NCBI GenBank assembly: GCA_029945375.1
Contig: CM057069.1
Location: forward strand, 1,240,001 to 1,304,000
Direction: 5' to 3'
Source: Agaricus subrufescens
Lineage: Eukaryota; Basidiomycota; Agaricomycetes; Agaricales; Agaricaceae
DNA length: 64,000 bases
How positions within the stretch are numbered: the stretch's first letter is position 1; every line of letters begins with the position of its first letter. The translations under genes were made by a program, and so were the position numbers. The notes beneath the pieces are model-generated. The model was not told where the DNA came from, did not search any database, and worked only from the letters and a program-made list of their open reading frames with translations. This document shows, in pieces, positions 1 through 64,000 of this stretch.

Positions 1-702
1 CCCTCACTCGAGGAGCAGGCTGAGATGAAGTCTGTTCCCTATCTCTCTGCTGTAGGTGCCCTGCAGTATCTGGCCACCATGACTCGACCCGACATTGCCT
101 ATGCTGTCTCCTACCTCGGGAGATTCAATCATAATCCTGCTCCTGCCCATTGGCTTGCTGTAAAGCATTTACTTCGCTATTTGAAGGGCACAATGCACTA
201 CCAGCTTGTGTATCGAGGTAGTGACTCCGGAGAGCTGTTTACCACCTATTCTGATGCTTCCCATGGTGGCTGCAAGGCCACAGGTCGAGCTACAGGTGGT
301 TATGTGACTCTAGTGTCTGGGGCTGCTGTAGGATGGTCCTCAAAGCGTCAGCCCTTTGTGACTCTCTTGAGTACTGAGGCTGAATTTGTTGCTGCCGTCG
401 AAGCTGGAAAGGAGATCAAGTGGACTAGGAACATCCTGACTGAGTTTGGGTATCACCAGACACTTCCCTCAACGCTTTTTGTGGATAACAAGTCTGGTAT
501 CAGTGTAGCCAAGAATCCTGAGCACCACGGGCGCATGAAACACCTAGATCTTTGGTTCTATTGGCTCCGCAAGGCTGTAGAAGATGGAGTCATTGATCCT
601 CTCTATGTATCCACTGACCAGCAAGTTGCGGACATCCTAACCAAGGCTGTATCAAGGAAAGTTGTTGACTTTGCTGTGCTGTTGTTAGGACTTGGAGCTT
701 AG
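1..702 (+). CDS. Copia A: C-terminal RT / RNase H of a Ty1-copia Pol polyprotein (5' end outside window)
   Basis: The frame is open from base 1 to TAG at 700-702, so the start lies outside the window. It begins with the end of the copia-type reverse transcriptase (LQYLATMTRPDIAYAVSYL). The RNase H domain follows, with its acidic residues visible in YSDASHGG, STEAEF and VDNKSG, and then the conserved tail TDQQVADILTK. RNase H removes the RNA strand after minus-strand DNA synthesis. No frameshift is seen. One substitution stands out: the usual TLSSTEAEF reads TLLSTEAEF, a TCG-to-TTG change. A purine-rich tract and an LTR follow directly, so this is the true 3' end of an element. Sure of family; activity cannot be judged from a fragment. 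Confidence 0.93.
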   Translation, partial: PSLEEQAEMKSVPYLSAVGALQYLATMTRPDIAYAVSYLGRFNHNPAPAHWLAVKHLLRYLKGTMHYQLVYRGSDSGELFTTYSDASHGGCKATGRATGGYVTLVSGAAVGWSSKRQPFVTLLSTEAEFVAAVEAGKEIKWTRNILTEFGYHQTLPSTLFVDNKSGISVAKNPEHHGRMKHLDLWFYWLRKAVEDGVIDPLYVSTDQQVADILTKAVSRKVVDFAVLLLGLGA

Positions 703-719
703 TATGGACTGGTTGGATC

Positions 720-797
720 AAGGGGGTGTGTTAGACTGCCCCAGCAGTCTTGTGTTAGAGATGTACAACAGTGCTGACCATATGGACTTAGAGATGG
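720..797 (+). repeat. Copia A polypurine tract and truncated 3' LTR (subfamily I)
   Basis: The purine-rich tract AAGGGGGTG (720-728) primes plus-strand DNA in LTR elements. The LTR starts at 729 with TGTTAGACTGCCCC and matches the start of the copia B LTR for about 69 bp. It stops at 797, where a complete LTR in the opposite orientation begins at 798. The remaining 230 bp of this LTR are not found on the far side of copia B. Confidence 0.85.
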
Positions 798-1099
798 TGT
801 CGGAAGTAGAACGTAGCCCGCGTGCAGAGGCAGTTCTAACGGTAGTGATCACGAGTGAATCGGATAAAGAGTGAATTAGCAATCCCATGTGAACAAGTCT
901 AAGAAGCTATCTATGAATATACAGAACTCTATACTCACCTGTGAACAAGTCTAAGAAGCTAAAGGCTTCTAGAGCGTTCACAGACAAGTTCAACATGTGC
1001 TTACTAATATATCACATGATCAGAAAGTCATACCATCTCTAAGTCCATATACAAGACTGTTGGGGCACTCTAACACAAGACTGCTGGAGCAGTCTAACA
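798..1099 (-). repeat. 3' LTR of copia B (subfamily I)
   Basis: 302 bp with TG..CA ends on the minus strand, ending next to the polypurine tract (1100-1110). Inside are two direct copies of a CTTCTTAGACTTGTTCACA motif about 50 bp apart. The first is followed by GTGAGTATAG. LTRs carry the promoter and the poly(A) signal of the element. Confidence 0.9.
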
Positions 1100-1111
1100 C
1101 ACCCCCCAGTC

Positions 1112-4100
1112 CAACCAGTCCATACTACTGTCCAAAGTCCCAACAACGGCACAGCAAGTCAACAACCTTTCAGTGATGACCTTAGTTAGGATGTCTGCAA
1201 CTTGCTGATCAGTAGACACATAGAGAGGATCAATGACTCCATCTTCTACAGCCTCGCGGAGCCAATAAAAGCGAAGATCTAGGTGTTTCATGCGCCCGTG
1301 GTGCTCAGGATTCTTGGCTACACTGATCCCAGACTTGTTATCCACGAAAAGTGTTGAGGGAAGTGTCTAGTGATAGCCAAACTCAGTCAGGATGTTCCTA
1401 GTCCACTTGATCTCCTTTCCAGCCTCAACGGCAGCAACAAATTCAGCCTCAGTGCTCGAGAGAGTCACAAAGGGCTGACACTTTGAGGACCATCCTACAG
1501 CAGCCCCAGACACTAGAGTCACATATCCACCTGTAGCTCGACCTGTGGCCTTGCAGCCACCATGGGAAGCGTCAGAATAGGTGGTAAACAGCTCTCCGGA
1601 GTCACTACCTCGGTAGACAAGCTGGTAGTGCAGTGTGCCCTTCAAATAGCGAAGTAAATGCTTCACAGCAAGCCAATGGGCAGGAGCAGGATTGTGATTG
1701 AATCTCCCAAGGTAGGAGACTGCATAGGCAATGTCGGGACGAGTCATGGTGGCCAGATACTGCAGGGCACCTACAGCAGAGAGATAGGGAACAGACTTCA
1801 TCTCAGCCTGCTCCTCGAGTGAGGGAATAATGTCCGAGAGCTCAGATCCAGGAGGTAGAGGGGTGGAAAGGGAGTTAGAATCATCCATATTGAACCGTTC
1901 TAGGAGCTCCTTGATGTAGTGCTCTTGGGACAGGGAGATGGAACACTTAGAGTGATCCTGCTTCACCTGAATGCCCAGCAGAAGTGTGGTGGAGCCTAGA
2001 TCTCGCAGTTTGAAGTGCCTAGACAGCTCAGAGACAGCAGAGGCCATAGCTGCATCGCTTTTAGAGACTAGGGTAATGTCATCAATGCAGACAGGCACTA
2101 TGACCTTAATGTCTCCCTTGGAATAGATGTAAATGGAGTTGTCGGAGCGAAGTCTGGAGTAGCCAATACCCTCTAGAACACCTCGGAGCTTTTTACTCCA
2201 CTGTCTGGCAGCCTGCTTGAGGCCATAAAGCAATTTACAGAGCCTGAAGACCATATTAGGGCCTCCAGTGTGATAGCCCTCTGGTTGCCTCATGTAAATC
2301 TCCTCCTCGAGTTCCCCATAGGTGAAGGCAGAGGAGATATCAACAGAATGCATTTTGTAGCCCTCTCTAGCAGCCAGAGCTATAATGAGTCTCAAAGAGG
2401 CAGGACAAAATGTAGGGGCAAAGACCTCAGTGTAATCGAATCCAGGACGTTGGGAGAAGCCTTTAGCAACAGGACGAGCCCTATAGCGCTCAATTGAGCC
2501 GTCGGCATGCCTTTCCACCTTGAAAACCCAGCCAGAGTTGACTACCTTCTTACCAGGAGGCAGTTCAGTGAGTTCCCAAGTCCTGTTAGCCTCGAGATTG
2601 AATATCTTGGTGTTACAAGCATCGATCCAGTGTTCCCTGTCAGGGGACTGCATAGCAAGCCTGTAGGTGCGAGGATCAGCTGTAGAAACAGCCCCAGCAA
2701 ACTCGACCTCATAGAAGTCAGTATCAGCTGAAAGAGCAGCCTCATCGTCGTCTTCTGGGTCTCTAGCAGGCAAATTAGGTTGCCTGACCTTCCACCAGTC
2801 ACCAGGGGGCTTCCGAACGCGTCCAGTGCGACGTGGCACTCTGGGAGGCTCAGGGGGCACTCCAGCAGTGGGAGGAGTCACAGGGAGCGGAATTGGAGCT
2901 TGTGGGGGCGGAGTAGCAGGGCTAGGAGGAGAAGGAGCAGGTAGAGGAGTCTCCTCTTCAAGAGGAACACCAGGAGAACTCAGACTGGGAAGCTGAAAGC
3001 GAGCAGGGAGAGGGCTAGTATCACCCCCTTCATCTAGGAGAGGTGGCACTCCGAAATGCGACGTTGGTGGTGCAGGAGAGGGCTCAGAAACATTCTGAGA
3101 CTCAGGGGAGGGGGGAGGGCCAGCAAATGACGGAACAGCATCAAGTTGGGCTTTAGAAGTCCCAGGAAAGTATCTTTCATCGAAATCAGCTCTCTCCAAG
3201 ATCACAGAACACTTAGTGACTGGATTGTAGAACTTCCAGCCTTTGTAGCCTGCAGGATAGCCTATAAAGACGCATTTTTCGTAGTGAGGCTCTAGAGAAG
3301 TCCTCTTATCTCGCTGTACATGCACATAGGCAGTGCACCCCCATACTCGGAGGTGGGAGACATCAGGCTTTCGCTTATAGAAGGCCTGGAAGGGTGTAGT
3401 GCCAGAAAGCGACACAGTAGGCAGCCTATTCCACACATGGACCATAGAAGAGATACACTCCCCCCAGAAAGAGGGAGGAAGTCGAGATTCAGAGAGCATA
3501 GCAGTGATCCTCTCACCCATAGTCCTATTAGCTCTCTCCGCAAGGCCATTCTGCTGGGGTCTGTTGCAAGTAGAATGCCTCCTTTCGATGCCAGACTGCT
3601 CCGTGAACGTTAGGAAGGCCTTAGACATGTATTCACCGCCTTTATCATCCTGTAGAGCCCGAATTTTGACTCCAAGTTGATTTTCGGCCCAAGATTTGTA
3701 GACTTTGAACGCTTCAAAGGCTTCTGACTTGCTTTTAAGCAGATGTACAGCCCGGAATCGCGTTGCGTCGTCTATAAAGGTGATCCAGTACTTGTAGCCT
3801 GAGTGGGAAGCGACTGGGAGCGGTCCATGAAGGTCTGAGTGCACCAGCTCAAGAGGGGATCGATTGTGATTGAGGGAGGGAGGAAATGGAAGTGAATGCA
3901 TCTTTCCTGCAAGGCAGGGCTCACATATAGGGTCAGGAGGAGCATTAGAATCGAGTTTGAGGCCTGTAACAAGGTCCTTACTCAACATAGACTTCACATC
4001 AGCATAATTGTGATGAATGAAGTGACGATGCCACAGGGAGAGGTCAGCTGGCAGTGTAGAAACAGCAAAAGCGGCCTCGGAAGTGATTGTAGAGCCATCT

Positions 4101-5413
4101 AGCTCAGCAGAGTTGTTGGAGTGGATAGTGGCTGTACAAAGCGTTGTTCCCTTGCACTGGAAGGCAATAGAGCGAGCAGAAATGGTGATATTGAAGCCCT
4201 TGTGCTGAGCAAGGTATAAACATGACAGCAGATTACTCCTGAGGTCAGGAACATGCAGTACCCTCGAAAACTCGACCGCTCTAGCCTCCTTTCCATTAAC
4301 AACTGGTTTAAACACCACAGAACCTATCCCTGCAGAGTATACCACTGAATTATCAGCTAATCGGATGGGAATGCGATTGGGGGAGTAGTTCTTGAACCAG
4401 TGACGATGTGGGGTCATATGAGAAGTGGCCCCAGTGTCTGCAAGCCAATGGAAGTCAGCATCGAGCTGTAGAGGCGCAGAAAGCGAAGGGGAAGGTGAGG
4501 GATGTGAGGCACTTGCATTTCCAGCAAATTCACGGACTCTCTGCGCTTTTTCGGGGCTAGAAGTCGAAGAGGAGCTTGCTGCAGAGCCTGAAGCGTTGTT
4601 TGAAGCGTCCTGAGCCTTGTTAGCCTTGTTTCCGCGAGTTCTAGGCTTCTGAGCGTCCTCCTGGGCGCGTTTCTTCGCCTTTTCGAATGGCCAGCACTTC
4701 TCCACCTTGTGACCAGTCCTCCCACAGAAATCGCAGGTATCTGACGCGTTTTTGAAGCCAGAGCGAGCGGCTAGAGCCTGGGAGCCTCCCAAAGCATCCC
4801 CAGCGCGTTTTCGGCGTTGTATATCCTCTGTGACAAAGGCCTGATGAATGGTAGCCTTGTCCAGCTTGTCCATAAGCAAAAGAGACGAGGAGAAGGCGGA
4901 ATAGTCATCTGGGAGCGCTCTAATGAGGGCCATAGATGCCAGCTCATCATCTAGCATCTCCAGAGTGAAGGAAGTGGGTCTGAGCTCTTTAATTCGACGT
5001 TTGCAGCCTTCTACCCTGTTGATAAGCGATTGGAGAGACTCCTCCTCGAGTTTTCGGATGCTGAACAGCTCATCATAAGCATTAAATCGCATTCCAGCCT
5101 TCTTCTGCCTGTGTACAGCCTCCAGAGCCTCCCACATCTTCACGGGGTCGTCCTGGATGCCATTGAAGTGTACCCTCTGCTCCTCTTCAACCATCAAGAA
5201 TAGCCAGCCAGCAGCCTTGTCACAACGAGCCTCAAAAGCGTCCAGAGCATCCGCTTCAGCCTGGGTAACAGGGGAGGACACAGTGGGGGACTTCTGCTTG
5301 CCAGAGATAATTCTCCATAGCCCAGAAGCTCGCAGCCACGCCTCCATCTCTCCAGACCACGTTGTATAGTTCTCCGCATTGAGTTTCGCAAACGTTGGCG
5401 ATCCGGAAGCCAT
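1112..5413 (-). pseudogene. Copia B gag-pol polyprotein (one nonsense codon, frameshifted tail)
   Basis: From ATG 5413 the frame is open for 1348 codons to TAG at 1367-1369. The start sits about 110 bp inside the primer site, as in the sister elements. Domains in order: gag (residues 1-220), CCHC knuckle CDFCGRTGHKVEKC (about 227-240), aspartic protease with DTGA (about 326), integrase zinc region (H-H then CEPC about 497-500), and the DDE core with HSDLHGP (about 527), QDDKGGEY (about 590) and E in QQNGLAERAN (about 626). RVT_2 reverse transcriptase follows with VCIDDITLV at the catalytic site, where most copia elements have YVDD, then RNase H. The TAG replaces CAG within RNase H, and the same frame continues through VDNKSG and ADILTK. 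Close to the end an indel shifts the frame. About 1.43 kb of protein is otherwise intact, so decay is recent or slight. Confidence 0.92.
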
Positions 5414-5525
5414 TGGAGTTGATTTGAGAGCAGGGGAAGCGAAATAGATTTGAGGAAGTAGAGAAGGAGAGGAGAATGAATGAAGTTGTGAATGAAAAAC
5501 TCGTTTTTCCAGTAGTTAGAAGCCA

Positions 5526-5537
5526 GGGCCCATAACC
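5526..5537 (-). other. Copia B primer binding site (tRNA-iMet anticodon half)
   Basis: On the minus strand the LTR is followed without spacer by GGTTATGGGCCC. This is the complement of the anticodon-loop end of initiator methionine tRNA (GGGCCCAUAACC). Priming from a cleaved half tRNA is known for Drosophila copia and Ty5-like elements. The match continues discontinuously into CGGCTTC/TGGCTTC. Confidence 0.8.
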
Positions 5538-5835
5538 TGTCAGAAGTAGAACGTAGCGCGTGCGGAGACAGTTCTAACGATGGTAGTCACGAGTGAATCG
5601 GATAAGAATTGATTTAGCAATCCTGTGAACAAGTCTAAGAAGCTATCTATGAATATACAGAACTCTATACTCACCTGTGAACAAGTCTACGAAGCTAAAG
5701 GCTTCTAGAGCGTTCACAGACAAGTTCAACATGTGCTTACTAATATATCACATGATCAGAAAGTCGTACCATCTCTAAGTCCATATACAAGACTGTTGGG
5801 GCACTCTAACACAAGACTGCTGGGGCAGTCTAACA
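5538..5835 (-). repeat. 5' LTR of copia B (subfamily I)
   Basis: 298 bp; the outer end is TCTAACA at 5829-5835 on the plus strand and the inner end touches the primer site. It differs from the 3' LTR by scattered substitutions and small indels. Confidence 0.9.
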
Positions 5836-6323
5836 GTAGGATCGGTGATTGGAATATCCAGCACCTTGAGATAGGTGGTGGATTTGATAGCGGATTTGCG
5901 AATTGGATTCGCACCTTCTGGGACAGGGAAACACGCCTTGATGTGTTTGAGCACGAAGTTGGATTTGGATCTAGTGGGAACGCGGCTGGTAGATAGGAAA
6001 ACTTTCCCTGGGCCGCCTTCATCAAGGGAAGAAATTATAATCAAGTCGTTTGACTTGGGTAGATTCTTCGCGATAAGCTTGTTAAAATCAAACAAGATCT
6101 CCGAGGTGATTTGAGTAGCCTTGAAGTTCAAGACACTCGGTGTACAAATGGAGCTTGGCGCACAAATGGAGATACCACAGCGAGAAGGGCTGTGATGGTG
6201 TGTTTGCCCTGGCGACAGAAACAGCAGGAGCCTCCGAAGGAGGCAGACGCTGTTGGAGAACAGGAGCTGGTGCACAATCTGCTTTCACTGGAGCACTTGG
6301 CTTGGAAGGTGGGGATGGTGGTG
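5836..6323 (-). pseudogene. Fragment of a LINE ORF1 (gag-like) gene
   Basis: On the minus strand a Pro/Ala-rich stretch (SEAPAVSVARANTP) precedes a longer segment ending STTYLKVLDIPIT. This parallels the central part of the ORF1-only elements further right, which read APAVSRHAP and then TSTSYLKVLDVPLIP. Gene order and spacing match but residues differ widely, so it comes from a different LINE lineage. At least one frameshift separates the two parts. There is no zinc-knuckle end, no poly(A) and no target duplication. It is a scrap caught between the copia B LTR and copia C, probably by recombination. Confidence 0.6.
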
Positions 6324-6588
6324 TATCAGTGTGGCAAAGAATCCTGAACACCACGGGCGCATGAAACACCTGGATCTTTGGTTCTACTGGCTCCGGGAGG
6401 CTGTAGAAGAAGGAATGATTGATCCCCTCTATGTTTCTACTGATCAGCAAGTGGCAGACATTCTGACCAAGGCTGTGGCACCAAAGGTGATTCGGAATTT
6501 TGCTGCTATCGCTGACAGGACGGACCTAGACTGCTTGGATCAAGAGTTGTGTTAGAATGCCCCAAACATTCAACTATTAGAGTGGCTA
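6324..6588 (+). pseudogene. Copia C: RNase H tail and 5' piece of the 3' LTR (subfamily II)
   Basis: The copia frame resumes at SVAKNPEHHGRMKHLDL and runs through TDQQVADILTKAVAPKVI, then loses similarity near the stop. A degraded polypurine tract (GGATCAAGAGTTG) leads into 39 bp of LTR (6550-6588, TGTTAGAATGCCCCA...). The LTR is cut off where the complete, oppositely oriented LTR of copia D begins at 6589. The arrangement repeats that of copia A and B. Confidence 0.85.
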
Positions 6589-6905
6589 TGTTGGAAGTGG
6601 AACGTAGAGTTCGCAGTGGCGATCCTAACGACGCTAGTATCGAGCAGATCGGATAAGAAATGAGCTAGTATTAGCACAGTTAATCTGTGGACAAGTATAA
6701 GAAGCTATAACAACAATACAAAGAGATTGCTCACCTGTGGACAAGTATAAGAAGCTAAAGACTTCTAAGTCGTCCACAGGCAAGTTCAACATGCGCTGAC
6801 TAACCTATCACGTGAGCGGAACCGTCCGCATTACTCTAAGTCGAGATATACACAAAACAAATTGTCCAGCCATTCTAATAGCTGAATGCTTGGGGCATTC
6901 TAACA
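6589..6905 (-). repeat. 3' LTR of copia D (subfamily II, 317 bp)
   Basis: TGTTAGAATGCCCCA at the inner end (6905) and TTCCAACA at the outer end on the minus strand. The length of 317 bp is shared by five LTRs of this subfamily in the window. The interior has two copies of CTTCTTATACTTGTCCACAG, the first followed by GTGAGC. A polypurine tract (6906-6917 region, CACCCCCTTGATCC on plus) borders it. Confidence 0.92.
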
Positions 6906-6917
6906 CACCCCCTTGAT

Positions 6918-8959
6918 CCAAGCAGTCTAGTGTCCAAGTCCCAATAGTGGGACAGCAAAATCAATCACCTTTGGTGCCACAGCCTTGGTCAGAATGTCTG
7001 CCACTTGCTGATCAGTAGAAACATAGAGGGGATCGATGATTCCTTCTTCTACAGCCTCCCGGAGCCAGTAGAACTGAAGATCCAGGTGTTTCATGCGCCC
7101 GTGGTGCTCAGGATTCTTTGCCACACTGATTCCAGACTTGTTATCAACAAATAAAGTCGAAGCAAGTGTCTGGGGGTAGCCAAACTTGCTGAGAATGTTC
7201 CTAGTCCACTTGATCTCCTTTCCAGCCTCAACTGCAGCCACAAACTTGGCCTCAGTGCTCGAGAGAGTCACAAAGGGCTGACGCTTTGAGGACCAGCCCA
7301 CAGCAGCACCAGAGACAATGGTTACATATCCACCTGTAGCTCGACCTGTGGCCTTGCAGCCACCGTGAGAGGCATCGGAATAGGTGGTAAACAGTTCCCC
7401 AGAGTCACCACCTCTGTAGACAAGCTGGTAGTGCAGGGTGCCCTTCAAATAGTGAAGTAAATGCTTCTTTTTTTTTTTTTTTTTTTTTTTTCAATGGCAC
7501 CTCTCGGTGGACCTTTATTCCAAGTAGCTATTCGACATCCAGTTAGATACTCTGGGCATACTACAAGGAAATGGCAGCCATGACGCGTCGCCGATAAATA
7601 CATTAGCCCCAAACAACATTATAATCATATATCGTATCCGGCGGAATTTGCATCGCCTCGAAGAAAAAGAAAAAGAAAACAATAAGGATAAAAAATAAAT
7701 GATGGGCCGTAGGGAAAAGTGTACGAAGCGAGCCTTAGCTCAAGCAAACATAAAACACCTACATAACGGCCCGGATGCGCCCCTGATTTTCAAAGACAGG
7801 GCGGTTGCGGTCGCGCGCGAAGCGCAGCGAGCACAGATGGTGGGTGCCGGTAAAACGTGCTCCCGTGAAAAGAATGACAAAGGCAGCTGGGTGCCTGAAA
7901 AGATCGTGGAGGGCTGGCCATCGCATAGAGTAGCCAGGGCCGGGAGAGAATGTCGAGGCAGCTGGGTGCCGGGAACGAATGAGGGAACCGGCTACAAAGT
8001 AGCCGGGGCCGGAAGGGACAGGATGGATAAGTCGGGGGGATTTTCGACTTTCCGAATGTTGGGTCGAAAGACCCGGAGCGTGAGGTCACGTCACAGAGTG
8101 ATGCAACCACTCGGTGCCAGCTAAGAATAGCTGGCCAATGGTGGACGGACCCAGGGTAGGATCCGGCCAAGAAGGGGGAGGGGGAGCCACGCACAAGTGC
8201 GCAGCAAAGTGGTGGCTGCCAGAGAAATGACGACCGGGAGGGATCAAGCAGCGCGATGCCGCTGAAAAATGGTGCACAGCGGGAGAGTCTCTTGAAGACA
8301 CCGCAGCCCAGTGCGGGGGGAGATCGGACCGTCCGATGGGAAAAGAGAGGGAGGACGGCAAAAATTGGACGTGGTCGCATCCGACGTCCGTTGAGAGAAG
8401 GGAAGGTGGGCGCTGTGAGCGGCGCCGACGCGGTGGTGTCCGGAGGGTGTTGGCCAGTCCAGACGAGAGGGTGAAGTAAATGCTTCACTGCAAGCCAATG
8501 GGCAGGAGCAGGGTTATGATTGAATCTCCCAAGGTAGGAGACAGCATAAGCGATGTCGGGACAAGTCATGGTGGCGAGATACTGCAGGGCACCTACATCA
8601 GAGAGATAAGGAACTGATTTCATCTCAGCCTGCTCCTTGAGAGAGGGCACAATGTCGGAGAGCTCAGAACCAGGTGGAAGTGGGTTGGAAAGGGAGTTGG
8701 AATCATCCATATGGAATCGTTCTAGCAGCTCCTTGATGTAGTGCTCTTGTGAGAGCGAAATGGTGCGCTTAGAACAGTCCTGCTTCACCTGAATACCCAG
8801 TAGCAGAGTGGTAGACCCGAGATCTCGCAGTTTGAAGTGGCTAGACAGCTCAGAGACAGCAGCAGAGACAGCAAAATCAACACGGATACAAGTTATATCA
8901 TCAATAGGAGCCAAACTATATTGCTTGATGTCTCCTTGGAACTTTTAGACACCAGAGTC
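6918..8959 (-). pseudogene. Copia D: RT C-terminus and RNase H, split by short element S1
   Basis: The minus-strand coding sequence ends near 6927 with FAVPLLGLGH. It reads upstream through complete RNase H (YSDASHGG, SSTEAKF, VDNKSG) to 7452. It is interrupted by S1 (7468-8470) and resumes at 8487 with HWLAVKHLL back to the RT catalytic region (IDDIT near 8900). Beyond that the order of bases is scrambled, and homology ends at 8959, where the LTR of copia E starts. Its own gag, integrase and 5' LTR are missing. Within RNase H the frame is uninterrupted, so damage is mainly by insertion and truncation. Confidence 0.87.
7468..8470 (-). mobile_element. S1: 5'-truncated short LINE-tailed element
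   Basis: The insertion is flanked by a perfect 16-bp duplication, GTGAAGTAAATGCTTC (7452-7467 and 8471-8486). A T run at 7468-7490 is the poly(A) tail on the minus strand, so the element reads right to left. Its 3' tail (GGTGCCATTG before the A run, preceded by the GTAGCTA and ATAAA region) equals that of ORF1-only elements H1, H2 and H4. The 5' block found in S2-S4 is absent, as expected after incomplete reverse transcription. No open frame is conserved with the other copies; the GC-rich part simply lacks stops. Confidence 0.85.
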
Positions 8960-9276
8960 TGTTAGAATGCCCCAAGCATTCAGTTATTAGAGTGACTGGA
9001 CAATTTGTTTTGTGGATATCTCGACTTAGAGTACAGCGGATGGTTCTGCTCATGTGATATATTAGTCAGCACATGTTGAACTTGCCTGTGGACGACTTAG
9101 AAGTCTTTAACTTCTTAGACTTGTCCACAGGTGAGCAATCTCTTTGTATTGTTGTTTTAGCTTCTTATACTTGTCCACAGATTAACTGTGCTAATACTAG
9201 CTCAATTCTTATCCGATCCGCTCGATACTAGCATCGTTAGGATCGCCACTGTGAACTCTACGTTCTCGTTCCAACA
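8960..9276 (+). repeat. 5' LTR of copia E (subfamily II, 317 bp)
   Basis: TGTTAGAATGCCCCAAGCAT to TTCCAACA. It abuts the scrambled RT region of copia D on the left and the primer site on the right. No partner LTR for copia E is left in the window. Confidence 0.93.
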
Positions 9277-9288
9277 GGTTATGGGCCC
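9277..9288 (+). other. Copia E primer binding site
   Basis: GGTTATGGGCCC begins at the first base after the LTR and complements the anticodon half of tRNA-iMet. Confidence 0.8.
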
Positions 9289-10063
9289 CGGCTTCTAACA
9301 ACCTACAAATCGACTTTTCATCCTTCAACCATCTTCAACTCAACACCTACTCTCTCCCTTTCCCTCCCCCCTCAAACTATTTTACTTCTCCTGCCCGCAA
9401 TTTTGATCGTATGGCTTCGGGTTCGCCAGCGTTTGTTAAGCTCAACGGGGAGAACTATGCCATGTGGTCCGGCAAGATGGAGGCCTGGCTACGTGCCTCT
9501 GGCCTATGGAGACTTGTTTCAGGCAAGCAGAGTGCTCCCACCATTCCCTCTTCCCCTACTGCCCAGGATTTCGCTTCCCAGTCACTTTGGGAGGATAAAC
9601 TCGATAAGGCTGCTGGCTGGCTCTACTTAATGGTTGAAGAAGACCAAAGGGTGCATTTTGCAGGCATCCAGGACGATCCAATCAAGATGTCGGCTGCTCT
9701 GGAGGCTGTACATCATCAGAAGAAGGCTGGAATGTGATTCAATGCCTATGATGAGCTGTTTAGCATCCGTAAACTCGAGGAGGAGTCCCTCCAGTCGCTT
9801 ATAAACCGTGTAGAGGGCTGCAAACGTCGTCTAAAGGAGCTCAGACCGGAGAAATTCACTCTAGATGAGCTGGATGATGAGCTGGCCTCTATGGCACTGA
9901 TTAGGGCGCTCCCGGACGAGTTTTCTGCTTTTACATCGTCTCTTTTGCTTATGGACAAGCTGGACAAGACCACAATTCATCAGGCCTTCGTTACAGAGGA
10001 TATCCAGCGAAGGAAACGTGCTCAGGACGCCTTGGGAGGCTCCCAGGCCCTGGCAGCGCGTTC

Positions 10064-10312
10064 TGTCAGGTGATGACAGGTCAAGTCATCTGACAGCTTT
10101 GGAGCTCTGAGTTCTCACGAGAAACTGCCTAGTGCCCCAGCCCCTGGAGTGGGCCTGCAGTAGTGAGTTCCAACTCTAGGCCTAGGGTACATATATATAA
10201 TATCCTAGCTCCTATAATACCAAGACCATGTAGCTCAGTGGTTAGAGCTCCCTGGTGCAATTGGGGTGGTCCCAGGTTCAAACCCTGGTGTGGTCACTTT
10301 TCCATCCTAACA
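10064..10312 (+). mobile_element. tRNA-bearing 249-bp TG..CA element, copy 1
   Basis: The unit starts TGTCAGGTGATGAC and ends CCATCCTAACA. It is flanked by an exact 5-bp duplication, CGTTC (10059-10063 and 10313-10317), and removing it restores the gag reading (ALAARS-GFKNA). Five-base duplications and TG..CA ends are the marks of integrase-made LTR insertions. There is no poly(A) and no variable-length duplication as in a SINE. The first 32 bp can form a hairpin (TGTCA with TGACA, GATGAC with GTCATC). The right part holds a tRNA-like sequence (10225-10294). Read on the opposite strand the ends are TGTTAGGATGG and CTGACA, close to the copia LTR ends. I interpret it as a solo LTR or an LTR-like satellite; its full form is not in the window. 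Confidence 0.85.
10225..10294 (+). other. tRNA-like Pol III promoter segment in copy 1
   Basis: The A box TAGCTCAGTGG (10231-10241) and B box GGTTCAAACCC (10275-10285) match the consensus sequences. The D arm (GCTC/GAGC), T arm (CCAGG/CCTGG) and a six-pair acceptor (ACCATG with TGTGGT, two G-T pairs) can form. The anticodon arm does not pair well and has an oversized loop, so this is tRNA-derived rather than a working tRNA gene. Confidence 0.75.
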
Positions 10313-10592
10313 CGTTCTGGCTTCAAAAACGCGTTGGAGACCTGCGATTTCTGTGGGAGGACTGGTCACAAGGTGGCTAACTGCTGGACGTTCGAAAAAG
10401 CGAAGAAACGCGCTCAGGAGGATGCTCAGAAGCCCAGAACTCGAGGAAACAAGGCCAACAAGGCTCAAGACAGTTCCACTGACTCCCCCACCGCTTCCGG
10501 AAGCTCTAGCTCGACTCCTGGTGCCGAAAAAGCGCAGAGAGTCTGAGAATTTGCTGGAAATTGCCCCTCCCTACCTCTTCCTTGCTCTCTGC

Positions 10593-10742
10593 TGTTAGAG
10601 CACCTTACACAACAGTCTTGTATACAGACTTAGAGATGGTGACTTTCTGATCATGTGATATATTAGTAAGCACATGTTGAACTTGTCTGTGAACGCTCTA
10701 GAAGCCTTTAGCTTCTTAGACTTGTTCTGTTAGAATGCCCCA
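10593..10742 (+). repeat. Left half of copia F 5' LTR (subfamily I) plus a 15-bp LTR-II stub
   Basis: LTR I starts at 10593 inside copia E gag (TGTTAGAGCACC) and is colinear with copia B LTRs to 10727 (CTTAGACTTGTTC). Then come exactly the first 15 bp of a subfamily II LTR, TGTTAGAATGCCCCA (10728-10742), and after that the T run of LINE1. The right half of LTR I resumes at 18806. The stub suggests that a subfamily II copia element had first inserted here and was later lost except for its tip. Confidence 0.8.
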
Positions 10743-10839
10743 TTTTTTTTTTTTTTTTTTTTTTTTTTTGTAATCAATGGGATTTATTTCAAAATCGACC
10801 TTGAGGTGCCATAGTATTACACTTTACATCGCCTGTACA

Positions 10840-13800
10840 CTACCTCTGCCGGCTCAAGACATTACATTGAAAAACAAACAACAAATGAGCAAAAGAAACG
10901 TATCCAGCGGACTTGGTCAACGCTATATGAGAGAGAGAAAAAGAAAAAGAAGAGAGAACGATCGCTTGGAATACAAGTACATTACTGCAGAACAAGAGGA
11001 AAAGTAATCGTTCGAATACAAGCACAAAAAATAGAAACTCCTTGCACCTTTTATGTACATTCCGCCGAGTCCACGGCCTCATCTCCATTACCGAGTTCAC
11101 AAACACCTCACTCCATTCATCCGCCTCGAACACGGTTTCAAACTGGCTCATAATCGTCTCATGATAGAAAATTGGCCCCGTTAGAAGAGGACGCTTGCGC
11201 TTCCTCCTCTCTCGATTCTCGTCTTTCCGTTGCTGGTAAACCTGCTTGTAATACGCAGGCCAGTCAGATTCGTATACTCGTGGCACTCGCGGAAGATCGG
11301 AGTCATCTTCGAACGCGAACGCTTTAGGATTGTCGGCTAGGAATAGGATGAGACCTTGGATGGATTCGATCCCGCCGATGGAATAGTGTTCCGCCCTTCT
11401 GACGAATAAGGGGCAGACATTGAGAATATGCTGGCGCGTCTCCGGTGAGTTGGGGGAACAAGGACACGCTTTGAACGGTTCATTCGGAAAGAAGCGAGCA
11501 CGATACGATCCGATAGGGGCATGATTGGTAATTGTGCGCACAAGACGGGCACACAAGGGGGAGTTATGAGCGACTGAGACCCCACCGTAGTTGCGGAGCC
11601 ATAAGCCTAGATTGAGGTGAGTTGGTTTGTCAACCGTGAACTTACAATTATTTTCGTGATCAGCGGCACCGCCCTGTTTTAACCGATCCGAATTGTCTGA
11701 GCCAGCGGCACCGCCCTGTTTTAACCGGCCAGACTTCTTCTTCCCCGGACGGAGTTGATAGTCTGAGTAGGAGGCGTCCGGCCTCAACATCCCAGTCCCG
11801 AAACTACCGTCGTGAAATTCATCATGCAGAGCAAAGGGGGAGGTGGCTAGCCCCGCTCTCAATTCCCTGCTTGATACCCAAAAGTGATCCGGATACGAAG
11901 CGCAGTGCTTCAACCTCTCAGATTCCACTTTGCAGGATTTTGTGTCGTACCAGCCATGTCCCTTGAAACACGGCCGGTTCGCTGGGTTGTCGAACCCTTG
12001 TTGCCATAGTGCGATAGCTGATTTAGTGGTTTCGCTTCTGGCCCATCTGTATGACGCGGATTGAGGAAACTGGATCCCCGCCCAAGTGAAGGTCCGCTCT
12101 TTTCTAGCGTTCCAATAAGCCTGATAAGCAGCCGGCTGAAGGCCGACATTGCTATCCGGTGGTCGAGTTGCCCAACTCTCTCTGAAGCCCTTCACGCAAA
12201 TATCCACTAAGGGGAATTTGGTTACTAGAGCCTCAAACATGAGCGAGACGGCAATCGACAATTGACTACCGAAAGGCTTAGAGGAGACCGCCATAAGTTC
12301 GCGAACGATTGACGGGGATGTGGTGTAAAGAATGACTCGTTTGACCTCGAGTCCTTTCTCCAGTTTGCGATACGCTTTGAGGAGGCCCAGGAACGCGGAC
12401 CATCCTACCAGTGTTTCCTTCGTGACTCTGCGCCCAGCGGCACGGGTTTTGGACGATATCGTTTTGTCGTTGAACACAGTGGACAAAGCGATGTGGGAAT
12501 GGCTCTGATTCTCCAAGGGGTGGGAGGGATCGATTGGGTTAAGAACACCGGCTGTGATGACATGGAGGTCGCTGGTGTTGTGTATGTTCGCCCCGTGAAT
12601 GTCGAGGTGATAGAGAAAAGAGTCGTCCTTGTCCGCAGGGGGTTGGATGAACTTAATACGGTCCGGGCATCGGTCGATGAGTCGATACCCAGGTTTGATG
12701 TGTTCGGAGAGGGGGTGAAAGATCTCCTTGCATGGAACGTTGATGATGGAGTCGAGGGGAGACTTCATCTTCTGTCGGATCGCCTCGGTTTTGAATTCCA
12801 AGGAGTTGTGGTGTAGGGTCAAGCCCTTGGCTTTCCGCCGTTCTATAAGTGTAAGAACGGGATGGTTTGGGTGTAGTGTGTTGAGACGAATGTTGGATCG
12901 CTCATACAACTTTTTTAGGGTGATGGAGATGGGCATGAGGCCAGCCACGGCACTCATTCCACCTATGGGAGTGGTTCGGAACGCGCCTGTAATCCAGCGA
13001 GCTCCTTGAGAATGGGTGAGTTCGACCATTTTGACGTTGGTCCTAAAACATCGGGTCCCCGGGATGTACCAACAGCGAAGTCCGAAGGTCGCTATTGGTT
13101 GAACGCACGAAATGTATAGCGTACGTTTTTGCTTGACGGTGAGTCCACGCGCTGAGTTGCCAAGGGATTTCATGCATCGAACTGCAGAAATAGATTTCGT
13201 GGCGTAGAATTTGACGTGCTCTTTGAAGGTGAGATTGCGGTCAAACATGATTCCGAGGTACCTCCAGATGGTCTTGGGGGTAAGAGGATTGGTCGAAGTG
13301 AATGGGGCAAACCCGAGAGGGAGAGAAGGGTTAGCCGAGTGATAGTTGCGGGCGGAATCCGCGAAGTTGAAGAGTTCCGTCTTTGAGTGCTCCATAATCA
13401 GACCGAAGTCAGTGAGTATGGAAGTGATTTGGGCGTACGCCTCTTTAAGAGAATCCAGAACGTCCGATCTACAATCCCCCGTTGCAACAAGTAGTCCGTC
13501 GTCAACAAAAGAAAGAAAAGCAGTTAAAGGAAAATGAATATGAGAATCCTCGTCCAATAACCATAAGTCCAAAAGATGGAAAATAGGGGCTAAATACAAT
13601 GCAGAAAGAATTGGAGAAAGCGCACTACCTTGTCCTACACCTACATCAGAGTCGAAGAAAGGAGAGGTTAAATTGTTAATAGAATATTGAGTCTTTCGGC
13701 CAACTAAATAATTAGAAAAGAAAGAAACGACTTTGTTCGCAAAACCAAAATGTTCGATGATTTTAGAAAGTGCGATATGATTCAGAGAAGGGAAAAATTG

Positions 13801-15690
13801 GGCAACATCGAACGCAATGACTGACGTTACCTTTTTGTTGGACCACCCGGCACGAACGTGATGTGTAAGGGCAGTGGCCGCGTCTTCGACAGACCGTTGG
13901 ATGATACCCCCAGTCTGGCATGGATGGATGGCTCCGCTCTCGACTCCTTCGAACTGGAGTCGTTGAGCGATCATCTTTTCAATGAGCTTCCCCATTGTGT
14001 TGAGTAAGACGATGGGCCGGAATGACTTGGCCTTGTCGTAGGAAGGTTTGCCTGGCTTCGGAATGATGACCGATGTCGAGGCTTTGAAGTGTTTGGGCCA
14101 ATGTCCTAAGTCGATGCAGGCATTAGCGATCTTGACTACTAGCTCACATACAGCGTCACTGCATGCGAGCAGTTTCCAAATCCTCCATGAGACGTGATCA
14201 GGGCCTGGGGCCGTGTTCTTGGCGCATCCTTTGAGACCGTCGTGGAATTCCTGGATCGAGAACTGGGGCCATTCTCTCTCCGGTAGCTTGTCTACGTTTG
14301 CCGTGAATTTCTCCAGGTTGATGGAGCGATTATTGGCGGAGTTGTATGTGGAGTGAAGAGTGTCGAATAACTTCTCGGGGGAGTTACACGATGATCCTTG
14401 ATTGTCTAGAATGGCCTCGACAGCCGGTAGTTTGCGTTCGCGTACCCAAGGCATGAGGTCCCAAGGTCGCTTGTTGTCAGTCGCCATTTCTTCGATTTTC
14501 TTGTCGAAGTGTTCGCGTTTAGCTTTTCGAATGGTTCTTTTGAGATTGCCCCTTTCGACGTGATTTCGAGACCCCCCGTTCTTCTTCATCCTCTGATAGG
14601 CCTCCTTACACTCCAAGTTCCACCACTTCTTCCCATGTCGACTTGGTTTCCTTTCCTCCGCAAACTTCAACCACGCACTCTCAAACGTTGCTTCCGTCTG
14701 CTCCATAATTGCTACCAGCTCTCCCAACGACCCCGGTGCCTCTTTCCGCCCTAGCTTCCCTAGCTCCATAGCGATCATATTGACGTAGTCCTTTTCTTCT
14801 TCCGAAAAAGCCTCGATTTTGAACTTTCCTCTTAGTTCCGGTTCTTCTCCTAAGATGGGTACCTCGATTTGAAGGGGTCGGTGGTCTGAGCCCCACCGTT
14901 CCGCTTCGTTGGTCTTGATTTCATAATAAAATCCCTGTGTGTTAATAATGCCCGCCGAAGCGAACACCAAGTCTATTACAGATGCCCTTGAACTGGGGTC
15001 ATCCGGGATTCGAGTTGGCTCCCCTCCGTTAGAGGGAAACACGTATTGAATTTCAAGATTAGTGCATAGATCTTTGAGGCGCATATATGGGGAGGAGGGC
15101 CGTACTTGTGACGCCGCTCCATTGTCCCATTCCCGGTCTTGGATATTGAAATCCCCGGCGCAGAGTGATATTTTAGGGAAATTTTCACTTACTGCTGCTA
15201 GTTGGTGTACCGTGGCATGTGATTGGCCGTCGTTGTACACATTGAGGATGTTGAACTCATTCGGTATACTGCTTCGAGGTCGATTAAGGTGAAGTGTGAC
15301 TAGTGACACGTCTCTGTGTTTGATGACGTCAGAGCGAAGCTGTGGTCTGAAAACGTCAAGTCTTTTGTTTATGTAAGTCAAGACCCTTCGTTCGGGCCTT
15401 AACTCATCAGTATTGTCGAACGCCTCAGTAAAAGGAGTCCATGAGGGGTGAATAGGGGGGCCGAAGGCCATATCCCCCATCTTGTTTTTAGTGGATGGTT
15501 GCCTGCGCACACCTTTCCACCCGGGTTCCTGGAACATGATGATGTCCACATACCCGGCCCATTTGTCAAGCACCGTAGAAGTGGTTTCCCAGCTTTTACG
15601 TGCATTAAAAGAAATAATAGAAAGATTACTTAACGAGTGTGATGCGGGTTTTCGATTTCCGCTTGAGTGAGAGTGGTTGTCGCTATTCAT
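10840..15690 (-). CDS. LINE1 ORF2: endonuclease-reverse transcriptase, 1616 residues, uninterrupted
   Basis: ORF2 nicks target DNA and reverse-transcribes the element RNA from the nick. The AP-like endonuclease (1-290) shows SFNAR (27-31), the E of FQEPGW (54), AGDFN (178-182) and SDHRPL (from 268). The RT (about 520-800) shows FRPI, FDVAQFF (627-633), GQGS (686-689) and FVDDGLLVA with the catalytic DD at 730-731. Residues 1040-1170 align in pattern with RNase H, but the acidic positions read A and T (VITAGV, LYTTSPS). A C-terminal C-x-C-x9-H-x4-C cluster (CPC 1409-1411, H1421, C1426) is typical of LINE ORF2. RLKQGGAA occurs twice near 1325. The ATG overlaps the ORF1 stop (ATGA). This is the only intact ORF2 in the window. 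Confidence 0.93.
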   Translation of the reverse strand: MNSDNHSHSSGNRKPASHSLSNLSIISFNARKSWETTSTVLDKWAGYVDIIMFQEPGWKGVRRQPSTKNKMGDMAFGPPIHPSWTPFTEAFDNTDELRPERRVLTYINKRLDVFRPQLRSDVIKHRDVSLVTLHLNRPRSSIPNEFNILNVYNDGQSHATVHQLAAVSENFPKISLCAGDFNIQDREWDNGAASQVRPSSPYMRLKDLCTNLEIQYVFPSNGGEPTRIPDDPSSRASVIDLVFASAGIINTQGFYYEIKTNEAERWGSDHRPLQIEVPILGEEPELRGKFKIEAFSEEEKDYVNMIAMELGKLGRKEAPGSLGELVAIMEQTEATFESAWLKFAEERKPSRHGKKWWNLECKEAYQRMKKNGGSRNHVERGNLKRTIRKAKREHFDKKIEEMATDNKRPWDLMPWVRERKLPAVEAILDNQGSSCNSPEKLFDTLHSTYNSANNRSINLEKFTANVDKLPEREWPQFSIQEFHDGLKGCAKNTAPGPDHVSWRIWKLLACSDAVCELVVKIANACIDLGHWPKHFKASTSVIIPKPGKPSYDKAKSFRPIVLLNTMGKLIEKMIAQRLQFEGVESGAIHPCQTGGIIQRSVEDAATALTHHVRAGWSNKKVTSVIAFDVAQFFPSLNHIALSKIIEHFGFANKVVSFFSNYLVGRKTQYSINNLTSPFFDSDVGVGQGSALSPILSALYLAPIFHLLDLWLLDEDSHIHFPLTAFLSFVDDGLLVATGDCRSDVLDSLKEAYAQITSILTDFGLIMEHSKTELFNFADSARNYHSANPSLPLGFAPFTSTNPLTPKTIWRYLGIMFDRNLTFKEHVKFYATKSISAVRCMKSLGNSARGLTVKQKRTLYISCVQPIATFGLRCWYIPGTRCFRTNVKMVELTHSQGARWITGAFRTTPIGGMSAVAGLMPISITLKKLYERSNIRLNTLHPNHPVLTLIERRKAKGLTLHHNSLEFKTEAIRQKMKSPLDSIINVPCKEIFHPLSEHIKPGYRLIDRCPDRIKFIQPPADKDDSFLYHLDIHGANIHNTSDLHVITAGVLNPIDPSHPLENQSHSHIALSTVFNDKTISSKTRAAGRRVTKETLVGWSAFLGLLKAYRKLEKGLEVKRVILYTTSPSIVRELMAVSSKPFGSQLSIAVSLMFEALVTKFPLVDICVKGFRESWATRPPDSNVGLQPAAYQAYWNARKERTFTWAGIQFPQSASYRWARSETTKSAIALWQQGFDNPANRPCFKGHGWYDTKSCKVESERLKHCASYPDHFWVSSRELRAGLATSPFALHDEFHDGSFGTGMLRPDASYSDYQLRPGKKKSGRLKQGGAAGSDNSDRLKQGGAADHENNCKFTVDKPTHLNLGLWLRNYGGVSVAHNSPLCARLVRTITNHAPIGSYRARFFPNEPFKACPCSPNSPETRQHILNVCPLFVRRAEHYSIGGIESIQGLILFLADNPKAFAFEDDSDLPRVPRVYESDWPAYYKQVYQQRKDENRERRKRKRPLLTGPIFYHETIMSQFETVFEADEWSEVFVNSVMEMRPWTRRNVHKRCKEFLFFVLVFERLLFLLFCSNVLVFQAIVLSSFSFSLSHIALTKSAGYVSFAHLLFVFQCNVLSRQR

Positions 15691-18677
15691 TCAGCGGACG
15701 AGGAGGGTACTTCGATGATCTGTGAAGGCGGTGCCTCCAAAGCCTGTTTGACATTCGCTTTGCGCTTGTTGCGCTTGTTAGTTTCCCTGTCATTGTCAGC
15801 AATCCGGCGTTGGGCGTGCCAGGATTCGTTGTTCTGGTGTCGTTTATAGACACAATTGGAATGATTGGCGGGGTGGGCACCACCGCAATTGATACATTTT
15901 GGAACATGGGTACACGTACCTGTCCACTCCGGCTTTTTCCTAAGTTCTCCGCAGCAGGGGGCGAAGACGTCATGGTTTTCGGTGTCGTGGGGCTGGTAAC
16001 ACCTGGCGCATTTCTTGTGATTAATGCGGCATCAAGACGTACTGTGATTCCATCGCCAACAGTTTTGACACTGTGGGACAAATTCACGCTGGCAGGCGTA
16101 CGCTAGTTTGATTAGTCAGCCTCGTATGTGATATACCTTGTTAACGAGGTGCTTTGTCATGATGCCCGATTTGGAATCCCAGACATCTAAGAATACAACT
16201 GCTTTGTCATTAGATCCTTTACATTTGACGACTGCGGGTGGTGCTTTGGCTTCGAGGTCGTTGAACTGGACAACCGACTTCATGCCTTCGAGGACCTGTG
16301 TACTGGTTAGTATATCCTCCGGTCTCCTGTTGTGTACGTTGGTCCAATAATTGAAGCCCGTCATGACAAGATGGGCGACAGATTGGGGGGCCTGTGGGTC
16401 CGGCGCCTCCAGGGTAAGGTCTTGACCAAGGGCCTTGTATAAGGCTTCCTTGACATTGGTGAAACCCTGCTTAGAAGGAACAAGGTTGAGATAGAAGTGG
16501 ACGACCGTCTTGAATAGACGGCCGCTTTGAACGCGGAGCTGTGAGGAGATAGAGATGAGATACCTGTTCATCTTATCAACAATGATGCCCATATCAGTGA
16601 AACGTTCTGGCTGAACGATATGGGTAAAACCAAATTGGGCGGACTTCCTATTGAGTCCCCCCGATATTCCTTTTGCGGCCTGTTGGGCCAGAGTCGGCTT
16701 GCGTCCTTTAGACACCGACTCATGTGATTCGGCCGAAGCCATAGAGTTCGTTGGTGTGTACACCAACGGCGCGCATATTGCCATCGCTTCCTGGATGCTC
16801 ATTTCCGGGAAGGACTTCTTGAGTTTGACAGCCCACTGAATGGCCTGGGAAGGCATGTTAGGGGCAACGTTGGGAGCAGTGACGGCCGGCTTCTTGAGAG
16901 CCGACGCGTAAGAGGTCGGTTTGGGTGCTGGGGGAGGGGGAGCACGTGATTTACTCGCAATCCGTTGTGCAGCGTTTTGCTTCCGGGCAGCGATGGCGGC
17001 AGGCTTGGTGTGGAGGGGGATGGGAGGGGGGACAGCCTGGCCTTGGAGCGGCTCTTCCAATTGGATGTAGAGCTCGCGGGGTTTAGATGGTCCAGCAGAG
17101 GGCTGGGTCTTACCTTTCTTGGGTGCCGCTTTTTCTGCGGCAATCTTGACAAACTTGTTGGCCTTGGGTAAGGCCACAATTGTGATGGGTTTGGGAGCCG
17201 GGGGAGGCTGGACTGGGGTGGGAGGGGGAGGGATTGCCTTGCCCTTACCTTTGGCAGCGGCGGGGATGCGCGCTGGGGATGGCGCCGGTGCGGAATCAAC
17301 TTCCATTGGGGCGGCAGGATTTGGAGCCGGGGCCCGGTCTTGATGAGCGGGGGGCGACTGATTGGGGGTAGTGGTCATGGGGAGTAGAGCCTTCTTGTTC
17401 TCGTCGTCCATCTCGTGAATGTATTTGCTCAGCCGATGGTTGAGCGAACCTTTGTTCTGAACCTTGACATGGGCCCAGTCCGTGCCGAGGACAGCCCCAA
17501 AAGCGTTACAAATAAGTTCTGCAACAACGCCAGGGTTGGAGCAGTTGCCAGGTGCCATCTTGATGAGGGGCCCGAAGGCGTCGAACAGTTTCCTCTCAAG
17601 GATGGCTAGTTCATCCGGATAGAAGTGGATCTTCTTTCCATCGTCACCTACAAAGGCTGGAGATGAATGTCTTTCCTCCATCTCCGGGATTTCATCGACG
17701 CGTCTTTTTGCCGCTTCGATGTTCTGGAAATATTGAGTGGCAGTGATCGTGTTGCCCCCAATGACTCTGTCGAGCGACGATTCCCGCTCCTTCTCTTGTG
17801 CCCTGAGGGCATTGAGTTGTGCCTCGGTCATTTTGACAATCTTAGGCATTGTAGGGGTTTTGTCGAGGTCCGGGATCGGGCCTCGAGATGGTGGTGTAAT
17901 TGGCCGGGTCGTAAGAGCCGGGGCAATGATGCCGGACGGTGCCGCTGATGTAGCGAGGCTGTCGGGCGGGTTGGCGGGGGTGAGACTGGTAACCTTCAGA
18001 GCCGGATGACTAAGAAGGGATGGATCGGGGGTCGGAAAGCCGTAACTCTCCGATTGGCTGCGAGGGGCTGACGTGGCCTTTAGAGCCTCGTGGTCTAAGA
18101 GCGCAGAGTCGGGGGTGGAAAAGACGTTGCCTGGGGTGACAGTCTTGTAGGATAATGGTGTCTCGCTGTGGCAAGCAGCGAGGGCGGGGTGCCTGAGTTC
18201 GTCTCGAGTGGGCATAGGGATGCCCCAGTCACTGGAAGATTGGTTAGTGGCCCGGGCTTCTTCCTCCTCTTCCCGGTGCAACTTCTCGATTCTCTCCTTC
18301 TCCAGTCTCTCCAATATCCTCGGATCGTCCTCTATGTCACTCTCCTCCTCACTCTCACTCTCCTCTACCTCCTCCTGAGGTACGATCTCCTTATCCGGTG
18401 ACGGATCCCTGGGAGCAGGTCCGTCTTGAGACTCCTGGGAAGTCGGTACAACTTCCCCCATATCCAATGTTCTGAAGGCACTAGGTGCCAACATCCCCTT
18501 CAATTCTCTAGCCATACTCCTCTTCTTCTTAGGAGCAGCTGTTCTTGATACTAGGTCCTTGGTCCTCTGGTAAAAGGAAGACTTCTTGGACGCTTGGGAA
18601 GATAATGAACAAACACTTCCCGATGGCGATGGCGGTCGCGATGGTTGGTTGTACGGCTGGTTGCGTAACCCAGACAT
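15687..18677 (-). pseudogene. LINE1 ORF1 (gag-like RNA-binding protein), two in-frame TGA codons
   Basis: The frame from ATG 18677 (MSGLRNQPYNQPSRP) to the stop at 15689-15687 has 997 codons including the stop. It contains TGA at 16116-16118 and 16032-16034. Both correspond to CGA in LINE2 (HIRGRL and TSRC), so each is one C-to-T change. N-terminal part: Ser/Pro-rich and basic, then an acidic and charged helix (about 115-150). The middle is Pro/Ala-rich. A conserved C-terminal domain (MPSQAIQWAVKLKKSF onward, DVWDSKSG) precedes three zinc knuckles: CQNCWRWNH-x4-C near 870, CARCYQPHDTENH, and CINCGGAHPANHSNC. The protein would coat element RNA. Termination at the first TGA would remove all knuckles. 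Confidence 0.88.
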
Positions 18678-18805
18678 ACTAGCGGTGGGGTCGAGATCCT
18701 AAGACCAGTCGGTATCCCAATAAAACGTGTTAACGCTACTACAATGCTGGCCAACACCAATATCCTAAACAGGAAGGTGGTGGTTACAGATCAAGAAGCG
18801 TTTTG

Positions 18806-18958
18806 ACAGGTGAGTATAGAGTTCTGTATATTCATAGACAGCTTCTTAGACTTGTTCACAGGATTGCTCAATCAATTCTTATCCGATTCACTCGTGACTA
18901 CCACTGTTAGAACTGTCTCCGCACGCGGTACGTTCTACATCCGACAGGTTATGGGCCC
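18806..18958 (+). repeat. Right half of copia F 5' LTR (subfamily I) and primer binding site
   Basis: ACAGGTGAGTATAG resumes the LTR interrupted at 10727, and it ends in CATCCGACA at 18946. The primer site GGTTATGGGCCC is at 18947-18958 without spacer. The few bases at 18801-18805 (TTTTG) do not match either side cleanly. Confidence 0.85.
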
Positions 18959-19070
18959 CGGCTTCTAACTACTGGAAAAACGAGTTTTTCATTCACAACT
19001 TCATTCATTCTCCTCTCCTTCTCTACTTCCTCAAATCTATTTCGCTTCCCCTGCTCTCAAATCAACTCCG

Positions 19071-20331
19071 ATGGCTTCCGGATTGCCCATGTTTGCGAAA
19101 CTCACTGTGGAGAACTATATGTTAGGATGGAAAAGTGACCACACCAGGGTTTGAACCTGGGACCACCCCAATTGCACCAGGGAGCTCTAACCACTGAGCT
19201 ACATGGTCTTGGTATTATAGGAGCTAGGATATTATATATATGTACTCTAGGCCTAGAGTTGGAACTCACTACTGCAGGCCCACTCCAGGGGCTGGGGCAC
19301 TAGGCAGTTTCTCGTGAGAACTCAGAGCTCCAAAGCTGTCAGATGACTTGACCTGTCATCACCTGACACTATACGACGTGGTCTGGAGAGATAGAGGCGT
19401 GGCTGCGAGCTTCTGGGCTATGGAGAATCATCTCTGGCAAGCAGAAGTCCCCCACTGTGTCCTCCCCTGTTACCCAGGCTGAAGCAGATGCTCTGGACGC
19501 TTTCGAGGCTCGTTGTGACAAGGCAGCTGGCTGGCTATTCTTGATGGTTGAAGAGGAGCAGAGGGTACACTTTAATGGCATCCAGGACGACCCCGTGAAG
19601 ATGTGGGAGGCTCTGGAGGCTGTACACAGGCAGAAGAAGGCTGGGATGCGATTTAATGCTTATGATGAGCTGTTCAGCATCCGAAAACTCGAGGAGGAGT
19701 CTCTCCAATCGCTTATCAACAGGGTAGAAGGCTGCAAACGTCGAATTAAAGAGCTCAGACCCACTTCCTTCACTCTGGAGATGCTAGATGATGAGCTGGC
19801 ATCTATGGCCCTCATTAGAGCACTCCCAGACGACTATTCCGCCTTCTCCTCGTCTCTTTTGCTTATGGACAAGCTGGACAAGGCCACCATTCATCAGGCC
19901 TTTGTCACAGAGGATATTCAACACAAAAAACGCGCTGAGGACGCTTTGGGAGGCTCCCAGGCTCTAGCTGCTCGCTCTGGCTTCAAAAACGCGTCAGTGA
20001 GCTGCAATTTCTGTGGGAGGCTGGGTCACAAGGTGGAGACATGTAGGGCGTTTGAAAACGCGAGAAAACGCGCTCAGGAGGACGCCCAGAAGCCTAGAAC
20101 TCGCGGAAATAAGGCTAACAAGGCTCAGGACACTTCAAATGACGCCTCAAGCTCTGCAGCAAGCTCCTCTTCGACTTCTAGCCCCGAAAAAGCGCAGAGA
20201 GTCCATGAATTTGCTGGAAATGCAAGTGCCTCACATCCTTCCCCTTCCCCTTTGCTTTCTACGCCTCTACAGCTTGATGCTGACTTCCATTGGCTTGCAG
20301 ACACTGGGGCCACTTCTCATATGACCCCACA
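19071..20331 (+). pseudogene. Copia F gag and protease start, split by a tRNA-bearing element and cut by LINE2
   Basis: ATG 19071 opens MASGLPMFAKLTVENY. The 249-bp insertion at 19120-19368 interrupts codon TAT, and the frame resumes after the duplicated CTATA. It then runs without a stop through gag (DALDAFEARCDKAAGWLF, RALPDDYSAFSSSLLLMDKL), the knuckle CNFCGRLGHKVETC and a Ser-rich linker to the protease start HWLADTGATSHMTPH at 20331. There LINE2 begins. None of the CGA-to-TGA changes seen in other gags is present, but missense CpG changes are (RVRE reads RVHE, IQRR reads IQHK). It is the best preserved subfamily I gag after copia B. Confidence 0.88.
19120..19368 (-). mobile_element. tRNA-bearing 249-bp TG..CA element, copy 2
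   Basis: It has the same length as copy 1, in the opposite orientation relative to the host copia. The plus strand reads TGTTAGGATGG ... CACCTGACA and is flanked by an exact 5-bp duplication CTATA (19115-19119 and 19369-19373). The tRNA-like part occupies 19138-19207, with the B box complement GGGTTTGAACC at 19147-19157 and the A box complement CCACTGAGCTA at 19191-19201. It is a second independent insertion with the LTR-type signature, which makes a chance match of ends very unlikely. Both copies lie in copia gag genes. Confidence 0.87.
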
Positions 20332-20433
20332 TCTTTTTTTCTTTTTTGTAATCAATGGGATTTATTTCAAAATCAACCTTAAGGGTGCCATAACGCGTTC
20401 CCCGTACTTTACATCACCTGTACACTACCTCTG

Positions 20434-23400
20434 TCAGCTCAAGACATTACATTGAAAAACGACCAACAAATGAGCAAAAGAAACGTATCCAGTGGACTTG
20501 GTCAACGCTATATGAGAGAGAGAAAAAGAAAAAGAAGAGAGAACAATCGCTTGAAATACAAGTACATTACTGCAGAACAAGAGGAAAAGAAAACGTTCAA
20601 ATACAAGCACAAAAAATAGAAACTCCTTGCACCTTTTGTGTACATTCCGCCGAGTCCACGGCTTCATCTCCATTACCGAGTTCACAAACACCTCTCTCCA
20701 TTCATCCGCCTCGAACACGGTTTCAAACTGGCTCATAATCGTTTCATGGTAGAAAATTGGCCCCATTAGAAGAGAATGCTTGCGCTTCCTCCTCTCTTGA
20801 TTCTCATCCTTCCGTTGCTGGTATACCTGCTTGTAATACGCAGGCCAGTCTGGTTCACATATACATGGCACTCTTGGAAGATCAGAGTCATCTTCAAATG
20901 CGAATGCTTTAGGATTGTCGGTCAGGAATAAGATGAGACCTTGAATGGATTCGATCCCGCCGATAGAGTAGTGTTCCGCCCTTCTGACGAATAGGGGGCA
21001 GACATTGAGAATATGCTGACGCATCTCGGGTGAGTTGGGAGAGCAAGGACACATCTTGAATGGTTCATTCGGGAAGAATCTGGTGCGATAAGATCCGATT
21101 GGGGCATGATTGGTAATTGTGCGCACAAGCCGAGCACACAAAGGGGAGTTATGAGTGACAGAGACCCCACCGTAGTTGCGGAGCCATAAGCCTAAATTGA
21201 GGTGAGTTGGTTTATCAACCGTGAACTTACAACTATTTTCGTGATCAGCGGCACCGCCCTGTTTTAACCGATCCGAATTATCTGAGCCAGCGGCACCACC
21301 CTGTTTTAACCGGCCAGATTTCTTCTTCCCCAGACGGAGTTGATAGTCTGAGTAGGAGGCGTCCGACCTCAACATCCCAGTCCCGAAACTACCGTCGTGA
21401 AATTCATCATGCAGAGCAAAGGGGGAGGTGGCTAGCCCCGCTCTCAATTCCCTGCTTGATACCCAAAAGTGATCCGGATACGAAGCGCTATGCTTCAACC
21501 TCTCAGATTCAGCTTTACAGGATTTAGTGTCATACCAGCTTTGCCCCTTGAAGCAAGGCCGATTCGTTGGGTCATCGAACCCCTGTTGCCATAATGTGAT
21601 TGCGGATTTAGTTGTTTCGCTTCTGGTCCATCTGTATGACGCGGATTGAGGAAACTGAATCCCCGCCCAAGTGAAAGTTCGCTCTTTTCTAGCGTTCCAA
21701 TAAGCCTGGAAACCTGCTGGCTGAAGGCCGACATTGCTATCCGGTGGTCGAGTTGCCCAACTCTCTTGGAAGCCCTTCACACAAATATCCACTAATGGGA
21801 ATTTGGTTACGAGAGCCTCGAACATGAGCGAGATGGCAATCGACAATTGACTACCAAAAGGCTTGGATGAGACCGCCATAAGTTCGTGAATGGTGGATGG
21901 TGAGGTGGTGTAGAGAATGACTCGTTTGACATCGAGGCCTTTCTCTAGCTTGCGATATGCTTTGAGGAGGCCGAGGAAGGCGGACCATCCTACTAGTGTT
22001 TCCTTCGTGACTCTGCAACCAGCGGCATGGGTTTTGGACAATATCATTTTGTCGTTGAAGACGGTGGACAAAGTGATGTGGGAGTGGCTCTGGTTCTCCA
22101 AGGGATAGGAGGGGTCGATTGGGTTATGGACGCCAGCAGTGATAACGTGTAGGTCGCTGGTGTTATGAATGTTCGCCCCATGAATGTCGAGGTGATAGAG
22201 AAAGGAGTCGTCCTTATCCGCAGGGGGTTGGATGAACTTGATGCGATCTGGGCATCGGTCGATGAGCCGACATCCTGGTTTAATGTGCTCGGAGAGGGGG
22301 TGGAAGATCTCCTTGCAAGGAACATTGATGATGGAGTCGAGGGGAGACTTCATCTTCTGTCGGATTGCCTCGGTTTTGAATTGCTGAGTTGTGGGTGTAG
22401 GGTCGAGCCCTTGGCTTTTCGCCGCTCTATGAGTGTGAGAACAGGATGGTTGGGATGAAGCATGTTGAGGCGGATGTTGGAACGCTCATACAGCTTTTTG
22501 AGGGTGATGGAGATGGGCATGAGGCCAGCCACGGCACTCATTCCACCTATAGGAGTAGTTCGGAACGCGCCTGTAATCCAGCGAGCTCCTTGGGAGTGGG
22601 TGAGTTCGACCATTTTGACGTTGGTCCTAAAACATCGGGTCCCAGGAATGTACCAACAGCGAAGCCCGAAGGTCGCTATTGGCTGAACGCACGAGATGTA
22701 TAGCGTACGTTTTTGCTTGATGGTGAGTCCACGCGCTGAGTTGCCAAGTGATTTCATGCATCGAACTGCTGAAATAGATTTCGTGGCATAGAATTTGACG
22801 TGTTCTTTAAAAGTTAGATTGCGGTCAAACATAATTCCAAGGTACCTCCATATTGTCTTGGGGGTAAGAGGATTGGTCGAGGTGAATGGAGCGAACCCTA
22901 GGGGGAGAGAAGGGTTGGCTGAGTGGTAGTTGCGGGCGGAGTCCGCGAAGTTGAATAGTTCCGTCTTTGAGTGTTCCATAATCAGACCGAAGTCGGTGAG
23001 TATGGAAGTGATTTGGGCGTATGCCTCTTTTAGAGAGTCCAAAACATCCGATCTACAATCCCCCGTTGCAACAAGTAGTCCGTCGTCAACAAAAGAGAGA
23101 AAAGCAGTTAAAGGAAAATGAATATGAGAATCCTCGTCCGATAACCATAAGTCCAAAAGATGGAAAACAGGAGCTAAATACAATGCAGAAAGAATTGGAG
23201 AAAGCACACTACCTTGTCCTACACCTACATCAGAGTCGAAGAAAGGAGAGGTTAAATTGTTAATAGAATATTGTGTTTTTCGACCAACTAGATAATTAGA
23301 GAAGAAAGAAACAACTTTGTTCGCAAACCCAAAATGTTCAATAATTTTAGAAAGAGCGATATGGTTGAGAGAAGGGAAAAATTGGGCCACATCAAATGCA

Positions 23401-25274
23401 ATGACTGACGTTACCTTTCTGTTGGACCACCCAGCACGAACGTGATGTGTAAGGGCGGTGGCTGCGTCTTCGACAGATCGTTGGATGATACCCCCGGTCT
23501 GGCATGGGTGGATGGCTCCACTCTCGACGCCTTCGAACTGGAGTCGTCGAGCGATCATCTTTTCAATGAGTTTTCCCATTGTGTTGAGTAAGACGATGGG
23601 CCGAAATGACTTGGCCTTGTCATAGGAAGGTTTGCCTGGTTTCGGAATGATGACCGACGTTGAGGCTTTAAAGTATTTGGGCCAATGTCCTAGGTCGATA
23701 CAGGCATTAGCAATCTTAACCACTAGCTCACATACAGCGTCACTGCATGCAAGCAGTTTCCATATCCTCCATGAGACATGATCCGGGCCTGGGGCCGTGT
23801 TCTTGGCGCATCCTTTGAGACCGTCGTGAAATTCCTGGATAGAGAACTGGGGCCATTCTCTTTCCGGTAGCTTGTCTACATTCACCGTGAATTTCTCCAG
23901 GTTGATAGAGCGATTGTTGGCGGAGTTGTAGGTGGAGTGTAGAGTGTCGAATAACTTCTCGGGGGAGTTACACGATAGTCCTTGATTGTCTAGAATAGCC
24001 TCAACGGCCGGTAGTTTGCGTTCGCACGCCCAAGGCATGAGGTCCCAGGGTCGCTTATTATCGGTCGCCATTTCTTCGATTTTCTTGTCGAAGTGCTCGC
24101 GTTTAGCTTTTCGAATGGTTCTTTTGAGGTTACCCCGTTCGATGTGATTCCGAGACCCTCCATTTTTCATCATCCTCTGATAGGCCTCCTTGCACTCCGA
24201 GTTCCACCATTTCTTCCCATGTCGACTCGGTTTCCTTTCCTCCGCAAACTTTAACCACGCGCTCTCCAACGTCGCCTCCGTCTGCTCCATAACCGCTACC
24301 AGTTCTTCCGTAGACCCCGGTGCTTCCCTCCGCCCTAGCTTCCCTAGCTCCATGGCGATCATGTTGACATAGTCTTTCTCCTCCTCTGAAAAAGCCTCAA
24401 TCTTAAATTTTCCCCTCAGCTCTGGTTCTTCTCCTAAGATGGGTACCTCGATTTGAAGGGGTCGGTGATCTGATCCCCACTGTTCCGCTTCATTGGTCTT
24501 GATTTCGTAATAAAATCCCTGTGTGTTAATAATGCCCGCTGACGCGAACACCAAGTCTATTACAGATGCCCTTGAATTGGGATCATCCGGGATTCGAGTT
24601 GGTTCCCCTCCGTTAGAGGGGAACACGTATTGAATTTCAAGATTAGTGCACAAATCTTTGAGGCGCATGTATGGGGAGGAGGGCCGTACTTGTGACACCG
24701 CTCCATCGTCCCATTCCCGGTCTTGGATATTGAAATCCCTGGCGCAAAGTGATACTTTAGGGAAATTTTCACTTACTGCTGCTAGTTGGTGTACAGCGGC
24801 ATGCGATTGGCCGTCGTTGTAGATATTGAGGATATTGAACTCGTTTGGTATGCCATTTCAAGGTCGGTTGAGGTGGAGTGTGACTAAAGAAACGTCTCTG
24901 TGTTTGATGACGTCAGAGCGGAGCTGTGGTCTGAAAACGTCAAGTCTTTTATTTATGTAAGTCAAAACCCTTCGCTCGGGTCTCGACTCGTTAGTATTGT
25001 CAAACGCCTCCGTGAAAGGCGTCCATGAGGGATGGATGGGGGGGCTGAAAGCCATGTCCCCGAACTTGTTCTTTGTGGACGGTTGCCTGCGCACGCCTTT
25101 CCACCCGGGTTCCTGGAACATGATGATGTCCACATACCCAGCCCATTTGTCAAGCACGGTAGAAGTGGTTTCCCAGCTCTTGCGTGCATTAAAAGAAATA
25201 ATAGTGAGATTACTTAACGAGTGTGGTGCGGGTTTTCGATTTCCGCTTGGGTGAGAGTGGTCGTCGCTATTCAT
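20434..25274 (-). pseudogene. LINE2 ORF2 (endonuclease-RT), frameshifted
   Basis: The start at 25274 (MNSDDHSHPSGNRK) overlaps the ORF1 stop as in LINE1. The endonuclease frame breaks near 24858. The main frame resumes around 24760 with the rest of the endonuclease and complete RT motifs (FDVAQFF, GQGSVLSPIL, FVDDGLLVA) to about 22360. An indel near 22385 (HPQLSNSK replacing HHNSLEF) moves the C-terminal region to another frame, which runs to 20434. The RNase H-like region has the same non-acidic positions as LINE1 (VITAGV, LYTTSPS), so that loss is a family trait. The zinc cluster CPCSPNSPEMRQH is kept. Confidence 0.88.
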
Positions 25275-28256
25275 TCAGCAGACGACGAGGGGACTTCGAT
25301 GATCTGAGAAGGTGGTACCTCCAAAGCCTGTGTGATGTTAGCTTTGCGCCTATTGCGCTTGGTCTTTTCTACGTCATTATCTGCAATCCGGCGTTGGGCG
25401 TGCCAGGATTCGTTGTTTTGGTGCTGTTTATAGACACAGTTAGAGTGATTGGCGGGGTGGGCACCACTGCAGTTGATACATTTTGGAGCATGAGTACACG
25501 TACCTGTCCACTCCGGTTTCTTCCTAAGTTCTCCGCAACAAGGGGCGAAGACGTCATGGTTTTCGGTGTCGTGTGGTTGATAACACCTGGCGCATTTCTT
25601 GTGGTTAATGCGGCATCGGGACGTACCGTGATTCCATCACCAACAGTTTTGACACTGTGGGACGAACTCACGCTGGCGAGCGTACACTAATTTAATGAGT
25701 CGTCCTCGTATGTGATATACCTTATTTATGAGGTGCTTAGTCATGATGCCCGATTTGGAGTCCCAGACATCTAAGAATACTACCGCTTTGTCGTTAGAGC
25801 CTTTGCATTTGACAACTGCGGGTGGGGCTTTGGCTTCGAGGTCGTTGAACTGGACCACCGACTTCATGCCTTCTAGGACCTGTGCACCTGTTAATACGTC
25901 CTCCGGTCTCCTGTTGTGCACGTTAGTCCAATAGTTGAAGCCCGTCATGACGAGATGGGCGACAGATTGAGGGGCCTGTGGATCTGGCGCCTCTGGGGTG
26001 AGATCTTGGCCAAGGGCCTTGTATAAGGCTTCCTTGACATTGGTGAAACCCTGTTTGGAAGGAACAAGGTTAAGATAGAAATGAACGACCATTTTGAATA
26101 GTCGGCCGCTTTGAACACGGAGTTGTGAAGATATAGAGATGAGATACCTATTCATCTTATCAACGATAATTCCCATATCTGTGAATCGCTCTGGTTGAAC
26201 GATATGGGTGAAGCCGAATTGGGCAGACTTCCTATTGAGTCCACCCGAGATTCCTTGTGTGGCCTGTTGGGCCAGGGTCGGCTTGCGTCCTTTAGACGCC
26301 GACCCAGATGATCCGGCCAAAGCCGTGGAGTTCGTTGGTGTGTATACCAACAGAGCGCATATAGCCATTGCTTCCTGAACACTCATTTCTGGGAAGGATT
26401 TCTTTAGTTCTACAGCCCACTGAATGGCCTGGGAAGGCATATTCGGGGCGACGTTGGGGGCAGTGACAGTCGGCTTTTTGAGGGCCGAAGCGTAAGAGGT
26501 CGGTTTAGGTGCTGGGGGAGGGGGAGCATGTGATTGGTTCGCAATCCGTTTGGCAGCGTTCTGCTTACGAGTGGCGACGGCGGCGGGCTTGGAATGGAGA
26601 GGGATGGGAGGAGGGACAGCTTGGCCTTGGAGTGGCTCTTCCAGTTGGATGTAGAGCTCATTGGGTTTGGAGGGACCAGCGGAAGGCTGGGTCTTACCTT
26701 TTTTGTTTGCCGTCTTGTTTGCGGCGATCTGAGTGAACTTGTTGGCCTTGGGTAAGGCCGCAATAGTGATGGGTTTGGGAGCCGTGGGGCTGAACTGGGG
26801 TGGAGGGGGGAGGGGGTGCCTTGCCCTTACCTTTGGCAGCGGCGGGGATGCGTGCTGGGGATGGTGCCGGCGCAGGATCGATTTCCATTGGGGCGGCAGG
26901 AGTTGGAGCCGGGGCCCGGACTTGCTGAGCGGGGGGCGACTGGACTGGGGTGGTCATGGGGAGGAGAGCTTTCTTATTCTCATCATCCATTTCATGAATG
27001 TATTTGCTCAACCGATGGTTGAGCGAGCCTTTGTTTTGCACCTTGACATGGGCCCAGTCCGTGCCAAGGACCGCCCCGAAGGCATTGCAGATGAGATTGG
27101 CTACAACACCAGGGTTGGAGCAGTTATTGGGTGCCATTTTGATGAGGGGCCCGAAAACGTCGAACAGTTTCCTCTCAAGATCGGCCAATTTGTCCGGGTA
27201 AAAGTGTATCTTTCTCCCGTCGTCTCCTATGAAGGCTGGAGAAGAGTGTCTTTCCTCCATCTCCAGGATCTCATCGACGCGCATTTTGGCAGCTTCGATG
27301 TTTTGATAATATTGGGTGGCAGTAATCGTCTCGCCCCCAATGACTCTGTCGAGCGAAGACTCCCGCTCTTTCTCCTGTGCCCTAAGGGCGTTGAGTTGTG
27401 CCTCAGTCGTTTTGACTATTCTGGGCGTCGTAGGCGTTTTATCAAGGTCCGGGATCGGGCCTCGAGAAGGTGGTGTGATTTGCCGGGTCTTGAGAGCCGG
27501 AGCTATGATGCCGGACGGCGGCGCTGAAGTGGCGATGGAGTCAGGCGGGTTAACCGGGGTAGCTTCGGTTACCTTCAAAGCCGGATGACTAAGAAGGGCC
27601 GGGTTGGGTGTTGGAAAGCTGTAACTCTCCGATTGGCTGCAGGGGGCTGACATGGCCTTTAGAGCCTCGTGGTCTAAAAGCGCAGAGTCGGGGGTGGAAA
27701 AGACGTCACCTGGGGTGACAGTCTTATAGGATAGGGGGGTCTCGCTATGGCGTGCAGCGAGGGCGGGATGTCTAAGTTTGTCTCCAGTGGGCATAGGGAA
27801 ACCCCAGTCACTGGAAGTCTGGTTAGTGGCCCAGGCTTCTTCCTCTTCTTCCCGGTGCAACTTCTCAATTCTCTCCCTCTCCAATCTCTCTAAAATCCTC
27901 GGATCGTCCTTGATGTCACTCTCCTCCTCACTCTCGCTCTCCTCTACCTCCTCCTGAGGTTCGATCTCCTTATCTGGTGACTGATCCCTGAGAGCAGGCC
28001 CGTCTTGAGACTCCTGTGAAGTCGGAACAACTTCCTCCATATCCAAGGTTCTGAAGGCACTAGGTGCCAGCATCCCCTTCAACTCCCTAGCCATACTCCT
28101 TTTCTTCTTAGGAGCAGCTGTTCTAGTCACTAGGTCCTTGGTCCTCTGGTAAAAAGAAGACTTCTTGGACGCTTGGGAAGATAATGAACGAACACTTCCC
28201 GATGGCGATGGCGGTCGCGATGGTTGGTTGTATGGCTGGTTGCGTAACCCAGACAT
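25271..28256 (-). pseudogene. LINE2 ORF1 (gag-like), frameshifts and a nonsense codon
   Basis: The start MSGLRNQPYNQPSRP is at 28256. The first frame runs to about 26770, where indels (around 26790 and 26700) shift the Pro-rich region. The C-terminal domain is in frame again from 26440 (MPSQAIQWAVELKKSF) to TGA 25637-25639, which replaces the CGA in CQNCWRWNH. Past that, the knuckles CARCYQPHDTENH and CINCSGAHPANHSNC remain readable to the ATGA overlap with ORF2. Comparing this copy with LINE1 lets each TGA be recognised as a former arginine codon. Confidence 0.87.
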
Positions 28257-28379
28257 ACTAGAGCGCAGGGGGTCGCGAGATATCAAGCGTTATCCCTGTA
28301 GAACATGTATTACCACTACTAAATGCCGGCCAACACCAATATCCTAAACAGGAAGGTGGTGGTTACAGATCAAGAAGCG

Positions 28380-28418
28380 GTGTTGGCTCGAGTGGGGATC
28401 GATTATGGCTGGTAGAGG
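28380..28418 (-). pseudogene. 39-bp scrap of copia integrase between LINE2 and a tRNA-bearing element
   Basis: GGCTCGAGTGGGGATCGATT and the following bases match the integrase region seen at 52364-52402 in copia L. It sets the target strand for the element at 28419 and shows that the right flank of LINE2 comes from a different copia copy than its left flank. Confidence 0.65.
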
Positions 28419-28663
28419 TGTCAGGTGATGACAGGTCAAGTCATCTGACAGCTTTGGAGCTCTGAGTTCTCACGAGAAACTGCCTAGTGCCCCAGCCCCT
28501 GGAGTGGGCCTGCGTAGTGAGTTCCAACTCTAGGCCTAGGGTACATATATATAATATCCTAGCTCCCATTACCCGCACCATGTAGCTCAGTGGTTAGAGC
28601 TCCTCATGCAATTGGGGTGGTCCTGTGTGTTCAAACCCTGGTGTGGTCACTTTTCCATCCTAA
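28419..28663 (+). mobile_element. tRNA-bearing TG..CA element, copy 3 (3' end damaged)
   Basis: It starts TGTCAGGTGATGAC like copy 1 and is colinear to CCATCCTAA, then switches to a subfamily I LTR without the final CA. The A box TAGCTCAGTGG is at 28583-28593; the B box is mutated (TGTTCAAACCC, 28628-28638). The anticodon part is shorter (CCTCATGCAA). The left flank AGAGG is not repeated on the right, so the right junction arose by later recombination. Confidence 0.8.
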
Positions 28664-28726
28664 TGCTAAGTCCATATACAAGACTGTTGGGGCACTCTAA
28701 CACAAGACTGCTGGGGCAGTCTAATA
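28664..28726 (-). repeat. Copia G 3' LTR fragment (subfamily I)
   Basis: CTAAGTCCATATACAAGACT and what follows match the 5' part of LTR I on the minus strand. The inner end reads CTAATA instead of CTAACA and is followed by the polypurine tract (CACCCCCTTGATCC on plus). Confidence 0.82.
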
Positions 28727-29669
28727 CACCCCCTTGATCCAACCAGTCCACACTAAGCTCCAAATCCTAACAACGGCACAGCAAAGTCAACAATGTTCCT
28801 TGATACAGCCTTGGTTAGGCAATAGAAGTGAAGATCTAGGTGTTTCATGCACCTGTGGTGCTCAGGATTCCTGGCTACACTGATACCAGACTTGTTATCC
28901 ACAAAAAGTGTTGAGGGAAATGTCTGGTGATAGCCAAACTCAGTCAGGATGTTCCTAGTCCACTTGATCTCCTTGCCAGCTTCAACAGCAGCAACAAATT
29001 CAGCCTCAGTACTCTAGAGAGTCACAAAGGGCTGACACTTTGAAGACTATCCTACAGCAGCTCCAGACACTAGAGTCACATAACCACCTGTAGCTTGACC
29101 TGTGGCCTTGCAGCCACCATGGGAAGTATCAGAATAGGTGGTAAACAGCTCTCTGGAGTCACTACCTTGATAGACAAGCTGGTAGTACATTGTGCTCTTC
29201 AAATAGTGAAGTAAATGCTTGACAGCAAGCCAATGGGCAGGAGCAGGATTGTGGTTGAATCTCCCAAGGTAGGAGACTGCATAGGCAATGTCAGGACGAG
29301 TCATGGTGGCGAGATACTGCAGGGCACCTACAGCAGAGAGATAGGGAACTGATTTCATCTCAGCCTGCTCCTCGAGTGAGGGAACAATGTCCAAGAGCTC
29401 AGAGCCAGGAGGTAGAGGAGTGGAAAGGAAGTTAGAATCATCCATATTGAACCGTTCTAGGAGCTCCTTGATGTAGTGCTCTTGGGAGAGGGAGATGGAA
29501 TGCTTAGAGTGATCCTGCTTCACCTGAATGCCCAGCAGAAGAGTGGTAGAGCCTAGATCTTGCAGTTTGAAGTGCCGAGACAGCTCCGAGACAGCAGAGG
29601 CCATGGCTGCATCGCTTTTAGAGACTAGGGGTAATGTCATCAATGAAGACTGGTACAATGACCTTAACG

Positions 29670-31913
29670 CAAGCATCCGCTTCTTGAACCGCAACCACTA
29701 CCTTCCTGTTTTGGAAGTCTCAGTGGAAGTGCTTGAGAAGTAATATACAGCGTCCACATTGTCTTTATGGATACGCGCGAGGATTTCGACAACGGGAACT
29801 GGACGTCAGATGACGACGATCAGCTTCCCCCACAGCTGGAGGCGGCGGTGCTCAAAACACCGATGACTCCAAAGGCGACCCGTCTCGAAAAGATGCGGTC
29901 TCACTTGAGGGCCAAACAGCTAGCAGCTCTTGGGCCCTCCCCCTACGCTACCCCTACCCCCGCAGGCCCTTCGCAAGCGTCGGCGACTCCGTTGTCGTAT
30001 GCGTCTCAGGACCCGCACACTCCGGCCAAGGGCAAGGCCCCCGCCACTCCCTCCACTCCCAATCCCTTCTCACCCTCTGCGGTGCCAGGGAAGAAGAACC
30101 GTCTCGCATCGATGTTGGCCACCGCGTCCGACCTCGTCCGCTCCATGCCCCCAGACAACGACTACGTGGCATATGCCTCGGAGTTGTTGATTCTGATCTT
30201 CAACTTACTCAGCTCGCCTGCCCACAAACAGGTTGAGTTCCAGAACATGGCTGGCGTCGTCTCCTTTGAGACTGCCCTCGCCATCATCATCGGCCAGACT
30301 GGCGCCGCCTCTCCTCCCTCCCCAGTCAAGCCCTCCACCCCCCTTCCCCCTCCTGCTCCGACCACACCCTCTAGACCCCGGTCCCCGATGGCCGAGGTTG
30401 AACATGAGGCTGCTGCGCCGCAGCCGAAGAAAGTCCGGGTCCAATCCCCACCTGGCCCCACTCCTAAATCCGCCGCTTCTCGGAAGCGTGCCCCGGCTGC
30501 TCCCGCAGCTGTCCGAGCACCTCCGAAGAGCATTCTCAAGGCGAAGCCGGCCCCCATCCCCTCCTCCCCAAAGGCCCCTTCCCCCGCCACCGCTCCTGCT
30601 GTGTCCAAACATGCCCCGGCGCGCAAGGGCAAGCATACAACTCATGGCGTCTCAAGGCGAGGCGTCCACATCACTCCCCCGGCCGGATCTAGCATCCGAG
30701 CTATTAATATCACACCCGAGGTTCTTCGGGAGTGCAATCGCCACCTCAAGGACGACCTCAAGGCTGAGGTCGTTCTCGAATCTTCCTCGGACACGGCAAC
30801 CGGTATTTTCATAGCCGCGTCCCGAGTTCTGTCCCACCCTGAGTCTGCGTGCGTCCTTAGGCACGTCCGCCGCCTCGTCGACCCCAATGGCCTTGTCCCG
30901 CTCCAGGCCACCACCCCCTCCTCCACGTCGTACTTGAAGATAATCGACGTACCACTCGTTCCGGCCCCTCCCGCCACCTGGATCAAAGCGCAACGCGACG
31001 CCTTCACCGTCGCTATGCACAATTCCCCCGTAGGTCACGCCCTGTCACGTCACCTCAAGCACGCCGTCCGCTTCATGAGGACGTCACACCATGCTGACAC
31101 TTGTGTCGCTTGGCTCGATATCTCGGATTCCGTCTCGGGCCGTACGGCCCGTGACTACATTGGTAAGCACGTCCTCATAGGCGGGCGGAACTGTCAAATC
31201 CGGGGCGCTGCACCCCGGCCCGGCTCTGCGCTGTGCACTCGCTGCCAGTGATGGGGCCACCACGCGGAGGTATGCCGATCTAAAGGTATCCGATGCCCTC
31301 ACTGCGCGGGACCGCACTCTGCGGAGTCCCACATCCAGGCTGCGATCGCGATGAAGAAGAATCCCGACGACCGCCACTGCGCGAATTGTTCCGCTGCCAA
31401 GAAGAGCAAGACCGCGCACTCCACCACGGACAAGTCTTGTCCGTTCTGGGACAACCGCTTCGACCGGGACTGGATCTGTCGCCAGTTCCCATCGAAGAAG
31501 TAGTCGACTGTCATAGCCGGCTTCGGGAGCTGTAGTATGCGCGCCCACCATATCCCCTTCGCTATTTTCGTCCGCTTTGGGAACCGCTGGTCGGAGGCCG
31601 GTGTATACGGGGTGGAGACCCCTGGGGATGTTGACTTGAGCTACGGTTCATCACGGCTGAGGGTAGGATGTACTTCATCATTTTTCCTTTATATGTTTTG
31701 CTTTTTCTTTCTCATATGCGCTTGACCTCGTCGCGCGGATACGTTTCTTTTGCACCTTTGTAAGTTTGACTCCATGTAATGGGTTCGTGCCCCTATCGGA
31801 TACGCGTTATGGCATCCATATTAGTGTAGTAAGCCCGGAGTATCTAACCGGATGTCGTATAGCTACATTAATAAAAGGTCCACCGAGAGGTGCCATTGAT
31901 TATAAAAAAAAAA
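29670..31913 (+). mobile_element. H1: ORF1-only LINE satellite, 2.24 kb
   Basis: A perfect 15-bp duplication ACAATGACCTTAACG (29655-29669 and 31914-31928) brackets the element. The 5' start is CAAGCATCCGCTTCTTGAAC followed by the hairpin block. One gene (29767-31503) and a 400-bp 3' region follow, then the tail GGTGCCATTGATTAT and an A run. No endonuclease or RT gene is present. The 3' region is a mosaic: CGCGCGGATACGTTTCTTTT as in H3 and the LINEs, then the GTAGCTAC..GGTGCCATTG tail of the short elements. Confidence 0.9.
29767..31503 (+). pseudogene. H1 ORF1 (gag-like), one in-frame TGA
   Basis: MDTREDFDNGNWTSDDDDQL opens a 579-codon frame ending QFPSKK. TGA at 31249-31251 replaces the arginine of CTRCQRWGHH, inside the first zinc knuckle. 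After it the same frame holds CPHCAGPHSAESH and CANCSAAKKSKTAH. The middle is Pro/Ala-rich (linker and nuclear-localisation-like KKVR). A conserved globular part (AINITPEVLRECNRHLKDDL, DISDSVSGRTARDYIG) precedes the knuckles. Translation to the TGA would give 494 residues without the RNA-binding end. Otherwise undamaged. Confidence 0.88.
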
Positions 31914-32506
31914 ACAATGACCTTAACGTCTCCCTTGGAATAGATGTAAATGGAGTTGTCGGAGCGAAGTCTGGAGTAGCCAATACCCTCTAGAACACCT
32001 CGGAGCTTCTTACTCCACTGTCTGGCAGCCTGCTTAAGGCCATAAAGCGATTTCCGGAGCCTGAAGACCATATTAGGGCCCCCAGTGTGATAGCCCTCTG
32101 GTTGCCTCATATAAATCTCCTCCTCGAGTTCCCCATAAGTGAAGGCAGAGGAGATGTCAACAGAGCGCATTTTGTAGCCCTCTCTAGCAGCCAGAGCTAT
32201 AATGAGTCTCAGAGAGGCAGGACGAAATGTAGGGGCAAAGACCTCGGTGTAATCGAATCCAGGACGTTGGGAGAAGCCCTTAGCAACAAGACGAGCCCTA
32301 TAGCGCTCAATAGAGCCGTCGGCATGCCTTTTCACCTTGAAGACCCAGCCAGAGTTGACTACCTTCTTACCAGGAGGCAGCTCAGTGAGTTCCCAAGTCC
32401 TGTTAGCCTCGAGATTGAATATCTCAGTGTTACAAGCATTGACCCAGTGTTCCCTGTCAGGGGACTGCATAGCCAGCCTGTAGGTGCGAGGATCAGCTGT
32501 AGAAAC

Positions 32507-32835
32507 TGTTAGAATGCCCCAAGCATTCAGTTATTAGAGTGACTGGACAATTTGTTTTGTGTATATCTCGACTTAGAGTAAAGCGGACGGTTCCACTCAC
32601 GTGATAGATTAGTCAGCGCATGTTGAACTTGCCTGTGGACGACTTAGAAGTCTTTAGCTTCTTATACTTGTCCACAGGTGAGCAATCTCTTTGTATTGTG
32701 TCTTTAGCTTCTTATACTTGTCCACAGATTAACTGTGCTAATACTAGCTCATTTCTTATCCGATCCGCTCAATACTAGTGTCGTTAGGATTGCCACTGCG
32801 AACTCTACGTTCTACTTCCAACAGGGTATGGGCCC
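32507..32835 (+). repeat. Copia H 5' LTR (subfamily II, 317 bp) and primer site
   Basis: LTR 32507-32823, TGTTAGAATGCC to TTCCAACA. The primer site at 32824-32835 reads GGGTATGGGCCC, one mismatch from GGTTATGGGCCC. The LTR abuts copia G RT sequence on the left. Confidence 0.9.
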
Positions 32836-32956
32836 CGGCTTCTAACGACCTACAAATCGATTTTTCATTCTTCAACCATCATCAACTCAACTCCTACTCT
32901 CTCTCATCCCTCCTCCCTCAAACTATTTCGCTTCCCCTGCCCGCAATTTTCCTTGT

Positions 32957-33548
32957 ATGGCTTCGGGTTCACCAGCGTTCATTAAGCTCAATGGGGAGAA
33001 CTATGCCACGTGGTCCGGCGAGATGGAGGCCTGGCTACGTGCCTCTGGCCTATGGAGACTTGTTTCAGGCAAGCAAAGTGCTCCTTCCATTCCCTCTTCC
33101 CCTACTCCCCAGGATTTCGCTTCCCAGTCACTTTGGGAGGATAAACTCGATAAGGCTGCTGGCTGGCTCTACTTAATGGTTGAAGAAGACCAAAGGGTGC
33201 ATTTTGCAGGCATCCAGGATGATCCAATCAAGATGTGGGCTGCTCTGGAGGCTGTACATCGTCAGAAGAAGGCTGGAATGCGATTCAATGCCTATGATGA
33301 GCTGTTTAGCATCCGTAAACTTGAAGAGGAGTCCCTCCAGTTGCTTATAAACTGTGTAGAGGGCTGCAAACGTCGTCTGAAGGAGCTCAGACCGGAGAAA
33401 TTCACTCTAGATGAGCTGGATGATGAGCTGGCCTCTATGGCACTCATTAGGGCGCTCCCGGACGAGTTTTCTGCTTTTACATCGTCTCTTTTGCTTATGG
33501 ACAAGCTGGACAAGACCACAATTCATCAGGCCTTCGTTACAGAGGATA
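32957..33548 (+). pseudogene. Copia H gag, truncated at an inversion junction
   Basis: MASGSPAFIKLNGENYATW to HQAFVTEDR is open without stops. It has CGA (arginine) at the GMRFNAYDEL codon where copia E, I and J have TGA. At 33547-33550 the sequence switches to integrase of copia I on the other strand, with a 2-3 base overlap. The rest of gag, including the CCHC knuckle, is missing. Confidence 0.88.
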
Positions 33549-34284
33549 GAACCAGGGAGAGATGACGTAGGAAGCCTATTCCATACATGCACCATAGAGG
33601 AGATGCATTCACCCCAGAAACTCGGGGGCAATTTCGACTCAGAGAGCATGGCTGTGATCCTTTCACCCATAGTTCTGTTAGCCCTTTCAGCTAGACCGTT
33701 CTGCTGAGGCCTGTTGCGAGTAGAATGCCTCCTATCGATGCCACACTGCTCCGTGAAGGCTAGGAACACTTTAGACATGTATTCACCGCCTTTATCGTCC
33801 TGTAGAGCGCGCATTTTCACTCCTAGTTGGTTTTCAGCCCAAGATTTGTAGATTTTGAACGCTTCAAAGGCCTCAGACTTGCTTTTCAGCAGATATACAG
33901 CCCGGAAACGCATTGCATCGTCTATAAATGTTATCCAGTACTTGTAGCCTGAGTGGGAAGCGACTGGGAGCGGTCCATGAAGGTCTGAGTGCACCAGCTC
34001 GAGTGGAGATCGATTATGGCTGGTAGAAGAGGGGAAAGGAAGCGAATGCATCTTGCCAGCAAGGCAGGGCTCACATATGGGGTCAGGGGACACTTTAGAG
34101 TCAAGTTTGAGGCCTGTAACAAGCTCCTTGTTCACCATAGACCTCACATCAGCATAATTGTGGTGAATAAAGCGACAATGCCATAGGGAGAGGTCACAGG
34201 GGAGTGTAGAGACCGAAAAAGCGGCCTCCGAGGTGAGAGTTGAGCCATCTAGCTCAGCAGAGTTGTTAGGGTGGATGGTGGCCG

Positions 34285-36526
34285 TTTTTTTTTTGTATCA
34301 GCGGCACCTCTCGGTGGACCTTCTATTCAAGTAGCTATAGGACATCCAGGTAGATAATCTGGGCACACTACAAGAATATGGATGCCATGACGCGTATCCA
34401 AAGGAAAAATCATTAAGCCCCGAACAACAAAAGTTAAACGTATCAGGCGGAAAGATCATCGCCTCGAGGAGAGAAAAGAAAAAACAAATCATAAAGGAAA
34501 GGAAATGATAAGTCCATACATAATAAGATGGGCAAAACGAGCCGTGGCTCAGCAAACACATACCACCTACATACAAACTTGGATACAGCCCCGATTTTCA
34601 AGACAGGCCGGTTTACGATCACGGATGGAGTAGCGAAGGAAAATGGTGGGTACCGAACAGCGTGCGCTCCCGAAATAAGACATGACTCTTACTACTTCTT
34701 GGATGGGAACTGGCGCCGCAGCCAATCCCGATTGAAGCGATTGTTCCAGAACGGACACGAAGTGTCCGTGCTGGAGTGCGCCGAGTTTTTCTTCTTCGCT
34801 GCAGAGCAGTTGGCGCAGTGACGGTCGTCCGGATTCCTCTTCATCGCTATGGACGCCTGAATGTGCGAGTCGGCAGAGTGCGGGCCCGCGCAGTGAGGAC
34901 AGCGTATGCCCTTGGATCGGCATACGTCGGAATGATGGCCCCATCGTTGACAACGAGTGCATAAAGCTGAGCCGGGCTGCGGGGCAGCGCCGCGGATTTG
35001 ACAGTTGCGCCCACCAATGAAGACATGCTTACCAATGAAGTCCCGGGCCGTGCGGCCAGAGACGGAGTCTGCTATGTCGATCCAAGCGATGCAGGTATCG
35101 GACTTACGTGATGTCCGCATGAAACGGACGGCGTGCTTGATGTGAGTGGATAAAGGTTTACCCACGGGAGAATTATGCATCGCGACGGTGAATGCCTCGC
35201 GCTGCGCCTGGAGCCATGTGGCGGGGGGAGCCGGAATGAGTGGAACGTCCAGAACCTTGAGATAGGACGTGGAAGTGGGGGTAGCAGACTGGAGGGGGAC
35301 GAGTCCGTTGGGGTCGACGAGGCAGCATACATGCCTAAGCACGCACGCAGATTCAGGTTTAGAGAGCACTCGGGAAGCGGTAATGAAAATGCCGGAGGCC
35401 GAGTCGATAGAAGATTCCAGAATGACCTCAGACTTGAGGTCATCCTTGAGGTGACGGTTGCACTCCTGGAGGACATCGGGAGTGATATTAATAGCGCGGA
35501 TTGAAGATCCGGCCGGTGGGTGGATAAGGACCCCACGGCGCGAAGCGCCGTGGCTGGTGTGCTTGCCCTTGTGTGCGGGGGCATGGCGGGACACAGCGGG
35601 GGCAGAAGAGGGAGCCAGGGCCTTGGGAAGAGAGGGGACGGGGGCCGGCTTGGCTTTGAGATTGCTCCTAGGAGGTGCTCGAACAGCTGCGGGCGCAGCC
35701 GGGGCACGCTTCTTAGGGGCGGCTTCCTTTGGGGTGGACCCAGGTGACTGGATCCGGACTTTTTTCGGGACCGGAGTGGCTACCTTGTCCTCAGCCATAG
35801 GAGACTGAGGGCAACTTGAGGGAACGACTGGGGTCGAAGAGGGGAGGGGGATGGTGGGCTTGACCAGGGAAGGGGGCGGCGGTCCAGCTTGAGCAATGAG
35901 CATGGCCAGTGCGACTTCAAAGGAGTTGATACCAGTCATGTTTTGAAATTCCAAGTTCTTGTGGGCGCTACTCCGCAAGATGATGAAGACGAGACGGAGA
36001 AGTTCACTGGCGTAGCCAACAAAATTCTTGTCGGGGGAGGTTGTTTGCACGATGTCGGCGGCCGTCGACAGCATGTTAGCCAGTTGATGCTTCTTTCCAG
36101 GCACCTTGGAGGGGGAGTAGATCGAAGCGGCTCGAGAGGCGGTGGAGAGCGCTGGCGAATTGAGGAGGTTCGTCAATTGCTCGGGTGTCATCCCCCTGCC
36201 CTGGCGAGAGGACGAGGGGGTGGGGGTTACCGGGGTGGTGGGGAGTGGAGGGGGGTCATCGCGAGCGATGGCCTTTCCGAATTTTGCACGCATCTTCTCA
36301 GCGCGCATCATTGGCTTGGGCGGCGGGGCGTCCTCGTCCATTATACGAGATGTGGACTCCTTAGCCTCCGCAAGAAGGCGTTCGAAGTCCGTGTCAGAGA
36401 CGGCGGGGGCAGTGTCTTCAAACCAGTCGCCAGACGTGTCCATATCACTGCGTTTATTGCTACTCATAGCTCTTACACTAAGGCTTCCAAAAGAGGAAGG
36501 TAGTGGTTTGAGTTCAAGAAGCGATG
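34285..36526 (-). mobile_element. H2: ORF1-only LINE satellite, 2.24 kb
   Basis: T run 34285-34294, then GTATCAGCGGCACCTCTCGG, the tail shared with H1, H4 and the short elements. The 5' end near 36526 reads CATCGCTTCTTGAACTCAAA on the minus strand, followed by the hairpin block. The flanks share GCTCAGCAGAGTTGTTAGG and about 14 more bases with several mismatches. The mismatches coincide with variants between copia copies, so the flanks may belong to two copies rather than form a simple duplication. Confidence 0.88.
34692..36467 (-). CDS. H2 ORF1: gag-like zinc-knuckle protein, 591 residues, intact
   Basis: MSSNKRSDMDTSGDWFED opens a frame with no defect to QFPSKK. The N-terminal module (DTAPAVSDTDFERLLAEAKE ... 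AEKMRAKFGK) differs from H1 and H3. Next come a Ser/Pro linker, a helical region (YASELLRLVFIILRSSAHKN), a Pro/Ala/Lys-rich segment with PKKVRIQSP, and a conserved globular part (AINITPDVLQECNRHLKDDL, DIADSVSGRTARDFIG). The C-terminus carries CTRCQRWGHHSDVC (from about 503), CPHCAGPHSADSH and CANCSAAKKKNSAH. It is expected to bind element RNA and to depend on a LINE for reverse transcription (inference). An alternative start is the internal methionine at MDTSGDW. Confidence 0.9.
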   Translation of the reverse strand: MSSNKRSDMDTSGDWFEDTAPAVSDTDFERLLAEAKESTSRIMDEDAPPPKPMMRAEKMRAKFGKAIARDDPPPLPTTPVTPTPSSSRQGRGMTPEQLTNLLNSPALSTASRAASIYSPSKVPGKKHQLANMLSTAADIVQTTSPDKNFVGYASELLRLVFIILRSSAHKNLEFQNMTGINSFEVALAMLIAQAGPPPPSLVKPTIPLPSSTPVVPSSCPQSPMAEDKVATPVPKKVRIQSPGSTPKEAAPKKRAPAAPAAVRAPPRSNLKAKPAPVPSLPKALAPSSAPAVSRHAPAHKGKHTSHGASRRGVLIHPPAGSSIRAINITPDVLQECNRHLKDDLKSEVILESSIDSASGIFITASRVLSKPESACVLRHVCCLVDPNGLVPLQSATPTSTSYLKVLDVPLIPAPPATWLQAQREAFTVAMHNSPVGKPLSTHIKHAVRFMRTSRKSDTCIAWIDIADSVSGRTARDFIGKHVFIGGRNCQIRGAAPQPGSALCTRCQRWGHHSDVCRSKGIRCPHCAGPHSADSHIQASIAMKRNPDDRHCANCSAAKKKNSAHSSTDTSCPFWNNRFNRDWLRRQFPSKK

Positions 36527-37957
36527 CTCAGCAGAGTTGTTAGGTGGGATTGTAGCAGTTGAAAAGTGTTGTCCCCTTGCAGCAGAAGGATAGAACGAGC
36601 AGAAATGGTGATAATGAAATTCTTGTGCTGTGCAAGGTATAGACAAGACAGCAAGTTGCTCTGGAGAGCAGGAACATGCAAAACTCTAGTAAACTCAACT
36701 GCTCTAGCCACTTTTCTGCTCAAAACTGGCTCAAAGACCACAGACCCCACCCCAGCTGAGTAAACAACTGAATTATCAGCTAAGCGAATGGGAATGCAAT
36801 GGGGGGAGTAGGTTTTGAACCAATGCTTGTGGGGGGTCATATGAGAAGTGGCCCCTGTATCTGCAAGCCAGTGGAAGTCAGCATCGAGCTGCAGGGGGGC
36901 AGAGAGTGAAGGGGAAGAGGTAGGGGAGGGAGCACTTGCATTTCCAGCAAATTCTCGAACTCTCTGCGCTTTTTTGGCACCAGGAGTCAAGCTAGAGCTT
37001 CCAGAAGCAGTGGGGGAGTCATTGGAGCTGTCCTGGGCCTTGTTGGCCTTGTTTCCTCGAGTTCTGGGCTTCTGAGCGTCCTCCTGAGCGCGTTTCTTCG
37101 CTTTTTCGAACATCCAGCAGTTAGCCACCTTGTGACCAGTTCTCCCACAGAAGTCGCAGGTCTCTGACGCGTTTTTGAAGCCAGAACGCGCTGCTAGGGC
37201 CTGGGAGCCTCCCAAGGCATCCTGAGCACGTTTCCTTTGCTGGATATCCTCAGTAACAAAGGCCTGGTGGATTGTGGTCTTGTCCAGCTTGTCCATGAGC
37301 AGGAGAGACGATGTGAAGGCCGAAAACTCGTCCGGGAGCGCCCTAATGAGTGCCATAGAGGCCAGCTCATCATCCAGCTGCTCTAAAGTGAATTTCTCTG
37401 GTCTAAGCTCCTTTAGACGACGTTTGCAGCCCTCTACACGGTTTATAAGCGATTGGAGCGACTCCTCTTCGTGTTTTCAGATGCTGAAGAGCTCATCATA
37501 GGCATTGAATCACATTCCAGCCTTCTTCTGACGATGTACAGCCTCCAGAGCAGCCCACATCTTGATTGGATTGTCCTGGATGCCTGCAAAATGCACCCTT
37601 TGGTCTTCTTCAACCATTAGATAGAGCCAGCCAGCTGCCTTGTCGAGTTTGTCCTCCCAGAGTGACTGGGAAGCGAAATCCTGGGGAGTGGGGGAAGAGG
37701 GAATGGAGGGAGGACTCTGCTTGCCTGAAACAAGTCTCCATAGGCCAGAGGCTCGTAGCCAGGCCTCCATCTCGCCGGACCATGTGGCATAGTTCTCCCC
37801 ATTGAGCTTAACGAACGCTGGCGAACCCGAAGCCATACGAGCAAAAATGAGGGCAGGAGAAGCGAAATAGTTTGGGGGAGGAGGGAAGGGAAAGAGTAGT
37901 TGTTGAGTTGAAGATGGTTGAAGAATGAAAAGTCGATTTGTAGGTCGTTAGAAGCCG

Positions 37958-38286
37958 GGGCCCATAACCTGTTGGAAGTGGAACGTAGAGTTCGCAGTGG
38001 CGATCCTAACGACGCTAGTATCGAGCGGATCGGATAAGAAATGAGCTAGTATTAGCACAGTTAATCTGTGGACAAGTCTAAGAAGCTGTAACAACAATAC
38101 AAAGAGATTGCTCACCTGTGGACAAGTCTAAGAAGCTAAAGACTTCTAAGTCATCCACAGGCAAGTTCAACATGCGCTGACTAATCTATCACGTGAGCGG
38201 AACCGTCCACATTACTCTAAGTCGAGATATACACAAAACAAATTGTCCAGCCATTCTAATAGCTGAATGCTTGGGGCATTCTAACA
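37958..38286 (-). repeat. Copia I primer site and 5' LTR (subfamily II, 317 bp)
   Basis: Primer site complement GGGCCCATAACC at 37958-37969; LTR 37970-38286, outer end TCTAACA. Directly outside lies AAATCAACAAGTTCCCAG, copia J RT sequence. The same join (CTAACA followed by these bases) appears at 49277 without an LTR. Confidence 0.9.
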
Positions 38287-39469
38287 AAATCAACAAGTTC
38301 CCAGGTCCTGTTGGCCTCCAGATTGAAGATTTCGGTGTTACAAGCGTCCTGCCAGTGAGAGCGCTCAGGAGACTGCATAGCCAGCCTGTAGGAGCGAGGA
38401 TCCGCATTAGAAACTGCTCCAGCAAACTCTACATCACAGAAGTCACTGTCAACCAAAAAAAAAGCGGCCTCCTTTTCTAGTCCTGGATTGTCTCCAGGTA
38501 GGTCGATGTTTTTGACCCTCCACCACTCACCAGGGGGTTGTCTAACTCGATTGGTGTGCCTAGGGACTCGTGGAGGCTCAGCAGGCACAGGAGCAGTCGG
38601 AGAAGTGACAGGGAGTGGTGCAGGAGGTTGTGGAGGCGTTCTAGGTGGAGAGGGAGCAACAGGAGATGCAGGAGCGAGCACAGGAGATGCAGGAGCGATC
38701 ACAGGAGCTTCAGAAGCATTCTGAGGTGCTTTAGACTCTTCAGGAGGAATATCACTTGCAGGAGTCAAACTAGGCAGCGGAGATGGTGCAGGGAGAGGCC
38801 AGATACCACCCCCTTCATCCTGGAGAGGTGGGAAGTCGAAATGCGACGAGGGGAGCACTGGAGAAGGCTCTGAAGCGATAGAAGTCTTGGGAGAGCTGGG
38901 AGGGCCAGCAAATGATGGAATAGCGTCAAGTTGAGCTCTAGAAGTGCCAGGGAAGTACCTTTCGTCGAATTCAGCCCTTTCAGAGATAATTGAACGCTTG
39001 GTGACTGGGTTATAGAACTTCCAGCCCTTGTAGCCAGTAGGATAGCCTATGAAAATGCATTTTTCATAGTGAGGCTGAAGAGAATTGCGTTTATCTCGTT
39101 GTATATGGACATAGGCAGTGCACCCCCATACTCAGAGGTGGGAGATGTCGGGCTTTCGCTTATAGAATGCTTGGAAGGGAGTAGAACCAGGGAGAGACGA
39201 CGTAGGAAGCCTATTCCATACATGCACCATAGAAGAGATGCATTCACCCCAGAAACACGGAGGCAATTTCGACTCAGAGAGCATTGCAGTGATCCTTTCA
39301 CCCATAGTTCTGTTAGCTCTCTCAGCTAGACCATTCTGCTGAGGCCTGTTGCGAGTAGAATGCCTTCTATCGATCCCACACTGCTCCGTGAAGGCTAGGA
39401 ACGCTTTAGACATGTATTCACCGCCTTTATCGTCCTGTAGAGTGCGCATTTTCACTCCTAGTTGGTTTT

Positions 39470-40872
39470 TTTTTTTTTTTTTTTGTATCAATGGCACCTC
39501 TCAGTGGACCTTTTATTCAAGTAGCTATACGACATCCAGTTAGATACTCCGGGCATACTACAAGAATATGGCAGCCATGATGCGTCGCCGATAAATACAT
39601 TAGCCCCAAACAACATTATAATCGTATATCATATCCGGCGGAATTTACATCGCCTCGAAGAGTAAAGTAAAAAGAAAAAATAAAACAATAAGGATAAGAA
39701 TGATGGGCCGTAGGGAAAAATGTACGAAGTGAGCCTTGGCTCAAGCAAACATAACACCTACATAACAGCCCGGATACGCCCCCGATTTTCTGATGAGGCG
39801 GTTGCAGTCATGCGTGAAGCGCAGTGAGTGCAGATGGTGGGTGCCGGTGGAATGCGCTCCCGTGAAAGAATGACGAAGGCAGTTGGGTGCCTGAAAAGAT
39901 GGTGGAGGGCTGGCCATCGCATGGAGTAGCCAGGGCCGGGAGAGAGTGTCGGGGCAGCTGAGTGCCGGGAACAAATGAGGGAACCGGAAGGGACAGGATG
40001 GAAAGTTGGGAAAAAAAAACTTTCCGAATGTTGGGTCAAAAGACCCGAGCGTGAGCACACGTCACAGAGTAACGCAACCACTCGGTGCCAGCTAAGAATA
40101 GCTAGCCAATGGTGGACGGACCCAGGGTAGGATCCGGCCGAGGAGAGGGAGGGGGAGCCACGCACAAGTGCGCAGCAAAATGGTGGCTGCCAGAGAATTG
40201 ACGACCGGGGGGGATCGCGCAGCGCGATGCCGCTGAAAGATGGTGCACGGCGGGAGGGTCTCTTGAAGACACCACAGCCCGGTGCGGGAAGGGATCGGAC
40301 CGTCTGATGGGAGAAGAGGAGGAGGACGGTGAAAGGTTGGACGTGGTCGCATCCGACGTCCGTTGGGAGAAGGGAAGGTGGGCGCTATGAGCGGCGCCGA
40401 TGCGGTGGTGTCCAGAGGGCTTGGGCCAGTCCAGACGAAAGGGTGCACCCACGAGAAGAGTGGGCGCGAGTGGTGGAACGAAGGTTTTTTGTCCCGAGTA
40501 GAAAAAGGAGTGTATGGCGCAGAGAGCGGCGCCAGCGCAGTGGTGTCCAAGAGGTTTGACCATCCTGGACGAGGAGTGCGCCCCCAGAAAGAGAATGCGA
40601 GGGTGGGACACATAGAATGTGCCCCAAAGGTCAAGCGGAAGGGGAGTAACATACCCCAAGGCCGCCCAACGGTGGTCGACACGACATCCAACGATAGCAC
40701 AGATGCTGACCGTGCTATTCAACTCGAACCTCTGGGATATCAGCAGGGAGTGAGACCCCGCCTACACAACGCCCCCTACGATTTCACCGAGGAGTGGACG
40801 TCTCAGCTACTAAGGCGTAGGCCCCACCCATCCCAAAAGGGAAGGTGGTGGTTAGAGGTCAAGAAGGGAATG
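39470..40872 (-). mobile_element. S2: full-length short LINE-tailed element, 1.40 kb
   Basis: A perfect 16-bp duplication ACTCCTAGTTGGTTTT (39454-39469 and 40873-40888) flanks it. The T run and GTATCAATGGCACC mark the 3' end. The 5' end on the minus strand is CATTCCCTTCTTGACCTCTA, followed by the shared hairpin block. The GC-rich 5' two thirds have open frames in several phases, but the same phase is not kept among copies, so coding is doubtful. The 3' 300 bp (GCTTGAGCCAAGGCTC onward) resemble the 3' regions of H2 and H4. Confidence 0.87.
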
Positions 40873-42073
40873 ACTCCTAGTTGGTTTTCAGCCCAAGATT
40901 TGTAGATTTTGAACGCTTCAAAGGCTTCTGACTTGCTTTTCAGCAGATATACAGCCCGGAAACGCGTTGCGTTGTCTATAAACGTGATCCTGTACTTGTA
41001 GCCTGAGTGGGAAGCGACTGGGAGCGGTCCATGAAGGTCTGAGTGCACCAGCTCGAGTGGAGATCGATTATGGCTGGTAGAGGAGGGGAAAGGAAGCGAA
41101 TGCATCTTGCCAGCAAGGCAGGGCTCACAAATGGGGTCAGGGGACGCTTTAGAGTCGAGTTTGAGGCCTGTAACAAGCTCCTTGTTCACCATAGACCCTC
41201 ACATCAGCATATTGTGGTGAATAAAGTGATGATGCCATAGGGAGAGGTCACAGGGGAGTGTAGAGACCGAAAAAGCGGCCTCCGAGGTGAGAGTTGAGCC
41301 ATCTAGCTCAGCAGAGTTGTTAGGGTGGATTGTAGCGGTGAAAAGCATTGTTCCCTTGCAGCAGAAGGCCATAGAGCGAGCAGAAATGGTGATGATGAAA
41401 TTCTTGTGCTGTGCAAGGTATAGACATGACAGCAAGTTGCTCCGGAGAGCAGGAACATGCAAAACTCTAGTAAACTCGACCGCTCTAGCCACTTTTCCGC
41501 TCAAAACTGGCTCAAAGACCACAGACCCCACCCCAGCAGAGTAAACAACTGAATTATCGGCTAAGCGGATGGGAATGCGATGGGGGGAGTAGGATTTGAA
41601 CCAATGTTTGTGGGGGGTCATATGAGAAGTGGCCCCTGTATCTGCAAGCCAGTGGAAGTCAGCATCGAGCTGCAGGGGGGCAGAGAGCGAAGGGGAAGAG
41701 GTAGGGGAGGGAGCACTTGCATTTCCAGCAATTTCTCAAACTCTCTGCGCTTTTTCGGCACCAGGAGTCGAGCTAGAGCTTCCAGAAGCGGTGGGGGAGT
41801 CATTGGAGCTGTCCTGGGCCTTGTTGGCCTTGTTTCCTCGAGTTCTGGGCTTCTGAGCGTCCTCCTGAGCGCGTTTCTTCGGTTTTTCGAACGTCCAGCA
41901 GTTGGCCACCTTGTGACCGGTCCTCCCACAGAAATCGCAGGTCTCCGACGCGTTTTTGAAGCCAGAACGCGCTGCCAGGGCCTGGGAGCCTCCCAAGGCG
42001 TCCTGAGCACGTTTCCTTCGCTGAATATCCTCAGTAACGAAGGCCTGATGAATTGTGGTCTTGTCCAGCTTGT

Positions 42074-43476
42074 TTTTTTTTTTTTTTTTTTTGTATCAAT
42101 GGCACCTCTCGGTGGACCTTTTATTCAAGTAGCTATATGACATCCGGTTAGATACTCCAGGCATACTACAAGAATATGGCAGCCATGACGCATCGCCGAA
42201 ATAAACATTAGCCCCAAACAACATTATAATCGTATATCGTATCCGGCGGAATTTACATCGCCTCGAAGAGTAAAATAAAAAGAAAAAATAAGGATAAGAA
42301 TGATGGGCCGTAGGGAAAAATGTACGAAGTGAGCCTTGGCTCAAGCAAACATAACACCTACATAACAGCCTGGATACGCCCCCAATTTTCTGACGAGGCG
42401 GTTGCAGTCGCGCGCGAAGTGCAGCAAGTGCAGATGGTGGGTGCCAGTGGAACGCGCTCCCGTGAAAGAATGACGAAGGCAGCTGGGTGCCTGAAAAGAT
42501 GGTGGAGGGCTGGCCATCGCATGGAGTAGCCAGGGCTGGGAGAGAGTGTCGGGGCAGCTGAGTGCCGGGAACAAATGAGGGAACCGGAAGGGACAGGATG
42601 GAAAGTTGGGAAAAAAAAACTTTCCGAATGTTGGGTCAAAAGACCCAGAGCGTGAGGTCACGTCACAGAGTAACGCAACCACTCGGTGCCAGCTAAGAAT
42701 AGCTAGCCAATGGTGGACAGACCCAGGGTAGGATCCGGCCGAGGAGAGGGAGGGGGAGCCACGCACAAGTGCGCAGCAAAATGGTGGCCGCCAAAGAATT
42801 GACGACCGGGGGGGGGATCGAGCAGCGCAATGCCGCTGAAAGATGGTGCACGGCGGGAGGGTCTCTTGAAGACACCGCAGCCCGGTGCGGGAAGGGATCG
42901 GACCGTCCAATGGGAGAAGAGGAGGAGGACGGTGAAAAGTTGGACGTGGTCGCATCCGATGTCCGTTGGGAGAAGGGAAGGTGGGCGCTGTGAGTGGTGC
43001 CGATGCAGTGGTGTCCAGAGGGCTTGGGCCAGTCTAGACGAAAGGATGTGCCCATGAGAAGAGTGGGCGCGAGTGGTGGAACGAAGGTTTTTCGTCCCGG
43101 GTCGGAAAAGGAATGTGAGGCGCAGAGAGTGGCGCCAGCGCAGTGGTGTCCAAGAGGTTTTGACTGTCCTGGACGTGGAGTGCACCCCCATGAAGAGAGC
43201 ACGAGGGTGGGACGCAGAGACTACGCCCCAAAGGTCAAGTGGAAGGGGAGTAACATACCCCAAGACCGCCCAACAGTGGTCGACACGACATCCATCGATA
43301 GCACAGATGCCGACCGCGCTATTCAACTCAAACCTCTGGGATTTCAGCAGGGAGTGAGACCCTGCCTACTCAGCACCTCGAACGATTTCACCGAGGAGTG
43401 GACGTCTCAGCTACTAAGGCGTTCGCCCCACCCATCCCAAAAGGGAAGGTGGTGGTTAGAGGTCAAGAAGGGAATG
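42074..43476 (-). mobile_element. S3: full-length short LINE-tailed element, 1.40 kb
   Basis: A perfect 15-bp duplication TCTTGTCCAGCTTGT (42059-42073 and 43477-43491). It is the same length as S2 within a base and close to it along its whole length, both lacking the GGCTAC/GTAGCC hairpin found in S1 and S4. It begins CATTCCCTTCTTGACC on the minus strand and ends GGTGCCATTGATAC before the A run. Confidence 0.88.
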
Positions 43477-44160
43477 TCTTGTCCAGCTTGTCCATAAGCA
43501 AAAGAGACGATGTAAAAGCAGAAAACTCGTCCGGGAGCGCCCTAATGAGTGCCATAGAGGCCAGCTCATCATCCAGCTCATCTAGAGTGAATTTCTCCGG
43601 TCTGGAGCTCCTTTCCAGACGACGTTTGCAGCCTCTACACGGTTTATAAGCAACTGGAGGGACTCCTCTTTCAAGTTTACGGATGCTGAACAGCTCATCA
43701 TAGGCATTGAATCACATTCCAGCCTTCTTCTGACAATGTACAGCCTCCAGAGCAGCCCACATCTTGATTGGATCGTCCTGGATGCCTGCAAAATGCACCC
43801 TTTGGTCTTCTTCAACCATTAAGTAGAGCCAGCCAGCAGCCTTATCGAGTTTATCCTCCCAAAGTGACTGGGAAGCGAAATCCTGGGCAGTAGGGGAAGA
43901 GGGAATGGTGGGAGCACTCTGCTTGCCTGAAACAAGTCTCCATAGGCCAGAGGCATGTAGCCAGGCCTCCATCTCGCCGGACCATGTGGCATAGTTCTCC
44001 CCGTTGAGCTTAACAAACGCTGGCAAACCTGAAGCCATACGATCAAAATTGCGGGCAGGGGAAGTAAAATAGTTTGAGGGGGGAGGGAAAGGGAGAGAGT
44101 AGGTGTTGAGTTGAAGATGGTTGAAGGATGAAAAGTCGATTTGTAGGTCGTTAGAAGCCG

Positions 44161-44489
44161 GGGCCCATAACCTGTTGGAACGAGAACGTAGAGTTCGCAG
44201 TGGCAATCCTAACGACGCTAGTATTGAGTGGATTGGATGAGAAATGAGCTAGTATTAGCACAGTTAATCTGTGGACAAGTATAAGAAGCTATGACAACAA
44301 TACAAAGAGATTGCTCACCTGTGGACAAGTATAAGAAGCTAAAGACTTCTAAGTCGTCCACAGGCAAGTTCAACATGCGCTGACTAATTTATCACGTGAG
44401 CGGAAGTGTCCACTTTACTCTAAGTCGAGATATACACAAAACAAATTGTCCAGTCACTCTAATAACTGAATGCTTGGGGCATTCTAACA
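44161..44489 (-). repeat. Copia J primer site and 5' LTR (subfamily II, 317 bp)
   Basis: GGGCCCATAACC complement at 44161-44172; LTR 44173-44489 with outer end TCTAACA. It touches copia K (plus strand) at an internal position in the integrase-RT linker. Confidence 0.9.
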
Positions 44490-45284
44490 ATTGCTCCTGC
44501 ATCTCCTGTGCTCGTTCCTGCATCTCCTGTCGCTCCCTCTCCACCTAGAACACCTCCACAACCTCCTGCACTGCTCCCTGTCACTCCTCCGACTGCTCCT
44601 GTGCCTGCTGAGCCTCCACGAGTCCCTAGGCGCACCAATCAAGTTAGACGACCCCCTGGTGAGTGGTGGAGGGTCAAGAACATTGACCTGCCTGGGGACA
44701 ACCCAGAACTCAAAGAAGAGGCTGCTTTGCTTGTTGACAGTGATTTCTGTGATGTAGAGTTTGCTGGGACGGTTTCTAATGCGGATCCTCGCTCCTACAG
44801 GCTTGCTATGCAGTCTCCTGATCGCTCTCACTGGCAGGATGCTTGTAACACCGAGATTTTCAATCTGGAGGCCAACAGGACCTGGGAATTCGTTGATTTG
44901 CCTCCTGGAAAGAAGGTAGTCAACTCTGGATGGGTATTCAAGGTCAAAAGGCATGCCAACAGCTCAATTGAGCGCTACTGGGCTTGCCTTGTGGCTAAAG
45001 GCTTCTCCCAGCGTCCAGGATTCGATTACACCGAGGTTTTTGCTCCTACATTCCGCCCTGCCTCCCTGCGCCTCATTGTAGCCTTAGCTGCAAGAGAAGG
45101 CTTCAAAATGCGCTCTGTCGACATCTCTTCTGCCTTTACCTATGGGGAACTCGAAGAAGAGATCTATATGAGACAACCAGAAGGCTACCACACTGGGGGA
45201 CCTAATATGGTCTTCAGGCTCCGAAAATCGCTCTATGGCCTTAAGCAGGCTGCCAGACAATGGAGCAAGAAGCTCCGAGGTGTT

Positions 45285-47543
45285 TTTTTTTTTTTTTTTG
45301 TAATCAATGGGATATATTTCAATATCGACCTTAAGGGTGCCATAACGCGTTCCCCGTACTTTGACTACAACTATGTCCTGTACTACTACCTCTCCCGACC
45401 CGGTGAGGGATTACATTGAAAAGCGAACAACATGACGGGCAAAAGAAACGTATCCGCGCGACGAGGTCAAGCGCTCGAAGAGATAAAAGAAAATCATAAT
45501 GAATCGAAATAACACAACACCGTATTTACCATGGCCTGGGGCGATACCAAACAGTCGGCTTCCGGATGCGGTGAGTGGAGTGCAGCGTGGCCACGCAGAG
45601 TATGCATATGACGAGGATAATGAAAGAATTCAAAAGAAAACGCATACGAAAATGGTGGGACGACATACGCCAGATTCCCCGAAAGTACCGCTTCAGGCGA
45701 ATACCTACTTCTTCGACGGGAATTGGCGCTTGAGCCAATCGCGGTCGAAGCGATGATTCCAGAACGGACACGAAGTGTCCGTGCTGGAGTGCGCCGTTTC
45801 CTTCCGTTTTGAGGCGGAGCAGTTGACGCAGTGGCGCTTGGTGGCATCGGTACGTTGAGCGACGCAGGCGGGGATGTGGTTGTCGGCAGAGTGCGGACCA
45901 CCGCAATGAGGGCACCGTATACCTTTTGATCGGCATACGTTGGTGTGATGGCCCCAGCGCTGGCAACGAGTGCACAGTGCGGAACCGGGTCGAGGGGCGG
46001 CGCCTCGGATTTGGCAATTGCGGCCTCCAATAGAAACCTGCTTACCAATGAAGTTCTTGGCATTGCTACCAGAAACGGAATCCGTAATGTCAATCCACGC
46101 TACACAAGTGTCAGCGTGGCGGGATGTTCGCATGAAGCGGGGAGCGTGGGCGATGTGGCAGGCGAGTTGCAAGCCAACAGGAGAAATAGCAAGTGCCACT
46201 TGGAAGGCGGCGCGTTGGGCATTGATCCAAGTACGGGACTCAGACGGGATGTGTGGAACATCGATTATCTTGAGATAAGATATCGATGTTATCGGGGCGG
46301 TGGTGATAGGGATGATACCCGGGGTCGTGATAAGGCGGCAAATGTGTTTGAGGACACAATTCCCCTCCGGAGCGGATGGAACCCGATTGCCGGCTAGGAA
46401 GATGCCGTTCTGGATGTCCATGGAGTGTTCCACAACAAAAGTCGACTGGAGGTCGGACTTAAGGTGGGCGTTGACTTCGCTAATAATAGCGGGAGTGACG
46501 TCGATGGCACGGATGTTAGATCTGGCCGGGGGAATGATGCGAACACCACAGCGACTAAGGCCATGGTCTGTGTGTTTACCTTTGGTCTTGCATCTGTTGG
46601 GACGCCTGACCGAGACAGCTGGAGCAGAGGAGGGGGGAGGCACCGCCGGGGAGGAGGGAAGGGCGAACGACACTGATTTCTTCGCTTTCGGAGGTGCTCG
46701 GACGACTGCGGGTGCAGCCGGGGCACGACTCCGATTAGCGGCGGGTTTAGGAGGTGGGGCCGGGTGAGTTACCTTGGGCCGCTTAGTGATTTTGGCCGCG
46801 TCAGCCTCGGCCTCGGCCATAGGAGACCGAGGGCATGGAGTGGGCGTGGCCGATGCTGGAGGGGGCGTGGCTGGCTGAGGAGGAGGGGGGAGGATTTCCG
46901 GTTGGGGGCCAGCAGACGCGATGACTTGAGCAAGTTGAACATCGAAGGGGGCGAAGCCTCCGATGCCCATGAACTCGCAGGAGGAGAGGTTGCTGGACTG
47001 GAGAATAGTCCAAAGAGAGCAGAGAAGTTCGTCGGCGAGACCGTCAAATCTCTCGTTGGGACCAGCGGCCTTGGCTGTCCTTACAGCTTCACCAAGAGCG
47101 TTGGCCAGAGAGTTCTGAGCCCTAGTAGCAGACCTAGGGGCCAGAGGAGTCGGAAGGGGGGAAGATGTGGGTGGTCGAGGGGGTCCGAGCGGAGTTTTTG
47201 GGCTCGCAGTCGCATACGACAACGGAGTCGTCGCAGCTTGGGACGGGCCAGGCATGGGGGTAGGGGTGACGGGGGTGGCAGGTTGCTTGCCCTTCGCCTT
47301 CAAGTGAGACCTCATCTTCTCGAGACGGGTCGCCTTAGGAGTAGCCGGTGGAGGCGGCGTCTCCCTCATAATCATCTTCTGCAGCTCGCACTGCAGCTCT
47401 CGCGGTACCTCTCCATCGTCGGACCAGTCGCCAGAGTCGAAATCCTCGCGAGTATCCATCGTTAGAGCAAATGTATTCCTACTCAAGCACTTCCACTGAG
47501 ACTTCCAAAACAGGAAGGTGGTGGTTGCGGTTCAAGAAGGGAT
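45285..47543 (-). mobile_element. H3: ORF1-only LINE satellite with the autonomous LINE tail, 2.26 kb
   Basis: A perfect 16-bp duplication GAAGCTCCGAGGTGTT (45269-45284 and 47544-47559). The T run is followed by GTAATCAATGGGATATATTT and then GGTGCCATAACGCGTTCCCC, almost the same as the 3' end of LINE2 and LINE1. The 5' end on the minus strand is CATCCCTTCTTGAACCGCAA. It thus couples a satellite ORF1 with the tail recognised, presumably, by the LINE1/2 ORF2. Confidence 0.92.
45705..47486 (-). CDS. H3 ORF1: gag-like zinc-knuckle protein, 593 residues, intact
   Basis: The frame opens at MSRNTFALTMDTREDFDS. The second methionine (47459) matches the start of H1 and H4 and may be the real one. No defect to QFPSKK. 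The N-terminus is acidic (DSGDWSDDGEVP), then comes the module ATRLEKMRSHLKAK, a Pro-rich linker, and a region with FDGLADELLCSLWTILQSSN. The conserved part reads DITDSVSGSNAKNFIGK. Knuckles: CTRCQRWGHHTNVC (from about 505), CPHCGGPHSADNH and CVNCSASKRKETAH. It is more diverged than H1, H2 and H4 are from each other, yet unbroken. Confidence 0.9.
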   Translation of the reverse strand: MSRNTFALTMDTREDFDSGDWSDDGEVPRELQCELQKMIMRETPPPPATPKATRLEKMRSHLKAKGKQPATPVTPTPMPGPSQAATTPLSYATASPKTPLGPPRPPTSSPLPTPLAPRSATRAQNSLANALGEAVRTAKAAGPNERFDGLADELLCSLWTILQSSNLSSCEFMGIGGFAPFDVQLAQVIASAGPQPEILPPPPQPATPPPASATPTPCPRSPMAEAEADAAKITKRPKVTHPAPPPKPAANRSRAPAAPAVVRAPPKAKKSVSFALPSSPAVPPPSSAPAVSVRRPNRCKTKGKHTDHGLSRCGVRIIPPARSNIRAIDVTPAIISEVNAHLKSDLQSTFVVEHSMDIQNGIFLAGNRVPSAPEGNCVLKHICRLITTPGIIPITTAPITSISYLKIIDVPHIPSESRTWINAQRAAFQVALAISPVGLQLACHIAHAPRFMRTSRHADTCVAWIDITDSVSGSNAKNFIGKQVSIGGRNCQIRGAAPRPGSALCTRCQRWGHHTNVCRSKGIRCPHCGGPHSADNHIPACVAQRTDATKRHCVNCSASKRKETAHSSTDTSCPFWNHRFDRDWLKRQFPSKK

Positions 47544-48619
47544 GAAGCTCCGAGGTGTTCTAGAGGGTATTGGCTACTCCAGGCTTCGCTCCGACAACTC
47601 CATCTACATTTATTCCAAGGGAGACATCAAGGTCATAGTGCCTGTCTTCATTGATGATATAACTCTGGTGTCTAAAAGCGATTCTGCTGTCTCTGCTGCT
47701 GTCTCTGAGCTATCTAGCCACTTCAAACTTCAAGATCTCAGGTCTACCACTCTGCTACTAGGTATTCAGGTGAAGCAGGACCGTTCTAAGCACACTATTT
47801 CGCTCTCACAAGAGCACTACATCAAGGAGCTGCTAGAACGATTCCATATGGATGATTCTAACTCCCTTTCCACCCCACTTCCACCTGGTTCTGAGCTCTC
47901 CGACATTGTGCCCTCTCTCGAGGAGCAGGCTGAGATGAAATCAGTTCCCTATCTCTCTGCTGTAGGTGCCCTGCAGTATCTGGCCACCATGACTTGTCCC
48001 GACATTGCCTATGCAGTCTCCTACCTCAGGAGATTCAACCACAACGCTGCTCCTGCCCACTGGCTTGCTGTGAAGCATTTACTTTGCTATTTGAAGGGCA
48101 CCCTGCACTACCAGCTTGTCTACAGAGGTGGTGACTCTGGGGAACTGTTTACCACCTATTCCGATGCCTCTCACGGCGGCTGCAAGGCCACAGGTTGAGC
48201 TACAGGTGGATATGTGACTATTGTTTCTGGAGCTGCTGTGGGCTGGTCCTCAAAGCGTCAGCCATTTGTGACTCTCTCAAGCACTGAGGCTGAATTTGTG
48301 GCTGCTGTCGAGGCTGGAAAGGAGATCAAGTGGACCAGGAACATTCTCAGTGAGTTTGGCTACCCCCAGACACTTGCTTTGACTTTATTTGTTGATAACA
48401 AGTCTGGAATCAGTGTGGCAAAGATTCCTGAGCACCACGGGCGCATGAAACACCTGGATCTTTGGTTCTACTGGCTCCAGGAGGCTGTAGAAGAAGGAAT
48501 GATTGATCCCCTCTATGTTTCTACTGATCAGCAAGTGGCTGACATTCTGACCAAGGCTGTAGCACCCAAGGTGATCGATTTTGCTGTCCCACTATTGGGA
48601 CTTGGACACTAGACTGCTT

Positions 48620-48961
48620 GGATCAAGGGGGTGTGTTAGAATGCCCCAAGCATTCAGTTAAGTCATGACATTAGAGTGACTGGTTAATTTGTTTTGTGTA
48701 TATCTCGACTTAGAGTAAAGCGGACGGTTCCGCTCACGTGATAGATTAGTCAGCGCATGTTGAACTTGCCTGTGGACGACTTAGAAGTCTTTAGCTTCTT
48801 ATACTTGTCCACAGGTGAGCAATCTCTTTGTATTGTTAATTTTAGCTTCTTATACTTGTCCACAGATTAACTGTGCTAATACTAGCTCAATTCTTATCCG
48901 ATCCGCTCGATACTAGCGTCGTTAGGATCGCCACTGCGAACTCTACGTTCTCGTTCCAACA
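48620..48961 (+). repeat. Copia K polypurine tract and 3' LTR (subfamily II, 328 bp)
   Basis: GGATCAAGGGGGTG precedes the LTR (48634-48961). The extra 11 bp over 317 include AGTCATGACA near 48661, inserted after CATTCAGTTA. It ends TCGTTCCAACA and abuts minus-strand RT of copia L. Confidence 0.9.
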
Positions 48962-49333
48962 GTTGTCGGAGCGAAGCCTGGTGTAGCCAATACCTTCTAG
49001 GACACTTCTGAACTTCTTGTTCCATTGCCTGGCAGCCTGCTTAAGGCCATAGAGCAATTTTCGGAGCCTGAAGACCATATTAGGTCCCCCAGTGTGGTAG
49101 CCTTCTGGTTGTCTCATATAGATCACCTCTTTGAGTTCCCATAGGTAAAGGCAGAAGAGATGTTGACAGAGCGCATTTTGAAGCCTTCGCAGTGCCAAGG
49201 CTACAATGAGGCGCAGGGAGGCAGGGCGGAATGTAGGAGCAAAAACCTCGGTGTAATTGAAGCCAGGATGCTGGGACTAACAAAATCAACAAGTTCCCAG
49301 GTCCTGTTGGCTTCCAGATTGAAGATCTTCGGT

Positions 49334-50712
49334 CATTCCCTTCTTGACCTCTAACCACCACCTTCCCTTTTGGGATGGGTGGGGCCTACGCCTTAGTAGC
49401 TGGGGTGCCACTCCCTGGCGAAATCGTAGGAGGCGCTGTGTAGGCGGGGTTTTACTCCCTGCTGATATCCCAGAGGTTGAGTTGAATAGCACGGTCGGCA
49501 TCTGTGCTATCGTTGGATGTCGTGTCGACCACCGTTGGGCGGCTTGGGGTATGTTACTCCCCTTCCGCTTGACCCTCGGGGCGTAGTCTCTGCGTCCCAC
49601 CCTCGCGCTCTCTTCTTGGGGGCGCACTCCTCGTCTAGGCTGGCCAAACCCCCTGGACACCACTGCGATGGCGCCGCTCTCTGCGCCTTACACTCCTTTT
49701 CCACTCGGGACAAAAAACCTTCGTTCCACCACTCGCGCCCGCTCTTCTCATGGGCGCATCCTCTCGTCTGGACTGGCCAACACCCTCCGGACACCACCGC
49801 ATCGGCGCCGCTCACAGCGCCCACCTTCCCTTCTTCCAACGGTCGTTGGACGCGACCACGACCAATACTCCCCGCCATTCCCCACCGGGTGGTCCGATTT
49901 CCCCCCGCACCGGGCTGCGGTGTCTTCAAGAGACCCTCCCACCGTGCACCATTTTTTAGCGGCATCGCGCTGCTCGATCTCCCCCGGCCGTCCATTCTCT
50001 GGCGGCCACCATTTTGCTACGCACTTGTGCGTGGCTCCCCCTCCCTCTTCTCGGCCGGATCCTACCCAGGGTCCGTCCACTATTGGCTAGCTATTCTTAG
50101 CTGGCACCGAGTGGTTGCGTTACTATGTGACATGACCTCACGCTCCGGGTCTTTTGGCCCAACACTTGGAAAGTCGAAAATCCCCCCGACTTCTCCATCC
50201 TGTCCCTTCCGGCCCCGGCTACTTCGTAGCCGGTCCCCTCATTCGTTCCGGCACCCAGCTGCCTCAACACTCTCTCCCGGCCCTAGCTACTCTATGCGAT
50301 GGCCAGCCCTCCACGATCTCTTCAGGCACTCAGCTGCCTTCGTCACTCTTTCACGGGAGCACGTTCCACCGGCACCCACTATCTGCGCTTGCTGCGCTTC
50401 GCGCGCGACCGCAACCGCCCTGTCTTTGAAAATCGGGGGCGCATCCGGGCTGTATCGTAGGTGTCATGTTTGCTTGAGCTAAGGCTCGCTTCGTACATTT
50501 TTCTCTACGGCCCATTATCTTTATCTTTATTGTTTTTATTTTCTTTTCTCTTCGAGGCGATGTAAATTCCGCCGGATACGATATACGATTATAATGTTGT
50601 TTGGGGCTTATGTATTTATCGGCGACGACGCTGTCATGGCTGTTATATTAGTATGCCCGGGTATCTAACCAGATGTCGTATAGCTACTGAATGTGCCACG
50701 AGAAAGTTACTG

Positions 50713-50742
<30 letters not shown>
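49334..50742 (+). mobile_element. S4: full-length short LINE-tailed element, 1.41 kb, plus strand
   Basis: Duplications ATTGAAGATCTTCGGT (49318-49333) and ATTGAAGATTTCGGT (50743-50757) differ by one base of length. The 5' end CATTCCCTTCTTGACCTCTA and hairpin block are complete. A 30-bp A run closes the 3' end, whose tail is shortened (GTAGCTACTGAATGTGCCAC). The body contains an imperfect tandem repeat (about 49617-49690 against 49748-49820) and a CCGGCTACTTCGTAGCCGG hairpin (50214-50232). A 321-codon frame at 49517 exists but is not kept in the other copies. Confidence 0.87.
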
Positions 50743-50747
<5 letters not shown>

Positions 50748-50909
50748 AGATTTCGGTGTTACAAGCGTCCTGCCAGTGAGAGCGCTCAGGAGACTGCATA
50801 GCCAGCCTGTAGGAGCGAGGATCCGCATTAGAAACTGCTCCAGCAAACTCTACATCACAGAAGTCACTGTCAACCAAAAAAGCGGCCTCCTCTTCTAGTT
50901 CTGGGTTGT

Positions 50910-51206
50910 TTTTTTTTTTTTTTTTTGTATCAACGTGGCACCTCTCGGTGACTTTTATTCAAGTAGCTATACGACATCCAGGTAGATAATCTGGGCATAC
51001 TACAAGAATACGGATGCCATGACGCGTATCCAAAGAAATAACACGAAGCCCCTAACAACATGATTAAAAGAAAAACGTATCCGGCGGAAAGATCATCGCC
51101 TCGAAGAGAAAAAGAAAAGCATAACAAAATGAAAAAGAAATAATAAGTCCGAAAGAGAGGCGAGCGAAGCGAGCCTTAGCTCAAGCAAACACATATCACC
51201 TACGTT
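50910..51206 (-). mobile_element. 297-bp 5'-truncated LINE-satellite tail
   Basis: A 17-bp duplication TTCTAGTTCTGG(G/A)TTGT (50893-50909 and 51207-51223) with one mismatch. The T run is followed by GTATCAACGTGGCACCTC. It contains only the 3' region of an H-type element (GCTTGAGCTAAGGCTCGCTT on the minus strand at its start). A typical product of early RT fall-off. Confidence 0.87.
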
Positions 51207-53476
51207 TTCTAGTTCTGGATTGTCTCCAGGTAGGTCAATGTTTTTGACCCTCCACCACTCACCAGGGGGTTGTCTAACTCAATTGGGGTGCCTAGGGACT
51301 CGTGGAGGCTCAGCAGGCACAGGAGTGGTTGGAGGAGTGACAGGGAGCGGTGCAGGAGCCTGTGGAGGCGCTCTAGGTGGAGAGGGAGCGACAGGAGATG
51401 CAGGAACAAGCACAGGAGATGCAGGAGCGATCACAGGAGCTTCAGGAGCATTCTGAGGTGCTTTAGGCTTTTCAGGAGGAATATCACTTGCAGGAGTCAA
51501 GCTAGGCGGCGGAGACAGTGCAGGGAGAGGCCAGATACCACCCCCTTCATCCTGGAGAGGTGGGAAGTCGAAATGCAACAAGGGGAGCACTAGAGAGGGC
51601 TCTGAAGCGATAGGAGTTTCAGGAGAGCTGGGAGGGCCAGCAAATGAAGGAATAGCATCGAGTTGGGCTCTAGAAGTGCCAGGGAAGTACCTTTCGTCGA
51701 ATTCTGCCCTTTCAGAGATGATTAAACGCTTGGTGACTGGGTTATAGAACTTCCAGCCCTTGTAGCCAGTAGGATAGCCTATGAAAACGCATTTTTCATA
51801 GTGAGGCTGAAGAGAATTGCGTTTATCTCGCTGTATATGCACGTAGGCAGTGCACCCCCATACTCGGAGGTGGGAAACGTCGGGTTTTTGCTTATAGAAC
51901 GCTTGGAAGGGTGTAGAACCAGGGAGAGATGACGTAGGAAGCCTATTCCACACATGCACCATAGAAGAGATGCATTCACCCCAGAAACCCGGGGGCAATT
52001 TTGACTCAGAGAGCATTGCAGTGATCCTTTCACCCATAGTTCTGTTAGCCCTTTCAGCTAGACCGTTCTGCTGAGGCCTGTTGCGAGTAGAATGCCTCCT
52101 ATCAATGCCACACTGCTCTGTGAAGGCTAGGAACGCTTTAGACATGTATTCACCGCCTTTATCGTCCTGTAGAGCGCGCATTTTCACTCCTAGTTGGTTT
52201 TCAGCCCAAGATTTGTAGATTTTGAACGCTTCAAAGGCCTCTGACTTGCTTTTCAGCAGATATACAGCTCAGAAACGCGTTGCATCGTCTATAAATGTGA
52301 TCCAGTACTTGTAGCCTGAGTGGGAAGCAACTGGGAGCGGTCCGTGAAGGTCTGAGTGCACTAGCTCGAGTGGGGATCGATTATGGCTGGCAGAGGAGGG
52401 GAAAGGAAGTGAATGCATCTTGCCAGCAAGGCAGGGCTCACATATAGGGTCAGGGGACGCTTTAGAGTCGATCTTTAGGCCTGTAACAAGCTCCTTGTTC
52501 ACCATAGACCTCACATCAGCATAATTATGGTGAATAAAGCGACGATGCCATAGGGAGAGGTCACAGGGGAGTGTAGAGACCGAAAAAGCAGCCTCCGAGG
52601 TCAAGGTTGAGTCATCTAGCTCAGCAGAGTTGTTAGGATGGATGGTGGCCGTGAAAAGCGTTGTTCCCTTGCAGCAGAAGGCCATAGAACGAGCAGAAAT
52701 CGTGATAATGAAATTCTTGTGCTGTGCAAGGTATAGACAAGACAGCAGCATGCAAAACTCTAGTAAACTTGACCGCTCTAGCCACTTTTCTGCTCAAAAC
52801 TGGCTCAAAGACCACAGACCCCACCCCAGCAGACTGTAGGTGCGAGGATCAGCTGTAGAAACAGCCCCAGCAAACTCAACCTCATAGAAGTCAGTATCAA
52901 CTGAAAGAGCAGCTTCATCATCATCTTCTGGGTCTCTAGCAGGCAGATTAGGTTGCCTGACCTTCCACCAGTCACCAGGGGGCTTCTGAACACGTCCAGT
53001 GCGACATGGCACTCTGGGAGGCTCAGGGGGAACTCCAGCAGTGGGGGGAGTCACAGGGAGCGGAATTGGAGCTTGTGGGGGTGGAGTAGCAGGGCTAGGA
53101 GGAGAAGGAGCAGGCAGAGGAGTCTCCTCTTCAAGAGGAACAGCAAGAGAACTCGGACAGGGAGGCTGAAAGCAAGCAGGGAGAGGGCTAGTATCACCTC
53201 CTTCATCTAGAAAGGTGGCACTCCAAAATGCGACACTGGTGGTGCAGGAGAAGGCTCAGAAGTAGTCTGAGGCTCAGGGGAGGGGGGAGGCCCAGGAAAT
53301 GAAGGTATAGCATTGAGTTGGGCTCTAGAAGTGCCAGGAAAGTACCTTTCATCGAAATCAGCTCTCTCCAAGATCACTGAACGCTTAGTGACTGGGTTGT
53401 AGAACTTCCAGCCCTTGTAGCCTGCAGGATAGCCTATAAAGATGCATTTTTTGAAGTGAGGCTCTAGAGAAGTCCT

Positions 53477-55854
53477 ATCAACGGCACCTCTCGGCAATCT
53501 TCATTCAAGTAGCTATACGACATCCAGGTAGATAATCTGGGCATACTACAAGAATAAGGATGCCATGACACGTATCCAAGATAAAACATTAAGCCCCGAA
53601 CAACAAAGTTAAACGTATCCGGCGGAAAAGTCATCGCCTCGAGGAAAGAAAAGAAAAAACAACATAACAAATTGAAAAGGAAATGATAAGTCCGAAAGAG
53701 AAGCGAGCGAAGCGAGCCGTGGCTCAAGCAAACACGAATCACCTACTTTCAGACTTGGATACAGCCCCGATTTTCAGATGAGCCGGTTGACGATCGCGGA
53801 CGAGATGGCGAGGGAAAATGGTGGGTACCGGCGGCGCGTGCTCCCGAAAGAAACGGTGAAGTCTCTTACTTCTTCGATGGGAACTGGCGCTTGAGCCAAT
53901 CCCGATCGAAACGGTTGTTCCAGAACGGACACGAAGTGTCCGTTGTGGAGTGCGCCTTATCCTTCTTCTTCGCTGCAGAGCAGTTGGCGCAATGGCGGTC
54001 GTCCGGATTCTTCTTCATCGCTATGGACGCCGGGATATGCGAGTCGGCTGAGTGCGGGCCCGCGCAATGAGGACAGCGTATGCCCTTAGAGCGGCATACA
54101 TCAGCGTGGTGGCCCCACCTCTGGCACCGAGTGCAGAGGGCAGAGCCGGGCCGTGGGGCAGCGCCACGGATTTGACAGTTGCGCCCACCAATAAAGATGT
54201 GCTTACCAATATAGTCCCGGGCCGTGCGGCCAGAGACGGAGTCTGCGATGTCGACCCAAGCGATGCAAGTGTCGGACTTACGTGACGTCCGCATGAAGCG
54301 GACGGCGTGTTTGATATGAGCGGATAAAGATTTACCCACTGGCGAGTTGTGCAATGCGACGGTGAAAGCCTCACGCTGCACTTGGATCCATGTGGCGGGG
54401 GGGGCCGGAATGAGCGGTACGTCCAAAACCTTAAGGTAGGACGTGGAGGTGGGGGTGGCAGACTGGAGGGGGACGAGTCCGTTGGGGTCGACGAGGCGGC
54501 GCACATGCCTAAGCACGCACGCAGACTCGGGTTTAGAGAGTACCCGGGAGGCGGCAATGAAAATGCCGGAAGCCGAGTCAGAAGAAGATTCTAGAATGAC
54601 CTCGGACTTGAGGTCATCCTTGAGGTGGCGGTTGCACTCCCGGAGGATATCGGGAGTGATATTAATAGCATGGATCGTGGACCCGGCCGGTGGGTGAATG
54701 AGAACACCACGGCGCTTCGCGCCGTGGCTGGTGTGCTTGCTCTTGCGTGCAGGAGCACGGCGAGAGACAGCGGGGGCAGATGAGGGAGCCGGGGCCTTAG
54801 GAAGGGAGGGGACGGAGGCCGGCTTAGCCTTGAGGGCGCTCTTGGAAGGTGCTCGAACAGCTGCGGGAGCAGCCGGGGCACGCTTTCCTAAAGCGGATTG
54901 CTTGGGTGCAGAGCCAGGTGGGGACTGGATGCGGACTTTCTTCGGGACCGGGGTAGTTACCTCGTCCTCGGCCATCGGGGACCGGGGACGCGATGAGGGA
55001 ACGACGGGGGTGGAAGGGAGGAAGAGGGGGGTGGTGGGTTTGGCTGGGGAGGGGGGCGACGCCGCACCAGTTTGACCAATGATAATAGCAAGAGCCGTCT
55101 CGAATGAGCAGACTCCAGCCATGTTCTGAAAATCAATATTTTTGTGAGCGCCACTCGACAATATATTGAAAATGAGACGTAGCAGTTCATCGGCGTAGCC
55201 GATGAAGTTGTCGTCGGGGGGGGTGTGCTGGACGATGTCGGCGGCAGTCGACAGCGACACGGCGAGTCCGTGCTTCTTTCCAGGTACCTTGGTAGGCGTG
55301 TAGATAGAAGCGGCGCGAGGGGTCTTGGGGGTGGCTGGCGAGGAGATAGCCTCGAGCAGCGACTGAGCAGTCCCACCCAGCTGGCGAGAGCCCGAAGGGG
55401 TGGGGGTAACGGGGGTGGATGGCCATACTGGCGCCTTGGGTTGTCCGCGCCTGCGTTCGGCACGAGTTTGGGCTTGAGGGGCGGGGGAATCCTCCTTCAT
55501 GATCCTGGAAATTGACTCCGATGCGTCCGCAAGGACGCGATTGAAGTCGGATGAGGATATGGCGGGGGCAGTGTCTGAGAACGAAACGTCCTTGGTCTTG
55601 CCCTTACCTGCTAGATGTGCTCGCATCTTTGCGATGCGCGCGGCCTTCGGAGTTTCCAACTCCATCTCCAACGCTTCACCTGCAGCTCGCATAGCGGGCG
55701 GCAGCTTTGAATCATCGTCGCTATCGGTCTCCCAGTTGCCAGAATCGAAATCCTCGCGGGTATCCATAGTGCAGAACGTATATTGCTCCAGGTACAGCTA
55801 AACCACTGAGGCTTCCAAAACAGGAAGGTAGTGGTAAGAAGTCAAGAAGCGATG
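53477..55854 (-). mobile_element. H4: ORF1-only LINE satellite without poly(A), 2.38 kb
   Basis: A perfect 14-bp duplication TCTAGAGAAGTCCT (53463-53476 and 55855-55868). The left end goes straight into ATCAACGGCACCTCTCGG with no T run, so the tail ends GTTGAT directly at the target. The 5' end on the minus strand is CATCGCTTCTTGACTTCTTA. The hairpin arms ACCACT and AGTGGT pair perfectly here. Confidence 0.9.
53866..55767 (-). CDS. H4 ORF1: gag-like zinc-knuckle protein, 633 residues, intact, double N-terminal module
   Basis: MDTREDFDSGNWETDSDDDS opens an uninterrupted frame to QFPSKK. Residues 1-60 (ending AARIAKMRAHLAGKGK) match the H1/H3 N-terminus. Residues about 60-110 (FSDTAPAISSSDFNRVLADA ... 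RAERRRGQ) match the N-terminus of H2. So both modules occur in tandem, which explains the extra 40 residues. A helical region (YADELLRLIFNILSSGAHKN), PKKVRIQSP, AINITPDILRECNRHLKDDL and DIADSVSGRTARDYIG follow. Knuckles: CTRCQRWGHHADVC (545-558), CPHCAGPHSADSH (565-577) and CANC..H..C (593-613). Confidence 0.92.
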   Translation of the reverse strand: MDTREDFDSGNWETDSDDDSKLPPAMRAAGEALEMELETPKAARIAKMRAHLAGKGKTKDVSFSDTAPAISSSDFNRVLADASESISRIMKEDSPAPQAQTRAERRRGQPKAPVWPSTPVTPTPSGSRQLGGTAQSLLEAISSPATPKTPRAASIYTPTKVPGKKHGLAVSLSTAADIVQHTPPDDNFIGYADELLRLIFNILSSGAHKNIDFQNMAGVCSFETALAIIIGQTGAASPPSPAKPTTPLFLPSTPVVPSSRPRSPMAEDEVTTPVPKKVRIQSPPGSAPKQSALGKRAPAAPAAVRAPSKSALKAKPASVPSLPKAPAPSSAPAVSRRAPARKSKHTSHGAKRRGVLIHPPAGSTIHAINITPDILRECNRHLKDDLKSEVILESSSDSASGIFIAASRVLSKPESACVLRHVRRLVDPNGLVPLQSATPTSTSYLKVLDVPLIPAPPATWIQVQREAFTVALHNSPVGKSLSAHIKHAVRFMRTSRKSDTCIAWVDIADSVSGRTARDYIGKHIFIGGRNCQIRGAAPRPGSALCTRCQRWGHHADVCRSKGIRCPHCAGPHSADSHIPASIAMKKNPDDRHCANCSAAKKKDKAHSTTDTSCPFWNNRFDRDWLKRQFPSKK

Positions 55855-57252
55855 TCTAGAGAAGTCCTCTTATCTCGTTGTACATGGACATAGGCAGTAC
55901 ACCCCCATACTTGGAGGTGGGAGACATCAGGCTTTCACTTATAGAAGGCCTGGAAGGGTGTAGTCCCAGAGAGCGATGCTGTAGGCAGCCTATTCCAGAC
56001 ATGGACCATAGAAGACACACATTCTCCCCAGAAAGAGGCAGGAAGTCAAGATTCCGAGAGCATAGCAGTGATTCTTTCACCCATAGTCCTATTAGCTCTC
56101 TCTGCAAGGCCATTCTGCTGAGGCCTGTTGTGAGTAGAATGCCTCCTTTCGATGCCAGATTGCTCCGTGAACGTTAGGAAGGCCTTAGACATGTATTCAC
56201 CACCTTTATCATCCTGTAGAGCCTGAATTTTGACTCCAAGTTGGTTCTCAGCCCAAGATTTGTAGACTTTGAATGCTTCAAAGGCTTCTGACTTGCTTTT
56301 AAGCAAGTGTACAGCCCGGAATTGCGTCATGTCGTCTATAAACGTGATCCAGTACTTGTAGCCTGAGTGGGAAGTGACTGGGAGCGGTCCATGAAGATCT
56401 GAGTGCACCAGCTCAAGAGGAGATCAATTATTGCTGGAGGAGGGGGGGAATGGAAGTGAATGCATCTTTCCTGCAAGGCAGGGCTCACATATTGGGTCAG
56501 GAGGGGCATTAGAATCGAGTTTAAGGCCTGTAACAAGGTCCTTACTCAACATAGACTTCACATCAGCATAGTTGTGATGAATAAAGCGACAATGCCACAG
56601 GGAGAGGTCAGCTGGCAGTGTAGAAACAGAAAAAGCAGCCTCAGAAGTGATAGTAGAGCCATCTAGCTCAGCAGAGCTGTTGGAGTGGATAGTGGCCGTA
56701 AAAAGCATTGTTCCCTTGCACTGGAAAGCAATAGAGCAAGCCGAAATGGTGATATTAAAGCCCTTGTGCTGAGCAAGGTATAAACAAGACGGCAGATTAC
56801 TCCTGAGGTCAGGAACATGTAGTACCCTCGAAAACTCGACCGCTCTAGCCTCCTTTCCATTAACAACTGGTTTAAACACCACAGAACCTATCCCCGCAGA
56901 GTATACAACTGAATTATCAGCTAATCGGATGGGAATGTGATTGGGGGAGTATTTCTTGAACCAGTGACGATGTGGGGTCATATGAGAAGTGGCCCCAGTG
57001 TCTGCAAGCCAATGGAAGTCAGCATCAAGCTGTAGAGGCGTAGAAAGCGAAGGGGAAGGGGAGGGATGTAAGGCACTTGCATTTCCAGCAAATTCATGGA
57101 CTCTCTGTGCTTTTTTGGGGCTAGAACTCGAAGAGGAGCTTGCTGCAGAGCCTGAGGCGTCATTTGAAGCATCCTGAGCCTTGTTAGCCTTATTTCTGTG
57201 AGTTCTAGGCTTCTGAGTGTCCTCCTGGGCGCGTTTCTTCGCCTTTTTGAAT

Positions 57253-57352
57253 NNNNNNNNNNNNNNNNNNNNNNNNNNNNNNNNNNNNNNNNNNNNNNNN
57301 NNNNNNNNNNNNNNNNNNNNNNNNNNNNNNNNNNNNNNNNNNNNNNNNNNNN
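57253..57352. other. 100-N scaffold gap
   Basis: Exactly 100 N, the usual placeholder for a gap of unknown size. Left of it is copia M gag, right of it non-repetitive sequence. The true length and the end of copia M (gag start and 5' LTR) are unknown. Confidence 0.97.
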
Positions 57353-60300
57353 GTATTTCGCATGTCTGGCACTCTCTTGAGGCATGACCTAAGGTCTCGT
57401 GGTCGTAAACGTCCTACACACGGACATTCAGTATATCCGTGCCAACATAGTTTGATTGAGACAGTCGAATTTGCAGTACACTTCAAGTTATGACGTGATT
57501 TGGAGCGAACAACGGAATGTTGTTCAAATCTATGTCGGAGATAGATTCTAGCTCGCGGTAACAGTGCGTCGAGGTCTTGGGCGCGAGAACCAGCTTAGAT
57601 GCCCCTTTTCAAATCAGCAGGCTCAACAGCAAGTACGATTCTCGACTGATGGAATGTTGAATTAACTGGTTTTGAGAATGGCGCCAAATAGCCCCTTAGG
57701 TGCCTAGTTCGCTTTTTTAGTTAACGTAGATCATCATGGTTCAATATTATTCACTCATTTTTCTAAATTTATTTGACATGGAAAATTGTTCATCTATTCG
57801 GGGAGTTGCGCAGCGTTGACCAAACAAGCATCTTGGCTAAATTCATTTAAACCATTCACATCTAAATAGTATTCACCTTGAGGTATATATTCCGAATGAG
57901 GTATCTTCCAAGGTTTGTAGAGGCGATGTGGCGGAAGCATATCTCAGATCTTCCATAAATCTATGTACCATGTCACTGTCTTTATCAATGATCTGCTTCG
58001 ATGATGGACTCTGCATTCTGGCATGACCTGAAATATGACGCGTTGTATCACAGCGCCTCATTTCATCTTGTAATCATTAGCAGCCCTGTTCTGATTGATA
58101 TATCCCACCTTTAATCAGTACAAAATTCTCAGCATCTTGAGCCCTGAAATTTTCAGCTTCGATGGGCAAGGTCACATTCTCGTGTTGGATGCCATTCTCG
58201 GTTTGGGTCGCAGTTGAGACTCCGGCTCGACCGGGCACTCTTGGAGTTAAGGAACATCTTCTACATCTCGCTGATTTCTCTGGTTTATCCCCAGCTGTTA
58301 TCACTTTTGGCTTTATTGTGATCTTCGTCGCTCGTGGCATACTTCTTATAGTGTGCCCCCTATCATAGCAGTCTCACGAATATTTTTGTTTTCCAACCAA
58401 GCACCTTCCTTTTTAAGAAAAGTAGTTTTCAAGAACACAATTTCAAATGCCGCTGATACAATTACTCGATTTATCTTTCGGCACTCACGGCCGAACCCTT
58501 TTTTGATTCTCCGAAGATCAACAAAACATTTCTGGCGTCGAAGGCGGTCGCACCGGTGAGTCCCAAGGCACCAACAGAGTCAGGCTCCAATGACCAGTGC
58601 GTCTACTTGTCTTAATTAATTTTACACATGATCCGATATCTAACCGGTGCCGAAGTCTCAGTGCCTTTGCCCGGCTTGCCCGTGTGCCGAAGAGTGAAGA
58701 GAAAAACAAGAGGAATTACTTACTGGGCTGTGGACTTGTTTTCTTAATCCGGTTACTGCGAAAACTGGCAATCTGTCAATTCTGAAGTCACGAAATGGTA
58801 AATACAGGTAAACTGATCAATTCTATAAGTTCACCAACCTCTCGGGATGATTCAGGAGATCACGCCGCAGATCGCTGTTTAATTGTTCGACTACACGCTT
58901 TCACTCAGGGCTTTATTCAATCGTCCCCAGGCAATTTGCGCTCCAAAGCACCAAGGCAGTGTACTTTGATGACATTTCTATAGTACTTGGTTCAACAATG
59001 TGTGGAACGCTGCAGGAACCCGGCATTTTGATACGAGCCGGTGAATTCGCTCATCCACGAACAGGTTCAATAACTCGCATCATGTTGATGTTATACGCTC
59101 CTGTCATGTCTTTCGTGTTTAAGGAGGCTCTTGGTTATCTCACATCTACTTCTCAAGTGTCGAGTAACGTATATACCAACGATGCCTACCAAGGTTCAAT
59201 ACCAAAACCAGGTCCCTCTGTTACTCTCTAAATGTCGTATAAACCATTTCTGGTGATGAACAAGTCCGACCCGGATCAACCCCTTCCCCACTCACCGGGC
59301 CCAAAAGCTGTCCGAGACCGGAACCTACCATTCAAAAGGAAAAAGAAAAGAAAAAAAGGCTCTAGTTCGCCCCACAAAGCATTGAAATATGGACAAGCTT
59401 TATTCCAAGATGTATCGTCATCACTGGGGTAAAAAATTCCCGAAAAAGCCTTTCCAGCATTGTCGGGGTAACGGCAGCCAATTTATCTAAATTAGGATAC
59501 AGCCTCAACGACGGTAGACAGGCGTCATCGGGTGCGCAAGCCCTGAAATAACCTAATTCTTACGTCTTTGTAACGGAATATGCTGTTGGGTCAAATCGTT
59601 CGATCCATGACGGTCTTTTCGGAAAACTAAAAAAACGGTCTCAGGCTGATGATGTCCCAGCAGCGCAAAACCCGCTTAAATCACGAAAACACCCATTTAG
59701 TTTGACACATACCATAACCCTTTATCATCATGAACAAAGAAATCAACGATTTAACCTCGAAGGGGTATCTCTTTGTAGTCGCTTGTTTCTTGTATTTCTG
59801 CTACGAGGTATTCGCACAATTCGTTATGATCGTATTAACTTTTCTCCTGTTGTACTCTGGTTCCAATCGCAGAAAACATGGCCCGGTCAATACGATATTC
59901 AGAACCCGTTTACGTACCTTAGAATATCCGTATTACCCGCGAGGACGCCCTCAAGGGTCGAGTCAATGAAAACCTGTCAAGGTCGGACGTCTGTTCAAAG
60001 TCACCCTGGCCAACAAATCTTGTGTCCCTAATGGCAAGTAAGAACCCACAAACCCAGGGATCAAATCCTCGCCGCAATTAACACTGTCGAGGAACCGTCT
60101 CTTGACATCTGAACCGCCCTCGTTATCCAATGCTCTTTCAATCGACTCGCTTGGCTGGTTTGGAAAAGCTAATTACTAGATGATTCCCTACAGAGAAATG
60201 CTGTTATCATCGTTCCTGCTGTTAAATTATGCCCTTATCCTTTTTGATCGCCTTGATAGCTCTAGGCTCTTTAGTAAAGAAGGGACCGCAGATCCAGTGA

Positions 60301-62662
60301 TTTTCAAAATGCTGATTAACGCTGAGCCTCAAGGCCTCACCGGCCGGCTCCCTCCCCCCTCCACCTCCTCGCCACGCCGCCACATCGCACCCGCCGAATC
60401 TCATATAATACACCTCTAACCCCGTAAAAAAAAGAGAAACATCAAAACCAAGTAAGACTAGACTCGTTCTCGAAAAAAACGACCAATCAAAATCGCAAAA
60501 AACCCTGCGCACCTCCCACATCCCACATCTCACCATACTACATATATCCAGCTCCACAAACCTTGACTGTTGAAAAAGTGAACGTCCGATGATATGCCTT
60601 TTTGACTTTATTCGATTGCCACGGTTTTTGACATATCGAAAATGTCAAAACCCAAACCCAAATAGAAACTGAATTGGGAAGGAGAGGAAAAATCATATAC
60701 ACATCAGACTATATAACATAAAGTAGTATTGATAACGGTATACTTGACAGCTCTAAATTATATTGATGGAAAAAAAACATTGCGTACTGATCAAGCCACT
60801 TTTGAATAGATGTTATTTTCTTCTTGTATTACGGTGAATGGTTTGGTAATTGGCTTGGTGGGGGGCAATACAAGGGAGTTTACATCTATGTAATCTAATT
60901 CCTGGGATCCGTTTCAAGCGTTCTAACAGTAGCCTATGGTCTAGATGCGATAATCGCTCAGCGCGCATGGAGCGAAAATATTTCCAATGCAAGTAACATA
61001 GCAACATGATATTGACTTGGCGGCATCACATCGTACTAAGTAACCAAACTTCAATATGAACGCACCACGATGGAACATCGTTTCATCCCCTTTCATTCCG
61101 AATTCAACATCCAAACCACCTATATATGTGTGATATACTTCTGATCCTTGAACATCGAGCGTTAGAAAGGATATAAATACTAATTGGCTGTGGGCCATCC
61201 AACCATCATGAGGTGCCGCGTTGAATACGCAAGTGAATAGGTCATGAGCTGATGAGTCGCTACATCATTTACATATATGATATATGTCAAATTCAGTGCG
61301 GCCAAGAAACGGTTCTAGAACTGTTCGCGATAAGGTTTTTAAAGTAGCAACAATGCCGAGTGGTCAAGCCGCAGGACCACTCGGGATGAGTGTGAACGCA
61401 ATGACAACCAATGATAATGTTATCCAATTTTAACAGCGATACAAGATCTACTCCGCAGTGATACAGGTTTTGATAACAACAATACCCGCTCTACAAGCAA
61501 AGGGTATTAGGCGTATAATATAAGTAAATGTACATGGTAGCATGAGTATGCCCATGCAAATGACTCAGCCTAGCAACGCAGCATAATATTCGATGTCGCA
61601 TCACGCTAGCCACTTCATCTCCTCTTATGAAGCTCTCTACACCCACCTTATTACATATAACCCGTTCAATCACACCGCTTCAACCTGTACCGGTTCAAAA
61701 AAATTTTTTTTGCAATCAGGGGATAGATTAGAAACGAGTTTCATTCGGGGAGATTGGACGAAGTGATTGGAGGTATGTCATTTGGTTTACACGTTTATCA
61801 GCCTGACCAGGTATAGATCCGAACGCCTCGATGTCCACGCTCACCCTTCTGAGTCACCTTACACTGGAGCTCTGAGCATAGACACACCCAAACCCCTCAC
61901 AACGTTTTTGTGTGCACCCCACAAGCAAGAATAGCGCATCAACTAGGTTTCGACACCTGCTTCTCGTGATAGATTATTCATTTATCCACATCATAGAACC
62001 ACCGCGTGAGTAAGCTGCCACTAGGAAGCCTTACCTAATTCATTGAACCCGAGGCTTCCGAGCCAGTCATAGGACAAACTTTACTAACGTCTTCCCTACC
62101 CATCACTTCTCATCCTGAACATGTGTCTCCAGACGAGACAACGCCAGTTTTTGCTATACCCAAACTTGACCTAGATGATCTGCAGGCTTCTCAAACCATC
62201 CGTAGAATCGCCATCACCAGCCACAAATTCTGATCATCAACACACACGAGCAATATATTCTTCTCGCTTCTGTGGCGCAGGAAGCACAATAGGTGATAAG
62301 TTCCACCCACGAAGGGCCCAATCATGTGGAGAGAACAATGAATAAAGCGTATTCCATCAGTCCATCACCTGACGACCTCGTACATCCCATCATTTCAAGT
62401 GGAGTCTAAAGGTATTGCGTTACAGAAGACAAGTATCGAACAGGGATATTAATAGCAGTATGCCGTATAACGCTCGACAAAAGTATGCGACACAGAAACG
62501 AGAAAACAGCTCAAAGTCAGAGTTCTCGCCTCACTAAACTAGACGAGGGGGTAACAGTCCAATGAATTGTTCGAGAGTCTATGGTCCTGGTATACTCGAC
62601 TCAAGAAAGCACCGTGCCAAGGGTTCATGATCAAGAAACTGTCACAAGAAAAATAGAGATAT
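57353..62662. other. Low-copy region without a recognisable gene
   Basis: 5.3 kb of more AT-rich sequence than the transposon nest, with none of its repeats. Open frames are short (under 115 codons) on both strands and none could be tied to a family. The most protein-like are minus-strand 60941-61198 (contains LDVQGSEVYHTYIGGLDVEF) and plus-strand 58959-59231. Either could be an exon, but no consistent splice sites were established. The stretch 60320-60420 is CT-rich. No tRNA, rRNA or LTR was found. Confidence 0.5.
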
Positions 62663-63517
62663 TTATAGAGCAACAACAGCTGCACCGGCAACGAGCGAAA
62701 GCATCGCAGAAGCCACGAAACCCTTGTTCACATTAAGGCGAACGGGAAGGCCCGAATTGAAGTTGGAGCCCGTAGGACTGGGACCTGATGATGTGCCAGA
62801 GGAAGTATTGGAGCCAGTAGCGACAGGCGACGTGTTGCTAACGGTGACACCAAAGCTCGTCGAAGAACCACCCCTATCGAAATGCAAGTCAGTAGGAACA
62901 CCGAAGAAGTTGATTAAAACTCACACAGGGGTCACAACACTCCTAGAGGTAGTAGCAGTTCCGGTCGAGTTTCCGGTGCCGCCAGTGCTCCCTGACGTAG
63001 CAGTCGAAGATTCACTTTCCGAGACCGGGGGGCCAACATTGAAGGGGGGAGTCATAGCATAAACATCGCTGATATTACCGATATTGACGGCTTCAATGGT
63101 ATACTGGCGGCTAGACACAAGTTAGTTACCCAAACAGACACGACTCGCGACTTCATATCACGTACTTGACCGGAACGGCGGGAAGTGTGAGTGTAATTTT
63201 GCCCTGACTCGTTTGCACGTTGTTTGCAATAGCAAATGTGTCGTGGAATTGCTCATTGACCATCTCCAAAGAAAAGACGCCCCTGCAAGGTGTCTTGAGT
63301 TGGTAGCTTGCAAACAGAAGGCGAAAGACTCACTGATCGGAGGCCACGCTAGTCCAGGTCAGGGTGATTGGACCCGACGAAGTGGCAGGTTCTTCTGGTG
63401 CGTTGAGTGTCAAAGCAGAAATCAAAGGAGCGACAATGGCAAGGACACTGGATGGCAAGTTAGGCACTGGAACCGGAATGACGCGTACCCGAATACGAAC
63501 CAGAGCTTGGAGAACAT
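62663..63517 (-). CDS. Kre9/Knh1-like Ser/Thr-rich GPI-anchored secreted protein, 5 exons, 218 residues
   Basis: Proposed exons: 63517-63489, 63447-63334, 63282-63166, 63110-62925, 62873-62663 (657 nt in frame, stop TAA). All four introns are GT..AG (41, 51, 55 and 51 nt). CTAAC branch sites are visible in introns 1 and 3 and CTGAC in intron 4. The first 20-25 residues (MFSKLWFVFGVLAIVAPLIS) are a signal peptide. The domain LTLNAPEEP...GPITLTWTS...FSLEMVNEQ...ITLTLPAV...RQYTIEAVN...YAMTPPFNV has the pattern of the Ser-Thr-rich GPI-anchored family with a Kre9/Knh1 N-terminus. A Ser/Thr/Gly-rich stalk and a hydrophobic end (ASAMLSLVAGAAVVAL) after an SNFNSG-type site suggest a GPI anchor. The protein likely sits at the cell wall. 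The exact ligand or role is unknown. Confidence 0.82.
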
Positions 63518-63680
63518 TTTGATTGAAGGTGGTGGGGAGTGGGAGAGAGAGGTGGAGGGAGAGTTCTGGCATGGCGTGGAGACGTTGAAATTTAAGGGGA
63601 CGGGGCCAAACAGAGCCAAGCAACGGGATTCTCACGCAGACCGGAAGAAGGCTTCGAGAACAACGTTAAGGTCTACCTCT

Positions 63681-64000
63681 CTAGTCTATACAGGCTCGTT
63701 TAAGGATACGTATTAGTATATCTGCGTGACGGGCATGAGAACCGGGAGAAGAACGGCGCAGAAGGCGACAGACCTCGTCGAAGGGGCGGGTATCGTTGAA
63801 ACAGCTCTCCCACACCTCGTTCACCGCCTTCTCCGCCGTCGCGCGGTCGGGGCACGCTGGGTTCGCCTCCACCGAGTCCACCGACCGCCGTCGCACGCAC
63901 GCCTGCCCTGCATCAGCCACAGGCTCGCGACCAGGGAGCCCACTCACCTGGTGCTGCTTCGAAAACGCGACGAATCCCCGCCTGAGCTCGCGGGTGTACC
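63681..64000 (-). CDS. 3' end of an unidentified host gene (continues past the window)
   Basis: Two exon pieces are proposed. 64000-63948 reads YTRELRRGFVAFSKQHQ in the frame starting at 63998. An intron follows, 63947-63903 (45 nt, GTGAGT..GGCAG). Then 63902-63681 reads ACVRRRSVDSVEANPACPD... to the stop at 63683-63681. The C-terminal part is charged, with three or four cysteines (NPAC, ESCF, EVCR), and ends ILIRILKRACID. An alternative acceptor at GATGCAG would give another frame. No family recognised. It points the same way as the GPI-protein gene, with 163 bp between them. Confidence 0.45.
   Translation of the reverse strand, partial: YTRELRRGFVAFSKQHQVSGLPGREPVADAGQACVRRRSVDSVEANPACPDRATAEKAVNEVWESCFNDTRPFDEVCRLLRRSSPGSHARHADILIRILKRACID

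Follow-up and report, generated by a model that had tools for sequence, protein, structure and literature searches.

A 249-bp tRNA-bearing unit of Agaricus subrufescens is very probably the LTR of a Helenus-type element

How does a 249-bp sequence that carries a tRNA-like part come to be inserted with the ends and short target duplications of an LTR retrotransposon? Two such units, in opposite orientations and differing by one mismatch (99.6% identity), lie in a 64,000-nucleotide stretch of the Agaricus subrufescens genome, which we refer to as the window (Table 1). A sequence-only reading of the window had reported both as exactly 249 bp long, with TG..CA ends, CGTTC and CTATA duplications and tRNA-type A and B boxes; the coordinates, lengths, ends and duplications all proved exact. 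The unit begins with TGTCAGG and finishes with CCTAACA, and no direct terminal repeats were found at its ends within the 249 bp. The third copy of the window (28419-28663, forward strand) was missed by that reading.

Table 1. Coordinates of the unit copies, their internal parts and the copia sequences discussed in the text. Positions are those of the window unless a locus (L) or contig (C) is given.
Feature	Position	Strand	Basis
Resident copia with an LTR at either end, of the candidate helper type; PBS GGTTATGGGCCC and PPT GGGGGGTG, both common to the interior of relic L013	798..5835	-	
Copia fragment (LTR and gag) hosting copy 1; empty site seen in counterparts elsewhere in the window	8960..10592	+	
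5-bp target duplication CGTTC, left of copy 1	10059..10063	.	
Unit copy 1, 249 bp, TG..CA ends; host site a copia gag gene	10064..10312	+	
Subterminal inverted repeat TGTCAGGTGA / TCATCTGACA; arms 90% complementary, 12 nt apart	10064..10095	.	
TATA-rich stretch, about 20-35 bp 5' of the tRNA-like start; putative role	10190..10203	+	read from sequence
tRNA-like sequence of copy 1; GCA (Cys) at the anticodon position	10224..10297	+	ARAGORN, Rfam
A box TAGCTCAGTGG, unit 168-178	10231..10241	+	presumed consensus
B box GGTTCAAACCC, unit 212-222	10275..10285	+	presumed consensus
T4 run (TTTT, unit 235-238), 11 bp short of the unit's end; possible Pol III terminator	10298..10301	+	
5-bp target duplication CGTTC, right of copy 1	10313..10317	.	
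5-bp target duplication CTATA, left of copy 2	19115..19119	.	
Unit copy 2, 249 bp; host site a copia gag gene	19120..19368	-	
tRNA-like sequence of copy 2	19135..19208	-	ARAGORN, Rfam
5-bp target duplication CTATA, right of copy 2	19369..19373	.	
Unit copy 3, decayed (94%), final two bases missing, without 5-bp duplication; no ARAGORN tRNA call	28419..28663	+	
Relic: 75-bp interior directly before the unit	L013:3759-4021 = C7:870458-870720	-	unit-end test
75-bp interior of the relic	L013:3947-4021		
Whole chimera: complete copia type B LTR, PBS, 61 more bases ending in the PPT, unit	L013:3759-4338 = C7:870458-871037		

ARAGORN called a tRNA-Cys(GCA) in copies 1 and 2, and the Rfam tRNA model scored the unit at 52.4 bits against a gathering score of 29. 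The A and B boxes read earlier in both copies hold: TAGCTCAGTGG and GGTTCAAACCC fit the consensus. Among 20 tRNA loci sampled from the matches listed, the body of the tRNA-like part was closest to tRNA-Ile(AAT), with 43 of 52 aligned bases identical; the alignment to a tRNA-Cys(GCA) (40/47 bases, same 20 sampled loci) scored below it. The comparison was drawn from the best 63 of 1614 Rfam candidates genome-wide; 24 of these 63 were, by position, copies of the unit, and units of the Helenus type inflate genome tRNA counts. Eight of the same best 63 matches fell on contig C44, perhaps the mitochondrial genome. The folding minimum of the tRNA-like part contained no cloverleaf (z -0.96), and we accordingly make no claim that the tRNA works as one. 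The reading of the unit as an LTR that holds putative tRNA-type Pol III promoter sequences is supported.

We surveyed the genome (44.65 Mb, 44 contigs) for the unit; the search scored 40 of its 42 candidates, and we read the ends of all 40. The counts are lower bounds, and one further fragment of the tRNA part (C17:56356-56410) surfaced in a separate search. The non-redundant list of 40 stretches comprised 27 copies with both terminal bases, three that lacked the last two bases only, and ten truncated ones. The 5-bp duplication was exact in 18 of the 27 two-ended copies. Because three of these 27 repeat a neighbourhood that is itself duplicated, the independent sites number 24: 15 with exact duplications, two with four of five bases matching (L020, L033) and seven with none (L014, L019, L025, L026, L034, L035, L037). 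One more copy, at L039, was split by a LINE-like insert (unit 1-176 and 161-249, with poly(A)) and had an exact ACTCT duplication, bringing the count to 16 of 25 sites, where the chance of an exact duplication is 1/1024 per site. The sequence-only reading had called for such a tabulation; a genome in which most copies lacked 5-bp duplications, or had longer ones with tails, is not what it revealed.

Several sites without a duplication had disturbed flanks. About 12 bp of the target site were missing at L025, L037 had the appearance of a decayed duplication, different repeat parts were joined at the unit in L014 and L035, and one flank was inverted at L026. L019 lay between LINE ORF2-like and ORF1-like sequence, and the flanks of L034 could not be assigned to any named repeat. 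Recombination was seen in host flanks deleted, joined or inverted around units at L014, L026, L032 and L035. At L036 the unit was cut at position 231, where a T run follows.

Empty sites were sought by joining the two flanks, removing one copy of the duplication and searching the genome for matches that spanned the junction. Every one of the 18 exact-duplication copies had such a match, as had the two with four of five bases; among the former they were gap-free in 17 (best two matches each), with one or two gaps at L030. For the seven copies without a duplication, five had no junction-spanning match and two had gapped ones only, and the three copies without the last two bases had none. Insertion by LTR-type integration, not of the SINE type, is supported, as is the integrase-type insertion proposed earlier, with exact 5-bp duplications, TG..CA ends and an empty site for each of the 18 exact-duplication copies. 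By our own classification, 12 of the 16 exact sites were in copia sequence (nine coding, three LTR), one in a LINE ORF1-like gene, two in other repeats and one unassigned. The copies form a cluster on each contig; outliers lie on C1, C5 and C11. Agaricus bisporus is described as having one large methylated repeat cluster per chromosome, the likely centromere (PMC7473861), and the nests of units may correspond to such centromeric repeat clusters.

Gag, integrase and RT_2 domains are present in the polyprotein of the resident copia. Across 58% of its length the copia protein shows 81% identity to a protein of A. bisporus var. burnettii, which, like the RNA polymerase II subunit piece given below, places the host among the Agaricomycetes. 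Three copia elements had matching LTR pairs; the 5-bp duplication was exact at L018:103-7653, matched at four of five bases at L023:1093-6481 and at three of five for the resident element. There are two copia LTR types in the window, at 5538-5835 and 37970-38286, and both interiors open with GGTTATGGGCCC, apparently the complement of the initiator tRNA's anticodon arm. In fungal Helenus elements, this arm is the commonest primer type in the account available (PMC10886601).

Every intact unit end was tested for an adjoining copia-like primer site (PBS) and polypurine tract (PPT). The PPT GGGGGGTG stood immediately 5' of the unit's first base at one of 36 intact 5' ends, that of L013. No PBS followed the unit at any of the 31 intact 3' ends, and neither motif was found at unit ends when the unit was read in the opposite direction. 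The interior of the L013 relic opens with GGTTATGGGCCCCG, the first 14 bases of the copia type B interior, 12 of which are shared with the start of type A, and it closes with the PPT of copia type A (last 8 bases). The 61 bases after the PBS matched no copia interior start tested, and the 75-bp interior occurs once in the genome. On its 5' side the relic has an LTR of copia type B, and its unit stops at position 188, where an inverted type A copia LTR ends, so the relic is rearranged; the remainder of the cut unit was not found in the 3 kb further out on C7. A three-mismatch match at C10:823022 was rejected, there being no unit beyond the short match.

The anatomy of the relic is that of a TRIM, with a PBS, a tiny interior, a PPT and a 3' LTR, and it shows that the tRNA and the LTR point the same way. 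It is a direct physical link between a tRNA-bearing LTR element and the resident copia as its likely helper. Through recombination at the PBS that both have, the copia 5' LTR may have taken the place of a unit; the chimera possibly arose by recombination or by a template switch at that PBS, and the PBS could have arrived with the adjoining copia LTR. The 12-base termini of the unit fitted copia LTR termini best (16/24) when the unit was read opposite to its tRNA, a fit equalled by 61 of 20,000 random TG..CA pairs, although with random ends as the null part of the resemblance may be a common LTR-end convention. This hint of direction is contradicted by the relic, to which we gave more weight. 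No match of more than nine bases between the unit and either copia LTR type was present among the matches listed.

Very likely, the unit was the LTR of a small non-autonomous LTR retrotransposon of the Helenus type, with a tRNA-like Pol III promoter in that LTR and a putative copia helper. The interior of the parent element would contain hardly anything besides a PBS and a PPT; if it resembled that of the relic, the two-LTR parent would measure 249 + 75 + 249 = 573 bp. The resident copia, as putative helper, would prime, copy and integrate the element in trans, giving the 5-bp duplications, and recombination between the two LTRs would then leave solo units. A Pol III transcript is predicted to start near unit position 150, cross the interior and end in the 3' unit, at its T4 run.

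Helenus (TRIMp3; Kojima 2024), in the available part of its description, has tRNA-bearing LTRs and, in fungi, 5-bp duplications; it is mobilised by Copia, with which its PBS is common, some of its families are left as solo LTRs only, and its hosts include rust fungi, Agaricus bisporus, Coprinopsis and Amylostereum (PMC10886601). Judged from that published description, the unit shares with Helenus the tRNA-like A and B boxes in the LTR (its own LTR status resting on the relic), the 5-bp duplications of fungal members, a basidiomycete host, a short PBS-PPT interior (here one relic, of 75 bp), an interior or PBS similar to copia (in the relic, 14 bases of type B and 12 of type A), an anticodon and a tRNA body that disagree, and the solo-only state of some families. 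It differs in that Helenus has two LTRs around its interior. We therefore call the element Helenus-type and not a proven member, since a search for an interior with a unit LTR on each side found none.

Other small elements share fewer of these features. Cassandra TRIMs of plants also have a Pol III gene sequence inside the LTR, but this is 5S rRNA rather than tRNA, and they form long tandem arrays in a plant host (PMC7215508). SMART/FRetro129 of grasses is likewise a tiny non-autonomous LTR element with 5-bp duplications and solo LTRs; unlike the unit it has 85-bp LTRs, the available part of its description makes no mention of tRNA, and complete copies outnumber solos by 3.4:1 to 50:1 (PMC3281118). 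The sequence-only reading had proposed a fungal, tRNA-based counterpart of Cassandra: the fungal host and the tRNA boxes in an LTR stand, and such a counterpart is already known as Helenus (PMC10886601). The kind was published in 2024, and the unit is a further example, in a mushroom, present almost entirely as single units. A text search for Helenus and TRIMp3, with most subscription journals outside its coverage, returned no report beside PMC10886601. Of the paired units with PBS and PPT between them that the same reading had suggested looking for, one relic with a PBS-PPT interior was recovered, but no two-unit copy.

No two-unit copy with an interior was found in the genome, where the sole same-orientation pair within 18 kb was the split copy L039, and the unit's 3' end joined to the PBS had no genome match at ≤3 mismatches. 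Two candidates were rejected: TGGTAG... after the unit at L014 as a PBS, the flank being copia coding sequence, and the flanks common to L025/L032 and L025/L035 as an interior, these being copia 3' sequence. Inverted unit pairs about 1 kb apart occur at C12:981691-982950 and C7:870458-871885, one member of each being truncated. For comparison, we examined copia LTRs over 247,763 bp, made up of the window and 19 further loci that had been chosen for the unit and were in some cases duplicated. Among 29 copia LTRs with both termini, 27 adjoined a PBS (15), a PPT (11) or both (1), and two adjoined neither; none of the 29, from the window and the 19 loci chosen for the unit, was flanked by a duplication. 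This control replaced a first one with one LTR type and 18 LTRs (6, 6, 2, and 4 at edges).

All 25 independent two-ended sites hold single units. This near-total single-unit state, set against nearby copia LTRs that hardly ever stand alone, offers a test of how fast tiny LTR elements lose their interiors. It is also what would be seen if the unit were a stand-alone, single LTR-sized piece of tRNA-bearing DNA, mostly integrated by the copia integrase without a two-LTR stage, inside the copia of putative centromeric clusters, with the relic rare or ancestral. The attachment of 27 of 29 nearby copia LTRs to an interior suits such a history, as does our own arithmetic, by which 25 solo units at 25 sites have p ~1e-5 under the counts for LTR-1_PTrit, with 529 LTRs and 144 interiors (PMC10886601), that is, at most 241 solo of 385 loci when every interior is taken with two LTRs. 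We nevertheless find it improbable, because the relic joins a PBS-PPT interior to the unit, solo-only Helenus families are known (PMC10886601, in the part available), and very short elements may lose their interiors fast: a 573-bp element with 249-bp repeats should shed its interior faster than a 5-kb copia. Among transcribed ta-TRIM loci, 38 were solo and 25 full-length.

Nor does the similarity between units decide for a stand-alone unit. The window segment 5305-33511 is duplicated at C8:576000-604200 (28 kb), with the same three units and a patchy 1.8-3.3% of substitutions. Two of the shared units have no substitutions and the third has eight, and 35 of 111 intervals of 249 bp also have none, so unit identity is no safe clock, and its use as proof of youth was dropped.

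It is very improbable that the unit is a MITE with TGT..ACA ends, one that captured a tRNA gene and, as a non-autonomous DNA transposon, is cut and pasted by an integrase-like transposase of the Ginger2 type. Single units would be expected of it, and the unit's TGTCA/TGTTA ends fit the TGTNR ends of Ginger2/TDD transposons, which make 4-5 bp duplications, of 5 bp for TDD-4 and TDD-5; the same source, in the part available, gives inverted repeats of 40-270 bp for Ginger1 and 50-180 bp for Ginger2, and no PBS or PPT, in which the unit differs (PMC2836005). Its end-to-end inverted repeat is by eye just TGTYAGG, none of ≥7 bases links both ends among the repeats listed, no longer element with the unit's ends appears among the matches listed, and the model leaves no room for the relic's junction between PPT and unit. 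A Ginger/IS481EU-type MITE was rejected in the same way, its end pattern fitting and the inverted repeats being too short. Abr1 of Agaricus bisporus makes 7-bp duplications and was set aside on that ground. The duplications of IS481EU are given as about 4, 15 or 25 bp in the available text (PMC10045372). A viral-contig scan with a 33-base unit end gave no match, a result of little weight.

That the unit is a SINE of tRNA origin, mobilised by the resident LINE, is scarcely credible: the tRNA-like A and B boxes and the LINE-like ORFs of the window would suit it, but it is contradicted by the fixed 249-bp length, the 5-bp duplications, the absent 3' tail and 160 bp 5' of the tRNA that would lie outside any Pol III transcript from that promoter, and the LINE-like insert that splits L039 left, unlike the unit, a 15-16-bp duplication and a poly(A) run.

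The window also contains two 8-kb LINE-like copies (10756-18800 and 20334-28379) in direct repeat, about 90% identical, and a run of 100 Ns at 57253-57352 that is either an assembly gap or a withheld stretch. A piece of an RNA polymerase II subunit showed 94% identity to a Marasmius protein over 92%.
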